From Phytoseiulus persimilis (Eukaryota > Arthropoda > Arachnida > Mesostigmata > Phytoseiidae): 64,000 bases of DNA. Below are positions 1 to 64,000 of this stretch, piece after piece. The notes below the pieces were generated by a model. The model made no database searches, was not told the origin of the DNA, and saw only the letters and a program-made list of their open reading frames with translations. The DNA lies in the NCBI GenBank assembly GCA_037576195.1, contig CM075103.1:4154001-4218000 (forward strand). Direction: 5' to 3'. Position numbers and translations under genes: made by a program. Position 1 is the stretch's first letter; each line of letters begins with the position of its first letter.

Positions 1-3000
1 AAAGACAAAGTACCGTCGGAAAGGAAATGCCAATGACTCTCTGTAACCTCGGCTGCTGCTCCCGTCAGATCTGGGAACGAACGATGCAAATCGGAGTCAG
101 TTCTTGCTGCAGCTTCACGATAAATTATCAGTGGCGTTGAATCATGGTCACGCACCGCTTCGTTGTTCGAGTCAGTCACAATTTTTCTCGGCGCCTCTTT
201 ACGACTGCCGTCTTCTAGGACTGGCATCATTTGTCAACTGGCAAGTGTCTCCCACATTGCTGCTGGTGCTGTCGTCGCTTGTCACTGCTCCAAGGGCGAA
301 ACGCGGAAGAGAACTACAATATGATTTTAGAGGTAGAGCCGTATAATTTTCTGCGTTATAAGGGAAGGACATTGCGCTCAGCGCCTCTTCCACCGCCTGT
401 GCGTTGCTCGGAGGGGCCCCGAGGAACAAGCGCAGCCCTTATGGATTTCTGTGCGCCAGGGTGGGGCATGACGAAAAGAACGCGCGAGAGCCAAGAGAGG
501 CGAATTGTGGGGGAACGACGCCCGAGCGGCGCGCGCAGAAGGTGGTAACAACGGAAAAAGGTGGGAACAGGATAAACCGAAAGACGAGCCCGAGGAAGAA
601 AGGGCACAATGCGAGCGTGCGGGAGGGAATGAGCTGTGGGAACTCAACACGTCCGGAAGCCAACGGAGGAACCCCGCCGGCGGGCAGAGCGCAAACGAAC
701 GAACCAACGAGCGGACTACCGAGTCGAGTGCATGTGTGTGCGCGCGCGCTAGGGAAAAACGGTCATACTAGCATCGTTATTGCGAAGCCGTAAAGCCACA
801 AACGTTCATTTCAACGAAAAGCTTCTCTTTTCGCTGTATTTTTGTCCTCGTAGGTCTCGTTGCAGCGCCAGTTTTCTCCTCTGACTGCTACTTTTGAGCA
901 GAGAATGGGAACGACCGCTCTGGAGCACTTTGAGAACCCACTCGTCGTTGGCAACTCGTCGTCTCGTGCATCGCTGAACCGCGACGTGTGGGGGCAATGA
1001 GGAGGGGTAGGACCGAAGAGGGAAGGCACGCGGAGGGTGGGGGAAACTTGGCCCCCAGTTCTCTGTCTTAACTTCAGGTTCCTGAAAGGACCAAATCAAC
1101 GGAGGGCTTCAAATCAGTGCCGGCCTGTACTGAGACGGAAACATGCGCGCCTCTAAACTCGCGAAGTTCCAGCTGTTCCACAGGCTGGCGGAACGTTCCG
1201 ATGGGAACTTCGGGAGAGATCCCGTAACGATCTCGTCAGCGGGAAAACCCGGGATGCATCTTCGCTGCATCGGGGGTGGAAGATTCTCGTATTCAGAGAT
1301 GGTGGTTCATGATCGAATTCCCATAGAAATAACCTGTGTTATCCGTGGAAGTTCCGAGCTATAAGGAGCAGAACACTTTGCGGTGGGATGTGAACTGCGT
1401 GGGTTACGTTGATCTCGAAGGATCGATCGATGGTCGGAACCCGATGCAGATGGAGGAAGAACCCTCCGGATCAGTGACGACGACGACATCGAGAGTAGGG
1501 ATTGAAACAAGGGAAGACTCCCCTGCTAATTTGATCATTCAATGTATTCGGCTCCCCGTGAGCAGCGATCTGTCTATGGTCGTTTTCTATTTCTCTGTTA
1601 AATGGATGCTCGCGGCTATGGCTCCGAGCGACGTCAACGAGCAAATCAATTGAAATCTGATTACTGTCGCCGGTCCGCGTGCCCGTCCGGTAGCAGCCCT
1701 GGAGCTCATCGCTGGTGCCGCTGCTGGTGGTGGCAGAGAGAGTTTCCCTCCGATGATACTGGACGAGCCCTCGTTAATTAGAAGATAGGATACTCGGGTA
1801 AGCTGTGCTATCCAGTTAGTCTATCCACCCGGACTGGTCGACCGGGCGGCTGGACGAACCGCCGCCAGAACAACCGACCAATGAAGAGGCTTCCGGACCC
1901 GAGTTTTCGCCTCACTTTCTCGACGTTCGAAGCCGCTGTAGAATCCCTACCGAACCAGCTCCGTCCACATGTACATACATCTGATCGAGAGAGCTCGAGT
2001 CACGCACAGGACAGGAACGCCACATTATCTCTCGCTGCCGGATCCGCCTGGGAAGGTTTTCAAAGAACTGAAAACTCAGACGCTTTGTCGTGCCGAGCTT
2101 GATTGACACAATCCCGTGCGGGAAACTCACGCCTGGAAACGGAACTCACAGCCAACGGCACCGTCATTGTATCTTCCCATTGAATGTCCTGAACAAAACC
2201 GGCAAGCTCCTCAAAACGGATTTTCCTCGATGACGTCATTCTCAGCGCGTCCCGATCGGAGCCTTCTCCTCAGAAAGTTTAACCGGGAAAACGGAATCGA
2301 TCGAACCACATCATTATTCATTCATGTCGAGGAGCTGGTTAGTTGTTGCCAGGTGTTCTGCCGCGGAGCAACTCACACTTTGTGTGAGTGCCACCGCAAA
2401 GAAGTCGACATTGGAGAAACTGTCACAGATGTCTACTCCACCACCGGGGACGCGCGCCGAAGCGATACACAATCCGGGACAGACAAGAAGCAGACCAGGA
2501 TTCAAACACCGATACAAGCTCGGCGAATACATCCGGGAAGCCTGGTCCGGGGAGACATGTGGAAACGAATTGCGTCACCAGTGAGACGGCATTTCGACCA
2601 GATGTGGTCTTAGATGCGTTTTGTGTTGTTCCCGGTGCTTTCCGAAGTTTCATTGGAATAAATTGCCGGTCCGGCTGTGCCAGATCTCACCGATCAGAAG
2701 AGAACGGACGACAACCTGAGATCACCGCACCACGCACTTTACATTCGATGGAACAGGTAATTGAGTTGGAGGGCCAGTCGGATTTATTCCCGGTTCGTTG
2801 CTGGGGACCGTTGCTAGTTTCAGCTGCCAACGTCGGCCGTCTCAGCGGGCCAGGGGGAAATCGAGTTTCATTTTCGACGGAAATTTCCCCGGGAAGGAAT
2901 TCTAAACTTTTCTTTACCCGGGAAGAGGGAAGCAACTTTCAACCTCGAACCGGGGGCCTGATTCTGCGGCGCCCAAGCCTGTGAGACGCGGAAACCGAAC

Positions 3001-5850
3001 TGCAACGATGACTGTCTAGGGCTAATTTGGTGCGGATGCAAATATACCCGAAAATGGCACGCCGCTCCGAGCACATTAGGTCTCCAGTCCGGAATGGAAT
3101 TTCCATCTCTTCGCCTACCTTCCAGCGCGTTTCCCAAAAACATTGGGCGCAGGCGAAGAATGCGTTCATTCGAATCGGAACCTTCTTGCGACACCAAATT
3201 AGCGCGGCTGTCTCGAGTAGAGCAACGACGTTCGCGCCTCCCCGCACTGGCGGAGTTCCGAGGCGGTATCGGTGGGCCTCTATTTCCCCGGAATACAGAT
3301 CCCATGGAAACCCTTTTCCCCCTGACCCCGAACGATTCTCATGTCGACAGCTTCCAAAGAGAACCCAAAAACACTTCTGCTGGCGTAATGACGATGCCGG
3401 GAACATGTTGGGTTCATTAATGATCTATGCTCATGGGCTCGAATTTCTCGGATTTCTCTCAAATTCATCCAGGCTCGTTGCTTCAGAGCTGTCGCTTCAG
3501 GTTTCCCGGCAACCTCATAGTTCAACATCGTTCTTCCGTTTCATATTTCATTCTAATGTCGTCGTCGCCGGTGCCGTTGTCGCCATTTTTCTATCCTCTG
3601 AGCCTTGCTTCATCATGTGCTCCCCGTGACGATGCTCCATTCCATCTCGTTTTCCCTTCTCGAGTTCCCCCCGATCCTCAGAGTTCAATGTCGATCGACA
3701 GCGCTGATGTTATTCAACACCCAGATCGCTCTACAGCCTTTCTCGGAGCCGTGGAAGGATATGTACGCGTCTAGCTCCACGAAGAAAATAGCGATTCCTC
3801 AGCTTCCGCTAATCTATTCCGAATTGTCTCCGAGTCCGGCGAGTGTGTGTGAGAGAGAGAGCCTGCGGAGCAGAGAGTTGCCCGAGTGAACGGAGCCAAG
3901 TCTCGAGGGGGGAAAGACGAGGGAGACGCGGAAGGTCTGGCGGAAGGTTTCAGGGAATCTGCAGTGCGCTTTCCAAATTGCGACCGATATCCGAGTCGAG
4001 ATTAACAAAACTTATCTGCTCCCCCGGTGCGGAATTCGTGTCTTTGACGGTTCTCGTTGCGCGGAGCGCCCGACTGATAAATTCGCCGTTCTCCTCTTAT
4101 TTCAGCCCCCATTCAGTCCTTTCATTCAATTTGAATATAATTTCCGCGGGGTTTGTCCCCTCGGACTTCGCTGCTGCCTGCTACACACCCTGCCTCGAGA
4201 GCACATCGTCTGTCAGGAGCAAATTTAATTCCATCCATATTTTCATCGACGTGGAGTTCGCGTCCCGAGGATATCGAGAACGACAGAGTTTTTTCCGAAC
4301 TGGGACATTGCTCGAGTCGATTCGACAGTCGCAGCCCGGAAAGGCTCGAATCGGTAAAAATGTCCACTCTAATTGGTCGGCCTCGAAGCGCGCGCATCTG
4401 TTGCGCAATCACTTCTGACCCTCCCAGAACTTCTGCGTCCAGACCGGCGCCCGTATCGCTTTCTGTGGATCACGGCGACAACGGGATCTCGCGCTTTTGA
4501 GCGTTTCTCCCGGCGCTTGGTTCTGCTTTCGTTAGAAGGAATCGACTGGATGATTTCAATGTCCATCAACCTCTCCTGGATGGCGAGCCCCCTACTTCGG
4601 AAGCCCCTTCGTGGACTACTCTCAAACCACAAAGCTGTACAGCACCTTGGCAAAGCGGGAAACTTCCAATCGTCACAATGGTGCAATAGGCAGGCAGCCG
4701 CCTACGTCTTTTAGGGCCATACATCATTGAACAGGGCCTCCATTTTCGATAAGAACCCGGAAAGATAAATCACGAGGAGTAAAACAAGCTGTCCATGCTT
4801 CTAAATGACGCTCGCTCGCTCCCATTGATAGTCCGCGCAGTTCCTCGCGTTAATAGTCCCATCACACATCGAGCGAAGGTCACTCGTGGCTGTCGCTTCC
4901 AAGGTCATCTCGCCACAGCGGAACCTTCTGGCTCCGGGCTTTATGGGGCCCATCTGCTGCAACGTCTGCTCCCTGAGGATCGCGCGGAAGTTATCCAGCA
5001 GATCTGTTCCGCGCTAATCCGCACCTCCGAGCTGACTTTTGAAACGAAGAAGCACTCGGAAAATCTTCCTATTTTGAGGAAAACCTCGAGCTGTCCAACG
5101 AGGACAAGCCTCGAGTCCATCGGAGCCGCCACCGCGAGTGCACTCCGTCGTCGTTCGCGATTCCAATCGATCGGTGATTCGGTCGAGCCGCCAACTTGCA
5201 CTCTTTGGAGGAGCGGAAATGCGCGGGGTCCGGGCGGCTCTGCTCCCAGGGACGATGGAAAAATCCCAGGACATTCTGTTCAAGCGACCTCAGCTGCGGA
5301 TCGCTTCCATGAAGATGGCCGTTGATCTGAAGGGAGAATTCGTTCTCCGGGAACGCGCGGCGCGGGACGGAGCTCGAACTCGGGTCTCTCCCGGCCAACG
5401 ACTCGAGTTCCTTGAGCGGGCGGACTAGCGGCGCAATCGTCGGGGTTAATATCGAGCGATGCGGGAGCACGAGACGTTTCCACCGACGTCCTTTGTCGCC
5501 GCTGAGAGCAGGGTCTCGCGAGGAATCTAATATTGGTCGCAGGAAGCCCGCCATGAGAATGAGTGGCCATTCTCGCTGTTGCGTCCAGAGCAGCAGAAAA
5601 AAATAGCAATTACGCACTGTGGCTTGACAGGAGGTTGCACTTCATCATAGATAATTAGCTGGCAGGCGGGCAGGCCGGCACGCGGGCAGCACCTCCAACG
5701 CCAACAACGTTAGAACAACGGAAAGGTTTGCCGGCCGGCGAACTACATCTGCGAAAAAGAGCAAAGGGAGCCCGACAGTGGTCTTCCTAAAACAACGCAG
5801 CCAAGGCGGACTTCCGCCAGATGTGAGCTCACAGGGAGGGCGGGGAAGGA
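1..5850. other. No recognisable gene; CpG- and purine-rich non-coding DNA
   Basis: I see no exon chain or protein family on either strand. Many frames stay open for 70-200 codons, but their translations are rich in Arg, Ser and Pro, overlap one another on both strands and show no domain. Local oddities are an alternating TG/CG tract near 730-750 (Z-DNA-prone), a GT/GA microsatellite near 3841-3860 and G/C-rich GGCAGGC-like repeats near 5660-5690. It could be intergenic DNA, a long intron or UTR. Confidence 0.6.
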
Positions 5851-5871
5851 GGGGGGGGGGGGGGGGGGGGG
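5851..5871 (+). repeat. 21-base poly-G run
   Basis: Twenty-one consecutive G residues follow a GGGAGGGCGGGG-like lead-in. Such a run can form a G-quadruplex and is prone to length error in assembly, so its exact length is uncertain. Confidence 0.9.
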
Positions 5872-8800
5872 CTCGCGAGGTGGTCTATTAAACATCGTTC
5901 CTCCCTTAATAAGCCCACATTCCGCTTCGTCGAGGCCGATGTTGATGTGCTTCTGCTTCCGTACCGGGTTCGCCCCGAGTCATGAGGATGATTCTAGCGC
6001 GGCCCACTGGAATAGGTTCCACAGAACAATTCAAATTCAGCGGGGAAGCCTCAGCTCCCGAACCCAGACACACGATAGGTCGAGGCCGTCCATTCGATGG
6101 ATTACACAATTTTTCAGCAATCAGTCCTTCGACGATAAGAATGCGGCTATTCACATGCTCAAACGTGGCAGTCGATCTTTGGGAGAATACTTCAAAAGTC
6201 GAAGTCAATCCCCCGCCAACCCGCCCCCTGTTCTAGGAGCCTACAAAACGGTAACGCGCTTGTGTATCTTTCGAGGAGACAGCTGATCATCGCGGTTTTC
6301 TCTCGGACGAGGGACGGCAATGCGACATCCCAGCCCGCGGGCGACTCTGACGGATTTATGTTTGAATCAGATTCTCATCGGTGGATAGTGGACTTACGAC
6401 GATCATTGAGAGGACTCGAATCGAAGGAGACCAGGGGAGCACCAAGACGCCCCGTCATCAACGTTGGTCACGTTCTCGAGCCTCGAGGGCACAAGTCCTC
6501 AAAAATTTCGGATTCCCGCTGAATTATGATGGAGCGCCAAGGGTACATACGAGACAAGCTGTTCATCTCCTGAGTCCTGCCTTTCAGACACCTATAGTCC
6601 GAAGGGTTCAGAGAAACTGCTCCTGAGTTGCGCAGTTGCCATCACCGAACTGTCTGGCTCGGCCCAAAGGGAAAGAAGCCGAAACGAGAAAGTCTGGAGA
6701 CTAAGCCGCAAGCGAGCAGGCCGTCTCCCTCCACTACGTCCTTCACGGTAAAGCGGATCATGCTGCATTTTGTATGGAAATGGCGCTGTGGCCGTTTCAA
6801 ATGCTCAGTTTCCTCCCGTCTCCCACCTCAGGGTTTCCCGCTCGTCGGCAAACCATCCAGCCTCGTCTCCGGAACAGACTGGCGGATGGGACTCTCACTC
6901 AGGCACCTACTTCATTGCGGGTGGCTGCGGGAGACTGGCGGTCCTTCGAGGTAGAAGCCGAAGACGAATAAACAGAGATGGGAGAAGATGAATTTGCCAT
7001 ACGAGTGTCTCCTGCCGCGGAAAGGCGGGAGGGGGGAGACGTGACCGAGAACTGTCCGGACAACGAACATCTCAGTCTCTCGACGGTTGCACTTTAGATG
7101 TCTCCCTCTGGCTCGCTGGTTGGCTGCCCGCTGTTGAAGTGTTGAGTAACCGAGTCGTCCATCCACGTTTACGGCTCGAGTCATGACACGAACAGCTGAC
7201 AGCTTCCTCAGGATCGGCGAAGACGATCTCATCCAACAGGAGTTCCTTTGGGGGATACCTGGAGGAAATTCTCGGTCGGGAGGCTTCATGAAAACCGCCC
7301 GGTCCCCAATCGAATCGTGGTCATGGCAAGAGAAAATCTGGAAAAGTTCATTCTCCCGCACAGAAGGCTCTGTTCCCGACAGACGGCTGTTGCTCCGGAG
7401 AACCGCCAGTCAAAATATTCCTTTCGTCAGACTGTCAGTGGCTGGTCGCTTCGAAGATACCTCTACAGCGAGCACGATCGTTTCAGACCCGTGTGGCAGG
7501 CTCCGGGCGAAAGGGCGCGAAAGAGTTCTCGCGTGCCGATAAGCGAACGAATTCGTTCTCTGTCTCACCAAGTCATTCCTCTTGTTGCGAGAGCACGCGA
7601 GTTGCGGTTTGCTTCCAACGAGGTACTTTCAGGTCGAAACCAACGTCGATAGCGATATTGTCCCTTTCCGCGCTCAGAATGCTCCATAGACTCCAATATT
7701 TTCTTCTGCGAAACGGAGGACTGGTCTCTCTTCTCCTCCGCTCTGCTCCCTCCCTGCTTCGACGGCCCAGCCCTGACAGAGACGTTGTGAAGAGATCGCT
7801 TGGATTTCCGCCGCAGATCGTTCATAGGTTTACGGACATGTCCGGGCAGGAAACCTCTTGCCTGTTTTTTCGAAAACCAAACCCCGAGGGCGCACTCTCC
7901 GCGGAATCTTCACTGCAGAAAGCGGGGGCGAGGTTGAGGAAAACTGATCTTTGGCAAATCCTGGATTTGACATCGAGGTGTTCTCCGGTGTCCGAGTCGG
8001 AACTCCGGTTTCAGACCGGCTTCCTAATGGGACAGGGGTCAACTTCTCCACCAAAACCACCGCTCGGTTCAACAGTGTTCCATTTTATCGGAGCCGCGAC
8101 GAACTCGATCCATGTCGGACGGCCAGGTGGGCAGGACTGTATGGAAAATGTAGAGCCGAAAAAAGAGGAGAAGGCTCGCGCGAAAACGGGAGTGCATAGT
8201 GCTCGAGGTTTAGAGTGGGAGGGAGGAGGGAGGAAGGCCTGCCGACCGGCCGGCCACCAAGATCCCCGCCTCGTAAACTGTAAATCCGAGCAGAACATCT
8301 GTCTTCATGACGGAGTTGGAAACAGGGTATCTTGGAAATACCTCTGGGACTGGTCGCGGCTCTCGAATCCGTTCGGTATTTTCCAGCTAATATGTCTTCC
8401 TTACTTTTCTTCCCCGAACAGAAGCCTCAAGCGATCCCACAGCTACGATAGAAGCAGCGTTCGCGCAGGTCCGACGGTCGAAAACTCGAAGTAGACCACT
8501 TTCCATCCAAATGAAGAGCTCCCAACGGTGCTGCGCTCTCCACAACATTTCCTTGAGATGATGCGCAGATCACTTGTGGACCGCTGAAAATCTGACTCGG
8601 GCTGTCACCTCAGTTGACTTCCAGGTACTACAGTGGCGTTCTAGTTTCCTGAACCTGGCGCGAACATGGAAACCCTTCTCGGGGACGTTCTCCAGGGAGG
8701 GCAACTCTCAACATGGGCGAGCGAGCTTCGGGGAGACCGAACCGGTGAAAACCGGTCCTCAGAGTCGAGTCAGGAGGCGAACCTATCGAAAATGAAACAG

Positions 8801-10084
8801 TGGAAAGTTTCGCCGGGTGTTTCGACGCCAGTTCCGATCATTATCCGCTGACTGTCATTATTGATAGGCTTATTGGGCATGTTCATTATGACAGCAGAGT
8901 CGAGTGGTTCCGAGGCAATGGAGAGCGGCAGGGTTGGGCGACCGAGGGTTGCCGAGCCTGAGCCAGGGTCGGGAAATTTCAAACATCATTTGGAACTCGG
9001 ACAACGACTCTGCTATAATAGCGGTCCGATCGAGTTGATAACAGGGTTGCTCAGCCGACGCTGGGCAAAGCCCAGCCCTGAGTTGGCGAGCAAACTGACG
9101 GCTCAGTTAGCTGCTCGCTTGATAGACGCGTTTTCTCGGCGATGTCGACACGGAAACGTCCGTTCGAACTTCTCCCAGACCGACTCCGTCCTGGAGCTCG
9201 GAGGTATATGCGATGGCATCAATCCCTCCACTCGGCCATAGTTCAAATATAGATTAGCTCACGTATTGCGTGACCTCGCGAGTGAGCACGACATCTGGAG
9301 CCCCGCGATTCCACGATACCAAAAAAAAGACCAACGTCGAACTCGCCGTCCTTCCCGGTTATCGTCCGCGGGGCCGCCAGACGCGAGCCGTATGACGTTA
9401 GGCAGAAAACGCGGACTGTGACGCATTGACGAAGACGAATAGCCTGTTGAGGGAGAGCCGTCGCTCAGATTTCGTCCGGAGTGACCTCGCTCTTTTGATG
9501 CGAACTTCAAGCAAACATCGAGTGCTTGCAATTTGAAACGACCCCGTCTCAGGTTACCGCGTTCATCGCTCCTGTGACATCGAGCAAAAACAATAAACTT
9601 TTGACGCATCCGAAGACCGAGCTTGGGGAACCCCCGCCGCCCTCCCGAGAGAAGGCCTGCCCCACCGCGAACGAGAACGGATGAATCTCTTTTCTCGAGC
9701 AGGTGCTCGCCGATCTCCCGCGCAAACTCGACTCTGCGTCGCACGATCGACGTAACCTTAGCGCTCTTGACTCCTGCTCGAAATGGCGTCAATGTTAGCT
9801 CATATGTATTCTCTGGAACGATTCTGTTCCGTCGGATGAGCCTCATGCGACAACTCCCAAACCTGATCCTGATCTCGTGCTGGCACGGGCTACCGCTAGT
9901 CCGACAATCGTCCCGCCTCGTGCCCTCGATCACGGAATCCAATATCATGGCGGAAACATTGCCGAGATCACGACAACGTCGAAGTTTCGCGGCTTCATCC
10001 CCGAGGAAACGATCGGTCAACGAGTGCGTTTACTAAGCCACGGAGGATCGAGCGAAACTCGGAATTCCGCTCTCCGGGACTGAG
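5872..10084. other. No recognisable gene
   Basis: The longest open frame is 333 codons (7493-8494, +). Its translation has no recognisable domain, signal peptide or splice context, and I read it as chance. The minus-strand frame at 9259-10020 (253 codons) is Arg/Ser-rich with no family resemblance. No tRNA, rRNA or transposase was seen. Confidence 0.55.
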
Positions 10085-10097
10085 CCCCCCCCCCCCC
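10085..10097 (+). repeat. Poly-C run (13 C) in a C-rich tract
   Basis: Thirteen C residues are followed by CTCCCTCCCC-like sequence. Other C runs of about ten lie near 20,291-20,310 and in a KMO intron near 57,301-57,310. On the complementary strand these are G-quadruplex candidates. Confidence 0.85.
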
Positions 10098-13000
10098 TCC
10101 CTCCCCACCCCTCGACCCTATTCGTTGTTCGAGAGTTATTTTCGGTCAACGCCTAAGGGAGAGTCGGAGAGTCCGGAGCGTCCGGGGGTTACGACAGTGA
10201 TCTGCCTCTGTTGGGCATGAACCAGTTTCCACATCCGTCGAGTGCCTGTTCCGAAATCAGAGAGTTTATAAGCGACGACCAAAAGCACATTCCGCGCACC
10301 GGAAGACGACGTTGATATCTCGGGGTGGGCCGATGCGGCTTGGCGCCTGGTGTCGGAGGCCTCCTCCGCTTCGGCAGCCGGCTGACGAAGAAGACTTCAG
10401 GGAGTTTTTCAGAAGGTTTCCTTCCGGCTGAGATTCCCGATGAAATTCTCAATACGAGAAGAGCTTTTACAGCGGCTAGTGAGGGCCGTTTCCGAGATCA
10501 TATCCGGATCCGACAAGCAGAGCCCTGTCGGAAGGAGGTTTGTAGGTGAGGAAGAATGAGTCGGCGCCGAGCGAGCGGGCGACAATGAACCCTCGCAAGC
10601 GGATCTTGCCGGGGTCTACGAAGCGCTGGGTTCAGCGACAGGCTTTCTGACTGACAACGCACGCGTGAGAGCATCGGCGGCTAGCTCTGGCGATGACCTC
10701 AGAATTCGACGCCATGTTCCGAATCGATCCGTTTTCGCCCGGGTCTGCCCTTGTGTGGCATGCGATTGGGAGCAGAATCGCACGTCTCTCATACTATACT
10801 CACTTTTCCGGTCCGGGCGCGGAAAAACCGGGTGCCCATCTTCATCTCCAGCAGCGCTCCAGCGCGATGTTCGCATTCGAACTTCGAGGCTCTCATTCAG
10901 GAGAACGAATGACAATCATTACGCAAGTTGCGTCGACCTGCGGCGGCGGCAAATCGAGGGAATCGACTCGATTTCTTCCGTGATTTTCCGAGAAAGCCCT
11001 CGAAGATATTGGCGCACCGCGTGAGGAGCGGAGGACCCTCATTGATTTTCAATGGACAAGTCATAATAAATTCCCGATGTTACAACCGCCAGCAGCCCAC
11101 GACTCCTCCAACACCACCCCATATAGCCTCGGAGGCTTCGTTCCTACGCCCACGTTCGGAGTAGTTCGGCTGCATTGATTCCCTCCTCGGAGTCCGTTTT
11201 TTTACGCCGACGCTTCGCCCAGGGTGGAGAATTAAACCTGAATCAAATTACGAAACATCGCACAGAGGCTTAGTTGCAGCTTTTTCCTCCGGAAGCGCAA
11301 CGCTCGACAAGTTTCGCTGGGCTTAACTCCTCGGCTCTTTCGGTTGCGCAAAACACGCACCGAACTACGGGGAACCGTTATTCCTCCGGCTCTCACATAT
11401 TGACTTTGCCACTGCTGAACTATTCGTTGTAAAAGGACCTCTGAAGAACAAACGCAGCTCGATTTCAGGTCGATCTATATAAACTTTATAGGGGACAATA
11501 CGAGGATCGAACGGAGGAAAGGCACGCACGGACGGACTGAAAGGGACCGACAGTGAACAGGTTCGAAGTCGTCGTCGTCGCCGTCGAACTCGACGAGCTG
11601 CCGGAGGAATGCTTAGAGGCAGGTTGGAGCGACTCGGAATGTGGTGATTGCATTCTTGTCACTTTCGATCCTACTTCTGAGAAGGGAAGCGAGTTTTTCT
11701 TCTGCGGCAGCTTGGTCTGACCTTTTGATTATTTCGTTTCAATTTGTCTCCCCGGTCAACGGTCGTCGATTCGATCTACTCTATTCGTTCTTTTCTGAGT
11801 TTTCCGGAGTCTCTTCTCGAGCTGTGTGAGTGGCCCAGACGGGTAGAGCAGACCAACAGACTCGACCTGTAATTCGAGGTCAACAACAAGCGGCAAAGGC
11901 TACCGAGTCTGACAATGGTTCCTCCTCCAAACAGTTTCTTTGGTAACAAAACGCCTCGATAAACATATTCCTCCCTCGTTGGGTTCATTGTCGCCCAAGT
12001 CGACTTCAGGGTTCCCACCGGTGGTTCTGTGTTTCTCGATCAGATCAATCGTTAGGATTTCCAAGGCGTTGCATCACCGAATCCCCAGAGGGATGAGTTC
12101 CGGAGGTCGGAACTTGGTACCCACGCGAGGGGGCGGGGAACTTCTCTGGCCTGAGCGGCCTGGATGCGAACATCGATCTGCTCTGAACGGAGGATAGACG
12201 TCCCAGTGGAGGATTTTCTTGCGGTCGTAGGTTCTGACCCATATCGCATTCGAGCTTCACAGGTTTCCTTGTCGAGTTTCCATTTTTGCGAGGAACGGAG
12301 TCGGCTCGGGAACCCGCATGCGCGAACCGATCTCTGGTTCCTGATGGCGTTCGCGGCATCCTGAGCCATCGAGGCTGCGTCTCGTGTGAGATATGGGCGA
12401 GTACATCGTCGTCCTGAAATCCCATGCATACCACACGCGAGAGATGCATAACTGGTAACGAAGCCCGGCCGGGGAAAAGCGTCAACAACTCTTGACACCG
12501 CCCTGAACGCGCCCGCGGGGGACAGAGCCATGAGTAGCATTGTCTGGTAAAACGTTCGTTGTCGATTCGAACATGGCATCCCACGTTCCGATAACGTTTC
12601 TCCGTTTTCCGGCACGGGCCTGACGCTGACGTGGGCTCGTGTCCCGTCGCAGCTTTCATCACCAGATATCAGGGAATTTGTTCTGATAAGCTGCGCGGGG
12701 AGCCGGGTGCATATCGATGAACGTGCGCCACCGGAAAACAGCATATTCGATCGCTTGGAACTATCGCATTTTCGTCGTCGACTCGGAGCACACGTTTCTC
12801 AGGATCCGATTCCTCAGGCTGTGAACATCAGCCTTAATACGTTTGACGTCTGACAAACTCGTTTCCAATAGCTCTGGCGACACTTCCCTGGCGACCGCTA
12901 CCGAACACAAGTGTATTCCCCGCAGCCTCGACTCTGAACGTGAGGTTTTGAGGATATCGTTCGCGTTGTTGTGTATGCGTCAAGAAGTCCGTCTGTCAGG

Positions 13001-14639
13001 CTTCGATTCAGTCTGATTCTGGTCTCGAGAGAAGTGGACAGCCACTCGATGCCAAGATTTACGTCGGGCTACGGAAGCATGACGTCGCTGAGAGATTCTA
13101 AACTTCGAAGTCGATCCCTTCTGCTGGCCGCTTGCCCGGGATTTTCGGACAACATGGCGCCTTGAATCAGCATCATCAACCGTCCAATCGGAGGTACTCA
13201 CACACTGGCTCTGGGATGGGAGATTCACCCGCGGCACTCAGTGTAAGGCGTGGGAGTTCAGGTCTTGTTTCGAAACCCTCTGATTATCCTCTAATACCGA
13301 TGGTGCAACCTCAAGAGCTTGAGGGAATGCTCTCGAAAAAACACCTCAGATTCCTGGATCTAGTAATGATGATGATGACTATGGGACTCGCATTCCGGGT
13401 ACAGCATCCCTCCGTGAACTTAGGCTCAGACGTCGAGGACACTACCGGAGGTCGTTAGGATTTTGGGGAAAGCGGCGGACATACAGGGGGGTCAACGAAA
13501 GTCGACATTTTTCAACCCTTTCTCATCTTGCTCATAGCCGGTGGAAAATGACGGATTCTAGATCGATCGCTGGAAGGGTGACGCATCCTTCCTACTTCTC
13601 TCGCGCTTGACGGCCACGTCTGCGTTTTCCCAGAGCGGCTCAAAAATACCCTATTTCCTTCAACTTGTTCGACAAAACTGACCGAGAAACGTCTCAAGTC
13701 AAACGATCGGGCTCGTATTGGTTCCGTTCCGGACGCGGGGTGAAAAACTTTCCATGAGGAAACGGCGAGTGTATGCGGGAGCCCAAAATTGGCGACCACT
13801 CTTCTCAGTTTCAAGAGAATCGCCTGAATTCTTGACAGAGTCGAAATGCATTTCTCCCTGATGCCCTTAGGGGAGCTGACTTGGAAAAATATGCCGATGG
13901 CAAAAAGTTCTTGGATTTGTCCAAACTAGCCGACCCTGGAATTGCTCGGTAGATCAAACCACTTGTCACTTCGTTCATGAATTTCGGGCCCTGGGAGCGA
14001 CGAAGCGCCATTTCTCTCGCTGCCGATCGCAAAAAAGAAATGCAGGTCCGGATGAAAGGGTAAGAAAATTCGCGACTTGGGTTGACCAACCCGTATTTCC
14101 TGGAGAGCGGGTCCACAGGAGTATTGTGGAGATTGCCCGCGAATATCGCTCCATGACAATCGTTCCTTTCGAGAAATCCGTACACGGTGGAGTTTCCCCT
14201 CTCAGGGAGTTCTCTCGTTGGGTCCGGAGTTCGAAGGCTCAGTCTGAGCGAAGGCTGGGAGTAAGTGGGTCGGCGAGGCAGCCTGCGTTTGTGCCTCGGA
14301 TCAAACTCTCCGTTCCCCTGATATGTACCGCTCTGCCGAATGAATTTTAGATCCCGCTGTAGGAGCTGATGCACTCTCACGACGATCGACCAAGATCTGT
14401 TCTTCCGGTGGCTCCATCTCAAGAACCCGGATGCAGTCGTTGGGAATACCACAGCGGCTCATCCTTACCCATCATTCTCATACAGCGCAGCCTCCTGAGG
14501 GATTTTCTCGGTCCCATAACAACTCCCCTATAACTTGCTCAAGGCGCGTTATACAAATATAAGTCTCCCCGAGTCGACACAACGAAAGCATCATCATGGC
14601 TGTCGTGGTCGCCGGTGACGTCCCTCACGTCCTAGCCGT
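10098..14639. other. No recognisable gene; isolated TATA-like box at 11,475-11,483
   Basis: No exon chain is recognisable. CTATATAAA at 11,475-11,483 is a good TATA-box match, and a run of GTCGTC-type trinucleotides follows near 11,566-11,590, but no convincing reading frame with splice sites lies downstream. Overlapping minus frames at 12,045-12,744 and 13,811-14,452 have no family resemblance. Confidence 0.5.
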
Positions 14640-14780
14640 CTTCTGTGCCGCGTGCTGTATAGAACAACAGCAGCAGTGACGTCGATAATGGCGACGTCGA
14701 CAACCACCAACGCTACGGCGACAACAACAACAGTTTCGGCAGTAACAGCAACAACGTCGACAACTCTCTACTGACAACTT
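14640..14780 (+). repeat. Low-complexity trinucleotide tract (GAC/AAC/CAG type)
   Basis: This stretch is built from diverged GACAAC, CAACAA, GTCGAC and CAG triplets, including CAACAGCAGCAG and CGACAACAACAACAG. A 27-codon frame at about 14,596 (starting MAVVVAGDVPHV and ending in four Gln) runs into it. I take it as simple-sequence DNA, not a proven exon. Confidence 0.6.
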
Positions 14781-15010
14781 CACTGATGCCACGTGGTACC
14801 ACGGCGTCTGCTAATGCGGCTGTGCATACTCTCGTTTGCGACCGCACGTCGGCAGATAAGGCGCATCACAAATCGGAGATTTTCAAGAAGTTTCCGATTA
14901 CTCTCTCATCGTTGCTGACGCTGAACTCTCGCCTGGCGACGTATATTCCGCAGATGTGGAGGGCTGTCGGCTCGATGTCCGTGTGCCATAAACCAACGCC
15001 TTGGGTGCCA

Positions 15011-15050
15011 CGCTAAGCTAGCAATCGCGGGTTCGATCCCCGGCCGGGAC
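15011..15050 (+). other. tRNA-like 3' half (B-box and acceptor-like sequence)
   Basis: GCGGGTTCGATCCCCGG contains a textbook TTCGATC T-loop with four of five stem pairs, followed by a CCGGGAC acceptor-like end. The 5' half does not fold into a convincing D-arm or a matching acceptor strand; the nearest candidate is GTCCGTG at 14,976, which pairs only partly. It is most likely a decayed tRNA copy or the tail of a tRNA-derived SINE. A 17-base A run lies about 850 bp downstream and is probably unrelated. Confidence 0.35.
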
Positions 15051-18000
15051 AACAAAATTCCTTATGTGGTAAATAGAGGATTTGACTTATATCAGAATTA
15101 AATCTGAACCATCTTAAGACCCAAGCCCACCGCCCGCAATGGGATTCGCGAGGCGATAGGGAGTGTTACTGAAGCAATAACGAAAGGTGATCCCGGGACA
15201 CTTCTGAGGGCTGGCTGAGAGGTTTCAGCCGGAAAACAGAGAGAGATGTGGAGGGCTGATCAGCACTGCGGGACGTGCGGCCTGAAACCGCTGTCGGCGA
15301 GAAGCTTGCGAAGAGAGCGGATCTCTACTCGACAGCGGAGCATTATCGGCTCATCATTCCACTAGCGCGAAAATCTCTGGTCCGATGACCGCTAGCCCGA
15401 ATGGATGTCGCGATTTGTTCCCCGAGTGGTTCAAAGTCGGGACAGGATGTTCGTCTCCTCGACTGGGTCCTCAGGTGAAAAAATTGTTCTTGAATAAACA
15501 TTGTCGGACGCATCGGCTAGGATCTGCGTCGTGGCAAGATACGCATCGACTGCGAAGTCAGTCCACAGATCATCAGAGTCATACCAGGCCACGAGGATAG
15601 AGTTCTCTTTCTATCTCAGCGGCCGGGGGGTACTCCAAGTACTTGTTGCCTCGCCATGGCTTTTACCCCACTTCAGCGCTGGCTCAGAGTTAGTCGATAG
15701 CCCCCGAAACATCATATCAGCAGTGTTCATAAAAAGCCCGCCGTCCGCTAGCGGGCCAAGGCTCCATCCGTTATAGAAAACACTCATGCAGTATGAACAT
15801 AACCTCCAAGGCTCGGTCCACAAAAATAATGAGAGTGAAATATTCGTTAGCTCACCGGCGTTGAAGCAAACTTCCCACTGAGATTATACTTTAGGGAAAA
15901 AAAAAAAAAAAATCCGGCTTCATTCCTAGCTGAAAGGTATTCTCCTTCCGGTACTCACTGGGGCTCTAGTACGTTATCCTCGCCTGAGCTAACCAAAAAG
16001 CGCGAGAGAGCCACGATGTGATATCAAGGGCTGCCTCCGACTGCCCCGTTGAGTCGTGATTGCATAGCTGTTCCAATAGTGAGGAAGTCGTTCCATTGGG
16101 GTCCAAAGCTCGGTCGCTACCGGAGCTCATGAAATTCCGTTTTGTTCGAGTCCCTCCCACACATAATTGGAAGATCCACATCTTTTTCGACTCGTTATGT
16201 AGCCCGGTCGGATACAGACCGAGGATTCGGACCTTCCGTTGTCATGTTTGTTTCTGTGTTCTAAACCCAAAGTAAACAGTCTCAAGCTTCACGGAAAAGC
16301 CTTCTTCAATCGTCGCAGGCTCTATAAGACCAGCGGCCGAGGCCGAAGACCCACAGGCTGAAATGGGATTTGGTCTCCGCCCTTCCAGTGGGAATTAATT
16401 CCCTTCTCCTCTCGCCCGTCCGCTTTTACTCCGTCCGAAGAATTGCGAGAACGAACTCGGCTTTAATCCCGATTGCCCTGGTTGGGAGTAGGTCAGACGT
16501 CAGAAGCGCCGCCTGACAGTAGCTGTGGCGGACTCCCCGAAAGCAGAGGAACTTCTTTCCCGTGTTTGATCTGTCATAGAGAGCCATGGAATGCTTCCTG
16601 TAATGACCACTGGTTTTCCATCCCGGGTCGGAAGAGGTTGTTCTCCCCAGTGGAATCGATCTACGGCGACAGAATCCTGGAAAGTTACACGAGAACTCGC
16701 GTTTTCTGTCGAGTCGCGAGAGCGCTCAAAAGCTGATTGAATGCACCGAGCGAGAGATCACGAGCGGATGTTCGATTCCTCCGGACCGATAGCGTTTCAA
16801 ATCCTATTGTGACGGACGGACGCGAAACTCGCGATTCATTCCGACGGCTGAGCTTTTTCCAGCAGCGGCTGCATGGGTGTCAAACTCAACACTCAACTTG
16901 CCTCGTTCAATCTCTGAGAGCAAAATGTGGAGCGGCGTCGTTTTCCTCCGGAGGACGCCGTGCCGTTGAAGGATTGAGCTTGTTTGCATCAATTTCTTCC
17001 ACCAGTGAGCTGTGCCGAGGAAACAAGATGGTGCTCTCTCCCCTCCGCCGTCGACGGTGTCGATGCAAACAAAATTTGCTCACCATCAGGATCCTACGTC
17101 GGATGGCGTCTGGAATAGTAGCTCCGAGCGATATTCTTCTGATTTCAACCGCTGTTCTCTCGGCGTGTACGATCTGGAATCGCTTCCCCGACTGTGATTT
17201 TCAAGAAATCATGTTGCGCTCTCTTTGACGCGTCGATGGTCGTGGTGGCCATCGAACGCACGGCGACAGTGGCTCGCTGTGGCGCCCTGCTCCTACGGAA
17301 TCACTCGTGCAGGGTGTGAGTCGGATAATTGTGTGCCTTCCCAGGCTCCGCACGTCTCAATCGTGTTTTTTTGACGTCAGTTTCCCCCTTAGATCTCACA
17401 GCTGCGACGTGATAGGTCCGAGAGTCGACTCAGACATCTCTCCGAGTCACCACAGACTTCCTTATTGGAGGCACACGCCGTCTCGTTCCAGGTCCGCATC
17501 CGTAGCTCCACGCTTTTCTCTACCGACATTGACAGCGAGGCTCTCGGGACGTTGAAAGCGTTTTACGATCGTTCTCAGCTCCGGATCGATTCCGACGGAG
17601 ATCCCGCGTCAGGCGTTTCGTGGCGAAAAAGAGTTATCGCCGGAAGATACTCCGCTCCGTCCGGTGAATAGAGTTTCATGTCGGAGTCTCATAATCTGGA
17701 AGAGCGTTTCCCGGATGACGAACTGCAGTTGGATGGGAAAGCTCGGCAGAACCATCTCATTGAGGTAATGCGCCAACGACATAGGGAAGTCGTGTAAAAC
17801 ACATTAATGACCTTAATTATCGCTCCGCACGCGTTTTCGTCGTTGTTCACTCATCTCGTTCGTCCTTTCGCTCGGCTAAAATATCCTTAGTCCTCGGACG
17901 GATATTTTTCTCGCCCGCCAGCCCGAACACCGGACCACCGAACCGCTCAGCCGCTGTACCTCGATCGACCTTGACGACAAAGATGAAATCGAACGAAGAG

Positions 18001-21000
18001 AGATAACGTGGCGAGAGGAGGAGCTGAGCGTGGCTTTTCTCCAATCTATACGGGGCCTTGGCGACGAACTCGCGACAGCACGGTCGAGTTCGGATTTCTG
18101 ATTCGTGCGATTTTTTTTAACTTTTTTCGTGAAGCGTAAATTTCCCCCACAACATCACCAGGGCTTCTAATGGCTCGATGATTGGTTTCCCAGGTTTGCG
18201 CTTCCCTTTCGGTGAGCAGCGAAACATCGCAGAAAGGAAGCACCGCCCGCAGTTTAGCCGTCAGAAAAAAACTCCACCATGCTCGATGGCCATCTCTCAG
18301 CGATTGCCTGACGAGGAAACCATACATCCTTTTTTGTGAGCTGTTGGACTTCACGTCTACCGGCGGTGGCGCGCGCGGCCAGCTTCCCTCCGCAGCAGAG
18401 ATCCCCAGCAGAAGTTCTTCCCGCTCTTGAAGTTGGAGATCTTCTGCGACTTCGATCCATATCGACACCTCTGCCGTGATCGGATGGCGCGCGCTTCCCA
18501 CCGTCATGGAAGCAGCGAAAGTCGGCAGCAGGTTTTCCTGGCTCGATCGGTGGGTTAGAAAAAAATCGGTTCGCCGAAAAGCCCGGTTCAGGTTCGTGAC
18601 CTCCATACGATCAACAAGACTTGCAGCATGCTTGATATTAAGTTATGGCCAGCAGGAATTGCCAACGCATCTCATAGAATCAGATTTTCGGCATGAACAC
18701 CCAAGCAAAGCTCGGTCCCCTACCGGGACCCATACGTGCATTCTACGATCCTTGACGAAGCCCATCGACGAGTCGGATTAATCACTACAAGCTCAGTGTA
18801 TTAGTCCGGAGCCGCGAGGACAAAGGGTTCTATAAACTCGGAGTGGTCGGGAATGATCCATTTGCAGGATGGATAAATGGTCGGCACTCACATTATCGGA
18901 AAGTGCATTGTACTCCGGGCACAAGCATGGAGCAGCGGCGATGAAGGGCTTTCGGAGGGCTGGAGTGTACGGCGGATTACTAAACCAAGTACAGATAGAC
19001 AGAAGCTCTATCTCCGCGCGTTCTAGAGTGGGCTCAGCGAGGAAACGAACGCGGGCTCCACGATAGTTTCAAGAGCAAAAGCTCACTAAGTGCGAGCAGA
19101 ACGAGTTGAAATCCCGCTCCTTAAGTAGAATTCTCTCGGAGCAGGTCCTCATTGGCCCGCTTTTCCGACGTGAGAGGAAAACACGGTAAAACCTCACTCC
19201 TGCGGCAGAAGACTACGCTCGAGAGCCTGGTAGGTTGCGAGCGGGGCCGGGGGTGTTGGCATGGCTCAGCCACATGCATCTACGAGCCCGCTCTCTACTT
19301 CCCTGCAAAGTTACTTGGCTTAACCGAGAAGCAGCGGGGGGGGATACTCCTCGAGATTTCTGGTTCGGACGCACTCGGCATATGACGTGACGCGTTCGGG
19401 GAGGCATCTCTCATCCGGCAAATCGTAGCGACCGACAGACCCCTTGTTGTTCGCTCTTGGAGTGACTGTTTCAGTGTTGGTCAGTCTGAAACAGAGAGCG
19501 CAGCGGAGCGAGCTTCCGACAACTTCTGCTCACCGTTTTGACACAAAGGTGGAGCGCTCTCAATCTTCCGATATCTGGCATGAAGTGGTAATCCCTCTTC
19601 CTGTTTGCCGTCAGGAACAGGAGTTCGCCTGCCCCTCTCCCGCCAACCCTCCTCCCGCGGCCGCGCGTGCTGCACAGGTGTTGTCATCGTGCCTCTGTCC
19701 GGGGCAAAGGATGCGCAATATAGGACGCTCGGCCGGAGTAAGTTCTCCTTGCTTGCCTCCTCGCGGGGGATGATATAAAAAAATGGGGCACTTCTTCTAG
19801 ATATGAGGAGTGCCTCTCCCGGGTTCATCGTTTATCGATGAGCGAACGTTGCAAGTTTCTGAATGCCGATGGAGGACCGACGGAGGTGACTGTGTTTTTT
19901 TTTTCTGGGAGATAGCAGGAACAGCAACGCAGCAAATACCACAGCTGCTAACCTCAAGAGAAATGGTTGTGTGCTGCAACAACACCTGAACGATGCCAAT
20001 CACTGTGCAACCTCCAAGACAGCTTCCACACACTCGAAAGTTTCCCCTGGTGTCCAGAGCCTCGGATCTGGTGAATATTTTGAGTCGATATCAACTTTGC
20101 CGTTGTGCCGCAAGCGGCTGATCAGATTGATTCGCTGTTGGATGAGCTGGACCGAACCCGTGCACGGGGACTTGCCTCGAGCCCGATCGCCGCGAGCCCG
20201 AGTACCTACCCCGAGCCCGAGCCACATCGGAGGAGGGACGAATTGGTACTGATTGTTCGGATAGCCAATCATTTCGCATGAAGAATCAATCATTGCCTCC
20301 CCCCCCCCCCTCAAGGGGCAGTTTCCTCATTCCGTTCACCCTGACTTGGGAAGGAGTGTTCGATCATATTTCCGGAGCGTTGGGCCGGTGAACAGCAGCC
20401 AGAAAGGAGACGGGCAGGGTCAACATTGTTTCCGATGCCATATGTTTAATTCGTTCTCTTCAACAACAAGGTCCTGCTCTGTCCTGAGAGGAGTGCGTAT
20501 CATAGAAGCTTCACTGAGCCGCGCGCTCTTCGCTGGGCGGAGCTTTATTTCGGTCTCGCGAGTATTCGGGCTCGTGGGATCGGGCTCGAGAGAGGTAACC
20601 CCGTGCACAGCGTCTATCACGTGGTTCTTCATCGCGGCAAGCTTTCCCATTGGGGTATTTACAGCGAGAAGTATCCGTTGAGAGTGGGGAAGGATCGAGA
20701 GATTCTTCCGGATGCCTGAAGATCCTCATCGAACGTTCCATCCGTCGACGTGGAGGCAAGTGTTCCTCGTGGAACAAGCAAGCCGAGCGATGCCACAAGA
20801 GACACGTCCACTTAGCCTTGAAGTTATGGCAACAACCACAGTGACGAGCTTTATTTACAACTCTCGGAATCAGCGCGTGCCGCCATAAAAACCTGTGTGC
20901 TCTTCCTCTGCCAACTGGTCCTTGACAAGTATTCCGCGAAACGGCTCCACCTTCCCCGTTTTTTTCCCTTTCCGAGGATCTTGACAGCTTTCCCCGCAGC

Positions 21001-24000
21001 GACGAATCTGGGTAATCTACGTAGATCGATATCGATCCTGGGGTCGTTCGGCCGATCTCCGATCCAGGGTCCGATCTGACCATACTTTTGGCGTCCATGA
21101 GGGAATCTCGACGGCAAGACCTCAGAGCGAATAAATGTTTTTCAACTCTATGAGAACAATCCGGCAGGAACAATCAGCAGTTACTCAGATGGTTGGAAGC
21201 AGCGGATGATGTCAAAGCAGTTTGAGAACCACTGATCTAACATGATCTCCCTCTGCGCTCGGATTAACCCTTTCGCCCAGGGGCCGAAGATTCTTCTCGA
21301 TTGGGCACCAGCAGGAGATATCAATCGGAGCCGCCGCTACCGACTCTTCGAAGGAATATCACTTGTTCGAGATGAATTCTCCTGATCACACTCGGAATTC
21401 CGGGAACAAGATCGCAGACTGAAACGCGAAATCTCGCACATGCGCCTGACGCATGAGGCCGAGAAAACGTGTCTCCCCCGTCGAACCGAACAGTAATAAC
21501 TCGATGATGCCCGTGAACGAAGTTCTGGGCGGGAGGAACCTTCCATTCCGTGTTCCTGGTTGAGGTGGCAAGGGCGCTGTATTTTCATGCGCTTTTTCGG
21601 AAATATCCGAAAAAATATTCGAAACAATTCCGTGAAAGTTTCTTCTAGCCAGGATCGAGCTTGTTGTGGTAGGTGTTTTCCTCCTCTGATGACCAATCTT
21701 GTTCGGTCGATGGACCGCGGTTGATGTAGACATAATTCTTGTCCCCGAGCGCGAATCCAAATAGCGGGCCCCGGGTGGGACAGCTGTCAGCACGCTCCGA
21801 ACCGTCAATGATTTGAAAGACTCGATGGCGTATTGGAGAGGTTTCTTGTCAAAACTAAAGCTGTCAAGCGCTGACCTACGTTTGAAGCCAATGGCGCGGC
21901 CCTATATTCGGGAAGATCCGGATCGTCTCCCTAATACTCCGCTGTCAGTCAGATTCGGCGATTCAGCACAAAGCGACATCCAGCTTCTTGCGGTGACAAA
22001 TGAGGGCGTCCTCCGAGTTGACCTGGCTGCCTCCTGGCTCGGCTTTTCCGCCAAGGCCACGACGGCTCGTCTTTGTTGCTCCTGCACCACGGCGCGGCGC
22101 ATGGAGACGATGGAAGAAGATCAGCAACGTCTTCAGAATGGATATGACGTCTGCGTAGACCGAGGAATAACTCCAACGGAATCGGATCGAGCTCCATCGA
22201 ACCCCTCCCCCCCCCTCATCAATGCCCCTCGGAATGAGGAGATTGCGGGCAAATTGAGGTCGCGGCCTTCACGGAGGAATCGTTTTCATCGACAGAACTC
22301 TTCCATTTCTTTGATCCGCCGGCGAAAGTTGAGAACGGGCCGACGTTCCTTTATGCTCGTGCTCACCACGGTGCGAGTCCGGAGCAAACCTCAATGGAGT
22401 TGAGATAAGCGGCTAGCCGATCGATCCGCCGACCGATCGTCTACGACCCGTTCGGCTCCACCAAGGTCTTGAGAAGAGGTAACGTTCCCCGCTGATATTC
22501 AGACGCGGAGGGTGTCACCGAAGGAAAAAGACTCACATCGTAGGAAAAGTGACGCGAGAGGAGCAAGAGTGACTATCGAGGAAACGGTCGGTCGAACTAT
22601 GGCAGGGGCTTGGGGGGAGGTGGGGGTTGTGTAACGTAGGGACGTAAGGAGCGATAGGACGCGTTCGTGGCTGCAAGAAAGTGAACTCACTCGACTGGAA
22701 GCTCACTGATTAGGGGAAAACCAGCCAACGATAAACTGCTGTTACCAACTATGAGCCTTGACAGAATCACCTAATGCTGCGACGACGTCAACGTCGACCT
22801 TGACTGGACAACACTGCCCCACCCGTTAGCCGCGGCCCGGACAATGCCGAGCTCTGGGCGTCTCGCTATTCGCCAACTCGAGTTTGTATTCGTTTTGTTC
22901 GAGAGAGGCGCCGTGATCCCCGACGGAGGCTGTCAGGACGCGGAATTAGGGCGGCCACACGACGCGATAACGCGGCGTCAACAACTGGAACAGCTGAAAC
23001 GCTTCAGGTTCCTTCGTGCAATACTCCCGGCCTAGCGGCGAGTATCCCGCTTCGGAATCGCCCAATGTTTGATCCATCGCAACAGAGCCCGTCGTGAAAT
23101 GAGTTGAGCAGGACGGCAAGGGCGGGTGGGCGAGCCAGCAAGAAGCGTCTGGGAATCGGACGGCAGGCAACCAATCAGCGAGCCGAAAAAGAATTGTCCG
23201 GCCGCTTTCTTTCAGGGAAGACTCAGTGAGGGGAATAGCAGAATGGAGAAGAGGAGACCTTAAAAAACGACGACTTTTTTACTCCTCGGAATCGTTTGTT
23301 TCCGCCCGGCTCGATAAGGGTGGCGCGGGGTGGGGGGTCGAAGGCTACGGCTTTGCTCGTCATGTGTAAATGCCCGTCCCCTCCCCCCAGCCCTGCCAAG
23401 AGTTCAAGCGAATCCCTTTGTTTTTCCTTCTGACCCTTTCAAAACCTCTTGGGTTATTCTGGGAACGCCTGGAAAGAGGCTGGAACTCCGCTGTGGTTCC
23501 CAGCGATTCTCCTCGAACCCTTTCGGCTTCCGATCGGTCGTTCGTAGGTCCCTCCGCGACCCCTCAATGTCTGGGAAACGAGGACGCAGAGCGAACGAGC
23601 GCAAAAGAGGACGAATTGACGGCTGTTCTTGCAGCCGAGTTCTCTTTGGAGGAAAAGAAAGCCAATACGCCAGTCGGCTGGACGTCAAAGGGAGGTCAGG
23701 ACCAGGGCGCAGAAGGAGCTGCCCTGTCGAAGGCATATGAGAGCTTCCGTTGGGGACTCTATCGACGCTAAGGAAAAACCTTCAAAGGCCGCCGGGAAAG
23801 CCTATCGGAGACCTCAGAGCGACCCGAAGTGGGAAACCTGTAGGGAGCCCAGGCAACCACGAGGCACCGGTCAGAGGAGATTTCAAGAGATGGCACAGGA
23901 CTCTCCCGAGGGAATCCTTGTACGATCGAAGGGGACAGCGCCCGCAGAAAACCGGAAGGGTTGGAGGGGACGGGGGGAGGGGGCAGGAAGAGCCTACTAC

Positions 24001-27000
24001 GAACGAAGGAGGGACGAGAAGGCAGGAGCGGCGAGAACCGAAGAGTGGCCGTAAATCACCGAGAGGAGAAAAGAGCATCGATAAATGCGCCCCTTCCTTT
24101 TTCGAGCAGTGGGGACGTTGTTTGGGCGGAATGGAAGCGAGGGATGGGGAGCTCCGGGGAAGAAATGGAGAGCGGACCGAGAGACAGCGTTTTCGATGTT
24201 CATTCCTTGCAGGCGCTCCTTTCCCAGCCGTCCCCCGAATCTGACCTCGTGAGAGTAAATGCTCGGATCTACGAGTTCGTCCCAGTGGCTAGTGGTGTTG
24301 GCGTGAGGCGTTGGCGTCGTCGGAAGTGAGTGGAGGAACGAGTAGTTCCATTTGTCGTCTGCACACTCTGTTGGCTCCGAGAAAACAGATGAGAGGAACA
24401 ATGGGGATCGGACGTCACGAAGGCTGGCCAACCATCTTGGCGCGTCTGGTCTTGACTCTGAGTCCTACTCCGACACCATGCAACCGAGATGAAGAATCGC
24501 TTGCCTCGATGCCGTCATGCTAGCTGGTCAGCCCTGAGCGCGAAAGCCCCAACCGACCCGAGACCAACGGATGTTCTATTCTTTCTAAAATTCAACGTTC
24601 CCCATTCCATGAAGCCATTCTCTTGTGTTTGTCACGAGAATTCTACATGAAGATCCTATCCCACCTACGCCCACCACAATCGCTATTCCACTGGGTTGGG
24701 CGGGTGGTCGGTCGACCCGTTCTCGGCAACGCGAGAAAACACAAAGCTCGGAGGTTTCCCGCAATTTCGGTCAGCGGTCTTGACAGCTCCTCAACGACTC
24801 TGTGACGGTGACCTGGGTTGCCACCGGTTTCCAGAGATGGTGGGAATTTCGTACGATTTTACCAGCTGCTCGACCGTTCACTCTCAGCTCTCTGTTTTTA
24901 ACGACTTCGCAAAATCAACTTCCGCGGAGGTAGCTGGATTTTCGGACGGTGTTGCGTTGTTCAGAGCGACTAGCTATGTCTATTCCCGGACCCGGACATT
25001 TTGACACAGTCATTCTGCTGCAGCACAACTCGGCGCAGAATTAGATTGAACTCCACCGGGTAATCTGAGCAGTTGGGAAAGTATCCTTTCTCGGCGTTCG
25101 ATGTTTTCTTGCGATACATGGGACCAGCAGAGCTCGTCTATAGTTCCCGTTGCCATATGCACAAGAATGATTTGTTTGACGTTGAAACGTCGATCCTTGG
25201 GAGCTCCCTGACACCTTGCATGACAGTACTCGCAGTACTCCATCATTCGTCCCTGACTTTCTCTAACACTTCCGACACGTCCTCGGAATGCCTGTTGATT
25301 CTGGCGACCAGGACTGGGCGGAACATGACGGACCCCGCATTCGAGGGTTCTGAATGTGATCTAATTCAGACTCCGATAGCCCATGAACGCCATGAAACCA
25401 GCTTGTACTTGGCAGCAGCCTCGGGATTCTCATCGAAGGCACCGGAAGTGAAGGTAACGCAAGTGAGGTGATTTTGCCGACTCGATCATGTATAGACTCA
25501 CTCATGGTGAGGGTCACAGAGTCTTCCTGCAACTCCGGGAACTCACCCGGATTGAAATCCCACCCAGGAATCCCAGGAATAATTCGTCAAAATGATGTTC
25601 AAAGCGATCACCAGAAAGGCTGCGCAAGCGGAGGGAATCGATGAAGAGGGAGTCTGCTGTTACTCTCTCACAGCGAGCTTGAGTGAGGAGTACTGGAGAC
25701 TTCTAGGAAACAGGTTCTGGAATCGATGGAAGAGATGAGTCAACGAAGATTTCCTCTCGGACACGTTGGCACTGCCTGCACGTCAAGAGCCAGCAAGCCC
25801 TCAGAGTCTGAGGCAGGCTCCGGACAAGAATTAAGGCTTAAGGTACCTCAATGCAAAAGTACAAAACTACAAGTTTCGAATGATCCTGAGGTTTTGGTTT
25901 CGTTATCGCACTGCTCATGGGAACACACGAATGCCGGTGAAACCGAATTGTGGGTCGTCGTTTTCATAGAACATCGATATACTAGTCCTTAACCTTAATA
26001 AAATTCCGAAGCCTGCCTCAGACTCCACCTGTCCGGTGCAGGTATCCGAGAGCTGATGGGACCGACAGTGCGACGGCTCGATCATTCCATTGGACTCCCG
26101 AGATATTCATGTCAGTCTACCCGGCTTCTCCGCCAGCAGCTCTGGTGGTCACATGCACCGCATGGAGCATCGATGGCCACGGAACAATACCATCTTTATT
26201 GATTGGATAATCCATGGGAGCTTCATCTGAATCCGCACAAAAATGCACATTGCACCATACTTTTCGCGTCAGACTGTTCGTTAAAGAATGTTCTGCGCCC
26301 AAATTTCCTAGATAGGTCTATTCCATGGAGGGCAGGGACACAGGGGAGTCTCTGATCGATGGAGGGAATAAAGATACGAGGCTGAAGAATGAGCAAGCGA
26401 TGACCGAGCGAAAGGAGCTTTGGGCCTCCGACGCCTCGGGCAGATTGACGCGGGAATGACTGGCGGAACGGAGAGCTAGGCTTCCGAGGAACAAACAGCG
26501 TCAGTTGAAGTCGCGAGGCAGCAGGAACTTGTTCCAGAGCTCGAGAGATCGCAAATCAATTAAAAGCCCCGAAGTTTGCGGGGGAGTCAGTCAGCAAGAT
26601 TCGTTCTCGACTGGGTTGATTGCCGGCCCGTCCCCCTTCTCCGATGGTCCCCCACCCCCTCCAAATCATACTCTCCTCGGCTTCTCCGTCGCGTCCACCG
26701 TCCCCGTGTTTTTTTTACTCTGATTGGATCGATAGGAACTCGAATGTCAGCAGGTGTCCTTGGAACGGTCAAGTTGAGGATCTATTCCCGGCCCAGGGAC
26801 CTGATGGAACGGCTGCCAGCGTCGAAAAAATTAATTGCAATGACAGGCGAATGTCGTGACAGAAATATTCCCCCTGCGCTCTTGTCGAGTCTGGCCCCCT
26901 GTGTTCCGAGCCCTCTCGCTTTTTTCCCCGCCGATATGCGATCAAACAAAAGCTCTGCGTATGATGGAGTACGAGTGCAGGACTTCCTCATCTGGATTCT

Positions 27001-29470
27001 GTCGGTCGGTGCCCAAATCACCTCTATCGGACCGTCAACAAGCGCCTCGTTTCGATATCAACAACCGTATTGTGTGGGCGACCATCGCCACGATACTCGG
27101 AGGGTTCAAAGGGACGAAGGGGCGGTGGTCCGATCGGCGTTTGGAATCGACCACAATAGTCCATTCTTCATTTGCTTCTTCTCCCTTTTTTTCCGTCCAT
27201 TCATGGAGCGCGTTCCCGATCTCCCGCTATTCATCGCTCTCCCGCTTCCGTCCTTCATCCTGCTCCTGACCCCATCCTGATCTCCCCACTGTCCGCGTCC
27301 TTTTTCCTCGCGATTCTCATCGTGTATCAGCCGACGCAACCCCGGGAGAGTAGGACGCTGGGAGGCCTATTCAGACGACAGGAGATGCGACCGGTCGTAT
27401 TGTGGAAAAGCCCGATCATAAGGCTCCATCATGAGGACCAGGACTTTTGTGAGGGCTCGGCGGCTCAGGAAATCGGGGAAGGAACTCGAATCACCTCCTG
27501 GACCACCAGAAAACGGTCGGCAAGGGTTTGGCCCGATCCTCCGGCTCCATCCTATGCTTTCGGCTTCTTCCTCGACCTCGAATGCGTGTCTGGCCTTTCT
27601 TAACATCCGGAGTCGAGGTCGAGACGAACCAAGAGCGTAAAGATTGAGCGGCCTCGGGAAGACAATGGATAATTGGCACTGCATCAGCCTGATGACGCTT
27701 CATCCACCCTCGATGCTTCTCCTGATGACGCTCCTTCTCAATTTAGGAAGAAAAAACCCTGGAATCGACTATCGATGACCTTGACCCAACGTGCAGGGAT
27801 CGTGGAGATCATGGAATGAAGGCTTCAGGTGCACGGAGAAATTCCAGACCTCGTTTCCAAGGTCGGCCGTACCTGGAGCAGGAGTACCGGCGAAAGAGAA
27901 ACTCCTGAGAGCGTTAGCTGGAATGACTCTTCATAAAAAAAATCGTGTTCCTGAGAGCCAGAGAAGACATCCTGTGTGGCACCGAGGCTGAGGCGGTCGC
28001 GTTTTATGCTCGCCCCCGACGGCGGAGGGATCATCTCACGACACGGACTGAGTCTTGCCGACTTTTTGCATCCGGGGGGACATTAACTTCTTTTCCCGTG
28101 CGAAGCGTGCTCGAGTGAGCGCAATCGACATTTACCGGCAAACAGATTGGACTAGGAACACGGACGCTCGGAGTTCTCAGGCGGGATCGAGCACAATTAT
28201 CTGCGGTCTCACATACCTGAGTGAACGAGGGATTCCAAACTTCCTATGCTCATTAGTTCCGGCAAGCAATTCATAAATATTGCCTCTTTTCTTCGAAAAT
28301 CAGCATTTTCGAATGTTGCGCTGAGTAAGACAATCGGAGTCGAGGAATAACTAAGAGGTACGCTCGAAGCTCTCCTAGGCGCGCAAGAAGCGATCGCGCG
28401 AAGTCAATGACTCTCTCGGAATCAGTGAGGAGAGGACAGGTCGCCAGAGGTATTGTGAAAGACGGAAAAACCGAAAAAATCCGCGTCGTTCTCTTCATGG
28501 ATTCGGGAGCCACAAGTGGGTGGTTGGAACAGTTCGTTGGAATCCGAGTGTTTAGCGACTCTACTTCTCTAACAATCGCCGGTCGATCGATCGCTACTCA
28601 CTCGGCCCACGAAATCCGCCCCTCATATGCTTGCTCCACTGACTATGCATGAGGTCGCATTTCCCGACACATTATTTGAATGTGCTGACAGAATGGCTCG
28701 TCGTCTCGCATGGCCACGCGGAGAACCAAACCTACACGAGGAAAAATACACTCATATGCAGGACGCTGAGCGTTACCATGGCCTTCCACTAGCCTTAGAT
28801 TGCATGAGCAGAGTTTGAAGATCGTTGATTTGTTCCGGAGTCCTAGGAGACCGGGAGCACATGCTAAACAACTGGGAGCCATTGGAACCTTGTTTCAAGG
28901 CGGAGCGTGAGCGGCGGACTTGAGTGCCACCGTTGGTAATCGATATTATCAGTTACATTCTGATCTCCGGCAAAAAAAGATGATCAATTCCTGACCGCCG
29001 CGTCATACTTTCGGCGTTGGGTTTATTCGGGCAGATGCCGATGTGGAGCTACGTCCTCACAACTCGCCATCGCACGACAGCCTAGGGAGGACCCAGCGGG
29101 ACACTGGAGGAAACTTGAGAAGCTCGAACTTCACGCTCTCTCCGCCGATTCTGAGATGAGCTCTTGCTCCGCTCTTTAGCCAAAACCAGGGGCTTCCCGA
29201 CCGCTCCAGGAGCTGTGTGTCCGAATGCCCCGTTCTCTTTTATTATGGACTCTCGAGTTTGATTAACCAAACTGAACAGAGCTGGGGTGCACAAACGCGG
29301 CCCAAAAGGCGCTCTGCAGACCCGCGACAACTTCTCCGATTCTGGACTCCTGGGCCTTTGCTCCTCCTCAAAATAATTTGACCCCTATGAAGCGGCCGCT
29401 TCGTCGGCAGCGAGTTCGCCATCGGTGGGGTGTTGCGGCCCATGGCTCGGAACTCCAAGAAACGGTTGTT
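15051..29470. other. No recognisable gene; includes a purine-rich tract
   Basis: No protein family, exon chain or RNA gene was recognised over about 14 kb. A 17-base A run sits at 15,897-15,913 and a CCCGAGC-type repeat near 20,178-20,225. From about 23,570 to 24,190 the plus strand is strongly purine-rich, which leaves several overlapping frames open at once without evidence of coding. Scattered good donor-like sites, for example on the minus strand near 15,953, could not be tied to a supported exon. Confidence 0.5.
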
Positions 29471-29616
29471 ACATCATTTTCCGTAGTACGGAATACGGCC
29501 ATTCAATTTCCGTACCCGCCCAGTACGGCAATTCAATTTCCGTACTTCCTGGTACGGAAATTCATTTTCCGTACCGGGGCGGCGAGAATGAATTTCCGTA
29601 CTACGGAAAATGATGT
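29471..29616. mobile_element. Short fold-back (MITE-like) element made of CCGTAC/GTACGG units
   Basis: The outer 21 bp (29,471-29,491) are an exact reverse complement of 29,596-29,616, beginning ACATCATTTTCCGTAG. Between them, ATTTCCGTAC and GTACGGAAAT units repeat in both orientations, including the perfect hairpin GTACGGAAA-ttca-TTTTCCGTAC. The whole could fold into nested stems. There is no coding capacity and I see no clear target-site duplication. It is most simply a non-autonomous fold-back DNA element; a structured regulatory sequence is the alternative. Confidence 0.6.
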
Positions 29617-32125
29617 CTGTTGTGACGCTTTATCCGAGCCCAAGGGCACTCGGAAGGACATCGAATGAGAAATCAATCAGTTTTTTGTCGAAAACGCTTC
29701 TTTTCCCAAGTTCACACCCATGGATATCAGTCTCGTACATTCCTGTCACCCCGTGGTGCGAAATAACCCTGGGAGGGCGTCTTTCCTTCGGAGGGCTCTC
29801 AGATCGTCACGGATTAGATCTGAGTCCGGCGATGACCACTGATTGGTGGAAGGCACCAAACTGTAAGCTGAGACACCGGATTACACGGGGAGCCATTCAC
29901 GGCTTCCATCATTTGATCTGTACCCGAACATCTAGTCTCCACCAAGTTGACGATCATTGTATATGTGAGTTGTGCGATGGTCAATGTGATCAGTATCATA
30001 TTCGCAGCTGGCCTCAAGCCAGCAGGGTGAAATATGATTGACTGTATATTTTTAACGAAAGAGACACCAATTACAATTGGTAACGAATGCTTTTCAATCG
30101 GATTTGATCTGAGTCACTCGATCAATCCACGAAGGCTGTGTATGTTCAGTACTTCACAAGTGAAGATCCACCCAACACCTTTTTGTATTGGATTCTTTGC
30201 CAAACAGTGGAGTGTTCAGGATTTGAGGGCTAGAGCTCTCCCTCCGCTGAGTTTTCGTGCAATTTACGGGGCTACATTCCAGTGATCACCATCATCATCG
30301 GCTATTCTGAGCCCGGTAATTCAGCGATCGGAAATGCGCAGCGCTCGTTGCCTCACCCAAAGCGCATCGAAACGCCACCATGTATCCGCAAGAGGATTCT
30401 GGACGAATACTGAAGCCGGGTAAGAGAATCTAATAATAATACTCAAGATCATAAGTATCCTGTGTCGTGTTGTTTCGATTACCTGATCACTAAAACTCTT
30501 GAGAATGTTTTCTCTGGCGTGGACAGGCTCAACCTGAACGGGCCGAAGAAATATCGGAGAGAAATGCGCCCAGCCTCGGTTTTTTCCGCGAATGGTACTT
30601 CGATGTTGGTTATATCATGACCCGAGCTGCACCGAGCGAGTCGGAAAGACTAAAACGGAAGTTTGGTCCATATCGCATGAGCAGCGCCTGGTGTATCGAG
30701 AGCCTAGTTACCCACCAACAAGACAACGTTCGGATATAATATTTTCCAGGTAAAGCAACTCACAGAGGAGAGACTTCATGATTCACGGAAGGAACGGAGA
30801 GTGCCACAGATGGGAAAATTTACGACGAGGAAAAGCCAGAAGATCCATTGGGGGAGAATACTTTAACGCTCGACCGGGAAAAATGGGAAATTCAGGGAAT
30901 GGAAAATCGCCGAGATTCTGGAAAATGGGTTGTTAGACAACGGAGAGAAAGCAACGACGGCTTCACCTGAGCTGTTTCACCCCACGGACGTTCCACCGAG
31001 TCGACCGGCCCGACCCATGTCGGACTTTGAACAAGGTAACGCGGCAATCCCGAGGCCTCAGCGGGACGGCAACAGAGAACGACGACGAGGTGCAGGACTT
31101 TCCGGATCGCACTTAATGGCAGTGTTTCCAGAAGTTTATTGCGGGCTACCGGGTCGGGAGATCCGATTGACCCAAGCCATTTCAGGAAAGGAGTCGTAAG
31201 ATGCAACTCCTAATCCAAATGAGGGGACGATCCGGATGTTCGATGCAGCGAGGGCCAAGAGAGTCGTGACGGGCTCGTCTCTCGTTCGGGAAGTGCTTGA
31301 GTGAAAACCATCCAACCGATTCCCACCTGCCTGGGATTGTGGAGAGGGGGTACGAAGAAGGAATGAGTTCGCTGGATGTTGGAATCGGGAGCGAAGTCTC
31401 AGCAAAGCCGACGTGGAACACGGAGGATGGGCTGCGCGCCTGTCCGAACTCATCTAATGAGTAGCCAGACCTATTTTCCAGCTCGAGTCACTCGTTCCAA
31501 GAGTCGGAAAACGAAAGAACGTTGATCATCAATGAAAGATGGGGATGTGCGAAATCATCGTGCAGGCGACTGGAACCGAATGGATTCATACTCCTTCACG
31601 CCTCAATCACCACATTGACTAAAATACATTCCTAGCACCGATATTCTGCTGAAGTAAAATCCTGGATAGACACTGGAAACATATCCGCGGTTGGAAGCCT
31701 CCTGCTCGGTGAAGGATTTGTACCCAGATTCGGCTTCTTCGGCACCCTCGTAGCTCCTCGTCCCAGCTCCTCACCAGGCCGCCGTCTGATAGAAAAGGCA
31801 CCATGTGGGAGCCGCGAGGGTTCAACATCAATCCCCGAGCTCCACGCAGATAACCAGCTCGGTAGAAGCCTCCGACAGTTAATGTGAAATGTTCTGATCG
31901 TTTGCGCCGATTCTTTGGTGTCACCAAGTTCGAATGGATTCGGACAAGTATTGGCCTGTCCTCGGCACTGTCACTGATGAAAGGGGTATGATCAGAAGGA
32001 CCATCTAAAGTAGGGGTAGTTGAACTTTCGCGACATTGACCGGAATTTTCCTCTGAGTTGTACAGAAACTATGCCAGCACGACGATCCCCCTCGAGGATC
32101 TCCCGGTCTCAAATGCATAGACCTG
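29617..32125. other. No supported gene; weak isolated exon candidates
   Basis: An ATG in perfect Kozak context (30,380, GCCACCATG) is followed after 40 nt by GTAAGAG, and open stretches ending at donor-like sites occur near 30,890-31,037 and 31,780-31,860 (minus). None matches a protein I know and they could not be chained with confidence. Missing 3' exons of the semaphorin gene could lie here on the minus strand, but I did not find them. Confidence 0.4.
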
Positions 32126-32260
32126 GTATGGTCAGATCGACCTCGGAATCACCTCTCTAGGCTACGGAAAGTATGTTCAGATCGACCTCGAGAAAACCCC
32201 CGTGGCACCTAAACAGTATGGTCAGATCGACCTCGGAATTACCCGTATGGGATCACGAAA
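32126..32260 (+). repeat. 45-bp tandem repeat, three copies
   Basis: The 20-mer GTATGGTCAGATCGACCTCG starts at 32,126, 32,171 (one change) and 32,216, exactly 45 bp apart. The remaining 25 bp of each unit is looser but keeps an A/C-rich middle and a GAAA-like end. The 45-bp period is a multiple of three, but no frame around it is convincingly coding. It lies in non-coding DNA just 3' of the semaphorin gene. Confidence 0.85.
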
Positions 32261-32595
32261 AAAATGGTGAAATCATCACCGAAGTATGTCAGAACGCAGA
32301 AAGACGTCGTTTGGCCTCGTTCGACACCCCTTGTCACACCTCGACACCCGGAACTGAATAATTCCTGGTCAAAAACACCACTCGCTGCTTCGGACTATTC
32401 GGGGACCGGCTACCCTCCAGGTTACTAGTTATTTCACATTGTTTCCGATGTTTGAAGCGGAAGGATCCTCAAGCTCGAGCCATCGCTGATCATCTGGTTT
32501 CGACGAGAAGAAGCTAGCGCATGATCAACCTTGCTTAGATCTGATTTGGAGCATCTGGCTTGGGAAATCCATCACAGGGGAGTGATTTCGTGCGT

Positions 32596-35500
32596 TTAAG
32601 CGATCAATTTATTTTCTATGACAAACAGTGCGTAAATTGGTGGAAATATCAAGATGTAGGAGCAGGGAACCCTAACGCTGCTGCTCCCGAACAGGAACCT
32701 GGCTCCGGACTTCCAGGCGTTACTGATTTTTGTGAGATGTGCCTTTCTGTACGAACGAGGCTTCTCGGTGGTCTGCAGGGCCAGACCTCCCTCGCCTAGG
32801 ATGCACTCGAACCACTCTCCCTTTGTCAAGTTTCGATAGGGGAGGCTACAGACGTTTATCTCGATCTGGGCCACGCCTGCAACAGTGGTTCCTTCTTCAA
32901 GAACGAAGCCGCCTCCATTCAGGTCGTTACGGATTCTCAATAAAAAAGGAAGCTCAATCCCACGATGTACTGACCCGAATCGTGACCCACATAGAGTGAG
33001 CGGTGTTCCAAAGAGATTACCATGGCGGAGATCGGTTCTCCACTCGCTATGTCCTTCTCTCCATCGATGGGCTCCTCTGATGTACGTCCCTGGATCACCT
33101 TGATGACACGACCGTCGTCGGTACCGGCGTAGAGGATCGTGAACTGGTCTGGTCCGTGCTCTTCGCGATGGAAAGCGAGGGATACGAGAGCAACGCCTTC
33201 CCTGGCATTCGAGAAAATCGATTGGAGTCAGCTCCCTTACCACAGAACTCAATCATGCGAGCCCTCGCTCCCCACTATGCCCCGGGAATTCCTCCCTCAA
33301 AGGGAAGACCACAAACCTATGATAGACAGGTCGTCCTCCCAGAGACTGGACGACTGCGTCCATGTATGAATGGAACCGGATGAACGAGAGTGCGGCTTCG
33401 GGCAGCGTTTGGGTGTCATAACCGCACGAACCTGCTCGATGCTCCGGGTCACCGTACTGGGACAGCAGGGGATCCCATTCCTGCAGCCAGACCCGCCCGG
33501 CTTGGAATGCGCCGTTGAAGACATCGTTGATATACTGCAGGGGGAACGCGCACACGGCCGAAGCGCTTTTCGATGTGGATGCGAAACTAGCGTAGAACAT
33601 GCGGTCATCGTCCGGTATCTTGTAGACGGATTGAATTTCGTCGAAGTGGAACGTTTCTTCCCCGGGGAGGGAGCAGTTGAGACGGGCTTTCGAGTAGGTG
33701 GCCCAGGTGCCATTGAGCATTTTCCTGTTGCCAGTGTCGCTCTTGCAGAGTCGACCCACAAAAGAGAGGAAGGAACTCTTGCCAGTACTCCTGTCGAGCA
33801 CAAGGTCTCGGAAGAAGAAGTACACGTATCGCCCGATGTCGAAAGCGCCCACGAACTCTGGGGAGTCGAGCCATCTCGAATCGTTCATTGTGGTCATTGC
33901 GGCATACACCTCGTCCGAGCCCGGTACTTTGAAGAGGGGCATCCGGGTTATGCCTCTGAGTTTCTTTTTCAGGTCGACGGCTGTTCCTGCGTAAAGTCCA
34001 GGGAGATCGTCAGGGTTGCCTGCCTCGACCCAAATCGCGGCAGAAGCGTCATCAGGGTCGAAAGGACATCTCCCGGTGCCGTTACCGATTCCAGCGAATT
34101 TCTCATCGAGAGTCTGAAGGCTTTTCTGGGGAAGCGAGAGTGGCAACTGTGAGACTCTTCGGGGAATAGCGGACTCGAGGCGGGGCTGACTAATAATCAG
34201 TCTGGTCTGAATGAACTCAAAAGCAAAACGCTTTGCGAGTGCTTGTATATGAGCTCCAGCTCCGGGGAAACATCCGTGGAGCATTCCTCTCCCTCAAATG
34301 AACGGCGTTCTTCGCGGAACTGAGGGTAGCGGGTAGGCTTTGCAAATAACCGCATTTCTAAATAACCGCGGTCACGGTTAACCGATAATCGCAAATCCAT
34401 AACCGCAATAGCGGTTAACCGCAAAATTAGGACTGAAAACCGCGGTTATAACCGCAAATAACCGCGGTTATATGGAAACATGCTTCCTGGAATATTTCCA
34501 GGAAGCTTCTCCTATCAGGAAGAAGGTTCCATTATGAGCAGATACAACGAGATCTCAAAACACATCTCATAAAGACTCGTTTGTTACAACTCGACCTCGA
34601 TCAGATGGGGCCGGGGACATTGGTTGAACGTCTCAAGTCACGAAATCTTTGGTAAATTATCCTGATGCCAGAGAGATCATCTTGTATTGTGAAGCCCCCC
34701 GTCCGATGAATGTAGTCAGCAGTTTCGAGTTCAACTCCTCAGGATCCGCTGAGGAAGTTTTGCAAACTCTGGATTTGGCGCCGATTTCTGCACGGTTTCA
34801 CGAGCAACGAGTGCCCAAAGGCATGCTTCCTTGTTGGGTTGAGATAACTCACGTAGTTCCACGTCCTGAATCTCGAGTTTTTTTTTATATTGTGAATCCT
34901 CGAGGTCGTCTTTGAGGTGCTTCCAATTTTTGTCTGGCTCCAAATTACTGCTCCCGGCTTCGATATCACCGTTATCGTTTTGAGAAGGGCGTATGTCCTC
35001 CGTTCCGACCATTGCACGAGAGATAGCCGTTTTCAGGTAGGACTTCATCACAATTCTTTTATCGAGGCCTTCCTACGGGGGTGCAACCCACACAATAGCT
35101 ACTTCCGCTGTGCTCTGTTCCCTGATCCTACCAAATGCGCAGAGCTCTGGAAGATTGAGCCCCCAGCTTCCGATGCTGGCTCATCGATTCCCTGAACATG
35201 ATCGGGACATGCGTGTACAAACTTCGTTTAACGGGAGTCATCACACAAGATGTCACAGTTCTAGAAGCAATTCATTTCTCTTCAATCGCTCAGCACCTAA
35301 GTCCAGATTCCCAGCCAGAGTACGCTCATGAGACGCGAGGCTTCCTCGAAAAATCATAAGTTTCGGAAAATTGCGGGAAAATGCGGTTATAACCGCAATT
35401 CGCTCGCGGTTATTGCGGTTATTAATCGCGGTTAAATAACCGTTGCAAAGCCTAGTAACGGGAGAAACTGATGCCAAACCGCATCGGCATCGATTCAAAA

Positions 35501-37633
35501 AAATGATTTCTGAAAACCTGTTTCGAAGAGTTGTCAATTGGCTTGTTTGTCATGGGACTCCGGCCTGTTCTCGACTGCTGTCCACCAGAGTGCCCGACGG
35601 ATAATGACCGACAATATTTTCTTGGAATTCTGATTGAGCCGCAGCTCCATCGCTAGGAGCCGATCCCATCCTTTACGAAGTGATCGCCTCGCGGTGTTCG
35701 AACTCGTGAGAGGTGCAGCGAAGGCCCTGCACTCCAGAATCAATCGGATACCTCGATCCAATGGATTGAGGTCGCCAACGTAGGCAGTGAGCTGGGACGT
35801 GATTAAACTGGATGAATTGGCAATGAGTAGTGCACTACATCTGGGAATATTTTGGCGTCGATTTTCATCCCTCGCTCGGGAGGGAGCAGGAATTTCTTGG
35901 TTTTGTGATGTGGAACCCCAGGGGTAGTCGGAATTCTCCGATCTTTGCGTCTCGGGGCTTGGAATCGACTTCCAGCTACACGTTGCTACCCTCTGCCTCT
36001 TTACGAAAACTCTGATCGGTTTTGCTCCCAATGACCACGTCTACATCCGTTGACCACCCGTGTAAGCAGGACTTTTTTTGGGAGGACTCAATGGCGATGA
36101 TGATGATGTTAAGATGCGTAAGATATCCAGAAGAGCGAATTCGACATGACTATATCGCCTACTGCCTTTCTTATTTGACCGATTCTCGTTCGACCGGCTG
36201 CACGATCCGTACATGGGAACCCAGAGTTTTTCAGGAGGGTGATGGGGGCAGGGAATCAGGGAACCTTGCGCTACTGCCACTGACTCCAATCGTTTGCATC
36301 CATGCTCCACCTCAATCTTCAAAAGTTTCCAGAGAGAAATTTCCCTGAGCCGGAACGGATTAAATCGAATAGTTTTTGATTCGGAGCTGGGGCTTGCCAC
36401 TAACTTGAACGACCCAATCTTTCGGACTCTCAGCGTTTGTGCCGCAGATGTAAAGACGGTCGTGTCCGATGGATTGGATCACTTTGATATGGTTCCGACA
36501 ATCGTAGTCCCTGCTCTTGTTTCGGGTCAGGCAATCCTCCCTGTTGTCGGGAGGTAGCTGGAGAGATCCGCTGTAACAGCTTGAATCAAAACAGCGGTGC
36601 GTTCTTCTCTTTGAATTACACGATTTGTACTCCGTGGGTGCCCGTATTCAATTGGCGTCGGGATTCGCGCCTCGAATTCAACCTGAACAGGGTGATAGCT
36701 GTGCGCAACGATCATGTTTGGCCTTCTTCTGGCCATAGCTCAGCCGCGCAGAGGACATTTCTCTGATCAGACCTGGTAATTTGAGAGCATGTTGGAGTCC
36801 ACTCTCAACTTCTCTTCGACCCCCAAGTTCCACAGCGTCGCTTTCCAATATGCTTCGATTCTTCGTTCATCCCTTCCCGATATGCACCCATCACAGCGCG
36901 GGGCCGTAGCGAATCCAGTGAGCTCGAAAGTAAATCAAACCTCAAGGATGATCATAGCGGTGCTCTCCATCGATGATCATCTGGACATAGGTTCTCCAAG
37001 CAGTTCGCGATCCAAGAGTGTTTGATAGGCACAGAGTCGATGTATCAAACAGAAACCCACGAGATTTCCCATACTTGACGCAATGAAGGAGCACGGATCC
37101 TCTGAATCGGCCTCCTCGGTTAGGCAGGGGCGATTTTGTGAAGAATAAATCAGGGGGACCGAATCGTGATATTTTCTCGAGTTGTTTGAGTTCAGGCTGG
37201 ATCCGCGCGCTAATGAGTGGGAAGGGATGGAAGACGAATCCAACTCATTTTCAGAAAGCGCCGATGAGCTGAGAATCGACGGTTTACGAGCTTGTTGGGT
37301 GGAGAGTTGACTTCGACATGCTCTCGAACCACCAGATCTCAATAGAATTTCGTAAAAGATGCGTCCTTTGAATAGCTATCGAACCCTGATCGTGGCTCAG
37401 CTATCACTCTGTAGATTGCATAATACTCACTCCGAACTGCCGATGTCACTTGCTGGAAGCTTGAAAATCCTGTCCATCGAGCCGACATACAACGAGTGCA
37501 GATTTCCCTCCAAGAGAAAGGTCCTGTAATAGAGCTTTCCGCAAGAGAACCGGCGGATGGGAATCGTTGAACGAGCTGTTTTCTCCGAACGCGCGCTCAA
37601 CGCCAGAGCCAACAGCCACAATATCGTTCGCAT
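32596..37633 (-). CDS. Semaphorin (class-1-like), five 5' exons; 3' end unresolved
   Basis: This is an axon-guidance ligand or receptor of the semaphorin family, which signals through plexins. Exons in transcription order: 37633-37431, 36570-36405, 34146-33317, 33201-32975, and 32876 onward. Phases join cleanly. Exon 1 encodes a signal peptide (MRTILWLLALALSA) and the first sema blade (LYVGSMDRIFKL). Exon 2 has the conserved DCLTRNK and RLYICGTNA motifs. Exon 3 carries GRCPFDPDD, FVGAFDIGRYVYFFFRD, KARLNCSLPG and FDEIQSVY. Exon 4 has YAGTDDGRVIKVI and LYVGHDSG. Motif order follows Drosophila Sema-1a as I remember it. Exon 5 starts VAQIEINVCS, but the Cys-rich PSI motif (DPYCGW) is not seen; the frame stays open to a stop at 32,596, so either this is the terminus or an unseen splice follows. 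An alternative exon 3 start is 34,125. A hAT-like element sits in intron 2, and an acceptor-like CTGCAG upstream of the ATG suggests an additional 5'UTR exon. Confidence 0.88.
34334..35454. mobile_element. hAT-like non-autonomous DNA transposon in a semaphorin intron
   Basis: Both ends carry the 12-bp inverted terminal repeat TAGGCTTTGCAA (start at 34,334; reverse complement ending at 35,454). Just outside lie GTAGCGGG (34,326-34,333) and GTAACGGG (35,455-35,462), an 8-bp target-site duplication with one mismatch. A TAGG-type end and an 8-bp duplication are hallmarks of the hAT superfamily. The first ~140 bp and last ~85 bp are packed with AACCGCGGTTA, GCGGTTATAACCGC and similar palindromes. 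A 106-codon minus frame inside (34,731-35,051) ends with EFAKLPQRIL, faintly like the start of a hAT dimerisation region, but no transposase is established. Total length is 1,121 bp. Confidence 0.75.
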
Positions 37634-37676
37634 AGTTCTGTTATAGAAGTCGCACTTCTATCAACACTGCAGAAAT

Positions 37677-38340
37677 TCAACATTCGGGTACGGGTTGTTC
37701 ATATCCGGAGTCGCCATGTTTTGCCAGCCATTGCGACAGGGATCGCTGCTTCCGGATGAGCAAATACTGTTTCATGGAATCGTGGAAGAAACTTTGGAAA
37801 TGACAAGGTCCCGTCTGTGGAGTCACATCAGACAACGAGAAGTCACGAAATGTTGAGATCGCGGCTCCGTGAGCTCCGTCCTGGGAGACCCGCGGTGAGA
37901 GGGCCAAGTTGGCCCTACTTGAATCATCGTGATAAATCACCTCCGCCACCTCGAACTCGGCATGGACTCCCGTCCACGCGGGCTCAGTATCCATGAACTT
38001 CAGAGCTCTCAAGTTCGCTGAGCACGCTGATTGGGTAATTGTAAATTTCGCCGGTTGGATGACTGAGCTATCCATCGGAACCTACGTAGCCTGTCCAGAT
38101 CAATTCTGACGGCTTGGGCGCAGCCTCGGAGTTTAGGAACAAGCGCTGCTCTCAGGTATCGTTGGCACCTCGACGGTCGACGCCAACTCGACCACGAGTT
38201 GGAAAACTCGACCGGATTGTTCGGATCCACGCGGCGGGCCGTCAAAGCGGGCGCGTACAGCCCATCCATACTGCTCATCCAGCTGCTCTAGCGACCTCGA
38301 AATTTTGTGCATGGACTCCCTGGAGCTTGCCAAAATATTG
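37677..38340 (-). CDS. Unrecognised candidate exons just upstream of semaphorin
   Basis: Two open minus-strand segments read like protein. The first runs from about 38,340 to a donor-like GTGCCA after 38,169 (ending FQLVVELASTVE). The second runs from 38,081, after an acceptor-like TAG, to a stop at 37,677 (containing WTGVHAEFEVAEVIYHDD). Phases join in frame. The stop is only about 44 bp upstream of the semaphorin ATG, which is very tight for two separate genes. I do not recognise the protein; it may be a real small gene, an alternative 5' part of the semaphorin locus, or chance open frames. Confidence 0.25.
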
Positions 38341-39797
38341 GATTGCGGGAAAATAACGTCGGGGCATGGGCCCTCTCGCCTTGAGAGTTGCAAACATCGA
38401 TGTTGAGACTCGTGAAGCCCAAGGGATTCACACATTACATTGCAGATATTACAGCCATAAATGGTTTTCCGCGAGAAATATTTCCGTAAATAATAAAATA
38501 ATGAATGAAAAAAAAAATAATAATAAATTCCGTGAGAAATACCAACCCGCATATTGAAATTGACACTTATTTCTTCTGTCATCGACTGTCATATCGAAGT
38601 ATCTTGCTCAGCTGGATGTCCGTTACCTCGGTGCCGAGTACCAGAGCACCGAAAATATTCCGTGCTCCCGATTCAGATTTCCGTGCCGCGAGCAAGGATT
38701 TTCCTCTAATTGTTTCACGAATCCACGCTCGTTATTGCCTTTTCAGGCTGCCAGAAATTCTGGAAAATCGGAGCTACGCCACGATGGGAAGGAAGAACCT
38801 CCGTCGGACAACGGAACGAAGACGGAGGATCTCGGAGAATCAAGTTTGGGCCTCGCACGCTTTGAGCTGAGGTTTTCGTTTCTAGACCCCAACAGCTCGA
38901 TCGCTCGCTTATCAGGGGTCAGAGCGAGTTCTTCAGGACATTAATGAGGTCTAGAAAAAGTTTTGCCAAACAGGAGTCCACCCACGTGTAGTTTCGCCTC
39001 AGAGAGATTGTCCGCGGAGAGGCAATTTTTATCGAGCGTTCCGCGCATTCATTCTGACGGAGATATCAAGACTGGGGCAGAGGAGAGCCACAGAGCTCCC
39101 CGCTAGACTGCGGCTCTTGAATCAATCCAAGTGACGACGTATTCCAAAATTATGGCGAGAAGTTGTTCCTCTAAGGCCCGAGATATCCCACGCGTTGTAC
39201 GTAACATAATAAAGGCGAGTTCGTCGCCGCAACTCATAGTCAATCGTTCCATCGAGTTCGCAAAATCTCTCAGTGCAGACGAAGACAGATGTTCGGGGAC
39301 CCTGGACCTCGAAGCGAATTTAGAGACTCCAACGAGGGGAGAACAGCTACCCTCACCGGAAGACCCCGGACTCTCATCTCGGAACACTCAGCACAATTTT
39401 TCGCCGCTAGAATTCCTGCGGAATACAAAACGGAAGCTTTCGCATATCCCATCTGAACCGGATTCGAGGCGAATCTCGGTTGAGAGCATGTGAGTTTTGC
39501 GGTTGATATCACAGGAGCAAATGTTCTGGACTCGTTAGTCTCGCGCAGAACGTCGACGCCTCCCAGAACCCCGGTCAAGGCTCTCGACCACCGAGCAACC
39601 CCAACCGTTTCTGCCCATCCCTCCGCCGCTAATCTCAAAAGAAGCTCAGGGTGAGAATCGACCAATCTTGCTGTTGCAGCCCGCCGTCGAGTCCCTCGCG
39701 GTCGAAGCAGAGCGGGCGCTGTCAGCGGCCGATGCGGCTGGAAGTCGGGAGAGCAGAGAGGGAGAAGGTGGTACCCACCGACGGCTAACAGGAGCTC
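38341..39797. other. Intergenic DNA upstream of glutamate dehydrogenase
   Basis: An A/T-rich patch with ATAATAATAAA-like sequence lies near 38,490-38,530. A 187-codon minus frame (39,270-39,833) overlaps the GDH promoter region, is Arg/Ala/Leu-rich and has no recognisable domain, so I left it out. Confidence 0.5.
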
Positions 39798-39806
39798 TTT
39801 AAATAG
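39798..39806 (+). promoter_or_regulatory. TATA-like box of the glutamate dehydrogenase gene
   Basis: TTTAAATAG lies 66 bp upstream of the predicted start codon. The spacing leaves room for a transcription start near 39,830, where the sequence is pyrimidine-rich around CCAGTTC. Assignment is by position only. Confidence 0.4.
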
Positions 39807-39871
39807 GGAGACTTGAGGTCGTTCCGATTGCATCCAGTTCGTTCTATTGTTGGTGTACGGAACGAGTCAGA

Positions 39872-42800
39872 ATGCTCCGTCAAGTGCTGAAACAAGGCGC
39901 CCTGAGCCTTCGGTCTTCCTATGCTCCTCTGGGCGCCCGAGCTTTGTCCGGTAAGTTTGTTCAGGCCGTTACCGTCTGGTCCACGGAGCGATCTCTACAA
40001 GTCTCGCGCACGAAGTGCCCGAATCGCTTCCGAAGTCTTTTGCATCGGGTGCTCCGTGCAGCGCGAAGCCCACCTTGTCGGTAGGAAGCTCTTCTGCGGC
40101 TCAATCGGAACATATTCGTACCTTCCGCGGAAAAAGGCTTCCCTCGAGGTGAAAATACGCGCGCTTCGCTGATCTAAGTGTTTCGTCGATTACAGTGACG
40201 AGTGCTTGCCAGGGCGCTGATAAAGGTTCGCTACAAAGTGTGCGGTTTTCCTCACCGGAACTGATGTTATCTATTTGTGGTGCTGTGAATTAGTCTAACT
40301 TGTTTGTTGTGGCGTCTAGCTGCTCCACTCGCCAGTAACATCGGGAAGTCGAGGTCTGGATGTTGGTTCGGATTCGGCTCCTTCGAAGAACCGCAAGCGA
40401 ATCGGTTGAGCTGATCGTGAACCTCGTGAAAGCCCTCGATTGCTTCCCGCCGGATGAAGTGAAATCTCTTCGGTGGGGAGTCGCTTCTCGAGGCATCCGC
40501 ACAAGGTTCGACACGAAACAGGTCCGATGAGCTCAAAGCGACTTGGCTTCCGATGGGCCCTGACACAATCCGGAGCTCTAGTCGCATAGCGAACTCAGTG
40601 TCATTTCATCTCAATAGATGATGCCTGAAGTCCAATCATGATACCAGGTTCTAATTATCAGCGGCGACTCTGGAATATGAGAACGGGATTTCCTGATCGG
40701 TGTCTCTCCAGCAGCATTGCTCGATAGAATTCCTGGATTGCGTCAACTGTCGGGCGATCACAATCGATCGAGAGTGAGCTGACGTATGACTCTCGATTTC
40801 GTCCGATTCGCCTGGAGCGTTTCTTCAACTTTGGGACGCCTATTCTCCTTGAGATGCGTGGATCTGGAACAAACCCAAAAACCACGTCGCACGCGCTGCC
40901 GACTACCGTTTCCGCGGAGAAGGTTCGATCGCCGTGTTGATCGGGAGCCACTGGTGGCCGGCGTTCGCATTGACCCCGAGAAACTGATGGCACAGAGCAG
41001 ATTTCGCGCTTCGAACGAGAGGATGTCAGTCGCGAGAGGTCGTTCTCTTCCCGCTCTCAATCGATGAAGAACATGGTTTCGTAAAATATCGCGTCGGCAA
41101 GAACATCACCGGAAACTATTTGAAGCGAGTTTCGCTCCCCCATCCCAGGTCTCGAGTACCGTTTCGCCGGCATGTCGCGACTTCCGGAAAGGTTCAGCGG
41201 GCTTTCAGGGAATACATGAATACGAGAGATTGTGAGGTAACGCGGGCCGCCTCCAGCGCAGACCGAGATTCACTCGGGCTGAGACCGAATCTGTCACTCC
41301 GTCCTGTGCTGCAAGAACGGTATCAGCTCAAACGATTTCCTGTCGAACCAATTGTAACACAAGGTCACTCGTTGGCAGCTAAGGATCGTGGAAGTCTCCA
41401 TCGATACCTAGTGGCTCTCTCGGTCCGGGACCGCGTTCAACCGGACAGAAACCGCTTTCTCACTCGAGTTCTCTCGCGACTGTGCATCCAATGTTTGCAC
41501 TGCCTTTGTTTTTCCCGCGGAGCGATCAATCGGATAGAGTCTGAAACTCGGTTCGAGCATGGCCTGGTCATGTGGCGATCCGGATCGTTCGTTTCGGGCG
41601 ACCGCTGATATCGCTGCTCCAGAAGGCCGCTCAGATAGTGAGCGCTCTTGTCCGCGTCAAGTGACCATCATGTCTCTCTCACAGAATCCAACGATAAGAA
41701 CGTCTGGTGTGTAACTGATTAGAACCGATTGGAATTCAACCGGACGGAAGCCCCTGACACGAGGCTCTTTTCAGCGGGCGGATTGATTCACAGCTTTGTT
41801 CGCTCCACTGCGAAGTGAGAGGGCTCTCGGCTCACGTGAAAGTTTCGCTCGCCGGCCTGATGCGCGATTTCACCAAGCAGGACTCCTGTTTTGATGCGTT
41901 GGTTTGAAATGGAGCGACGGTTGCGATGGCAAGGATTGAATGTCGAGCTGACAGCTGGAGGCTCAGTGTCGGTCGTAGGAGCGCCTTGCGCCGCCACTCA
42001 CTCGGTTTGACGGTTTTGGCGAGTTGGCGAGAACTGTGCGTCATCCACCCAACGTCCACAAGGAGCGCGCTGGTGTGTTTAATTGCTGACATGTAAAATC
42101 ATCAAGCGCGGCGATGAAAGGAAGCCAGCCAGCTGCTGCTCGATATATCTCCTTCAGCTGATCCACATCTTGTCAGACTCGTCTCCGTTCCGCATGAGGT
42201 CTACCTAAGATAGAATAGAAACCGTAGTGCGGCTGAACGGCACAATGTTTTGCCCATCCGGGTTTCCGTCCAACGCAGTAATCCGATCCGTCTCCTCCAG
42301 CTAGTCGGAATCTCTGAATTCGGGCACCCGAATACGACTGATGAGTTTCCTGGTTAGCAGTAAGATCAAACCATCCTGTTTGGGGAAGGATGGACTGTAT
42401 TTTCCCGGCCCTCGGTGCTCAGAGTCTAGCGATTGCTGAGGGAGAACATGGAAATTTCGTTGCGATGACTGATGTTCAACCTGAAGAACGCGTTCAATCT
42501 TTATTCCTACTCTTGTAGATCATCAAATTCCGGAGCACCTCAAGTATGTTCCCGACGCGGCGGATCCGTCCTTCTTCCACATGGTCGAATACTTCTACCA
42601 CAAAGGATGGCAGATCGTGGAAGATCAGCTCACCGAGGAGATCAAGGGCAAAATGACCCCGGAGGAGAAGAGAAAAAAGGTACGAGCGGACTGTGGATTC
42701 CCCCGTCAAATCCTCGAGCTGTCGTGAAGTTGTCGAGTCAGAGAATATTCTCGAGAGACAGCTCTTCGCGGATAGAACCCTCATATCGACTGCGTTGTTT

Positions 42801-44513
42801 CTTCCCAGGTCCGCGGATACTTGGAGCTTTTGGGTCCATGCCATGCTGTTCTCGAGGTTTCGTTCCCGTTGAAGCGAGACAACGGAGAATACGTCATGAT
42901 CGAGGGCTGGAGAGCTCAGCACTCTCTGCATCGAACCCCCTGCAAAGGCGGCATCCGCTACTCCACCGACGTCTGCCTCGATGAAGTCAAGGCTCTGTCC
43001 GCCTTGATGACTTTCAAGTGCGCCGTGGTAGACGTACCGTTCGGCGGAGGTGCGTCGTCGTTCTCTCCCTCTTCCCGGATCCCGTCCCGAAATTTTTCTC
43101 TTGATTCTCCACGCGGGGGGGTGAGCAGATTCATTTAAATGGGTGAACTCGTATTCCACAGGCAAAGCTGGATTGAAGATCAATCCTCGCGACTTCAGTG
43201 AACACGAGTTGGAGAAAATCACTCGAAACTTCGCTCTCCAACTCTCCAAGAAAGGTTTCCTGGGTCCGGGAGTCGACGTTCCCGCTCCCGACATGGGAAC
43301 CGGGGAGAGGGAAATGTCCTGGATCGCTGATACTTACGCTCAGACAATCGGTAAGAATCCAATCTTTTCGTTCCCGCACGTTACGTAAGCGCTCCCCGAC
43401 CGGATCGGATCAATGGACGAAGTCTTCGAAAAGCCGATCTCAAATTTCAGGTCACACCGATTTGAACGCTCATGCTTGCGTCACCGGAAAGCCAATCAAC
43501 CAAGGAGGAATCCACGGTCGCGTGTCCGCTACAGGAAGAGGTGTTTTCCACGGTTTGGACAACTTCATCAACGAAGCCTCTTACATGAGCCAGATCGGTA
43601 AGTTGATGATCTGTTGGCCTGTTCTCGACCTTCACCCCGTGTTTCCGAGCTCCACATAAAATGTCCCACGCCTCCGCAGTCCGGGTCTGAGAAATTCGAT
43701 TTTTTTTTCCCAGGAACCACCCCCGGCTGGGGAGGGAAGACCTTCATCGTGCAAGGTCTCGGGAACGTAGGTCTTCACTGCACCCGCTATCTCACAAGGG
43801 CCGGCGCGAAGTGCATCGGTATCCAGGAGGTCGACGGATCCATCTACAACGCCAACGGAATCGATCCCAAGGAGATCGAGGAGTGGAAGATCGCGCACGG
43901 CACCATAATGGGCTTCCCTGGTGCTGAAACCTACCAAGGAGAGAACATCAACTACGAGCCGTGCGACATTCTCGTGCCGGCTGCCATGGAGAAGGCGATC
44001 ACGAAAGACAATGCTCACAAAATCCAAGCCAAAATCATTGCCGAAGCTGCCAACGGACCCACAACACCTGCCGCCGACAAAATCCTTATGGACAGGAATA
44101 TTCTCGTCATCCCCGACCTGTACATCAACGCCGGCGGTGTCACCGTCTCCTACTTTGAGTGGTTGAAAAACCTGAACCACGTCTCGTACGGTCGTCTCTT
44201 GTTCAAGTACGAGCGAGAATCGAACTACCATCTGCTCCAATCGGTTCAGGAATCTCTTGAACGTCGTTTCGGGAAGATGGGAGGACACATTCCGGTCACG
44301 CCGTCCGAAGCCTTCCAGAAGAAAATCTCTGGAGCATCCGAAAAAGACATCGTGCACTCCGGTCTGGACTACACCATGGAGAGGTCTGCCCAGAGAATCA
44401 TGAGAACCGCTCATAAGTATAACCTCGGTCTTGACCTGCGCAGTGCCGCCTACGTGAACTCCATCGAGAAGATCATTCTCACCTACTCGCAAGCCGGGCT
44501 TACTTTCACCTAA
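39872..44513 (+). CDS. Glutamate dehydrogenase, mitochondrial (6 exons, 538 aa)
   Basis: It interconverts glutamate and 2-oxoglutarate plus ammonia with NAD(P) in the mitochondrial matrix. Exons: 39872-39950, 42519-42679, 42809-43049, 43162-43350, 43451-43597, 43714-44513; all splice sites are GT-AG and phases close exactly. Exon 1 encodes a basic, Ser/Leu/Arg-rich mitochondrial presequence ([20 protein letters not shown]), separated by a 2.6-kb intron. The mature part shows [10 protein letters not shown] (substrate Lys126), PFGGGKAGL (catalytic Lys162, 36 residues later as in bovine GDH), the Rossmann-type [18 protein letters not shown], and the animal antenna region with [12 protein letters not shown] and [13 protein letters not shown]. 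Length matches animal GDH (about 540-560 aa). A TATA-like box lies upstream and AATAAA follows at 44,547. No catalytic residue is missing. Intron 1 holds nothing I can recognise. Confidence 0.97.
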
Positions 44514-44546
44514 ATCTTCTGCGTCCTTGTCCAGGCCAGGGAGAAC

Positions 44547-44552
44547 AATAAA
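44547..44552 (+). terminator. Polyadenylation signal of glutamate dehydrogenase
   Basis: AATAAA lies 34 bp after the GDH stop codon, the only canonical signal close behind it. Confidence 0.7.
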
Positions 44553-46110
44553 TCCTTGGAACGTTGAGCCTAAGACCGCCTGAATCACTGAGTGGGGCCG
44601 CAACCCTGAAGGAGCCTGGAATTTCTACGTGTAACCTCATCCCAGTGCACGCTACTGACCGACTGAATGACTGATTGAATGCCCGACTGACAGAGCAACC
44701 GAACGACCGACCGACCGATCGTTCGCTGGCCGTTTGACTGGTTGAAACAATCAGTCAGATATCGCCAGATCACCGCTTGCCATTTTAATCCCGACATGCT
44801 TGGGCAATTTTTATTTGTTGAGAACGTCTGGATCCAAGTTAGCGTTATAACATTGAGTCGTTGTCCCCAGCAACGTGGACAGCGCCCATCTAAATCATCC
44901 AATAAAGTTGTAAATATCTTACACCCATATCGATCGGATTCATAACTGGCTCCTTCCGAACCTTCCTCAGCCAGGAGATGCGTACAGTACGCTCAGCATC
45001 GTGCAGGAGTTCCCATTGTGCCTGAATCCGAGGCCATATACGAGGGAACTCACAAGAGAGAACCCAATCATCATATCAGCCAAACACTATGGTCATCAAT
45101 GATACGACCACTTCAACCATAAGATATAAGGTGAACGCATTTATCACTGGCTGCCGTGAATGACACCAACCGTTCGTATATCTGAGGTTCTCGAGTCGGG
45201 AACTCATGCATTCAAGGTCCGTGAAATCCAAACTTTGTTGTGAGGTTAGGAATGCTCAGGACACAGGGATCAGAATCGAAATCAAGGAACCTTGAGTGTT
45301 GCGAACGAGAGGAATGATTTGACTTGGGATAATTCGTGCGCCCGATCCTAGCCGGGACTCGAACTGTCCTGGATGGAGTTCGCTCCCTGGAGTAGGAGCA
45401 ACGAGGAGTCGAAGAAGGAAAACTAAGCTGACTGCTGATGCACATAAATCCGATCAAGTTTATTCAGTCGATCGCAAGACTTATGTCTCCGTCTCGTGGG
45501 AAGGCTGAGACGCACATCCACAGGAATGAGGTCAATAGCTTAGTTTGTATCGCGGGAAGAGGATATGTTTTTTTACAATGAACCATGATCACAGACATGA
45601 GATGCTAACAGGGACAGAAGCCGATGAGCTGTTTGGATGATTTGCCTTCGTAGGGTCCAGGACGTCGGGTCCGGGTCAGTCGAAGCGGAACTCTACGGGA
45701 CCTGGGATAGAGCTAATTTGGATAGAGTTCGATATAAAACTTGCATCGTTTATTACGTCCGCGTTTCATAAAAGTGAGTCAACGACATTGCAGTCCTTCC
45801 TTAATCATTTCGTTCCAGTTAATCAGTGATCACGATGTTCCTACATCCGATCTGTACTACGTCCATTCATAGAATTTTCACTAAAATCCCCCTCAGCGGT
45901 GACAAGCGGTATCGGGCTGTTTAGCGGGAATGCTGATTCAACAGCCGGGGCCAAATACGTAACGGCACTCGAGCTCAGGATCCGACCTGCGACAACGATT
46001 GTTCTCGCTGCTGATGCTGCTGTCACTGTTAATCAGATCAGGCGCCGCTGATGCGTCCAGGACTAGGTGAGCTGGATACTGAGCCTTGAACAGTGCCACA
46101 AACATAACGT
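44553..46110. other. Intergenic, low-complexity start, no gene seen
   Basis: Bases about 44,650-44,720 are a diverged GACTGA/GACCGACC simple repeat. TTTATT at 45,749-45,754 is an AATAAA on the minus strand, about 360 bp beyond the GOLGA7 stop, and could serve as its polyadenylation signal. The rest shows no exon or RNA gene. Confidence 0.5.
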
Positions 46111-47538
46111 TCAAGGCCTAGCATCCAGGAGCGTGATTTCGATCACTCGAAGGCCTCGCTCGAGAGGATCGGTGATGTACAAACCCCTTGGTACGTAAAT
46201 TGTCTCATTCTGATGGTCGATGAAACTGGCGGCCTGTTTTACGTACTTTTCGTAATGAGTCTCAACACACAGGTACAACAGATAGGCCGAAATACAGGCC
46301 AAACATCCTGAAACGAGAAAAGGTTCCGTTAACTCTCTTCTTGCATTCCAGCGGCTCGATCCATCCGGATACTGTCGAACAGAATCCAGAGGAAGATGGT
46401 GGAAACCCAAATTTCAAAGGAGAAGCGATTCACGAAAGCGGGAGCGGGAAACAGACTGCTCATCGTCTGTATGATTCAAATTCTGAGGGCGTACCTCCAG
46501 TATGTTCTCAGAACTACTTTTAGTCGAGAGAACCTCATGGGGAACCCGACTCGTTCCCGGAAGATGGGACGCGAGCGTCGGGCCTCATGCTTGGTCCCGT
46601 GCGCTGGGTGAACGAATCTCTCGTGAGACAGCTGGGGCTTCGCGCACAAGAAGCGGATAACGGATCCTGAGGCTTCGAGGGAAGATCTCGCTATAACCCT
46701 CGGATTCGACCGTACTCCGGTTGGAACAACAATGTTGCACACTCCTACCGATGTGATTCGCGAGCGCTAAACCTCCACAGGGAAGGGAAACGTACTCAAA
46801 AGTGCTGACCGATACCGCATACGGGTTAAATTGAACTCGCTAACAGAGATTCCAAACTGGGATGTGTTTGACACACTGTTTGCGACGGGATTACAGATCC
46901 TTTTCGGGCATGAAGCTCCATAGGGAGCGGTGGCACTCATATGATAGTTGCCTGCGCATGGCAATAAGTATCGCGGTTTCACGGACAAGATCTTTTCAAT
47001 CTCAGATTCGCACCGAGATTGAGGATTCGGAGTTTCGAAAGAGATATGCAAAGACGGGATGCACCGGAACGTTGTTTCGGCGGGTTTCCCACAGCAGAGA
47101 GGCACAGCGGACCCTGGGCGCATCAGAGCGGATGAACCTGACGAATGTCAACCTTGTGAGGCGAAACGCAGTGCTCGTGCCTCGAGTGTTTACCACGGTT
47201 TCATCTAAGTTTCGACTCGATTCACTCATGTTCACGGGTGGTTTCTCAATGCGAACCCGTCTACGGAGTTGATGATCCAACGGACCTAGGAGCTCTCGAA
47301 AACCTCTCGAGGGAACTGAGGGAAACTTACCTTCACAGAAGGAGCTAGAGTTTATTTTTTCCGCTTGTCGGTAGAAATTGTTCAACGTGTTGATGGTGTT
47401 TTCGAACACATGTCGCTCCACATAGCGCTCGAGCTCCTGCGGGAACTTGTTCTGAAATCGCACGGCCGTTCCCTCCGAGTAGTCTCGTTGGATGAAAACC
47501 TTGTTCGTTGGACTTTGCGGTCCCCCGCCCCCCGCCAT
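46111..47538 (-). CDS. GOLGA7 (Golgin A7 / GCP16), palmitoyltransferase partner
   Basis: GOLGA7 belongs to the Erf4 family and is the accessory subunit of the DHHC9-type palmitoyltransferase that acylates Ras at the Golgi. Two coding exons, 47538-47331 and 46307-46111, join in phase 1 (donor GTAAGT, acceptor TTTCAG) to give 134 aa, against about 137 in human. Exon 1 contains KVFIQRDYSEGTAVRFQ, LNNFYRQAEK and the preceding KFPQELERYVE; exon 2 contains GCLACISAYLLYLCVETHYE and TDPLERGLRVIEIT, all matching vertebrate GOLGA7. Cys71 and Cys74 in GCLAC correspond to the palmitoylated pair of the human protein. The ATG at 47,538 (MAGGGGPQSPTNKVF) fits the family's short N-terminus; the frame is also open upstream. 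It is divergent from WDR13, with 974 bp between start codons. Confidence 0.96.
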
Positions 47539-48512
47539 CACCTCAGTCTTAAACGAAATTTTGACTCTGGTCTTTGGCAGCCAGATGCCTCGATTCGAAC
47601 GAGCCTTGGGAGGCTCTCTCAGCGCTCCTAGGGCGCCCAAGCAAAACAAGTGTTCCACCACCTACGACAACCAAAGGTCTACTGCTGATTCTGTAGCGGC
47701 CGCTGGGTGCTTGTCAAAGAACACTAAAGACATGGTGGTTGCGAGTCGGAAGTGAATCGTCGAGAGGCGTCTGCTAAATCGATGGCTCCCGCGCGAATAC
47801 AAGAGCCAAGAGGACGCTCCGATATGATCTACGTGCTGGCTCGGCGAAATTTCGTGCTCCTCACGTTGGAGATTGATTTCCTGTGAGAGGTGACTGCTCT
47901 CCGATCTCTGCGAAAGAAGAATCGAGGATCGATTAACGATCCAATCAGTGGGATCGTAAGAGGCCCCAGGGGTGAAATTTTATACCAAGACCTCTGAGTC
48001 CGTGAAAGTGTTCTTTATTGTGGAAGTTTTCAAGTTCTCGCCGCGTAGCTCGCACAAATGCAAAGCCTCAAGCCCAGGAGCCTCGGAGAATCCCCGAACC
48101 GAGATTCAGAATTCAGACCACCACTGCCAAATAGCTGGAGCAGCCGACATGCGGTCGAATGGATGCATTGCTCGAACGATCGCAAAAGACTGGAGAGTGT
48201 GAATGAACTTCACAGAGGGCTCGATCGCGAACCATGAACCACCGGTTGCCGTCGGGAATGTTGTTCTTCGTTTCGAGACAGGCTCGATTGATCTGCACAG
48301 ATTTTCCGCGACGCATTCGAAGAGTTTCCTCTCCCGAAATCAGTGAGGAGTGAGAACTGCCGACTGAGCAGGGTAATTTTTCCTTTCACTCTCTCCTAAC
48401 AGATACTCACTATTTCTCTGAATTTTGCTCCGTGGATTTTGACGGATCGTGGAGTATCCTGAGACGTAACAGAATGTTCAACTCTAACCGCAAAAATTTC
48501 AGCTCATCAAAA
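47539..48512. other. Divergent intergenic region between GOLGA7 and WDR13
   Basis: About 970 bp separate the two start codons, transcribed away from each other. No clear TATA box or additional gene is visible; 5'UTR exons of either gene may lie here. Confidence 0.5.
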
Positions 48513-50840
48513 ATGATGGTCTCTAATTGGCAGCACATTCTAGCCCAGGATGCTAGATGGAATTCTCTGAAAGATCCTTTCATAAGTGAGTGTGAGCCGA
48601 AAGGTCCCATAAAGACTCGAAGTCTCGGTGTGATATCTCTTCGAACTGCATCGGCATTAATACCACTCTTCGGGTATTAATATCTGATTTCTCTTATCTG
48701 ATTACTGATTATCCGCGGCAAATTGTCGAGCTGTCTCGCGAGTTCGAATGCGAGTTGCAGTGATTCATAACGTCCGGGACGAAAATTTATCGCTCGCTGC
48801 GTTTCCCAGGAAATCTCTACCTCAGACGACGTTCGCAGCTCCTGTCAGAAGTCGTGGGAGACTCCGGATCACCCGGCTTCGACAAAAACTATCAGAAGTT
48901 GCGAGCTCAGCTCCTGACTTCAGCCTATGGCAGTCCTGAACAGCGGAGATCGAGTCGGAGCGATTCATTCCTGGTACGGAATAATCGATGACAGCGCTAT
49001 CGCTATTCGCGGAGTTCTTTCCAAGCTGTGGATAATCATTCGGAGGCTGTTTTCCTCATGAGGAGCCGTGACTGCGACTGTTTGGATTCCAGGCCCAAGA
49101 CACATCATTCACAGAGGGATCGGACGGAGGTCGCTCCTGGAGCACACCAGGGGCGATCCAGGATGCGCTCACTCCTTCGAAAGATGCTCACGCCAGCCGG
49201 TGAACCGCCTCGCTGAGGCCTTAGAGAATTTCGTCGCCCAGATTGCACGCGACAGTCGATGCTGTGCGGAGCCTAAACTCTTAACACTCTTCCCGTTTCC
49301 AGAGCGTTGGCCGGCGTCATGACCGAAAGCTTGTCGCTGTCCTACACTTTTTCCGGAGTGCACCATATTTTCGAGCAATCCTCCTGCGTGAACTGCCTCT
49401 CGTTCGCAAATAATAACCCGGAACTATTGGCGGTCGCGGACTCCCAGGGCGTCCTTTGCATCTATCAGGTCGACCCACCGAAGGTCAGCACCTTTATTTG
49501 CACACGGAATCTTCATTTTTCCTCCGGGATTGGTTTGTGCTGATTGCGCTCTGCTTTGCCAGATCTTGCATCGAATACCAGCTCACGGTGGTCCAATCGT
49601 CGACCTTGAGTGGTCGATTTCGAACGATGTGATCATTTGTTGCTCGATCGATTGTTCTCTGTCGGTCTGGGACTCATCGAAAGGATCTTTGCTGCGGAGT
49701 ATCAGGGATACCGTCCCCATCATGTGCACCGCTTTTCAACCTGCGAACAATAACATGCTAGCCGTGAGTAGATCTTCAACAAGCGGAACACTTTTCGACT
49801 CGGGGCGACGCGAGGCGAAGATCGGATTCTCTCAAGCCAACAATCCTGCACTTCTGTTGTAATTTCCAGATGGGGAACGCTCGGGGTTTGATTCAAGTTG
49901 TGAGCGTTTCGACAGGGATGGTCGTTCGCGGGGGATGCCAACAACTTCAAGGGAGCGCCCGCGCTCAAGCCCTCACATTCTCGATCTGCGGAACCCTGCT
50001 TTGGGTCGGTGACGACAAGGTGAGATGGTTTTCTACCGCTGAGTTTCCCTTCGCCTCCTGAATGGATTCCAGCCAGAAGGGGGAATCCGAACCTGTTCCG
50101 TTTCCAGGGCAGCATCCATTCATATGTCTTCGACATTGGTTCGGGTAGACTCCTGAAGGGACGTCGGTTCTGCGCGCCGGAGGGCAAGCCGGTGACTTGT
50201 ATCTCCTTCCGACATTGGGTGAACAGACAAGCCCGGGACCCTTGTCTCCTGGTGAGCGCACTTTTTCTTGGAGAACATCTGAAATTTTGTCTCGATTGCC
50301 ATCGATACTATTGTGTCTGGTGGTCGAATCATAAGTCATCAACGAATCGCAGGTGAATAGCGGAAACCTCTTGCTGGTGTATGGAGTCGTAAACGCTAAA
50401 GACGGAACCCTGGTTCTCAAAAAGCGGATCCACGTGTCCTCGGAGACCGCTTTGAAATCCTGTTTCTCGCCTATCATGTCATTCAGGTGCATTTTTTTGG
50501 AAATAGAAACGATCCAGAGCTTCCCTGGGACCCGCTTCGCTATGAATCGTAGTCTCCACTCAAAGAACGATTCTCCCTCGAGCTCGGGAGGCACACCTCT
50601 AAACAGAGTCAATCGATTCCGGTTCTCAGAGATGGATCGTGCGTGGTGACCGGGAGCAATGACGGGGGTTTGATCTTCTTCGACGTCACTCCATCCCACG
50701 CGTCCTCACCGGTCAACACTCTGCACGGTCATTCGAGTGCCGTTACGGACGTGGGTTTCGCTGCGGATGAGAAAATGTTGGCGTCCGCTGATTCGACAGG
50801 CGTCGTGATCCTTTGGAAGAAAGAAGATCGACAACGATAG
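48513..50840 (+). CDS. WDR13, WD40-repeat protein (9 exons, 454 aa)
   Basis: WDR13 is a conserved nuclear WD40-repeat protein of poorly defined function, linked in mammals to transcriptional and growth control. Exons: 48513-48585, 48810-48973, 49093-49199, 49303-49483, 49563-49763, 49870-50019, 50108-50251, 50353-50486, 50630-50840; phases close throughout. The diagnostic N-terminus (NWQHILAQDARWN) matches human WQQVLAVDARYN, exon 2 gives YLRRRSQLL, and the exon 3/4 junction gives ASRALAG as in human ASRAMAG. The propeller part shows PANNNMLAMGNA, LLWVGDDKGSIHSYVFD, RQARDPCLLVNSGNLLLVYGVV, VVTGSNDG and the last repeat LHGHSSAVTDVGFAADE. Human WDR13 is 485 aa, so the linker is slightly shorter here. 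Two adjacent ATGs begin exon 1; the first is taken. It is convergent with DXO-A. Confidence 0.95.
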
Positions 50841-51348
50841 CATCGACAGGCGCACAGCCCATGTACATAAACTCGAACATGTCCCCAAGAAATCCTCACA
50901 GGTGAGCTCTTCTTCCCTCAAGAGTTTGTGATGATTCGATTCCGCTACTCCAAGCTCCACGGGCTCCACGGGCCAGCTCGGTCGGTGCTGCTCGATTTGA
51001 GCTGGCATCGTCAGAAAATTTACTCGTGAGCACAACCCCCTCCCCTCAAGTCTCTGATCTCGAAGAGAATCAACGATGATTGTCGAGATTTTATTGTGGA
51101 GTCCAATGATGTTATGAACGAGAATTGATTACGTAGATATCGGTTCCGAATCAGGAGTATACATTCATCCGAGTTTGCATTTGGTCGGCTCAACAGCGAT
51201 ATCGAGGTCTTGTGGAGCTGATGCGCGACCTGGAAGATCCTGAGTACGCTGAACTGACGGCGGGCGAGCTCTGAGTTACACAAAAATGTTCACATCCTCG
51301 TGTCTGGCTGCTCGAGGAGGAAAATATTGATAATTCGCGATCCGAGTG
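50841..51348. other. Convergent 3' intergenic region
   Basis: This lies between the WDR13 stop and the DXO-A stop. A minus-strand AATAAA (TTTATT at 51,090-51,095) sits about 255 bp beyond the DXO-A stop and is its likely polyadenylation signal. No other gene is seen. Confidence 0.55.
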
Positions 51349-52557
51349 TTATTCTGGCAGGAAATTTTCTTCCATATCATCGACGTACCAGTCTGGTAGG
51401 ACTTGGTACTTTCTGAAGTTGGGATCGTTGTGAGGAAGCTGCATCACTTTTATGCTTCGGGTCTCCGGATTGAATTCGTACAGGACGACTTTCCTCCGGT
51501 TCTCCTCGGAGTTATGGTGCAGCACAAACTCCAGGAAATTATTCAGGAAGGCCATGGCTTCCGTGCCCTTCCATATGGGTCGACCCAGTTCTTCCAGCGT
51601 GTGCAGCTTGTAGCTCCGGATGTTCTCGACCACTCCTTCGTCGTCTCGATACCCACATATGACCCGGGGAATGTTGAGTATTTTCGACTGAGACCACCAC
51701 TTCAACATTTTCCTGAATAACGCGTGCTGCTGGCTTTTGGTGTCGATGCGACGGGCGATCCGCAATTCGACGAAACGCTCCGTGCAGTTCCGCATCTCAG
51801 GGTTGTCCGAGGTGAGTTTGGGGTCAACGGCCGCCACTCGAGCGGCGAAAATAAGCGTGTGGTGTTTGCTCAGATGGGATCGTGTCACCGTGTAGGTGAC
51901 CTCGTTCTCGTTCGCGGACGCCTCCGGGTTCGGTCTGCCCTTCGGTCGCGCAGCGGTCATGTACTGCTCGAACTTGTAACGCCACGCCACCTGCCGTCGC
52001 TTTTCATCTGTGTAGAGACTCCTCCGACCCGGTTTGTATTGGCACATGTAAATGGTGTCCCGGTACTTGGTGGCACCCATCACCCATCCTCTGCTGTGTT
52101 CGTGGACAGAGCACATGATCTTGGCGAGCAGACCCCTGTAACAAATGAATTCGGTGTGCAAGCTGGACAGCTCGTCTGATCCGCAGGCTTCCTTGAAAAC
52201 GCTGAAATTCTCCGTGATCCATCGGAGCAGATGATCGATTTTGTCGTTCACGGCGGGATCCTTCGGGTTGCGGGTGTCGAAAGCCACGTTAAGGTCCCAA
52301 TTGAGAACATCGTTGTTTCCGGGCTCAACGAGGAACGCTCTTTTCGAGAAGCCGTTTACGTGATCTCTTTCGCCGAAGCGGCTGAAACTTCCGAGTTCGA
52401 CGATCTCGGGCACATAGGGTTCGGGCGGAGCGTCCGGGACGTGGGTCGAGATCTCGGCAATCGTCGGGTACTGAACTGAAATCCGGAAATTCATTAGGAT
52501 TCCGAGCGCTTGCGACCGAGAGGTTTGGCTTGATTGTTTTCCCACGATCCGCTTCAT
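51349..52557 (-). CDS. DXO/Rai1-family paralogue A, predicted catalytically inactive (402 aa)
   Basis: The DXO/Rai1 family removes incomplete or NAD caps from RNA 5' ends and degrades the RNA. This single-exon protein aligns end to end with paralogue B: VELGSFSRFG, LNWDLNVAFD, YRGLLAKIMCSV, WRYKFEQYM, LKWWSQSKIL, IPRVICGYRDDEGVV and a C-terminal LPDWYVDDM (human DXO LPVWYVEAM). Retained are Arg141 (motif I), Glu197 in YKFEQ, Glu264 and Gln290. Lost are the metal-binding Glu-x-Asp, which reads Arg240-Val-Ala242 (codons at 51,832-51,840), and the motif Lys, now Arg266 (FVELRIA instead of YVELKTS). In mouse DXO the equivalent Glu234, Asp236 and Lys255 are needed for activity. The frame is otherwise intact, so a conserved non-catalytic role, such as partner binding to an Xrn2-type nuclease, is possible. 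Translation may begin at 52,557 or at the internal ATG at 52,494. Confidence 0.9.
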   Translation of the reverse strand: MKRIVGKQSSQTSRSQALGILMNFRISVQYPTIAEISTHVPDAPPEPYVPEIVELGSFSRFGERDHVNGFSKRAFLVEPGNNDVLNWDLNVAFDTRNPKDPAVNDKIDHLLRWITENFSVFKEACGSDELSSLHTEFICYRGLLAKIMCSVHEHSRGWVMGATKYRDTIYMCQYKPGRRSLYTDEKRRQVAWRYKFEQYMTAARPKGRPNPEASANENEVTYTVTRSHLSKHHTLIFAARVAAVDPKLTSDNPEMRNCTERFVELRIARRIDTKSQQHALFRKMLKWWSQSKILNIPRVICGYRDDEGVVENIRSYKLHTLEELGRPIWKGTEAMAFLNNFLEFVLHHNSEENRRKVVLYEFNPETRSIKVMQLPHNDPNFRKYQVLPDWYVDDMEENFLPE

Positions 52558-54500
52558 TGAACGGAATCGTTCGCGGCGTTCAGGAGTGGGGAAGGATCGA
52601 GCTCATCCGCACACGGCCGAGACGGAACCGCGGCGGAGCTTTGAATCCAGTTTTGAACGGGATTGCAACTCACAGTGCTCGCGGAACGTTCTTTCGGGAC
52701 CTCGGTGATCGTGGCGCCTGGACGTCGATGGCCTCCTGCGCGCGCCGCTCATCACGTAAAAGGGCGGGGAGTGCTTCCGTGAGGAGTCGCAACGGACTAT
52801 GGAACCGAGTTGGATCAGCTGCCGACGAGGCACCTTCCGGCTCTCGATCGTCGTTGATCTCTGTCAATATTTACCGGCGCCACGAAGTCCGAAATACGAG
52901 ACGAGCGCTTGTTTCAGCGGTGCACGTGTGACACGTCGATGCAAAGTAAAGCTCGCACACGCTCTCGACTCATTCTTCCCGACCAGATACTGTTGTGTTC
53001 TCTTGCCGATATTTTCCGAGCGAAGTTGACAATTCCGTGATCGAGCGTCGATGCTGTCTTCTTCGAGTCCAGCAGTTCTTCTTGGAGCTCTAGTCAACTG
53101 AGAGCTCCCTCGCAGTGGCTCGGCTTCAACTGTAAAAGAGGCCTCGTGTTCCATGAGACCGGAATTCATGAGCGTCGTTCCATGATTCCGCAGTCGATTG
53201 CTTGCGATCTATGCAAAAGTAATGATTGGTTATAATAATGTTTTCCTATAGTAGGGTATCATCGAGACTCGAGTGATGCCGAAGTTGGGTAAGAAGCTCA
53301 TTTTATGAGGTGACTTCGGGCGAACTCGCTCTTGAACAGCTGAACTGACTTATGACTGAAGAGAAACCTCAGCAGCAGATCTTGTCGAGACGGGTCCCGA
53401 TCAAACTGTCCAGGACAGCAATCAGTGGGCTTTCAAAGTCGAGATGCCGAATCAGTGAGACCGCAAAACGTATCGAGGGAACGACGAGATTCCGTGGGAC
53501 CTGCCGCAACGTTCGGAGGGAAACGCTCTCCGAGCTGAAAGTCATCGATCAGATACATGTGAACCTATTGTTATGACGGAATATCGTGGCTCTGAAACTG
53601 GTTCTGGTCACACAGGCCCAATATTCATCATGATGCGAGTTACTGCGCTCGGGAAAGGATAAGATCAGGAAACAGTTCTCTTTCTGGTCCCTCCGAATCT
53701 TTGGCCGAAGACGGCTTGTCCGCGAGCTCACGAGTGACAACCATGAATCTGAGCTCCCAGGCATCGGGGGCTACTCAGAACAGCAGCTTCGTGGTGACGC
53801 CACTGCTTACAGTTCACAGCCTCGTCGCGTAGAATCCTGAGAATACTCACCCTCGTTTCTTCCAGATCGGGGAAATGCTGGGAACGATGCGAGTGCGCTG
53901 TCGTGAGATTTCAGCCTAGTTTCCCATCCGGGACACCAGTCATGAAAAACCACCCCGGGAAGGAAATTAACTCTGCATTAATTCAACGTGTACATATCGC
54001 CTCTCGAAGAGAAGGGTCTCCATTCGAGCTATAAATATGAACTCTGGGCCACTCTCGGAACTCGAGACCAATTTATTCAAGCTATCCCAAGATTTGGTTC
54101 CTCTCCAAAGTTTTCAGTTCGTATTCCTCTGGCAGGGCTCGAGGCCGCTCGTGTAGGGCCCTTGAAGATCACCGGATTCATCCGCATGAGCCTGCGAAAC
54201 ACAACCAGCACTTTCGACGCCCCACCAAAGAATCAAGATCGCACCTGACTGTTGCCGCTGATGACTTAGCTGCTCGAGATGTCCCTCCCGCAGACTCTTC
54301 GCGTCGTTCGGGAGTCGCTGGTAGAGTTCCGGTGGAAAAACTCCTCGGAACCACAAACTGTCCCCTGGGATTCGAGGATCTGGACGTGCGTTGATTTCAT
54401 GATGAGTTCCGCGGAACCACTCGGAGGGCAGGAAGGAATCCGCGGGAAAGTGGACTGTTTACAATGTGAACCGGTTCCGGCAGCAGAGCGGTGGCCACGG
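52558..54500. other. Spacer between the two DXO paralogues
   Basis: About 1.9 kb with no recognisable exon. TTTATT at 54,072-54,077 is a minus-strand AATAAA about 424 bp beyond the DXO-B stop. The spacer presumably contains the DXO-A promoter. Confidence 0.5.
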
Positions 54501-55785
54501 TTAACGCAGTTGTCTGTCCATGAATTCGATGTACCAAGATGGTAGTATTTGAAATTGCTCAAAATCTCTGCATTCGCTCGGCAAGTCCATGCATTTGATC
54601 GCCCGGTTCTGAGGCACGAACTCGAACAGCGTCACTCTCCGCTCGGAGGAGTTCCGCTTCACGAAATGCAGGAATTCTTCCAAGAATGTCAGCATATCCT
54701 CCGGCGACCAATACTTCTCCCCCAGTCTAACCAGCTCGGGGAGATTGTAACTCTCCAAGCTTTCTACGATCCCGTCGTCGTCCCGAAAGCCGCAGATAAC
54801 CCTGGGAATGCCTATCAAATGACTCTGCGCCCACCACTTGATTGCTTTGAATTTAATCAAGTTCTCATGCTGTCGTCGATTGTCTACACGTCGGGACGTC
54901 TTCATTTCTACATATCGACGAGTGGAATGCTTCAGATGGGGCTTTTGCTCTACGAGTTTCGGGTCTACGGCATCAACTTCGGCTCCGTAAACCATGGAGT
55001 GGCTCTTCCCCAAGCGGGTCCTGACCACGGAGCAGAACTCCTCCTTTTCGTTCGCGGGCTTTTCGGGAGTAGGCTTCCCGCCGGGCTCTGAGGCTGTCAA
55101 GAATTGTTCGAATTTGTAACCCCACGCCGAAGCACGTCTCAATCTGTCAGGCATGTTCTTCTCACGCTCGATCCTCTCAGCTGTCTCGTATTGGCACATG
55201 TAGATCGTTTCTCTATATCTCGTCGACCCCATTATCCAGGCATCCTTGTTCTCGAAGACGGAGCACATTATTGCTGTCAGCAGTCCGCGGTAGGAGACGA
55301 AGTCCGTGTGCAGAGTCGCGAGCTTGCCTTCATCGCACGGCGCACGAAACTTCTCGACGTTGTCCTTTATCCACAGGAGGAGGTTGTCGAGCTTTTCGGA
55401 CAAGCTGTGATTCTTTTGTACGCGCGCCTCGTAGGCCAGATTCAGATCCCAGTCCAGATGGTCATGAGATGTCGGCTCCACCAGATAAGCGATCCGAGAT
55501 GTGTCGTGAACGTATTCTCTATCTCCAACGAGACAGAAGTTCCCCAGTTCGACTTGTTCGCGGAAAGCTGGTGCTCCATTCGCCGTGAAAGGCCTTCGGA
55601 CCTTGAGCGAGTCTTTGACAGGATACCGAACTGGAACGAAATGCGCTTCTAAGACGCTGTTGTCTGGCGAAAAGAGTTTACAGGTGCTAGATCTGATGAT
55701 AAATTATCGTCTGTGACTGAAGTTGTCGTTCGCCAGCTCGGCTATCACCGAGGCTCCATCGAAGACGTCACTCACAGTTCTCCAT
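54501..55785 (-). CDS. DXO/Rai1 decapping exoribonuclease, paralogue B (390 aa, active-site intact)
   Basis: This protein is predicted to hydrolyse non-canonical or incomplete RNA caps and then act as a 5'-3' exonuclease, in nucleus or cytoplasm. Coding exon 1 is only 10 nt (55785-55776, ATG GAG AAC T before GTGAGT); exon 2 is 55663-54501 after TTTTCGCCAG. The tiny first exon is inferred from phase and splice consensus. Motifs: VELGNFCLVG, SYRGLLTAIMCSV, GYKFEQFL (Glu189), GAEVDAVDPK (Glu232, Asp234), YVEMKTS (Glu256, Lys258), KWWAQS (Gln283), GFRDDDGIV, and a C-terminal LPSWYIEFM. Every catalytic position of mouse DXO is present. Length matches human DXO (396 aa). It lies 1.9 kb upstream of paralogue A in the same orientation, indicating tandem duplication, and is divergent from KMO with about 470 bp between start codons. 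Confidence 0.93.
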
Positions 55786-56254
55786 TCCACCCGGGAAAGA
55801 TCATTCACGGGATCGCCGAGATTCGCCGCAGGTCGAGTTTTTCGGCCAGCCGTCGGGTGGTGTGAGTGGTGTGGTTGCACCAACAGCTGATTGGGTTCGT
55901 TCGCGGGCGGACAGGTCCATTCCACGAATCGCCCGCGAAAATTTGAATTTCTGTCGTGGAAGACTAGTTGTGCTCGCCGCCGGGAACTGAGCGAAGTTCG
56001 GTTCGTCTCGAAAACTCGGCTCCCTCGGGACAGTCTGCGTCTTTGCCAAACGAATAGTCTAATTTCAGTGATTTTATCTCATACAGGGGCAATTCGGCCG
56101 GTGGCCCCACATCATAAAAGCTGTTGTCCTGCTGCCAAAGTTCAGTTGCGTGTCAGCTGCAGGAGAAGAATGTAATCTGCTTTACAGTGATGTTGGACGG
56201 GTGTCCTCTCTTCCAAGAAGAGATTCGGTTTTCGAGAGTCATCATTATCAAACA
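55786..56254. promoter_or_regulatory. Shared divergent promoter region of DXO-B and KMO
   Basis: The 469 bp between the two start codons, transcribed away from each other, must hold the 5'UTRs and promoters of both. No clear TATA box is visible. The assignment rests only on gene arrangement. Confidence 0.45.
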
Positions 56255-58132
<1,878 letters not shown>

Positions 58133-58148
58133 AGTCGCGACTTGTCCC

Positions 58149-58154
58149 AATAAA
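58149..58154 (+). terminator. Polyadenylation signal of KMO
   Basis: AATAAA begins 17 bp after the KMO stop codon. A minus-strand AATAAA for the convergent ZIP gene (TTTATT at 58,559-58,564) lies about 145 bp beyond that gene's stop. Confidence 0.6.
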
Positions 58155-58704
58155 AATATTCAAAACCATTCAGCCATGCTGGGCTTTTCCAACTCGCAGA
58201 TTTTATCATGAACAGGCTTCAAAGACCCTCCCACGTCTCGAGGCACGCTTCGGACTGCTTGGAACAAACTGCCATCATTTTCTCCGAAACTGAGGGAGCG
58301 AACGGTCTTTTTCCCTTCCCATGAAACCCGGTCACGGCGGATCGATTCGTGACACTTCGACGGCGTATCTCTTGAACCCGCAACTGAGCCCTCCAAGCAG
58401 GGATCGTGAGAGTGATCCAGCTCGTCTAACTATCGAGTCGTGAGCCTTCTCGCGTGGCTAAGGATCATCTACATCCTGAGGCTCATTCTGAAAACGCCGA
58501 CCGTTCGAAATCTCCAACGAACGAGGAAATGGCCTCAGTGCCTGATTCAATATTTCGATTTATTTTGATGTCCAATTCAGTTGATGCAATCATTAGAAGC
58601 CGAATGATGGTTTTCACAAATTTCAAGTCAGTTACAGAGCCGCAAATTTTTCACAAATCCGACACATCGACCTCTCTCGAATTCCAGCGACGCGCTCACG
58701 AGGC
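58155..58704. other. Convergent 3' intergenic region of KMO and the ZIP gene
   Basis: This non-coding stretch lies between two converging genes and contains the minus-strand AATAAA at 58,559-58,564. No further gene is seen. Confidence 0.6.
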
Positions 58705-59868
58705 TCATCGCATCTTCACCCCGGTCATTTGATAGAGGTACTGCCCCGCATCGAAACGTAGTTCTTCTAAGCTATATACCGGTACTCCATTTGTCCACAA
58801 GCAGTGGATCATCGATAAGCTGCAGCCGGTGAACGTTGCCAGCCACTGTCTGACGCCGTGGAGATGCTTTTGCTTGTTTACTCTTAACAGTTCGAAGAAG
58901 GCCACGTACAGGAGACTCCCTCCCGATATGCCCAGCAGGCCGCCCAGTTTGGTGACAGATACGTCCATCGAGCCCACCAGCAGAGTCAGCAGGCAGCCTA
59001 TCGACGGCATTACGCTGAATATCAGTAGCACCCCCAGGATTGATTTCGTTTCTACCTTCAAATCCAGCAGCTCGATCACGGTCGGCACCGCGATGACGAT
59101 TCGGTACACCATGATGGTGGAGGAAATGTACCAGGTCTGCTGGACGCTCGGTTGCAGGCCCACGCAGAAGCCGTCGAGGATGGAATGTAAACACAGGACT
59201 GTAACTCCGAGGTAAGTTTTCCAGGTTAGCCTCGAAGCTTGGCCCTCCTGCCCGGCGGAGCCAGAACTTCGCAAGGCTGCCGCTCCTCCGGCACCAACTT
59301 CTGGGAATTTTCCGGGGCGGCAGGAAGCATCAATCGAAGCTCGTTGCTCTCCACCGTTGGGAAACGCTTTTCGATGTTTTTCGTTTTCGTATACCCGGCC
59401 GCGAACGAACTGCGCGATGTAGAGGTGCCATCTGTCGTCGTCGTCCCTGTCACTGGCGCCGTACGGCATGGAGAGTGTTTCTTGCATCAGCCACGCCACG
59501 AGGAATCCCAGGGTCAGATAGATCTCGGGGCCGGGATACGAGTTGTTCCCGTAGATCCGAGTCCGGATGGTCGGCAGAACGTTGCAGAAGACCGCGGCGA
59601 CCAGCTGTCCTGCGCAAGCGCAGAGCCCAGCCATGCAGACCGCGGTGTAGACGGCCGATGCTCGCAGCCATGCTACGCAGTCTCGTATTTTATCGTCGGA
59701 TAGAACGATTCTCGACAGCAGGGGCAGGGCGCCGGCGGTGAATGTCAAAACGAGCATGCACACCGGCGCCATGTATCTCACCTGGCGCAGCGCTTGCAGG
59801 ACGGCTCCTTCGTGGAAGAGGGCGACGTAGTCGGCGACCATTTCCTCGCGCAGCCCTTTCATGTCCAT
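58705..59868 (-). CDS. ZIP (SLC39)-family membrane protein with atypical metal site (387 aa)
   Basis: ZIP proteins import zinc or iron into the cytosol. This single-exon protein has the family layout: hydrophobic segments near residues 34-55, 67-98 and 113-132, a hydrophilic loop (about 137-215) and further hydrophobic segments from about 217 on. Subfamily-I landmarks are YPGPEIYLTLGF (TM3), HSILDGFCVGLQ (TM4, His228 kept, usual Glu replaced by Asp232) and GGSLLYVAFFELL (TM6). The usual TM5 HKxxxA reads YRIVIA, so the conserved His is Tyr255. The TM6 Glu before the GTFLY-like motif is Leu312. The loop has acidic residues (DRDDDDRW) but no His-rich cluster. It may carry another metal, have reduced transport, or be regulatory. 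The ATG at 59,868 gives the usual family length; a second ATG lies two codons on. KMO converges on it; SC5D lies upstream. Confidence 0.82.
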   Translation of the reverse strand: MDMKGLREEMVADYVALFHEGAVLQALRQVRYMAPVCMLVLTFTAGALPLLSRIVLSDDKIRDCVAWLRASAVYTAVCMAGLCACAGQLVAAVFCNVLPTIRTRIYGNNSYPGPEIYLTLGFLVAWLMQETLSMPYGASDRDDDDRWHLYIAQFVRGRVYENEKHRKAFPNGGEQRASIDASCRPGKFPEVGAGGAAALRSSGSAGQEGQASRLTWKTYLGVTVLCLHSILDGFCVGLQPSVQQTWYISSTIMVYRIVIAVPTVIELLDLKVETKSILGVLLIFSVMPSIGCLLTLLVGSMDVSVTKLGGLLGISGGSLLYVAFFELLRVNKQKHLHGVRQWLATFTGCSLSMIHCLWTNGVPVYSLEELRFDAGQYLYQMTGVKMR

Positions 59869-60403
59869 GATCGCGGCTGGAGGTTCTCCTCCGAAAGTTG
59901 ATGCGCTCGATTTTCACGGGACCGACTGAATGTCTGAACCCGCACGACTGATGCTGCGCGCGTCCCAAAAAGCCGATGTGAACGTGGCTGCACGTCTTGG
60001 CCGTCAACCTCTCTTTCGTCTGCTCGACATGAGCGTCGGATTTCGAAGTGTTTCGCAAGAGCAGCTCTCTGCTAACGTTCTCGATTTCGTCTCTCCGTTG
60101 AATCCCGGAGGCCTTCCGACGACGTCCGAATCGATTTCTCGTCGGATGCCCGGAATCCCGTCGATAAAATCCGGGGTCCCGATCGGCAGATCATTAGTGA
60201 CGAAATACCATTTCCTCGGTCGAACCGCACGCCGAGATCGAGCTCGAGCCGTCCTCGAATCAATTCGACCACCGAGCTTCGTGATAATTTTATTCCAAAG
60301 TTCCTCGATTCCCAACAATTATATTCGACTCTGGAGCTCGCATCCTGACACCGAGATTTGCCGCTCTCAGATACGTTCGGAAACGAAATGGATGGCTGGC
60401 TGC
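59869..60403. other. Spacer between SC5D and the ZIP gene
   Basis: This stretch carries the presumed ZIP promoter and the SC5D 3'UTR. TTTATT at 60,289-60,294 is a minus-strand AATAAA about 133 bp beyond the SC5D stop. No additional gene is seen. Confidence 0.55.
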
Positions 60404-60428
60404 CTATCTATCCATCTATCTATCTATC
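60404..60428 (+). repeat. CTAT microsatellite at the SC5D stop codon
   Basis: About six CTAT/CCAT units run directly into the SC5D stop codon (60,427-60,429 on the minus strand), so the array begins the 3'UTR of that gene. Length variation here would not change the protein unless it moved the stop. Confidence 0.8.
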
Positions 60429-61401
60429 AGTCGGCCTTCGACTCCATGGAATCAGCGACCGGCCGGGCGTAGCTCCTGGAATCCTCTCCTTCCTCTCGTT
60501 TTATCACCTCATCAACCTGTAGGATCTGCTTCTGCCAAGTTTCATTGTCCATCTTGACAGAGGGATCGAATATCGCGGCGTCAGCTCTCCGGTAGGAGCC
60601 ACCTATCCGGTCCCAGAGCGTGGTGAATTGTCCATAATTGTATCGATAGTAAAGGTGATGCACCGTGTGACAAGCGGCTCCGTTGATGACAGCATTGTTG
60701 GCCAGTACCTCTCCATCGTGAATGAGCACGGTCCAAATGTTGATGAATCCGAAGAGAGCCAAGTATGCTAGCTTGTGAAGCGGGAAGACGAAAGGGAAAA
60801 TGTGATAGGGGAGGCTCTGCAAGTACCCGTCGACAGGGTGGAACGCGTGACTCGCGAAAGGTGTGGGCACGATCCACTTGTGATGCGGTTTGTGCAAGTG
60901 CTTGTAGACGAGTCGATGGTGCAAGCCTCGATGGATGTAATAAATCAAGCAGTCGCTGAAAATTACGAACAGAGGGAATTGGAGAATCAGGTACCAAATC
61001 CCGTATTCAGCAACGTCGTCGTAGAGCAGCGAATGGCCGCGGACTTCAGCGACGAACCACAGCGCTGTCAGGAGCGCCATGATTGGCACAGCAATCATGG
61101 TGAGACTTATCTCTTGCCGGATCTGGTCCTTCAAATATCTCGGATGGCGCTTTGTATTTTTATCGAACACGAGCCAATATGAGAGCGAGGCTGTCAAGAG
61201 GTAGAGAGCGGCACCGAAAATCCACGTAATGAAGAACAGAGACGAGTATTGACGATGGATGTTGTCGCGCGGTAAAAACGTTCCGTCGACGCATGCCCCA
61301 TCGCCGTCGAGGTACGGTGCTAGCAACGAGTCACAGGGGAGCACTCTCGCGTACACACTGTCCAACAGAAAGTCGTCGCATGTGTTCAGCACGTAATCCA
61401 T
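60427..61401 (-). CDS. Lathosterol oxidase / sterol C5-desaturase (324 aa, intronless)
   Basis: SC5D introduces the C5-C6 double bond into lathosterol to give 7-dehydrocholesterol in the endoplasmic reticulum, using a non-haem di-iron centre. The protein is full length (human 299 aa) and aligns throughout: FDKNTKRHPRYLKDQIRQEI, EVRGHSLLYDD, YYIHRGLHHRLVYKHLHK, TPFASHAFHPVDGYLQSLPY, NIWTVLIHDGE and YNYGQFTTLWDRIGGS. All His clusters of the fatty-acid-hydroxylase superfamily are present: HRGLHH (157-162), HKPHH (170-174), HAFH (185-188) and HTVHH (245-249). Hydrophobic segments lie near residues 55-78, 102-120 and 135-155. The start is the ATG at 61,401 (MDYVLNTCDDF); the frame is open upstream but has no better ATG nearby. 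Arthropods generally cannot make sterols de novo, so its substrate is probably dietary sterol. Confidence 0.93.
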   Translation of the reverse strand: MDYVLNTCDDFLLDSVYARVLPCDSLLAPYLDGDGACVDGTFLPRDNIHRQYSSLFFITWIFGAALYLLTASLSYWLVFDKNTKRHPRYLKDQIRQEISLTMIAVPIMALLTALWFVAEVRGHSLLYDDVAEYGIWYLILQFPLFVIFSDCLIYYIHRGLHHRLVYKHLHKPHHKWIVPTPFASHAFHPVDGYLQSLPYHIFPFVFPLHKLAYLALFGFINIWTVLIHDGEVLANNAVINGAACHTVHHLYYRYNYGQFTTLWDRIGGSYRRADAAIFDPSVKMDNETWQKQILQVDEVIKREEGEDSRSYARPVADSMESKAD

Positions 61402-62700
61402 CGCGTTAGACCTCAAGCTTCGCTGTCGCCGCGAAGTGTTCGCCGGTCAGCGATCGGCCGTATCCACAGCGTACTGCAAGCTGCTCCTTGCGGCTCTATT
61501 CGAAAGCTCGAGATATATTTTCGAGAGCGACGCGCCTTTATCGAATCCTTCCGCGGACAGAACCGCTTTATCGCCCAATCGGGATTTCAAACAGGGACCC
61601 GCATTCCGAACGGATTTGCCTTGAACTTGGGCTCTCGAGTGTTCTTTGAACTCGGTTGAACAAGTGTCCTCTCTCGATAACTAATCACGGTTGATAATCT
61701 GTTTTTATGCATACGGACAGCTTCAGATTCTGGAAGCGACTTTGATTTTGGTGCTCGCTGTCACTGGACTCGGGAAGATGAACAAAAAAACATTCCGGAA
61801 ACGGCAGAGCTCTTCTATCACCGTTTCCTTTGATGAATGTCTTCTTGAATAACATGGAGGCCGATCAAGGCTGAAAGGAATCCCGGGAGGAAAATGGGAC
61901 TCGGGAAAAACACTTGTTCGACAAGGAATCCGCTGTTCAGAGCTTGACATTTCAGAAGCACTCCCGATCGCTGCCTTTATTTCGAAAACGATAGATTCTC
62001 CAGGAAATGCGATTCCAATCCGCGTCTGGGACCGCTCGAGAATGATTCCCGAGGAAGCTCCGATTCGATTCGAGTTTCGCTCCGTTCAGTGCAGTCGGTG
62101 ACGGATGTGTAACGGAATACCGATGCGACAAAGATGTGCCGGGGAAAATCCCGAACAAGGATGCCCTGATGCTCTGTGTGCATAAAGACGTTAGAACCGG
62201 TTAGTGAAATAAGATGAGAGAACGAGCTCTTCGAGAGCTCGGAACGTTCACGAGGATTCGTCCTCGAAGATTACGTCCACCCAGTGTTCGGACAGAACCC
62301 CCGTCGACGATCTCCTCCTCCTCCGTCCAATGAAAACAGGAGTTTGTCGAACTTGCTGTAAGACATATAACGGCCGTTCGTTATCGAAATGCAATGAAGG
62401 GGATTTTTTGTTTGAGTTGTCCTGTTTCGAGCCCTCTCCTCTTCAGTGAATCGAGCTCACCTGGAGACATGCCGAAATGATGCAGAAGGCTTGAGTGCTG
62501 GTCACGTTACTCGACAAGGCGGACTGTGGGAGTTCAAAAAGTCAACATTGGTTCGTTCCTGTCGTCGTAATTGCTCAGGGGCCGACTGCCCCAGGAGCCC
62601 TGATCTTGGATCAGCTCGTTTGGAGGACTTCTTCAGGAGGAGTTTATCGACCCTAGCCGCTGATGCTCGCGATGAAGAAATTCGATCGAACAATACTCAC
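61402..62700. other. No supported gene; may hold 3' exons of the small secreted protein
   Basis: SC5D's promoter should lie at the left edge. Further exons of the minus-strand secreted protein are expected between about 62,690 and 61,500, but I could not identify one. No RNA gene or repeat stands out. Confidence 0.4.
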
Positions 62701-63060
62701 ACTGCCCGTACACTGCTGAGTCGTCTGGGGGAAGTTCACGTAGCTGCACATGACGCACTGGCTTTGCATCCCCGGGCTTATAGAGTTGTAGCAGAACCTG
62801 GTCATCTGCCAAGGTGAGGAAAATATATCTGCAGCTTGATTCACCGATTCGAAAGTGTTCGGGGGCATGAGGAATCGAATCCAAGGGAAAAATCTCGAAC
62901 ATCTCAGAGAGTGCTCAAGTTTGAGCAATTGTCGGTTTCACCGAGGAATGGTTTCAGCACAGTCAGAACTCACATAGCTCAGCAGAGGGTTCGGGAAACG
63001 CAACCCCACCGCCACGACAACCAAACCCACGACGAGTAGTAGTTGACACCGGCCAAGCAT
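62701..63060 (-). CDS. Probable small secreted Cys-containing protein, first two exons
   Basis: Exon 1 (63060-62974) encodes MLGRCQLLLVVGLVVVAVGL and nine more residues, a clear signal peptide or anchor, and ends at GTGAGT. Exon 2 (62805-62701), after CTTGGCAG, continues in phase 0 with FCYNSISPGMQSQCVMCSY and a fourth Cys (QQC), ending at another GTGAGT. A TATATGG/CCATATAAG element lies about 140 bp upstream. The 3' exons were not found. The Cys spacing (C-x11-C-x2-C-x10-C) does not match a family I can name with confidence. Splice consensus at three junctions and a continuous phase support a real gene. Confidence 0.45.
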
Positions 63061-64000
63061 TTTGGATACTGACAATTTCACATCGACTCGCACATAAATC
63101 ACCGGATAGAGTCGTTCATTGTCAGCTGCGATTCATGATGATTTTCTATTTGTCGGTTCGGTGTTGCCGGTGTCAATCATTTGACAAGTCCAGCTGAAAA
63201 CTTATATGGAAAGTGATATTTCCGCCTCACGCCTATTCAAAACTCGCTCGACTCGCGGTCACGCCTGACTCTCTCAGCTGTTGACAGGAGCTCGCAGCCA
63301 AGGACTCATTACGGGTATAACATACAAAACATATCGCTGCCCCTCGCTCCGACTCGGCCAGCCCACTCTTGGAAATTCGGTTTTTTGGCGACGTTCAAGG
63401 TGGACTGGAAGCTCCCTCGATCTCCATGCCAAATATCGCATAACCCGTCGCGCGACGGTTGTAAATGGAGATTCTCTCTTGGAACCGCTGACTCATCAGC
63501 CCTGAATCTCTCTGGAGATATCCGATACCGATTCTCGTGTTGAGTATGCGAACCCGAGAGTCTTACACGAATAAGGGTTATTATTTCCGTGAGTGAATCC
63601 GAGAAAATAGAGTTTTTATCGACGTGAGTTCCTGGAGCCTCGAAAAGACCAGCACTGTTGGGTGTGCGGTCTTTGTGATTTCGGACGCTCACTCGGAAAA
63701 CGGTCAGTCAACCTTGTTGCTTCGGAAGAGGGCATACCCTCTGCAGGGGACGTGGTGGGAAACTCAAGAACACGTCATATGAGACCGAGCTTTGAGAAAC
63801 AGAACTCCGTAGTGGTTATTGTGAGAGGGAGCGAGAAGATGTTCCAGAGCGTTCACCGAAATGCGGAATGTCCGTGCGAAACGTCACGGAGTTTTGGGTA
63901 CGGTACCCGAACATGGGATCGGAGAACGAGAAGATCCAGTTGATGGTATCAAATCATCGTCTGAAAGATGCGAGATTAGAGCGAAGGAAGCTGCGAAATC
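63061..64000. other. Window end; no recognisable gene
   Basis: This holds the presumed promoter of the small secreted protein gene and otherwise no exon, RNA gene or repeat that I can support. Confidence 0.5.

What the first reader, a model, noticed from the sequence alone, without database searches (positions are those of the whole stretch)
51349..55785. Tandem DXO/Rai1 duplication with one predicted pseudoenzyme
Two same-strand DXO paralogues lie 1.9 kb apart. Copy B keeps Glu232-x-Asp234, Glu256-x-Lys258, Glu189 and Gln283. Copy A has an intact 402-codon frame but reads Arg240-x-Ala242 in place of Glu-x-Asp and Arg266 in place of Lys, while scaffold motifs remain. An intact frame with selectively lost catalysis suggests a retained non-catalytic function, such as binding an Xrn2-like nuclease or competing for capped RNA ends.
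Basis: partly seen in the sequence, partly recalled or inferred. Interest (0 to 1): 0.75.

Follow-up and report, generated by a model that had tools for sequence, protein, structure and literature searches.

The report
Duplicate RNA-decapping gene, catalytic site lost
Two neighbouring copies of the gene for the RNA-end-trimming enzyme DXO sit side by side; one looks like a normal enzyme while the other has kept its protein frame but lost key cutting-site residues, rather like a known fruit-fly protein, so it probably acts without cutting.

Summary
Two same-strand DXO/Rai1 genes (Pfam RAI1, 207 and 269 bits) lie 1.7-1.9 kb apart. Copy B keeps the main catalytic residues; copy A has Arg for Glu234, Ala for Asp236 and Arg for Lys255 (mammalian DXO numbering). 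Each needs at least two base changes, so miscalls are unlikely. Published mutants at Asp236 and at the presumed equivalents of Glu234 and Lys255 are inactive. The copies are sisters, 44% identical, with saturated silent sites (54 of 73 four-fold sites differ). Neutral decay since duplication would have filled copy A with stops. It is therefore an old, long-constrained, predicted pseudoenzyme; recent death is not excluded without transcripts or relatives. A DXO relative lacking catalytic residues (Drosophila Cutoff) and tandem DXO clusters (C. elegans) are known: a new member of a known kind. XRN2 binding is disfavoured by a review; a non-cleaving RNA 5'-end binder is likelier but unproven.

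The parts
51349..52475 (-). Copy A exon 2: DXO/Rai1-like domain, predicted pseudoenzyme
   Evidence: Open reading frame; Pfam RAI1 E 4.7e-61; DXO best solved relatives, E 1.7e-41. Searches were given the 402-aa ORF.
52674..52752 (-). Copy A predicted exon 1, 26 codons plus one base, 8 Arg of 26 residues
   Evidence: ATG frame ending at a GTGAGT donor, phase 1; no transcript evidence
52476..52673 (-). Copy A predicted intron, 198 bases, phase 1 (contains the first 27 codons of the 402-codon ORF)
   Evidence: GTGAGT...TTTCAG; same phase and protein position as in copy B
51838..51840 (-). Copy A codon CGA, Arg, at the position of DXO Glu234
   Evidence: at least 2 base changes from any Glu codon
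51832..51834 (-). Copy A codon GCG, Ala, at the position of DXO Asp236
   Evidence: at least 2 base changes from any Asp codon
51760..51762 (-). Copy A codon CGG, Arg, at the position of DXO Lys255
   Evidence: at least 2 base changes from any Lys codon
54501..55630 (-). Copy B exon 2: DXO/Rai1 domain with the main catalytic residues intact
   Evidence: Open frame; Pfam RAI1 E 9.4e-80 and PDB E 8.9e-48, both with only the 326-aa ORF 54501-55481 given
55776..55785 (-). Copy B predicted exon 1 (Met-Glu-Asn plus one base)
   Evidence: ATG then GTGAGT donor, phase 1; no transcript evidence
55631..55775 (-). Copy B predicted intron, 145 bases, phase 1
   Evidence: GTGAGT...TTCCAG, joins before Phe-x-Tyr-Pro as in copy A
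54972..54980 (-). Copy B Glu-x-Asp (DXO Glu234-x-Asp236), GAA...GAT
54900..54902 (-). Copy B Lys (DXO Lys255), AAG

Best explanation
An old tandem, DNA-level duplication gave this lineage two DXO genes. Copy B is probably the working decapping exonuclease. Copy A lost the motif III acids (Glu234 to Arg, Asp236 to Ala) and the motif IV lysine (to Arg), so it should not cleave. It still matches the RAI1 profile from end to end and keeps Arg132 and Gln280 (which recognise the 5' phosphate in mouse DXO) and Tyr189. The likeliest role is a non-cleaving binder of RNA 5' ends that shields chosen transcripts from decapping or decay, in the manner proposed for Drosophila Cutoff. Shown from sequence: paralogy, residue losses, long constraint; the shared intron is predicted. 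Inferred: inactivity of A, activity of B. Hypothesis only: RNA-end shielding. About 0.8 for 'retained pseudoenzyme', about 0.4 once the shielding role is included.
For: Residue mapping. D236A is cited as abolishing mouse DXO activity and D236A/E253A was dead in assays (PMC5877831, passages); Arabidopsis E394A and K412Q are described as catalytically inactive (PMC13353720, passages; equivalence to E234 and K255 recalled); metals are held by motifs II, III and IV (PMC9283932, passages); Arg132 and Gln280 recognise the 5' phosphate (PMC6943137, passages). Sister copies, support 0.995. Four-fold sites: 54 of 73 differ, 0.716 expected if random, against dN 0.45-0.49. Third-position GC 0.71 in copy A, 0.65 in copy B; overall GC 0.52 in the spacer. 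Of 42 columns invariant in five outgroup proteins, copy A alone lost 11 and copy B alone 1 (binomial p=0.006). Precedent: Cutoff is described as a Rai1 homologue lacking key catalytic residues, proposed to bind caps (PMC11125864, passages).
Against: No transcript, protein, relative or structural evidence; both AlphaFold models failed (mean pLDDT 34.1 and 34.8). Copy A evolves faster (branch 0.67 against 0.35; Tajima 45:27, p=0.034, and 40:26, p=0.085 without the site list), which also fits relaxed constraint. Loss at the recalled active-site list is not enriched (5 of 11 against 40 of 105, p=0.75). The 11:1 skew set against the other unique changes has p=0.025, and p=0.24 if four conservative changes are dropped. 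Copy A also has E101D, G188R and C217Y; positions 101 and 217 are substrate-side by recall, so RNA binding itself may be impaired.
Confidence: 0.4

Rival explanations
1. Copy A is a retained pseudoenzyme whose role is protein-protein: it regulates copy B or scaffolds a complex (Xrn2-like nuclease, cap methyltransferase or another factor) rather than binding RNA ends.
For: Yeast Rai1 activates Rat1 (PMC6769589, PMC10511037, passages). Arabidopsis DXO1 works mainly through a non-catalytic N-terminal extension that activates RNMT1 (PMC13353720, passages). Copy A has a longer, Arg-rich predicted N-terminus that copy B lacks.
Against: C. [quoted passage not shown] No partner evidence. Copy A's predicted exon 1 is only 26 codons and unverified; the Arabidopsis extension is about 200 residues.
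Confidence: 0.25
2. Copy A lost function recently and is at the start of decay.
For: Faster branch and loss of family-invariant residues; at neutral divergence of 0.02 and 0.05 a frame stays stop-free in about 37-38% and 9% of simulations. Transcripts not seen.
Against: No stop or frameshift and consistent predicted splice sites; third-position GC well above the spacer's GC. The silent divergence (lower bound about 1.5 per four-fold site) excludes decay since duplication.
Confidence: 0.17
3. Copy A is still an enzyme, with a rebuilt metal site (Glu192, Glu253 and others) or a narrower activity.
For: Motif II Glu, motif IV Glu, Arg132 and Gln280 are kept. Family members differ in activity, and variable residues of the cavity appear to define this (PMC6943137, passages).
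Against: Both motif III acids are gone and the motif IV Lys is Arg; single changes at D236 and at the presumed equivalents of E234 and K255 are reported inactive.
Confidence: 0.13
4. The missing residues are a sequencing or assembly error.
For: Only one assembly was seen.
Against: At least two base changes are needed in each of three codons, with other changes nearby (G188R, C217Y, T256I, S257A) and an otherwise clean frame.
Confidence: 0.02

Closest known systems
Drosophila Cutoff (Cuff), Rai1/DXO-family protein of the Rhino-Deadlock-Cutoff complex
   Same: DXO/Rai1 relative reported to lack key catalytic residues (PMC11125864, passages).
   Different: Cutoff works at dual-strand piRNA clusters; no such link was looked for or is known to me for copy A. 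Orthology could not be tested: I had no Cutoff sequence. Copy A's nearest tested relative is copy B.
Mammalian DXO (Dom3Z)
   Same: Best solved relative of both copies; copy B keeps its main catalytic residues.
   Different: Copy A lacks Glu234, Asp236 and Lys255. Both copies have Tyr for Trp131; copy B has Met for Leu254.
C. elegans EOL-1/DOM-3 family: 10 DXO homologues in one paper, 9 in a later one, 6 of the 10 in tandem clusters
   Same: Tandem DXO duplication in an animal (PMC7735679, passages; PMC12247656, passages).
   Different: EOL-1 keeps the Glu homologous to DXO E253; I did not see whether any other C. elegans copy lacks catalytic residues.
Arabidopsis DXO1
   Same: Catalytically inactive mutants still complement dxo1 phenotypes, so a DXO can matter without catalysis (PMC13353720, passages).
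   Different: That function lies in a plant-specific extension of about 200 residues; the wild-type enzyme is active.

Membership tests
DXO/Rai1 family (PF08652) | Match to the RAI1 profile above the curated cut-off | tested here: met
   A 207.3 bits, B (326-aa part) 268.8 bits, cut-off 26.8
DXO/Rai1 family (PF08652) | Fold of the PD-(D/E)XK type | tested here: inconclusive
   AlphaFold models had mean pLDDT 34-35 and were not searched; fold inferred from homology only
Active DXO/Rai1 enzyme (copy A) | Motif II, III and IV acids and motif IV Lys | tested here: not met
   Copy A: E192 and E253 kept; E234, D236 and K255 lost
Active DXO/Rai1 enzyme (copy B) | Motif II, III and IV acids and motif IV Lys | tested here: met
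   Copy B keeps E192, E234, D236, E253 and K255
Active DXO/Rai1 enzyme | Decapping or 5'-3' exonuclease activity | not testable with these tools
   Needs purified protein
Cutoff | DXO/Rai1 relative without key catalytic residues | tested here: met
   Copy A; the description of Cutoff is from PMC11125864 (passages)
Cutoff | Orthology with Cutoff | not tested
Cutoff | Complex with Rhino/Deadlock and action at piRNA clusters | not testable with these tools
   Needs experiments and the whole genome; none is held
Xrn2/Rat1-binding Rai1 | Rat1-binding interface residues | not tested
   Interface residues not mapped; a review says DOM-3 and human DXO lack them (PMC10511037, passages)

The most novel reading that the evidence does not exclude
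An animal lineage outside flies independently turned a tandem DXO duplicate into a Cutoff-like non-cleaving cap/5'-end guard. Arginines take over the charge of the lost metal ions, so RNA ends are gripped rather than cut, protecting special transcripts (for instance small-RNA precursors) from the active neighbour enzyme.
Probability: 0.15. Interest if true: 0.72.

Novelty: new member of a known kind. Interest (0 to 1): 0.4.

Why it matters
If copy A is expressed and retained without catalysis, it would be a further case, possibly independent of fly Cutoff, of a DXO/Rai1 protein becoming a non-cutting regulator. An active and a predicted-dead copy side by side in one genome would make the non-catalytic roles of this family directly testable.

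Tried and rejected
Structure: two AlphaFold jobs on two-sequence alignments gave mean pLDDT 34.1 and 34.8; I drew nothing from them and ran no fold search.

Relatives: two scans of bacterial/archaeal genomes and two of viral contigs found no relative. No whole genome is held for the window. Metagenome scans were capped at 0, so no relatives from other mites were reached and no lineage-specific dN/dS could be computed.

Pairwise dN/dS: NG86 gave dN 0.49, dS 2.96 and maximum likelihood 0.45 and 5.0; LWL85 and YN00 failed with math errors. Because silent sites are saturated I use only a lower-bound argument, not a ratio.

Retrocopy origin was rejected because both copies share a phase-1 intron at the same place, but that rests on predicted splice sites.

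The 14-position active-site list was recalled, not taken from a call. At position 185 I expected Glu and the reference has Met, so the list is imperfect. Of the 14 positions 11 are the same in B and DXO; three (131, 185, 254) are not. The enrichment test on it was negative and is reported.

DNA repeats and tandem repeats showed only short, weak repeat families and no tandem arrays around the two copies. A PDB search with part of copy B added nothing.

Papers: PMC3243597 (Pane 2011) and 10.1093/gbe/evw048 (recalled as the Metaseiulus genome paper) were not held. Passages of PMC5788515 and PMC11695829 were seen and not used. Searches bearing on DXO duplicates or pseudoenzymes, mites or arthropods: 20 of 65 papers listed; 20 of 234; 15 of 13,086; 11 of 11. 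None of the listed titles or abstract starts reported such a pair; PMC4275035, the one paper shown with all four terms, was not opened.
Full report
What is there. Two DXO/Rai1 genes lie on the minus strand of an apparently eukaryotic window. The Pfam RAI1 profile is matched at positions 5-333 of 333 by copy A (207 bits, E 4.7e-61) and 34-332 by copy B (269 bits, E 9.4e-80; only its 326-residue ORF was given). The best solved relatives of both are chains named DXO or Dom3Z. The two proteins are 44% identical (167 of 377 aligned positions). tblastn with both (E up to 1) finds no third copy in the window.

Gene structure. Each copy has a predicted phase-1 intron that begins GTGAGT and ends CAG and joins directly before a Phe-x-Tyr-Pro motif: 198 bases in A, 145 in B. 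The shared position and phase argue for DNA-level duplication, not retroposition. In this model copy A encodes 401 residues with an Arg-rich first exon (8 Arg of 26) and copy B 379 residues with a first exon of three codons plus one base. No transcript supports either model. An AATAAA lies 253 bases after A's stop; neither AATAAA nor ATTAAA was found within 400 bases after B's.

Catalytic residues. Numbering is that of chain 10yz_A, whose printed letters look the same by eye as those of 4j7l, called mouse DXO in PMC5877831. Copy B keeps Glu101, Arg132, Glu192, Cys217, Glu234, Asp236, Glu253, Lys255 and Gln280, but has Tyr for Trp131 (as does A) and Met for Leu254. Copy A keeps Arg132, Glu192, Glu253, Leu254 and Gln280 but has Asp101, Tyr217, Arg234, Ala236 and Arg255, and also Arg188, Ile256 and Ala257. 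The Arg234, Ala236 and Arg255 codons each need at least two base changes from any codon of the expected residue, so a few miscalls cannot explain them. Published mutants: D236A is cited as abolishing mouse DXO activity and D236A/E253A is dead (PMC5877831, passages); Arabidopsis E394A and K412Q are inactive (PMC13353720, passages; their equivalence to E234 and K255 is recalled). A review places the metals on motifs II, III and IV and 5'-phosphate recognition on Arg132 (PMC9283932, passages). Inactivity of copy A is therefore a strong inference, not a measurement.

Age and constraint. With one mammalian DXO and four fungal Rai1 proteins, A and B are sisters (support 0.995), with branches 0.67 (A) and 0.35 (B). 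Of 73 comparable four-fold sites 54 differ, as many as random letters would give (expected 0.716); the lower bootstrap bound corresponds to about 1.5 changes per site. The total amino-acid-changing divergence is only 0.45-0.49. If silent rates were equal on both branches, a copy A neutral since duplication would alone have needed about 0.75 or more. In a substitution-only simulation (2000 runs per setting, started from either copy) a neutral frame stayed stop-free in 37-38% of runs at 0.02 changes per site, 9% at 0.05 and under 1% at 0.1. Third-position GC is 0.71 in A and 0.65 in B, against an overall GC of 0.52 in the spacer. Copy A was thus constrained for most of its history; recent death is not excluded.

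How selective is the loss? Of 42 columns invariant in the five outgroup proteins, A keeps 19 and B 29; 11 are lost in A alone, 1 in B alone and 12 in both. The 11:1 skew has binomial p=0.006; against the other unique changes (45:27 in all) Fisher p=0.025, and p=0.24 if four conservative changes are dropped (the two alignments differ, so this comparison is rough). On the recalled active-site list, A changed 5 of 11 sites where B equals DXO, against 40 of 105 elsewhere (p=0.75); B changed 1 of 7 where A equals DXO, against 26 of 91. Tajima's test gives 45:27 (p=0.034), or 40:26 (p=0.085) without the site list. So A's core is unusually eroded by one measure and not by the other, on a somewhat faster branch.

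How it may work. The residues named in print as contacts of the RNA 5' phosphate (Arg132, Gln280; PMC6943137, passages) are kept in A. The metal site loses acids and gains positive charge (E234R, D236A, G188R). A non-cleaving 5'-end binder that shields RNA is the simplest role, close to what is proposed for Drosophila Cutoff, described as a Rai1 homologue that lacks key catalytic residues and is proposed to bind caps (PMC11125864, passages) and possibly to suppress termination (PMC4131230, passages). No reliable structural model was obtained.

Novelty. Tandem DXO clusters are known: 6 of 10 C. elegans homologues (PMC7735679, passages); a later paper counts nine homologues (PMC12247656, passages). 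A DXO/Rai1 relative without catalytic residues is known (Cutoff). I saw no paper on such a pair in mites or other arthropods in the listings, which cover open-licence papers only and, save, only the top rows. I file it as a new member of a known kind.

Noticed in passing
52674-52752: Copy A's predicted first exon is Arg-rich (8 of 26 residues), while copy B's is three codons plus one base; with it copy A has calculated pI 8.7 against 6.9 for B (7.4 for A without it). Might be a nuclear or RNA-binding tail.
   Followed up: partly
56434-57138, + strand: ORF with an FAD_binding_3 domain divergent from copy B; looks like kynurenine 3-monooxygenase (name recalled).
   Followed up: no
58705-59868 - and 60427-61416 -: ZIP zinc transporter and fatty-acid hydroxylase domain ORFs.
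   Followed up: no
33253-34284 -, 43614-44513 +, 49530-49862 +: Sema domain, glutamate-dehydrogenase-type domain and WD40 repeat ORFs, consistent with an animal genome.
   Followed up: no
window 1-64000: No Rfam match at gathering threshold anywhere in the window.
   Followed up: yes
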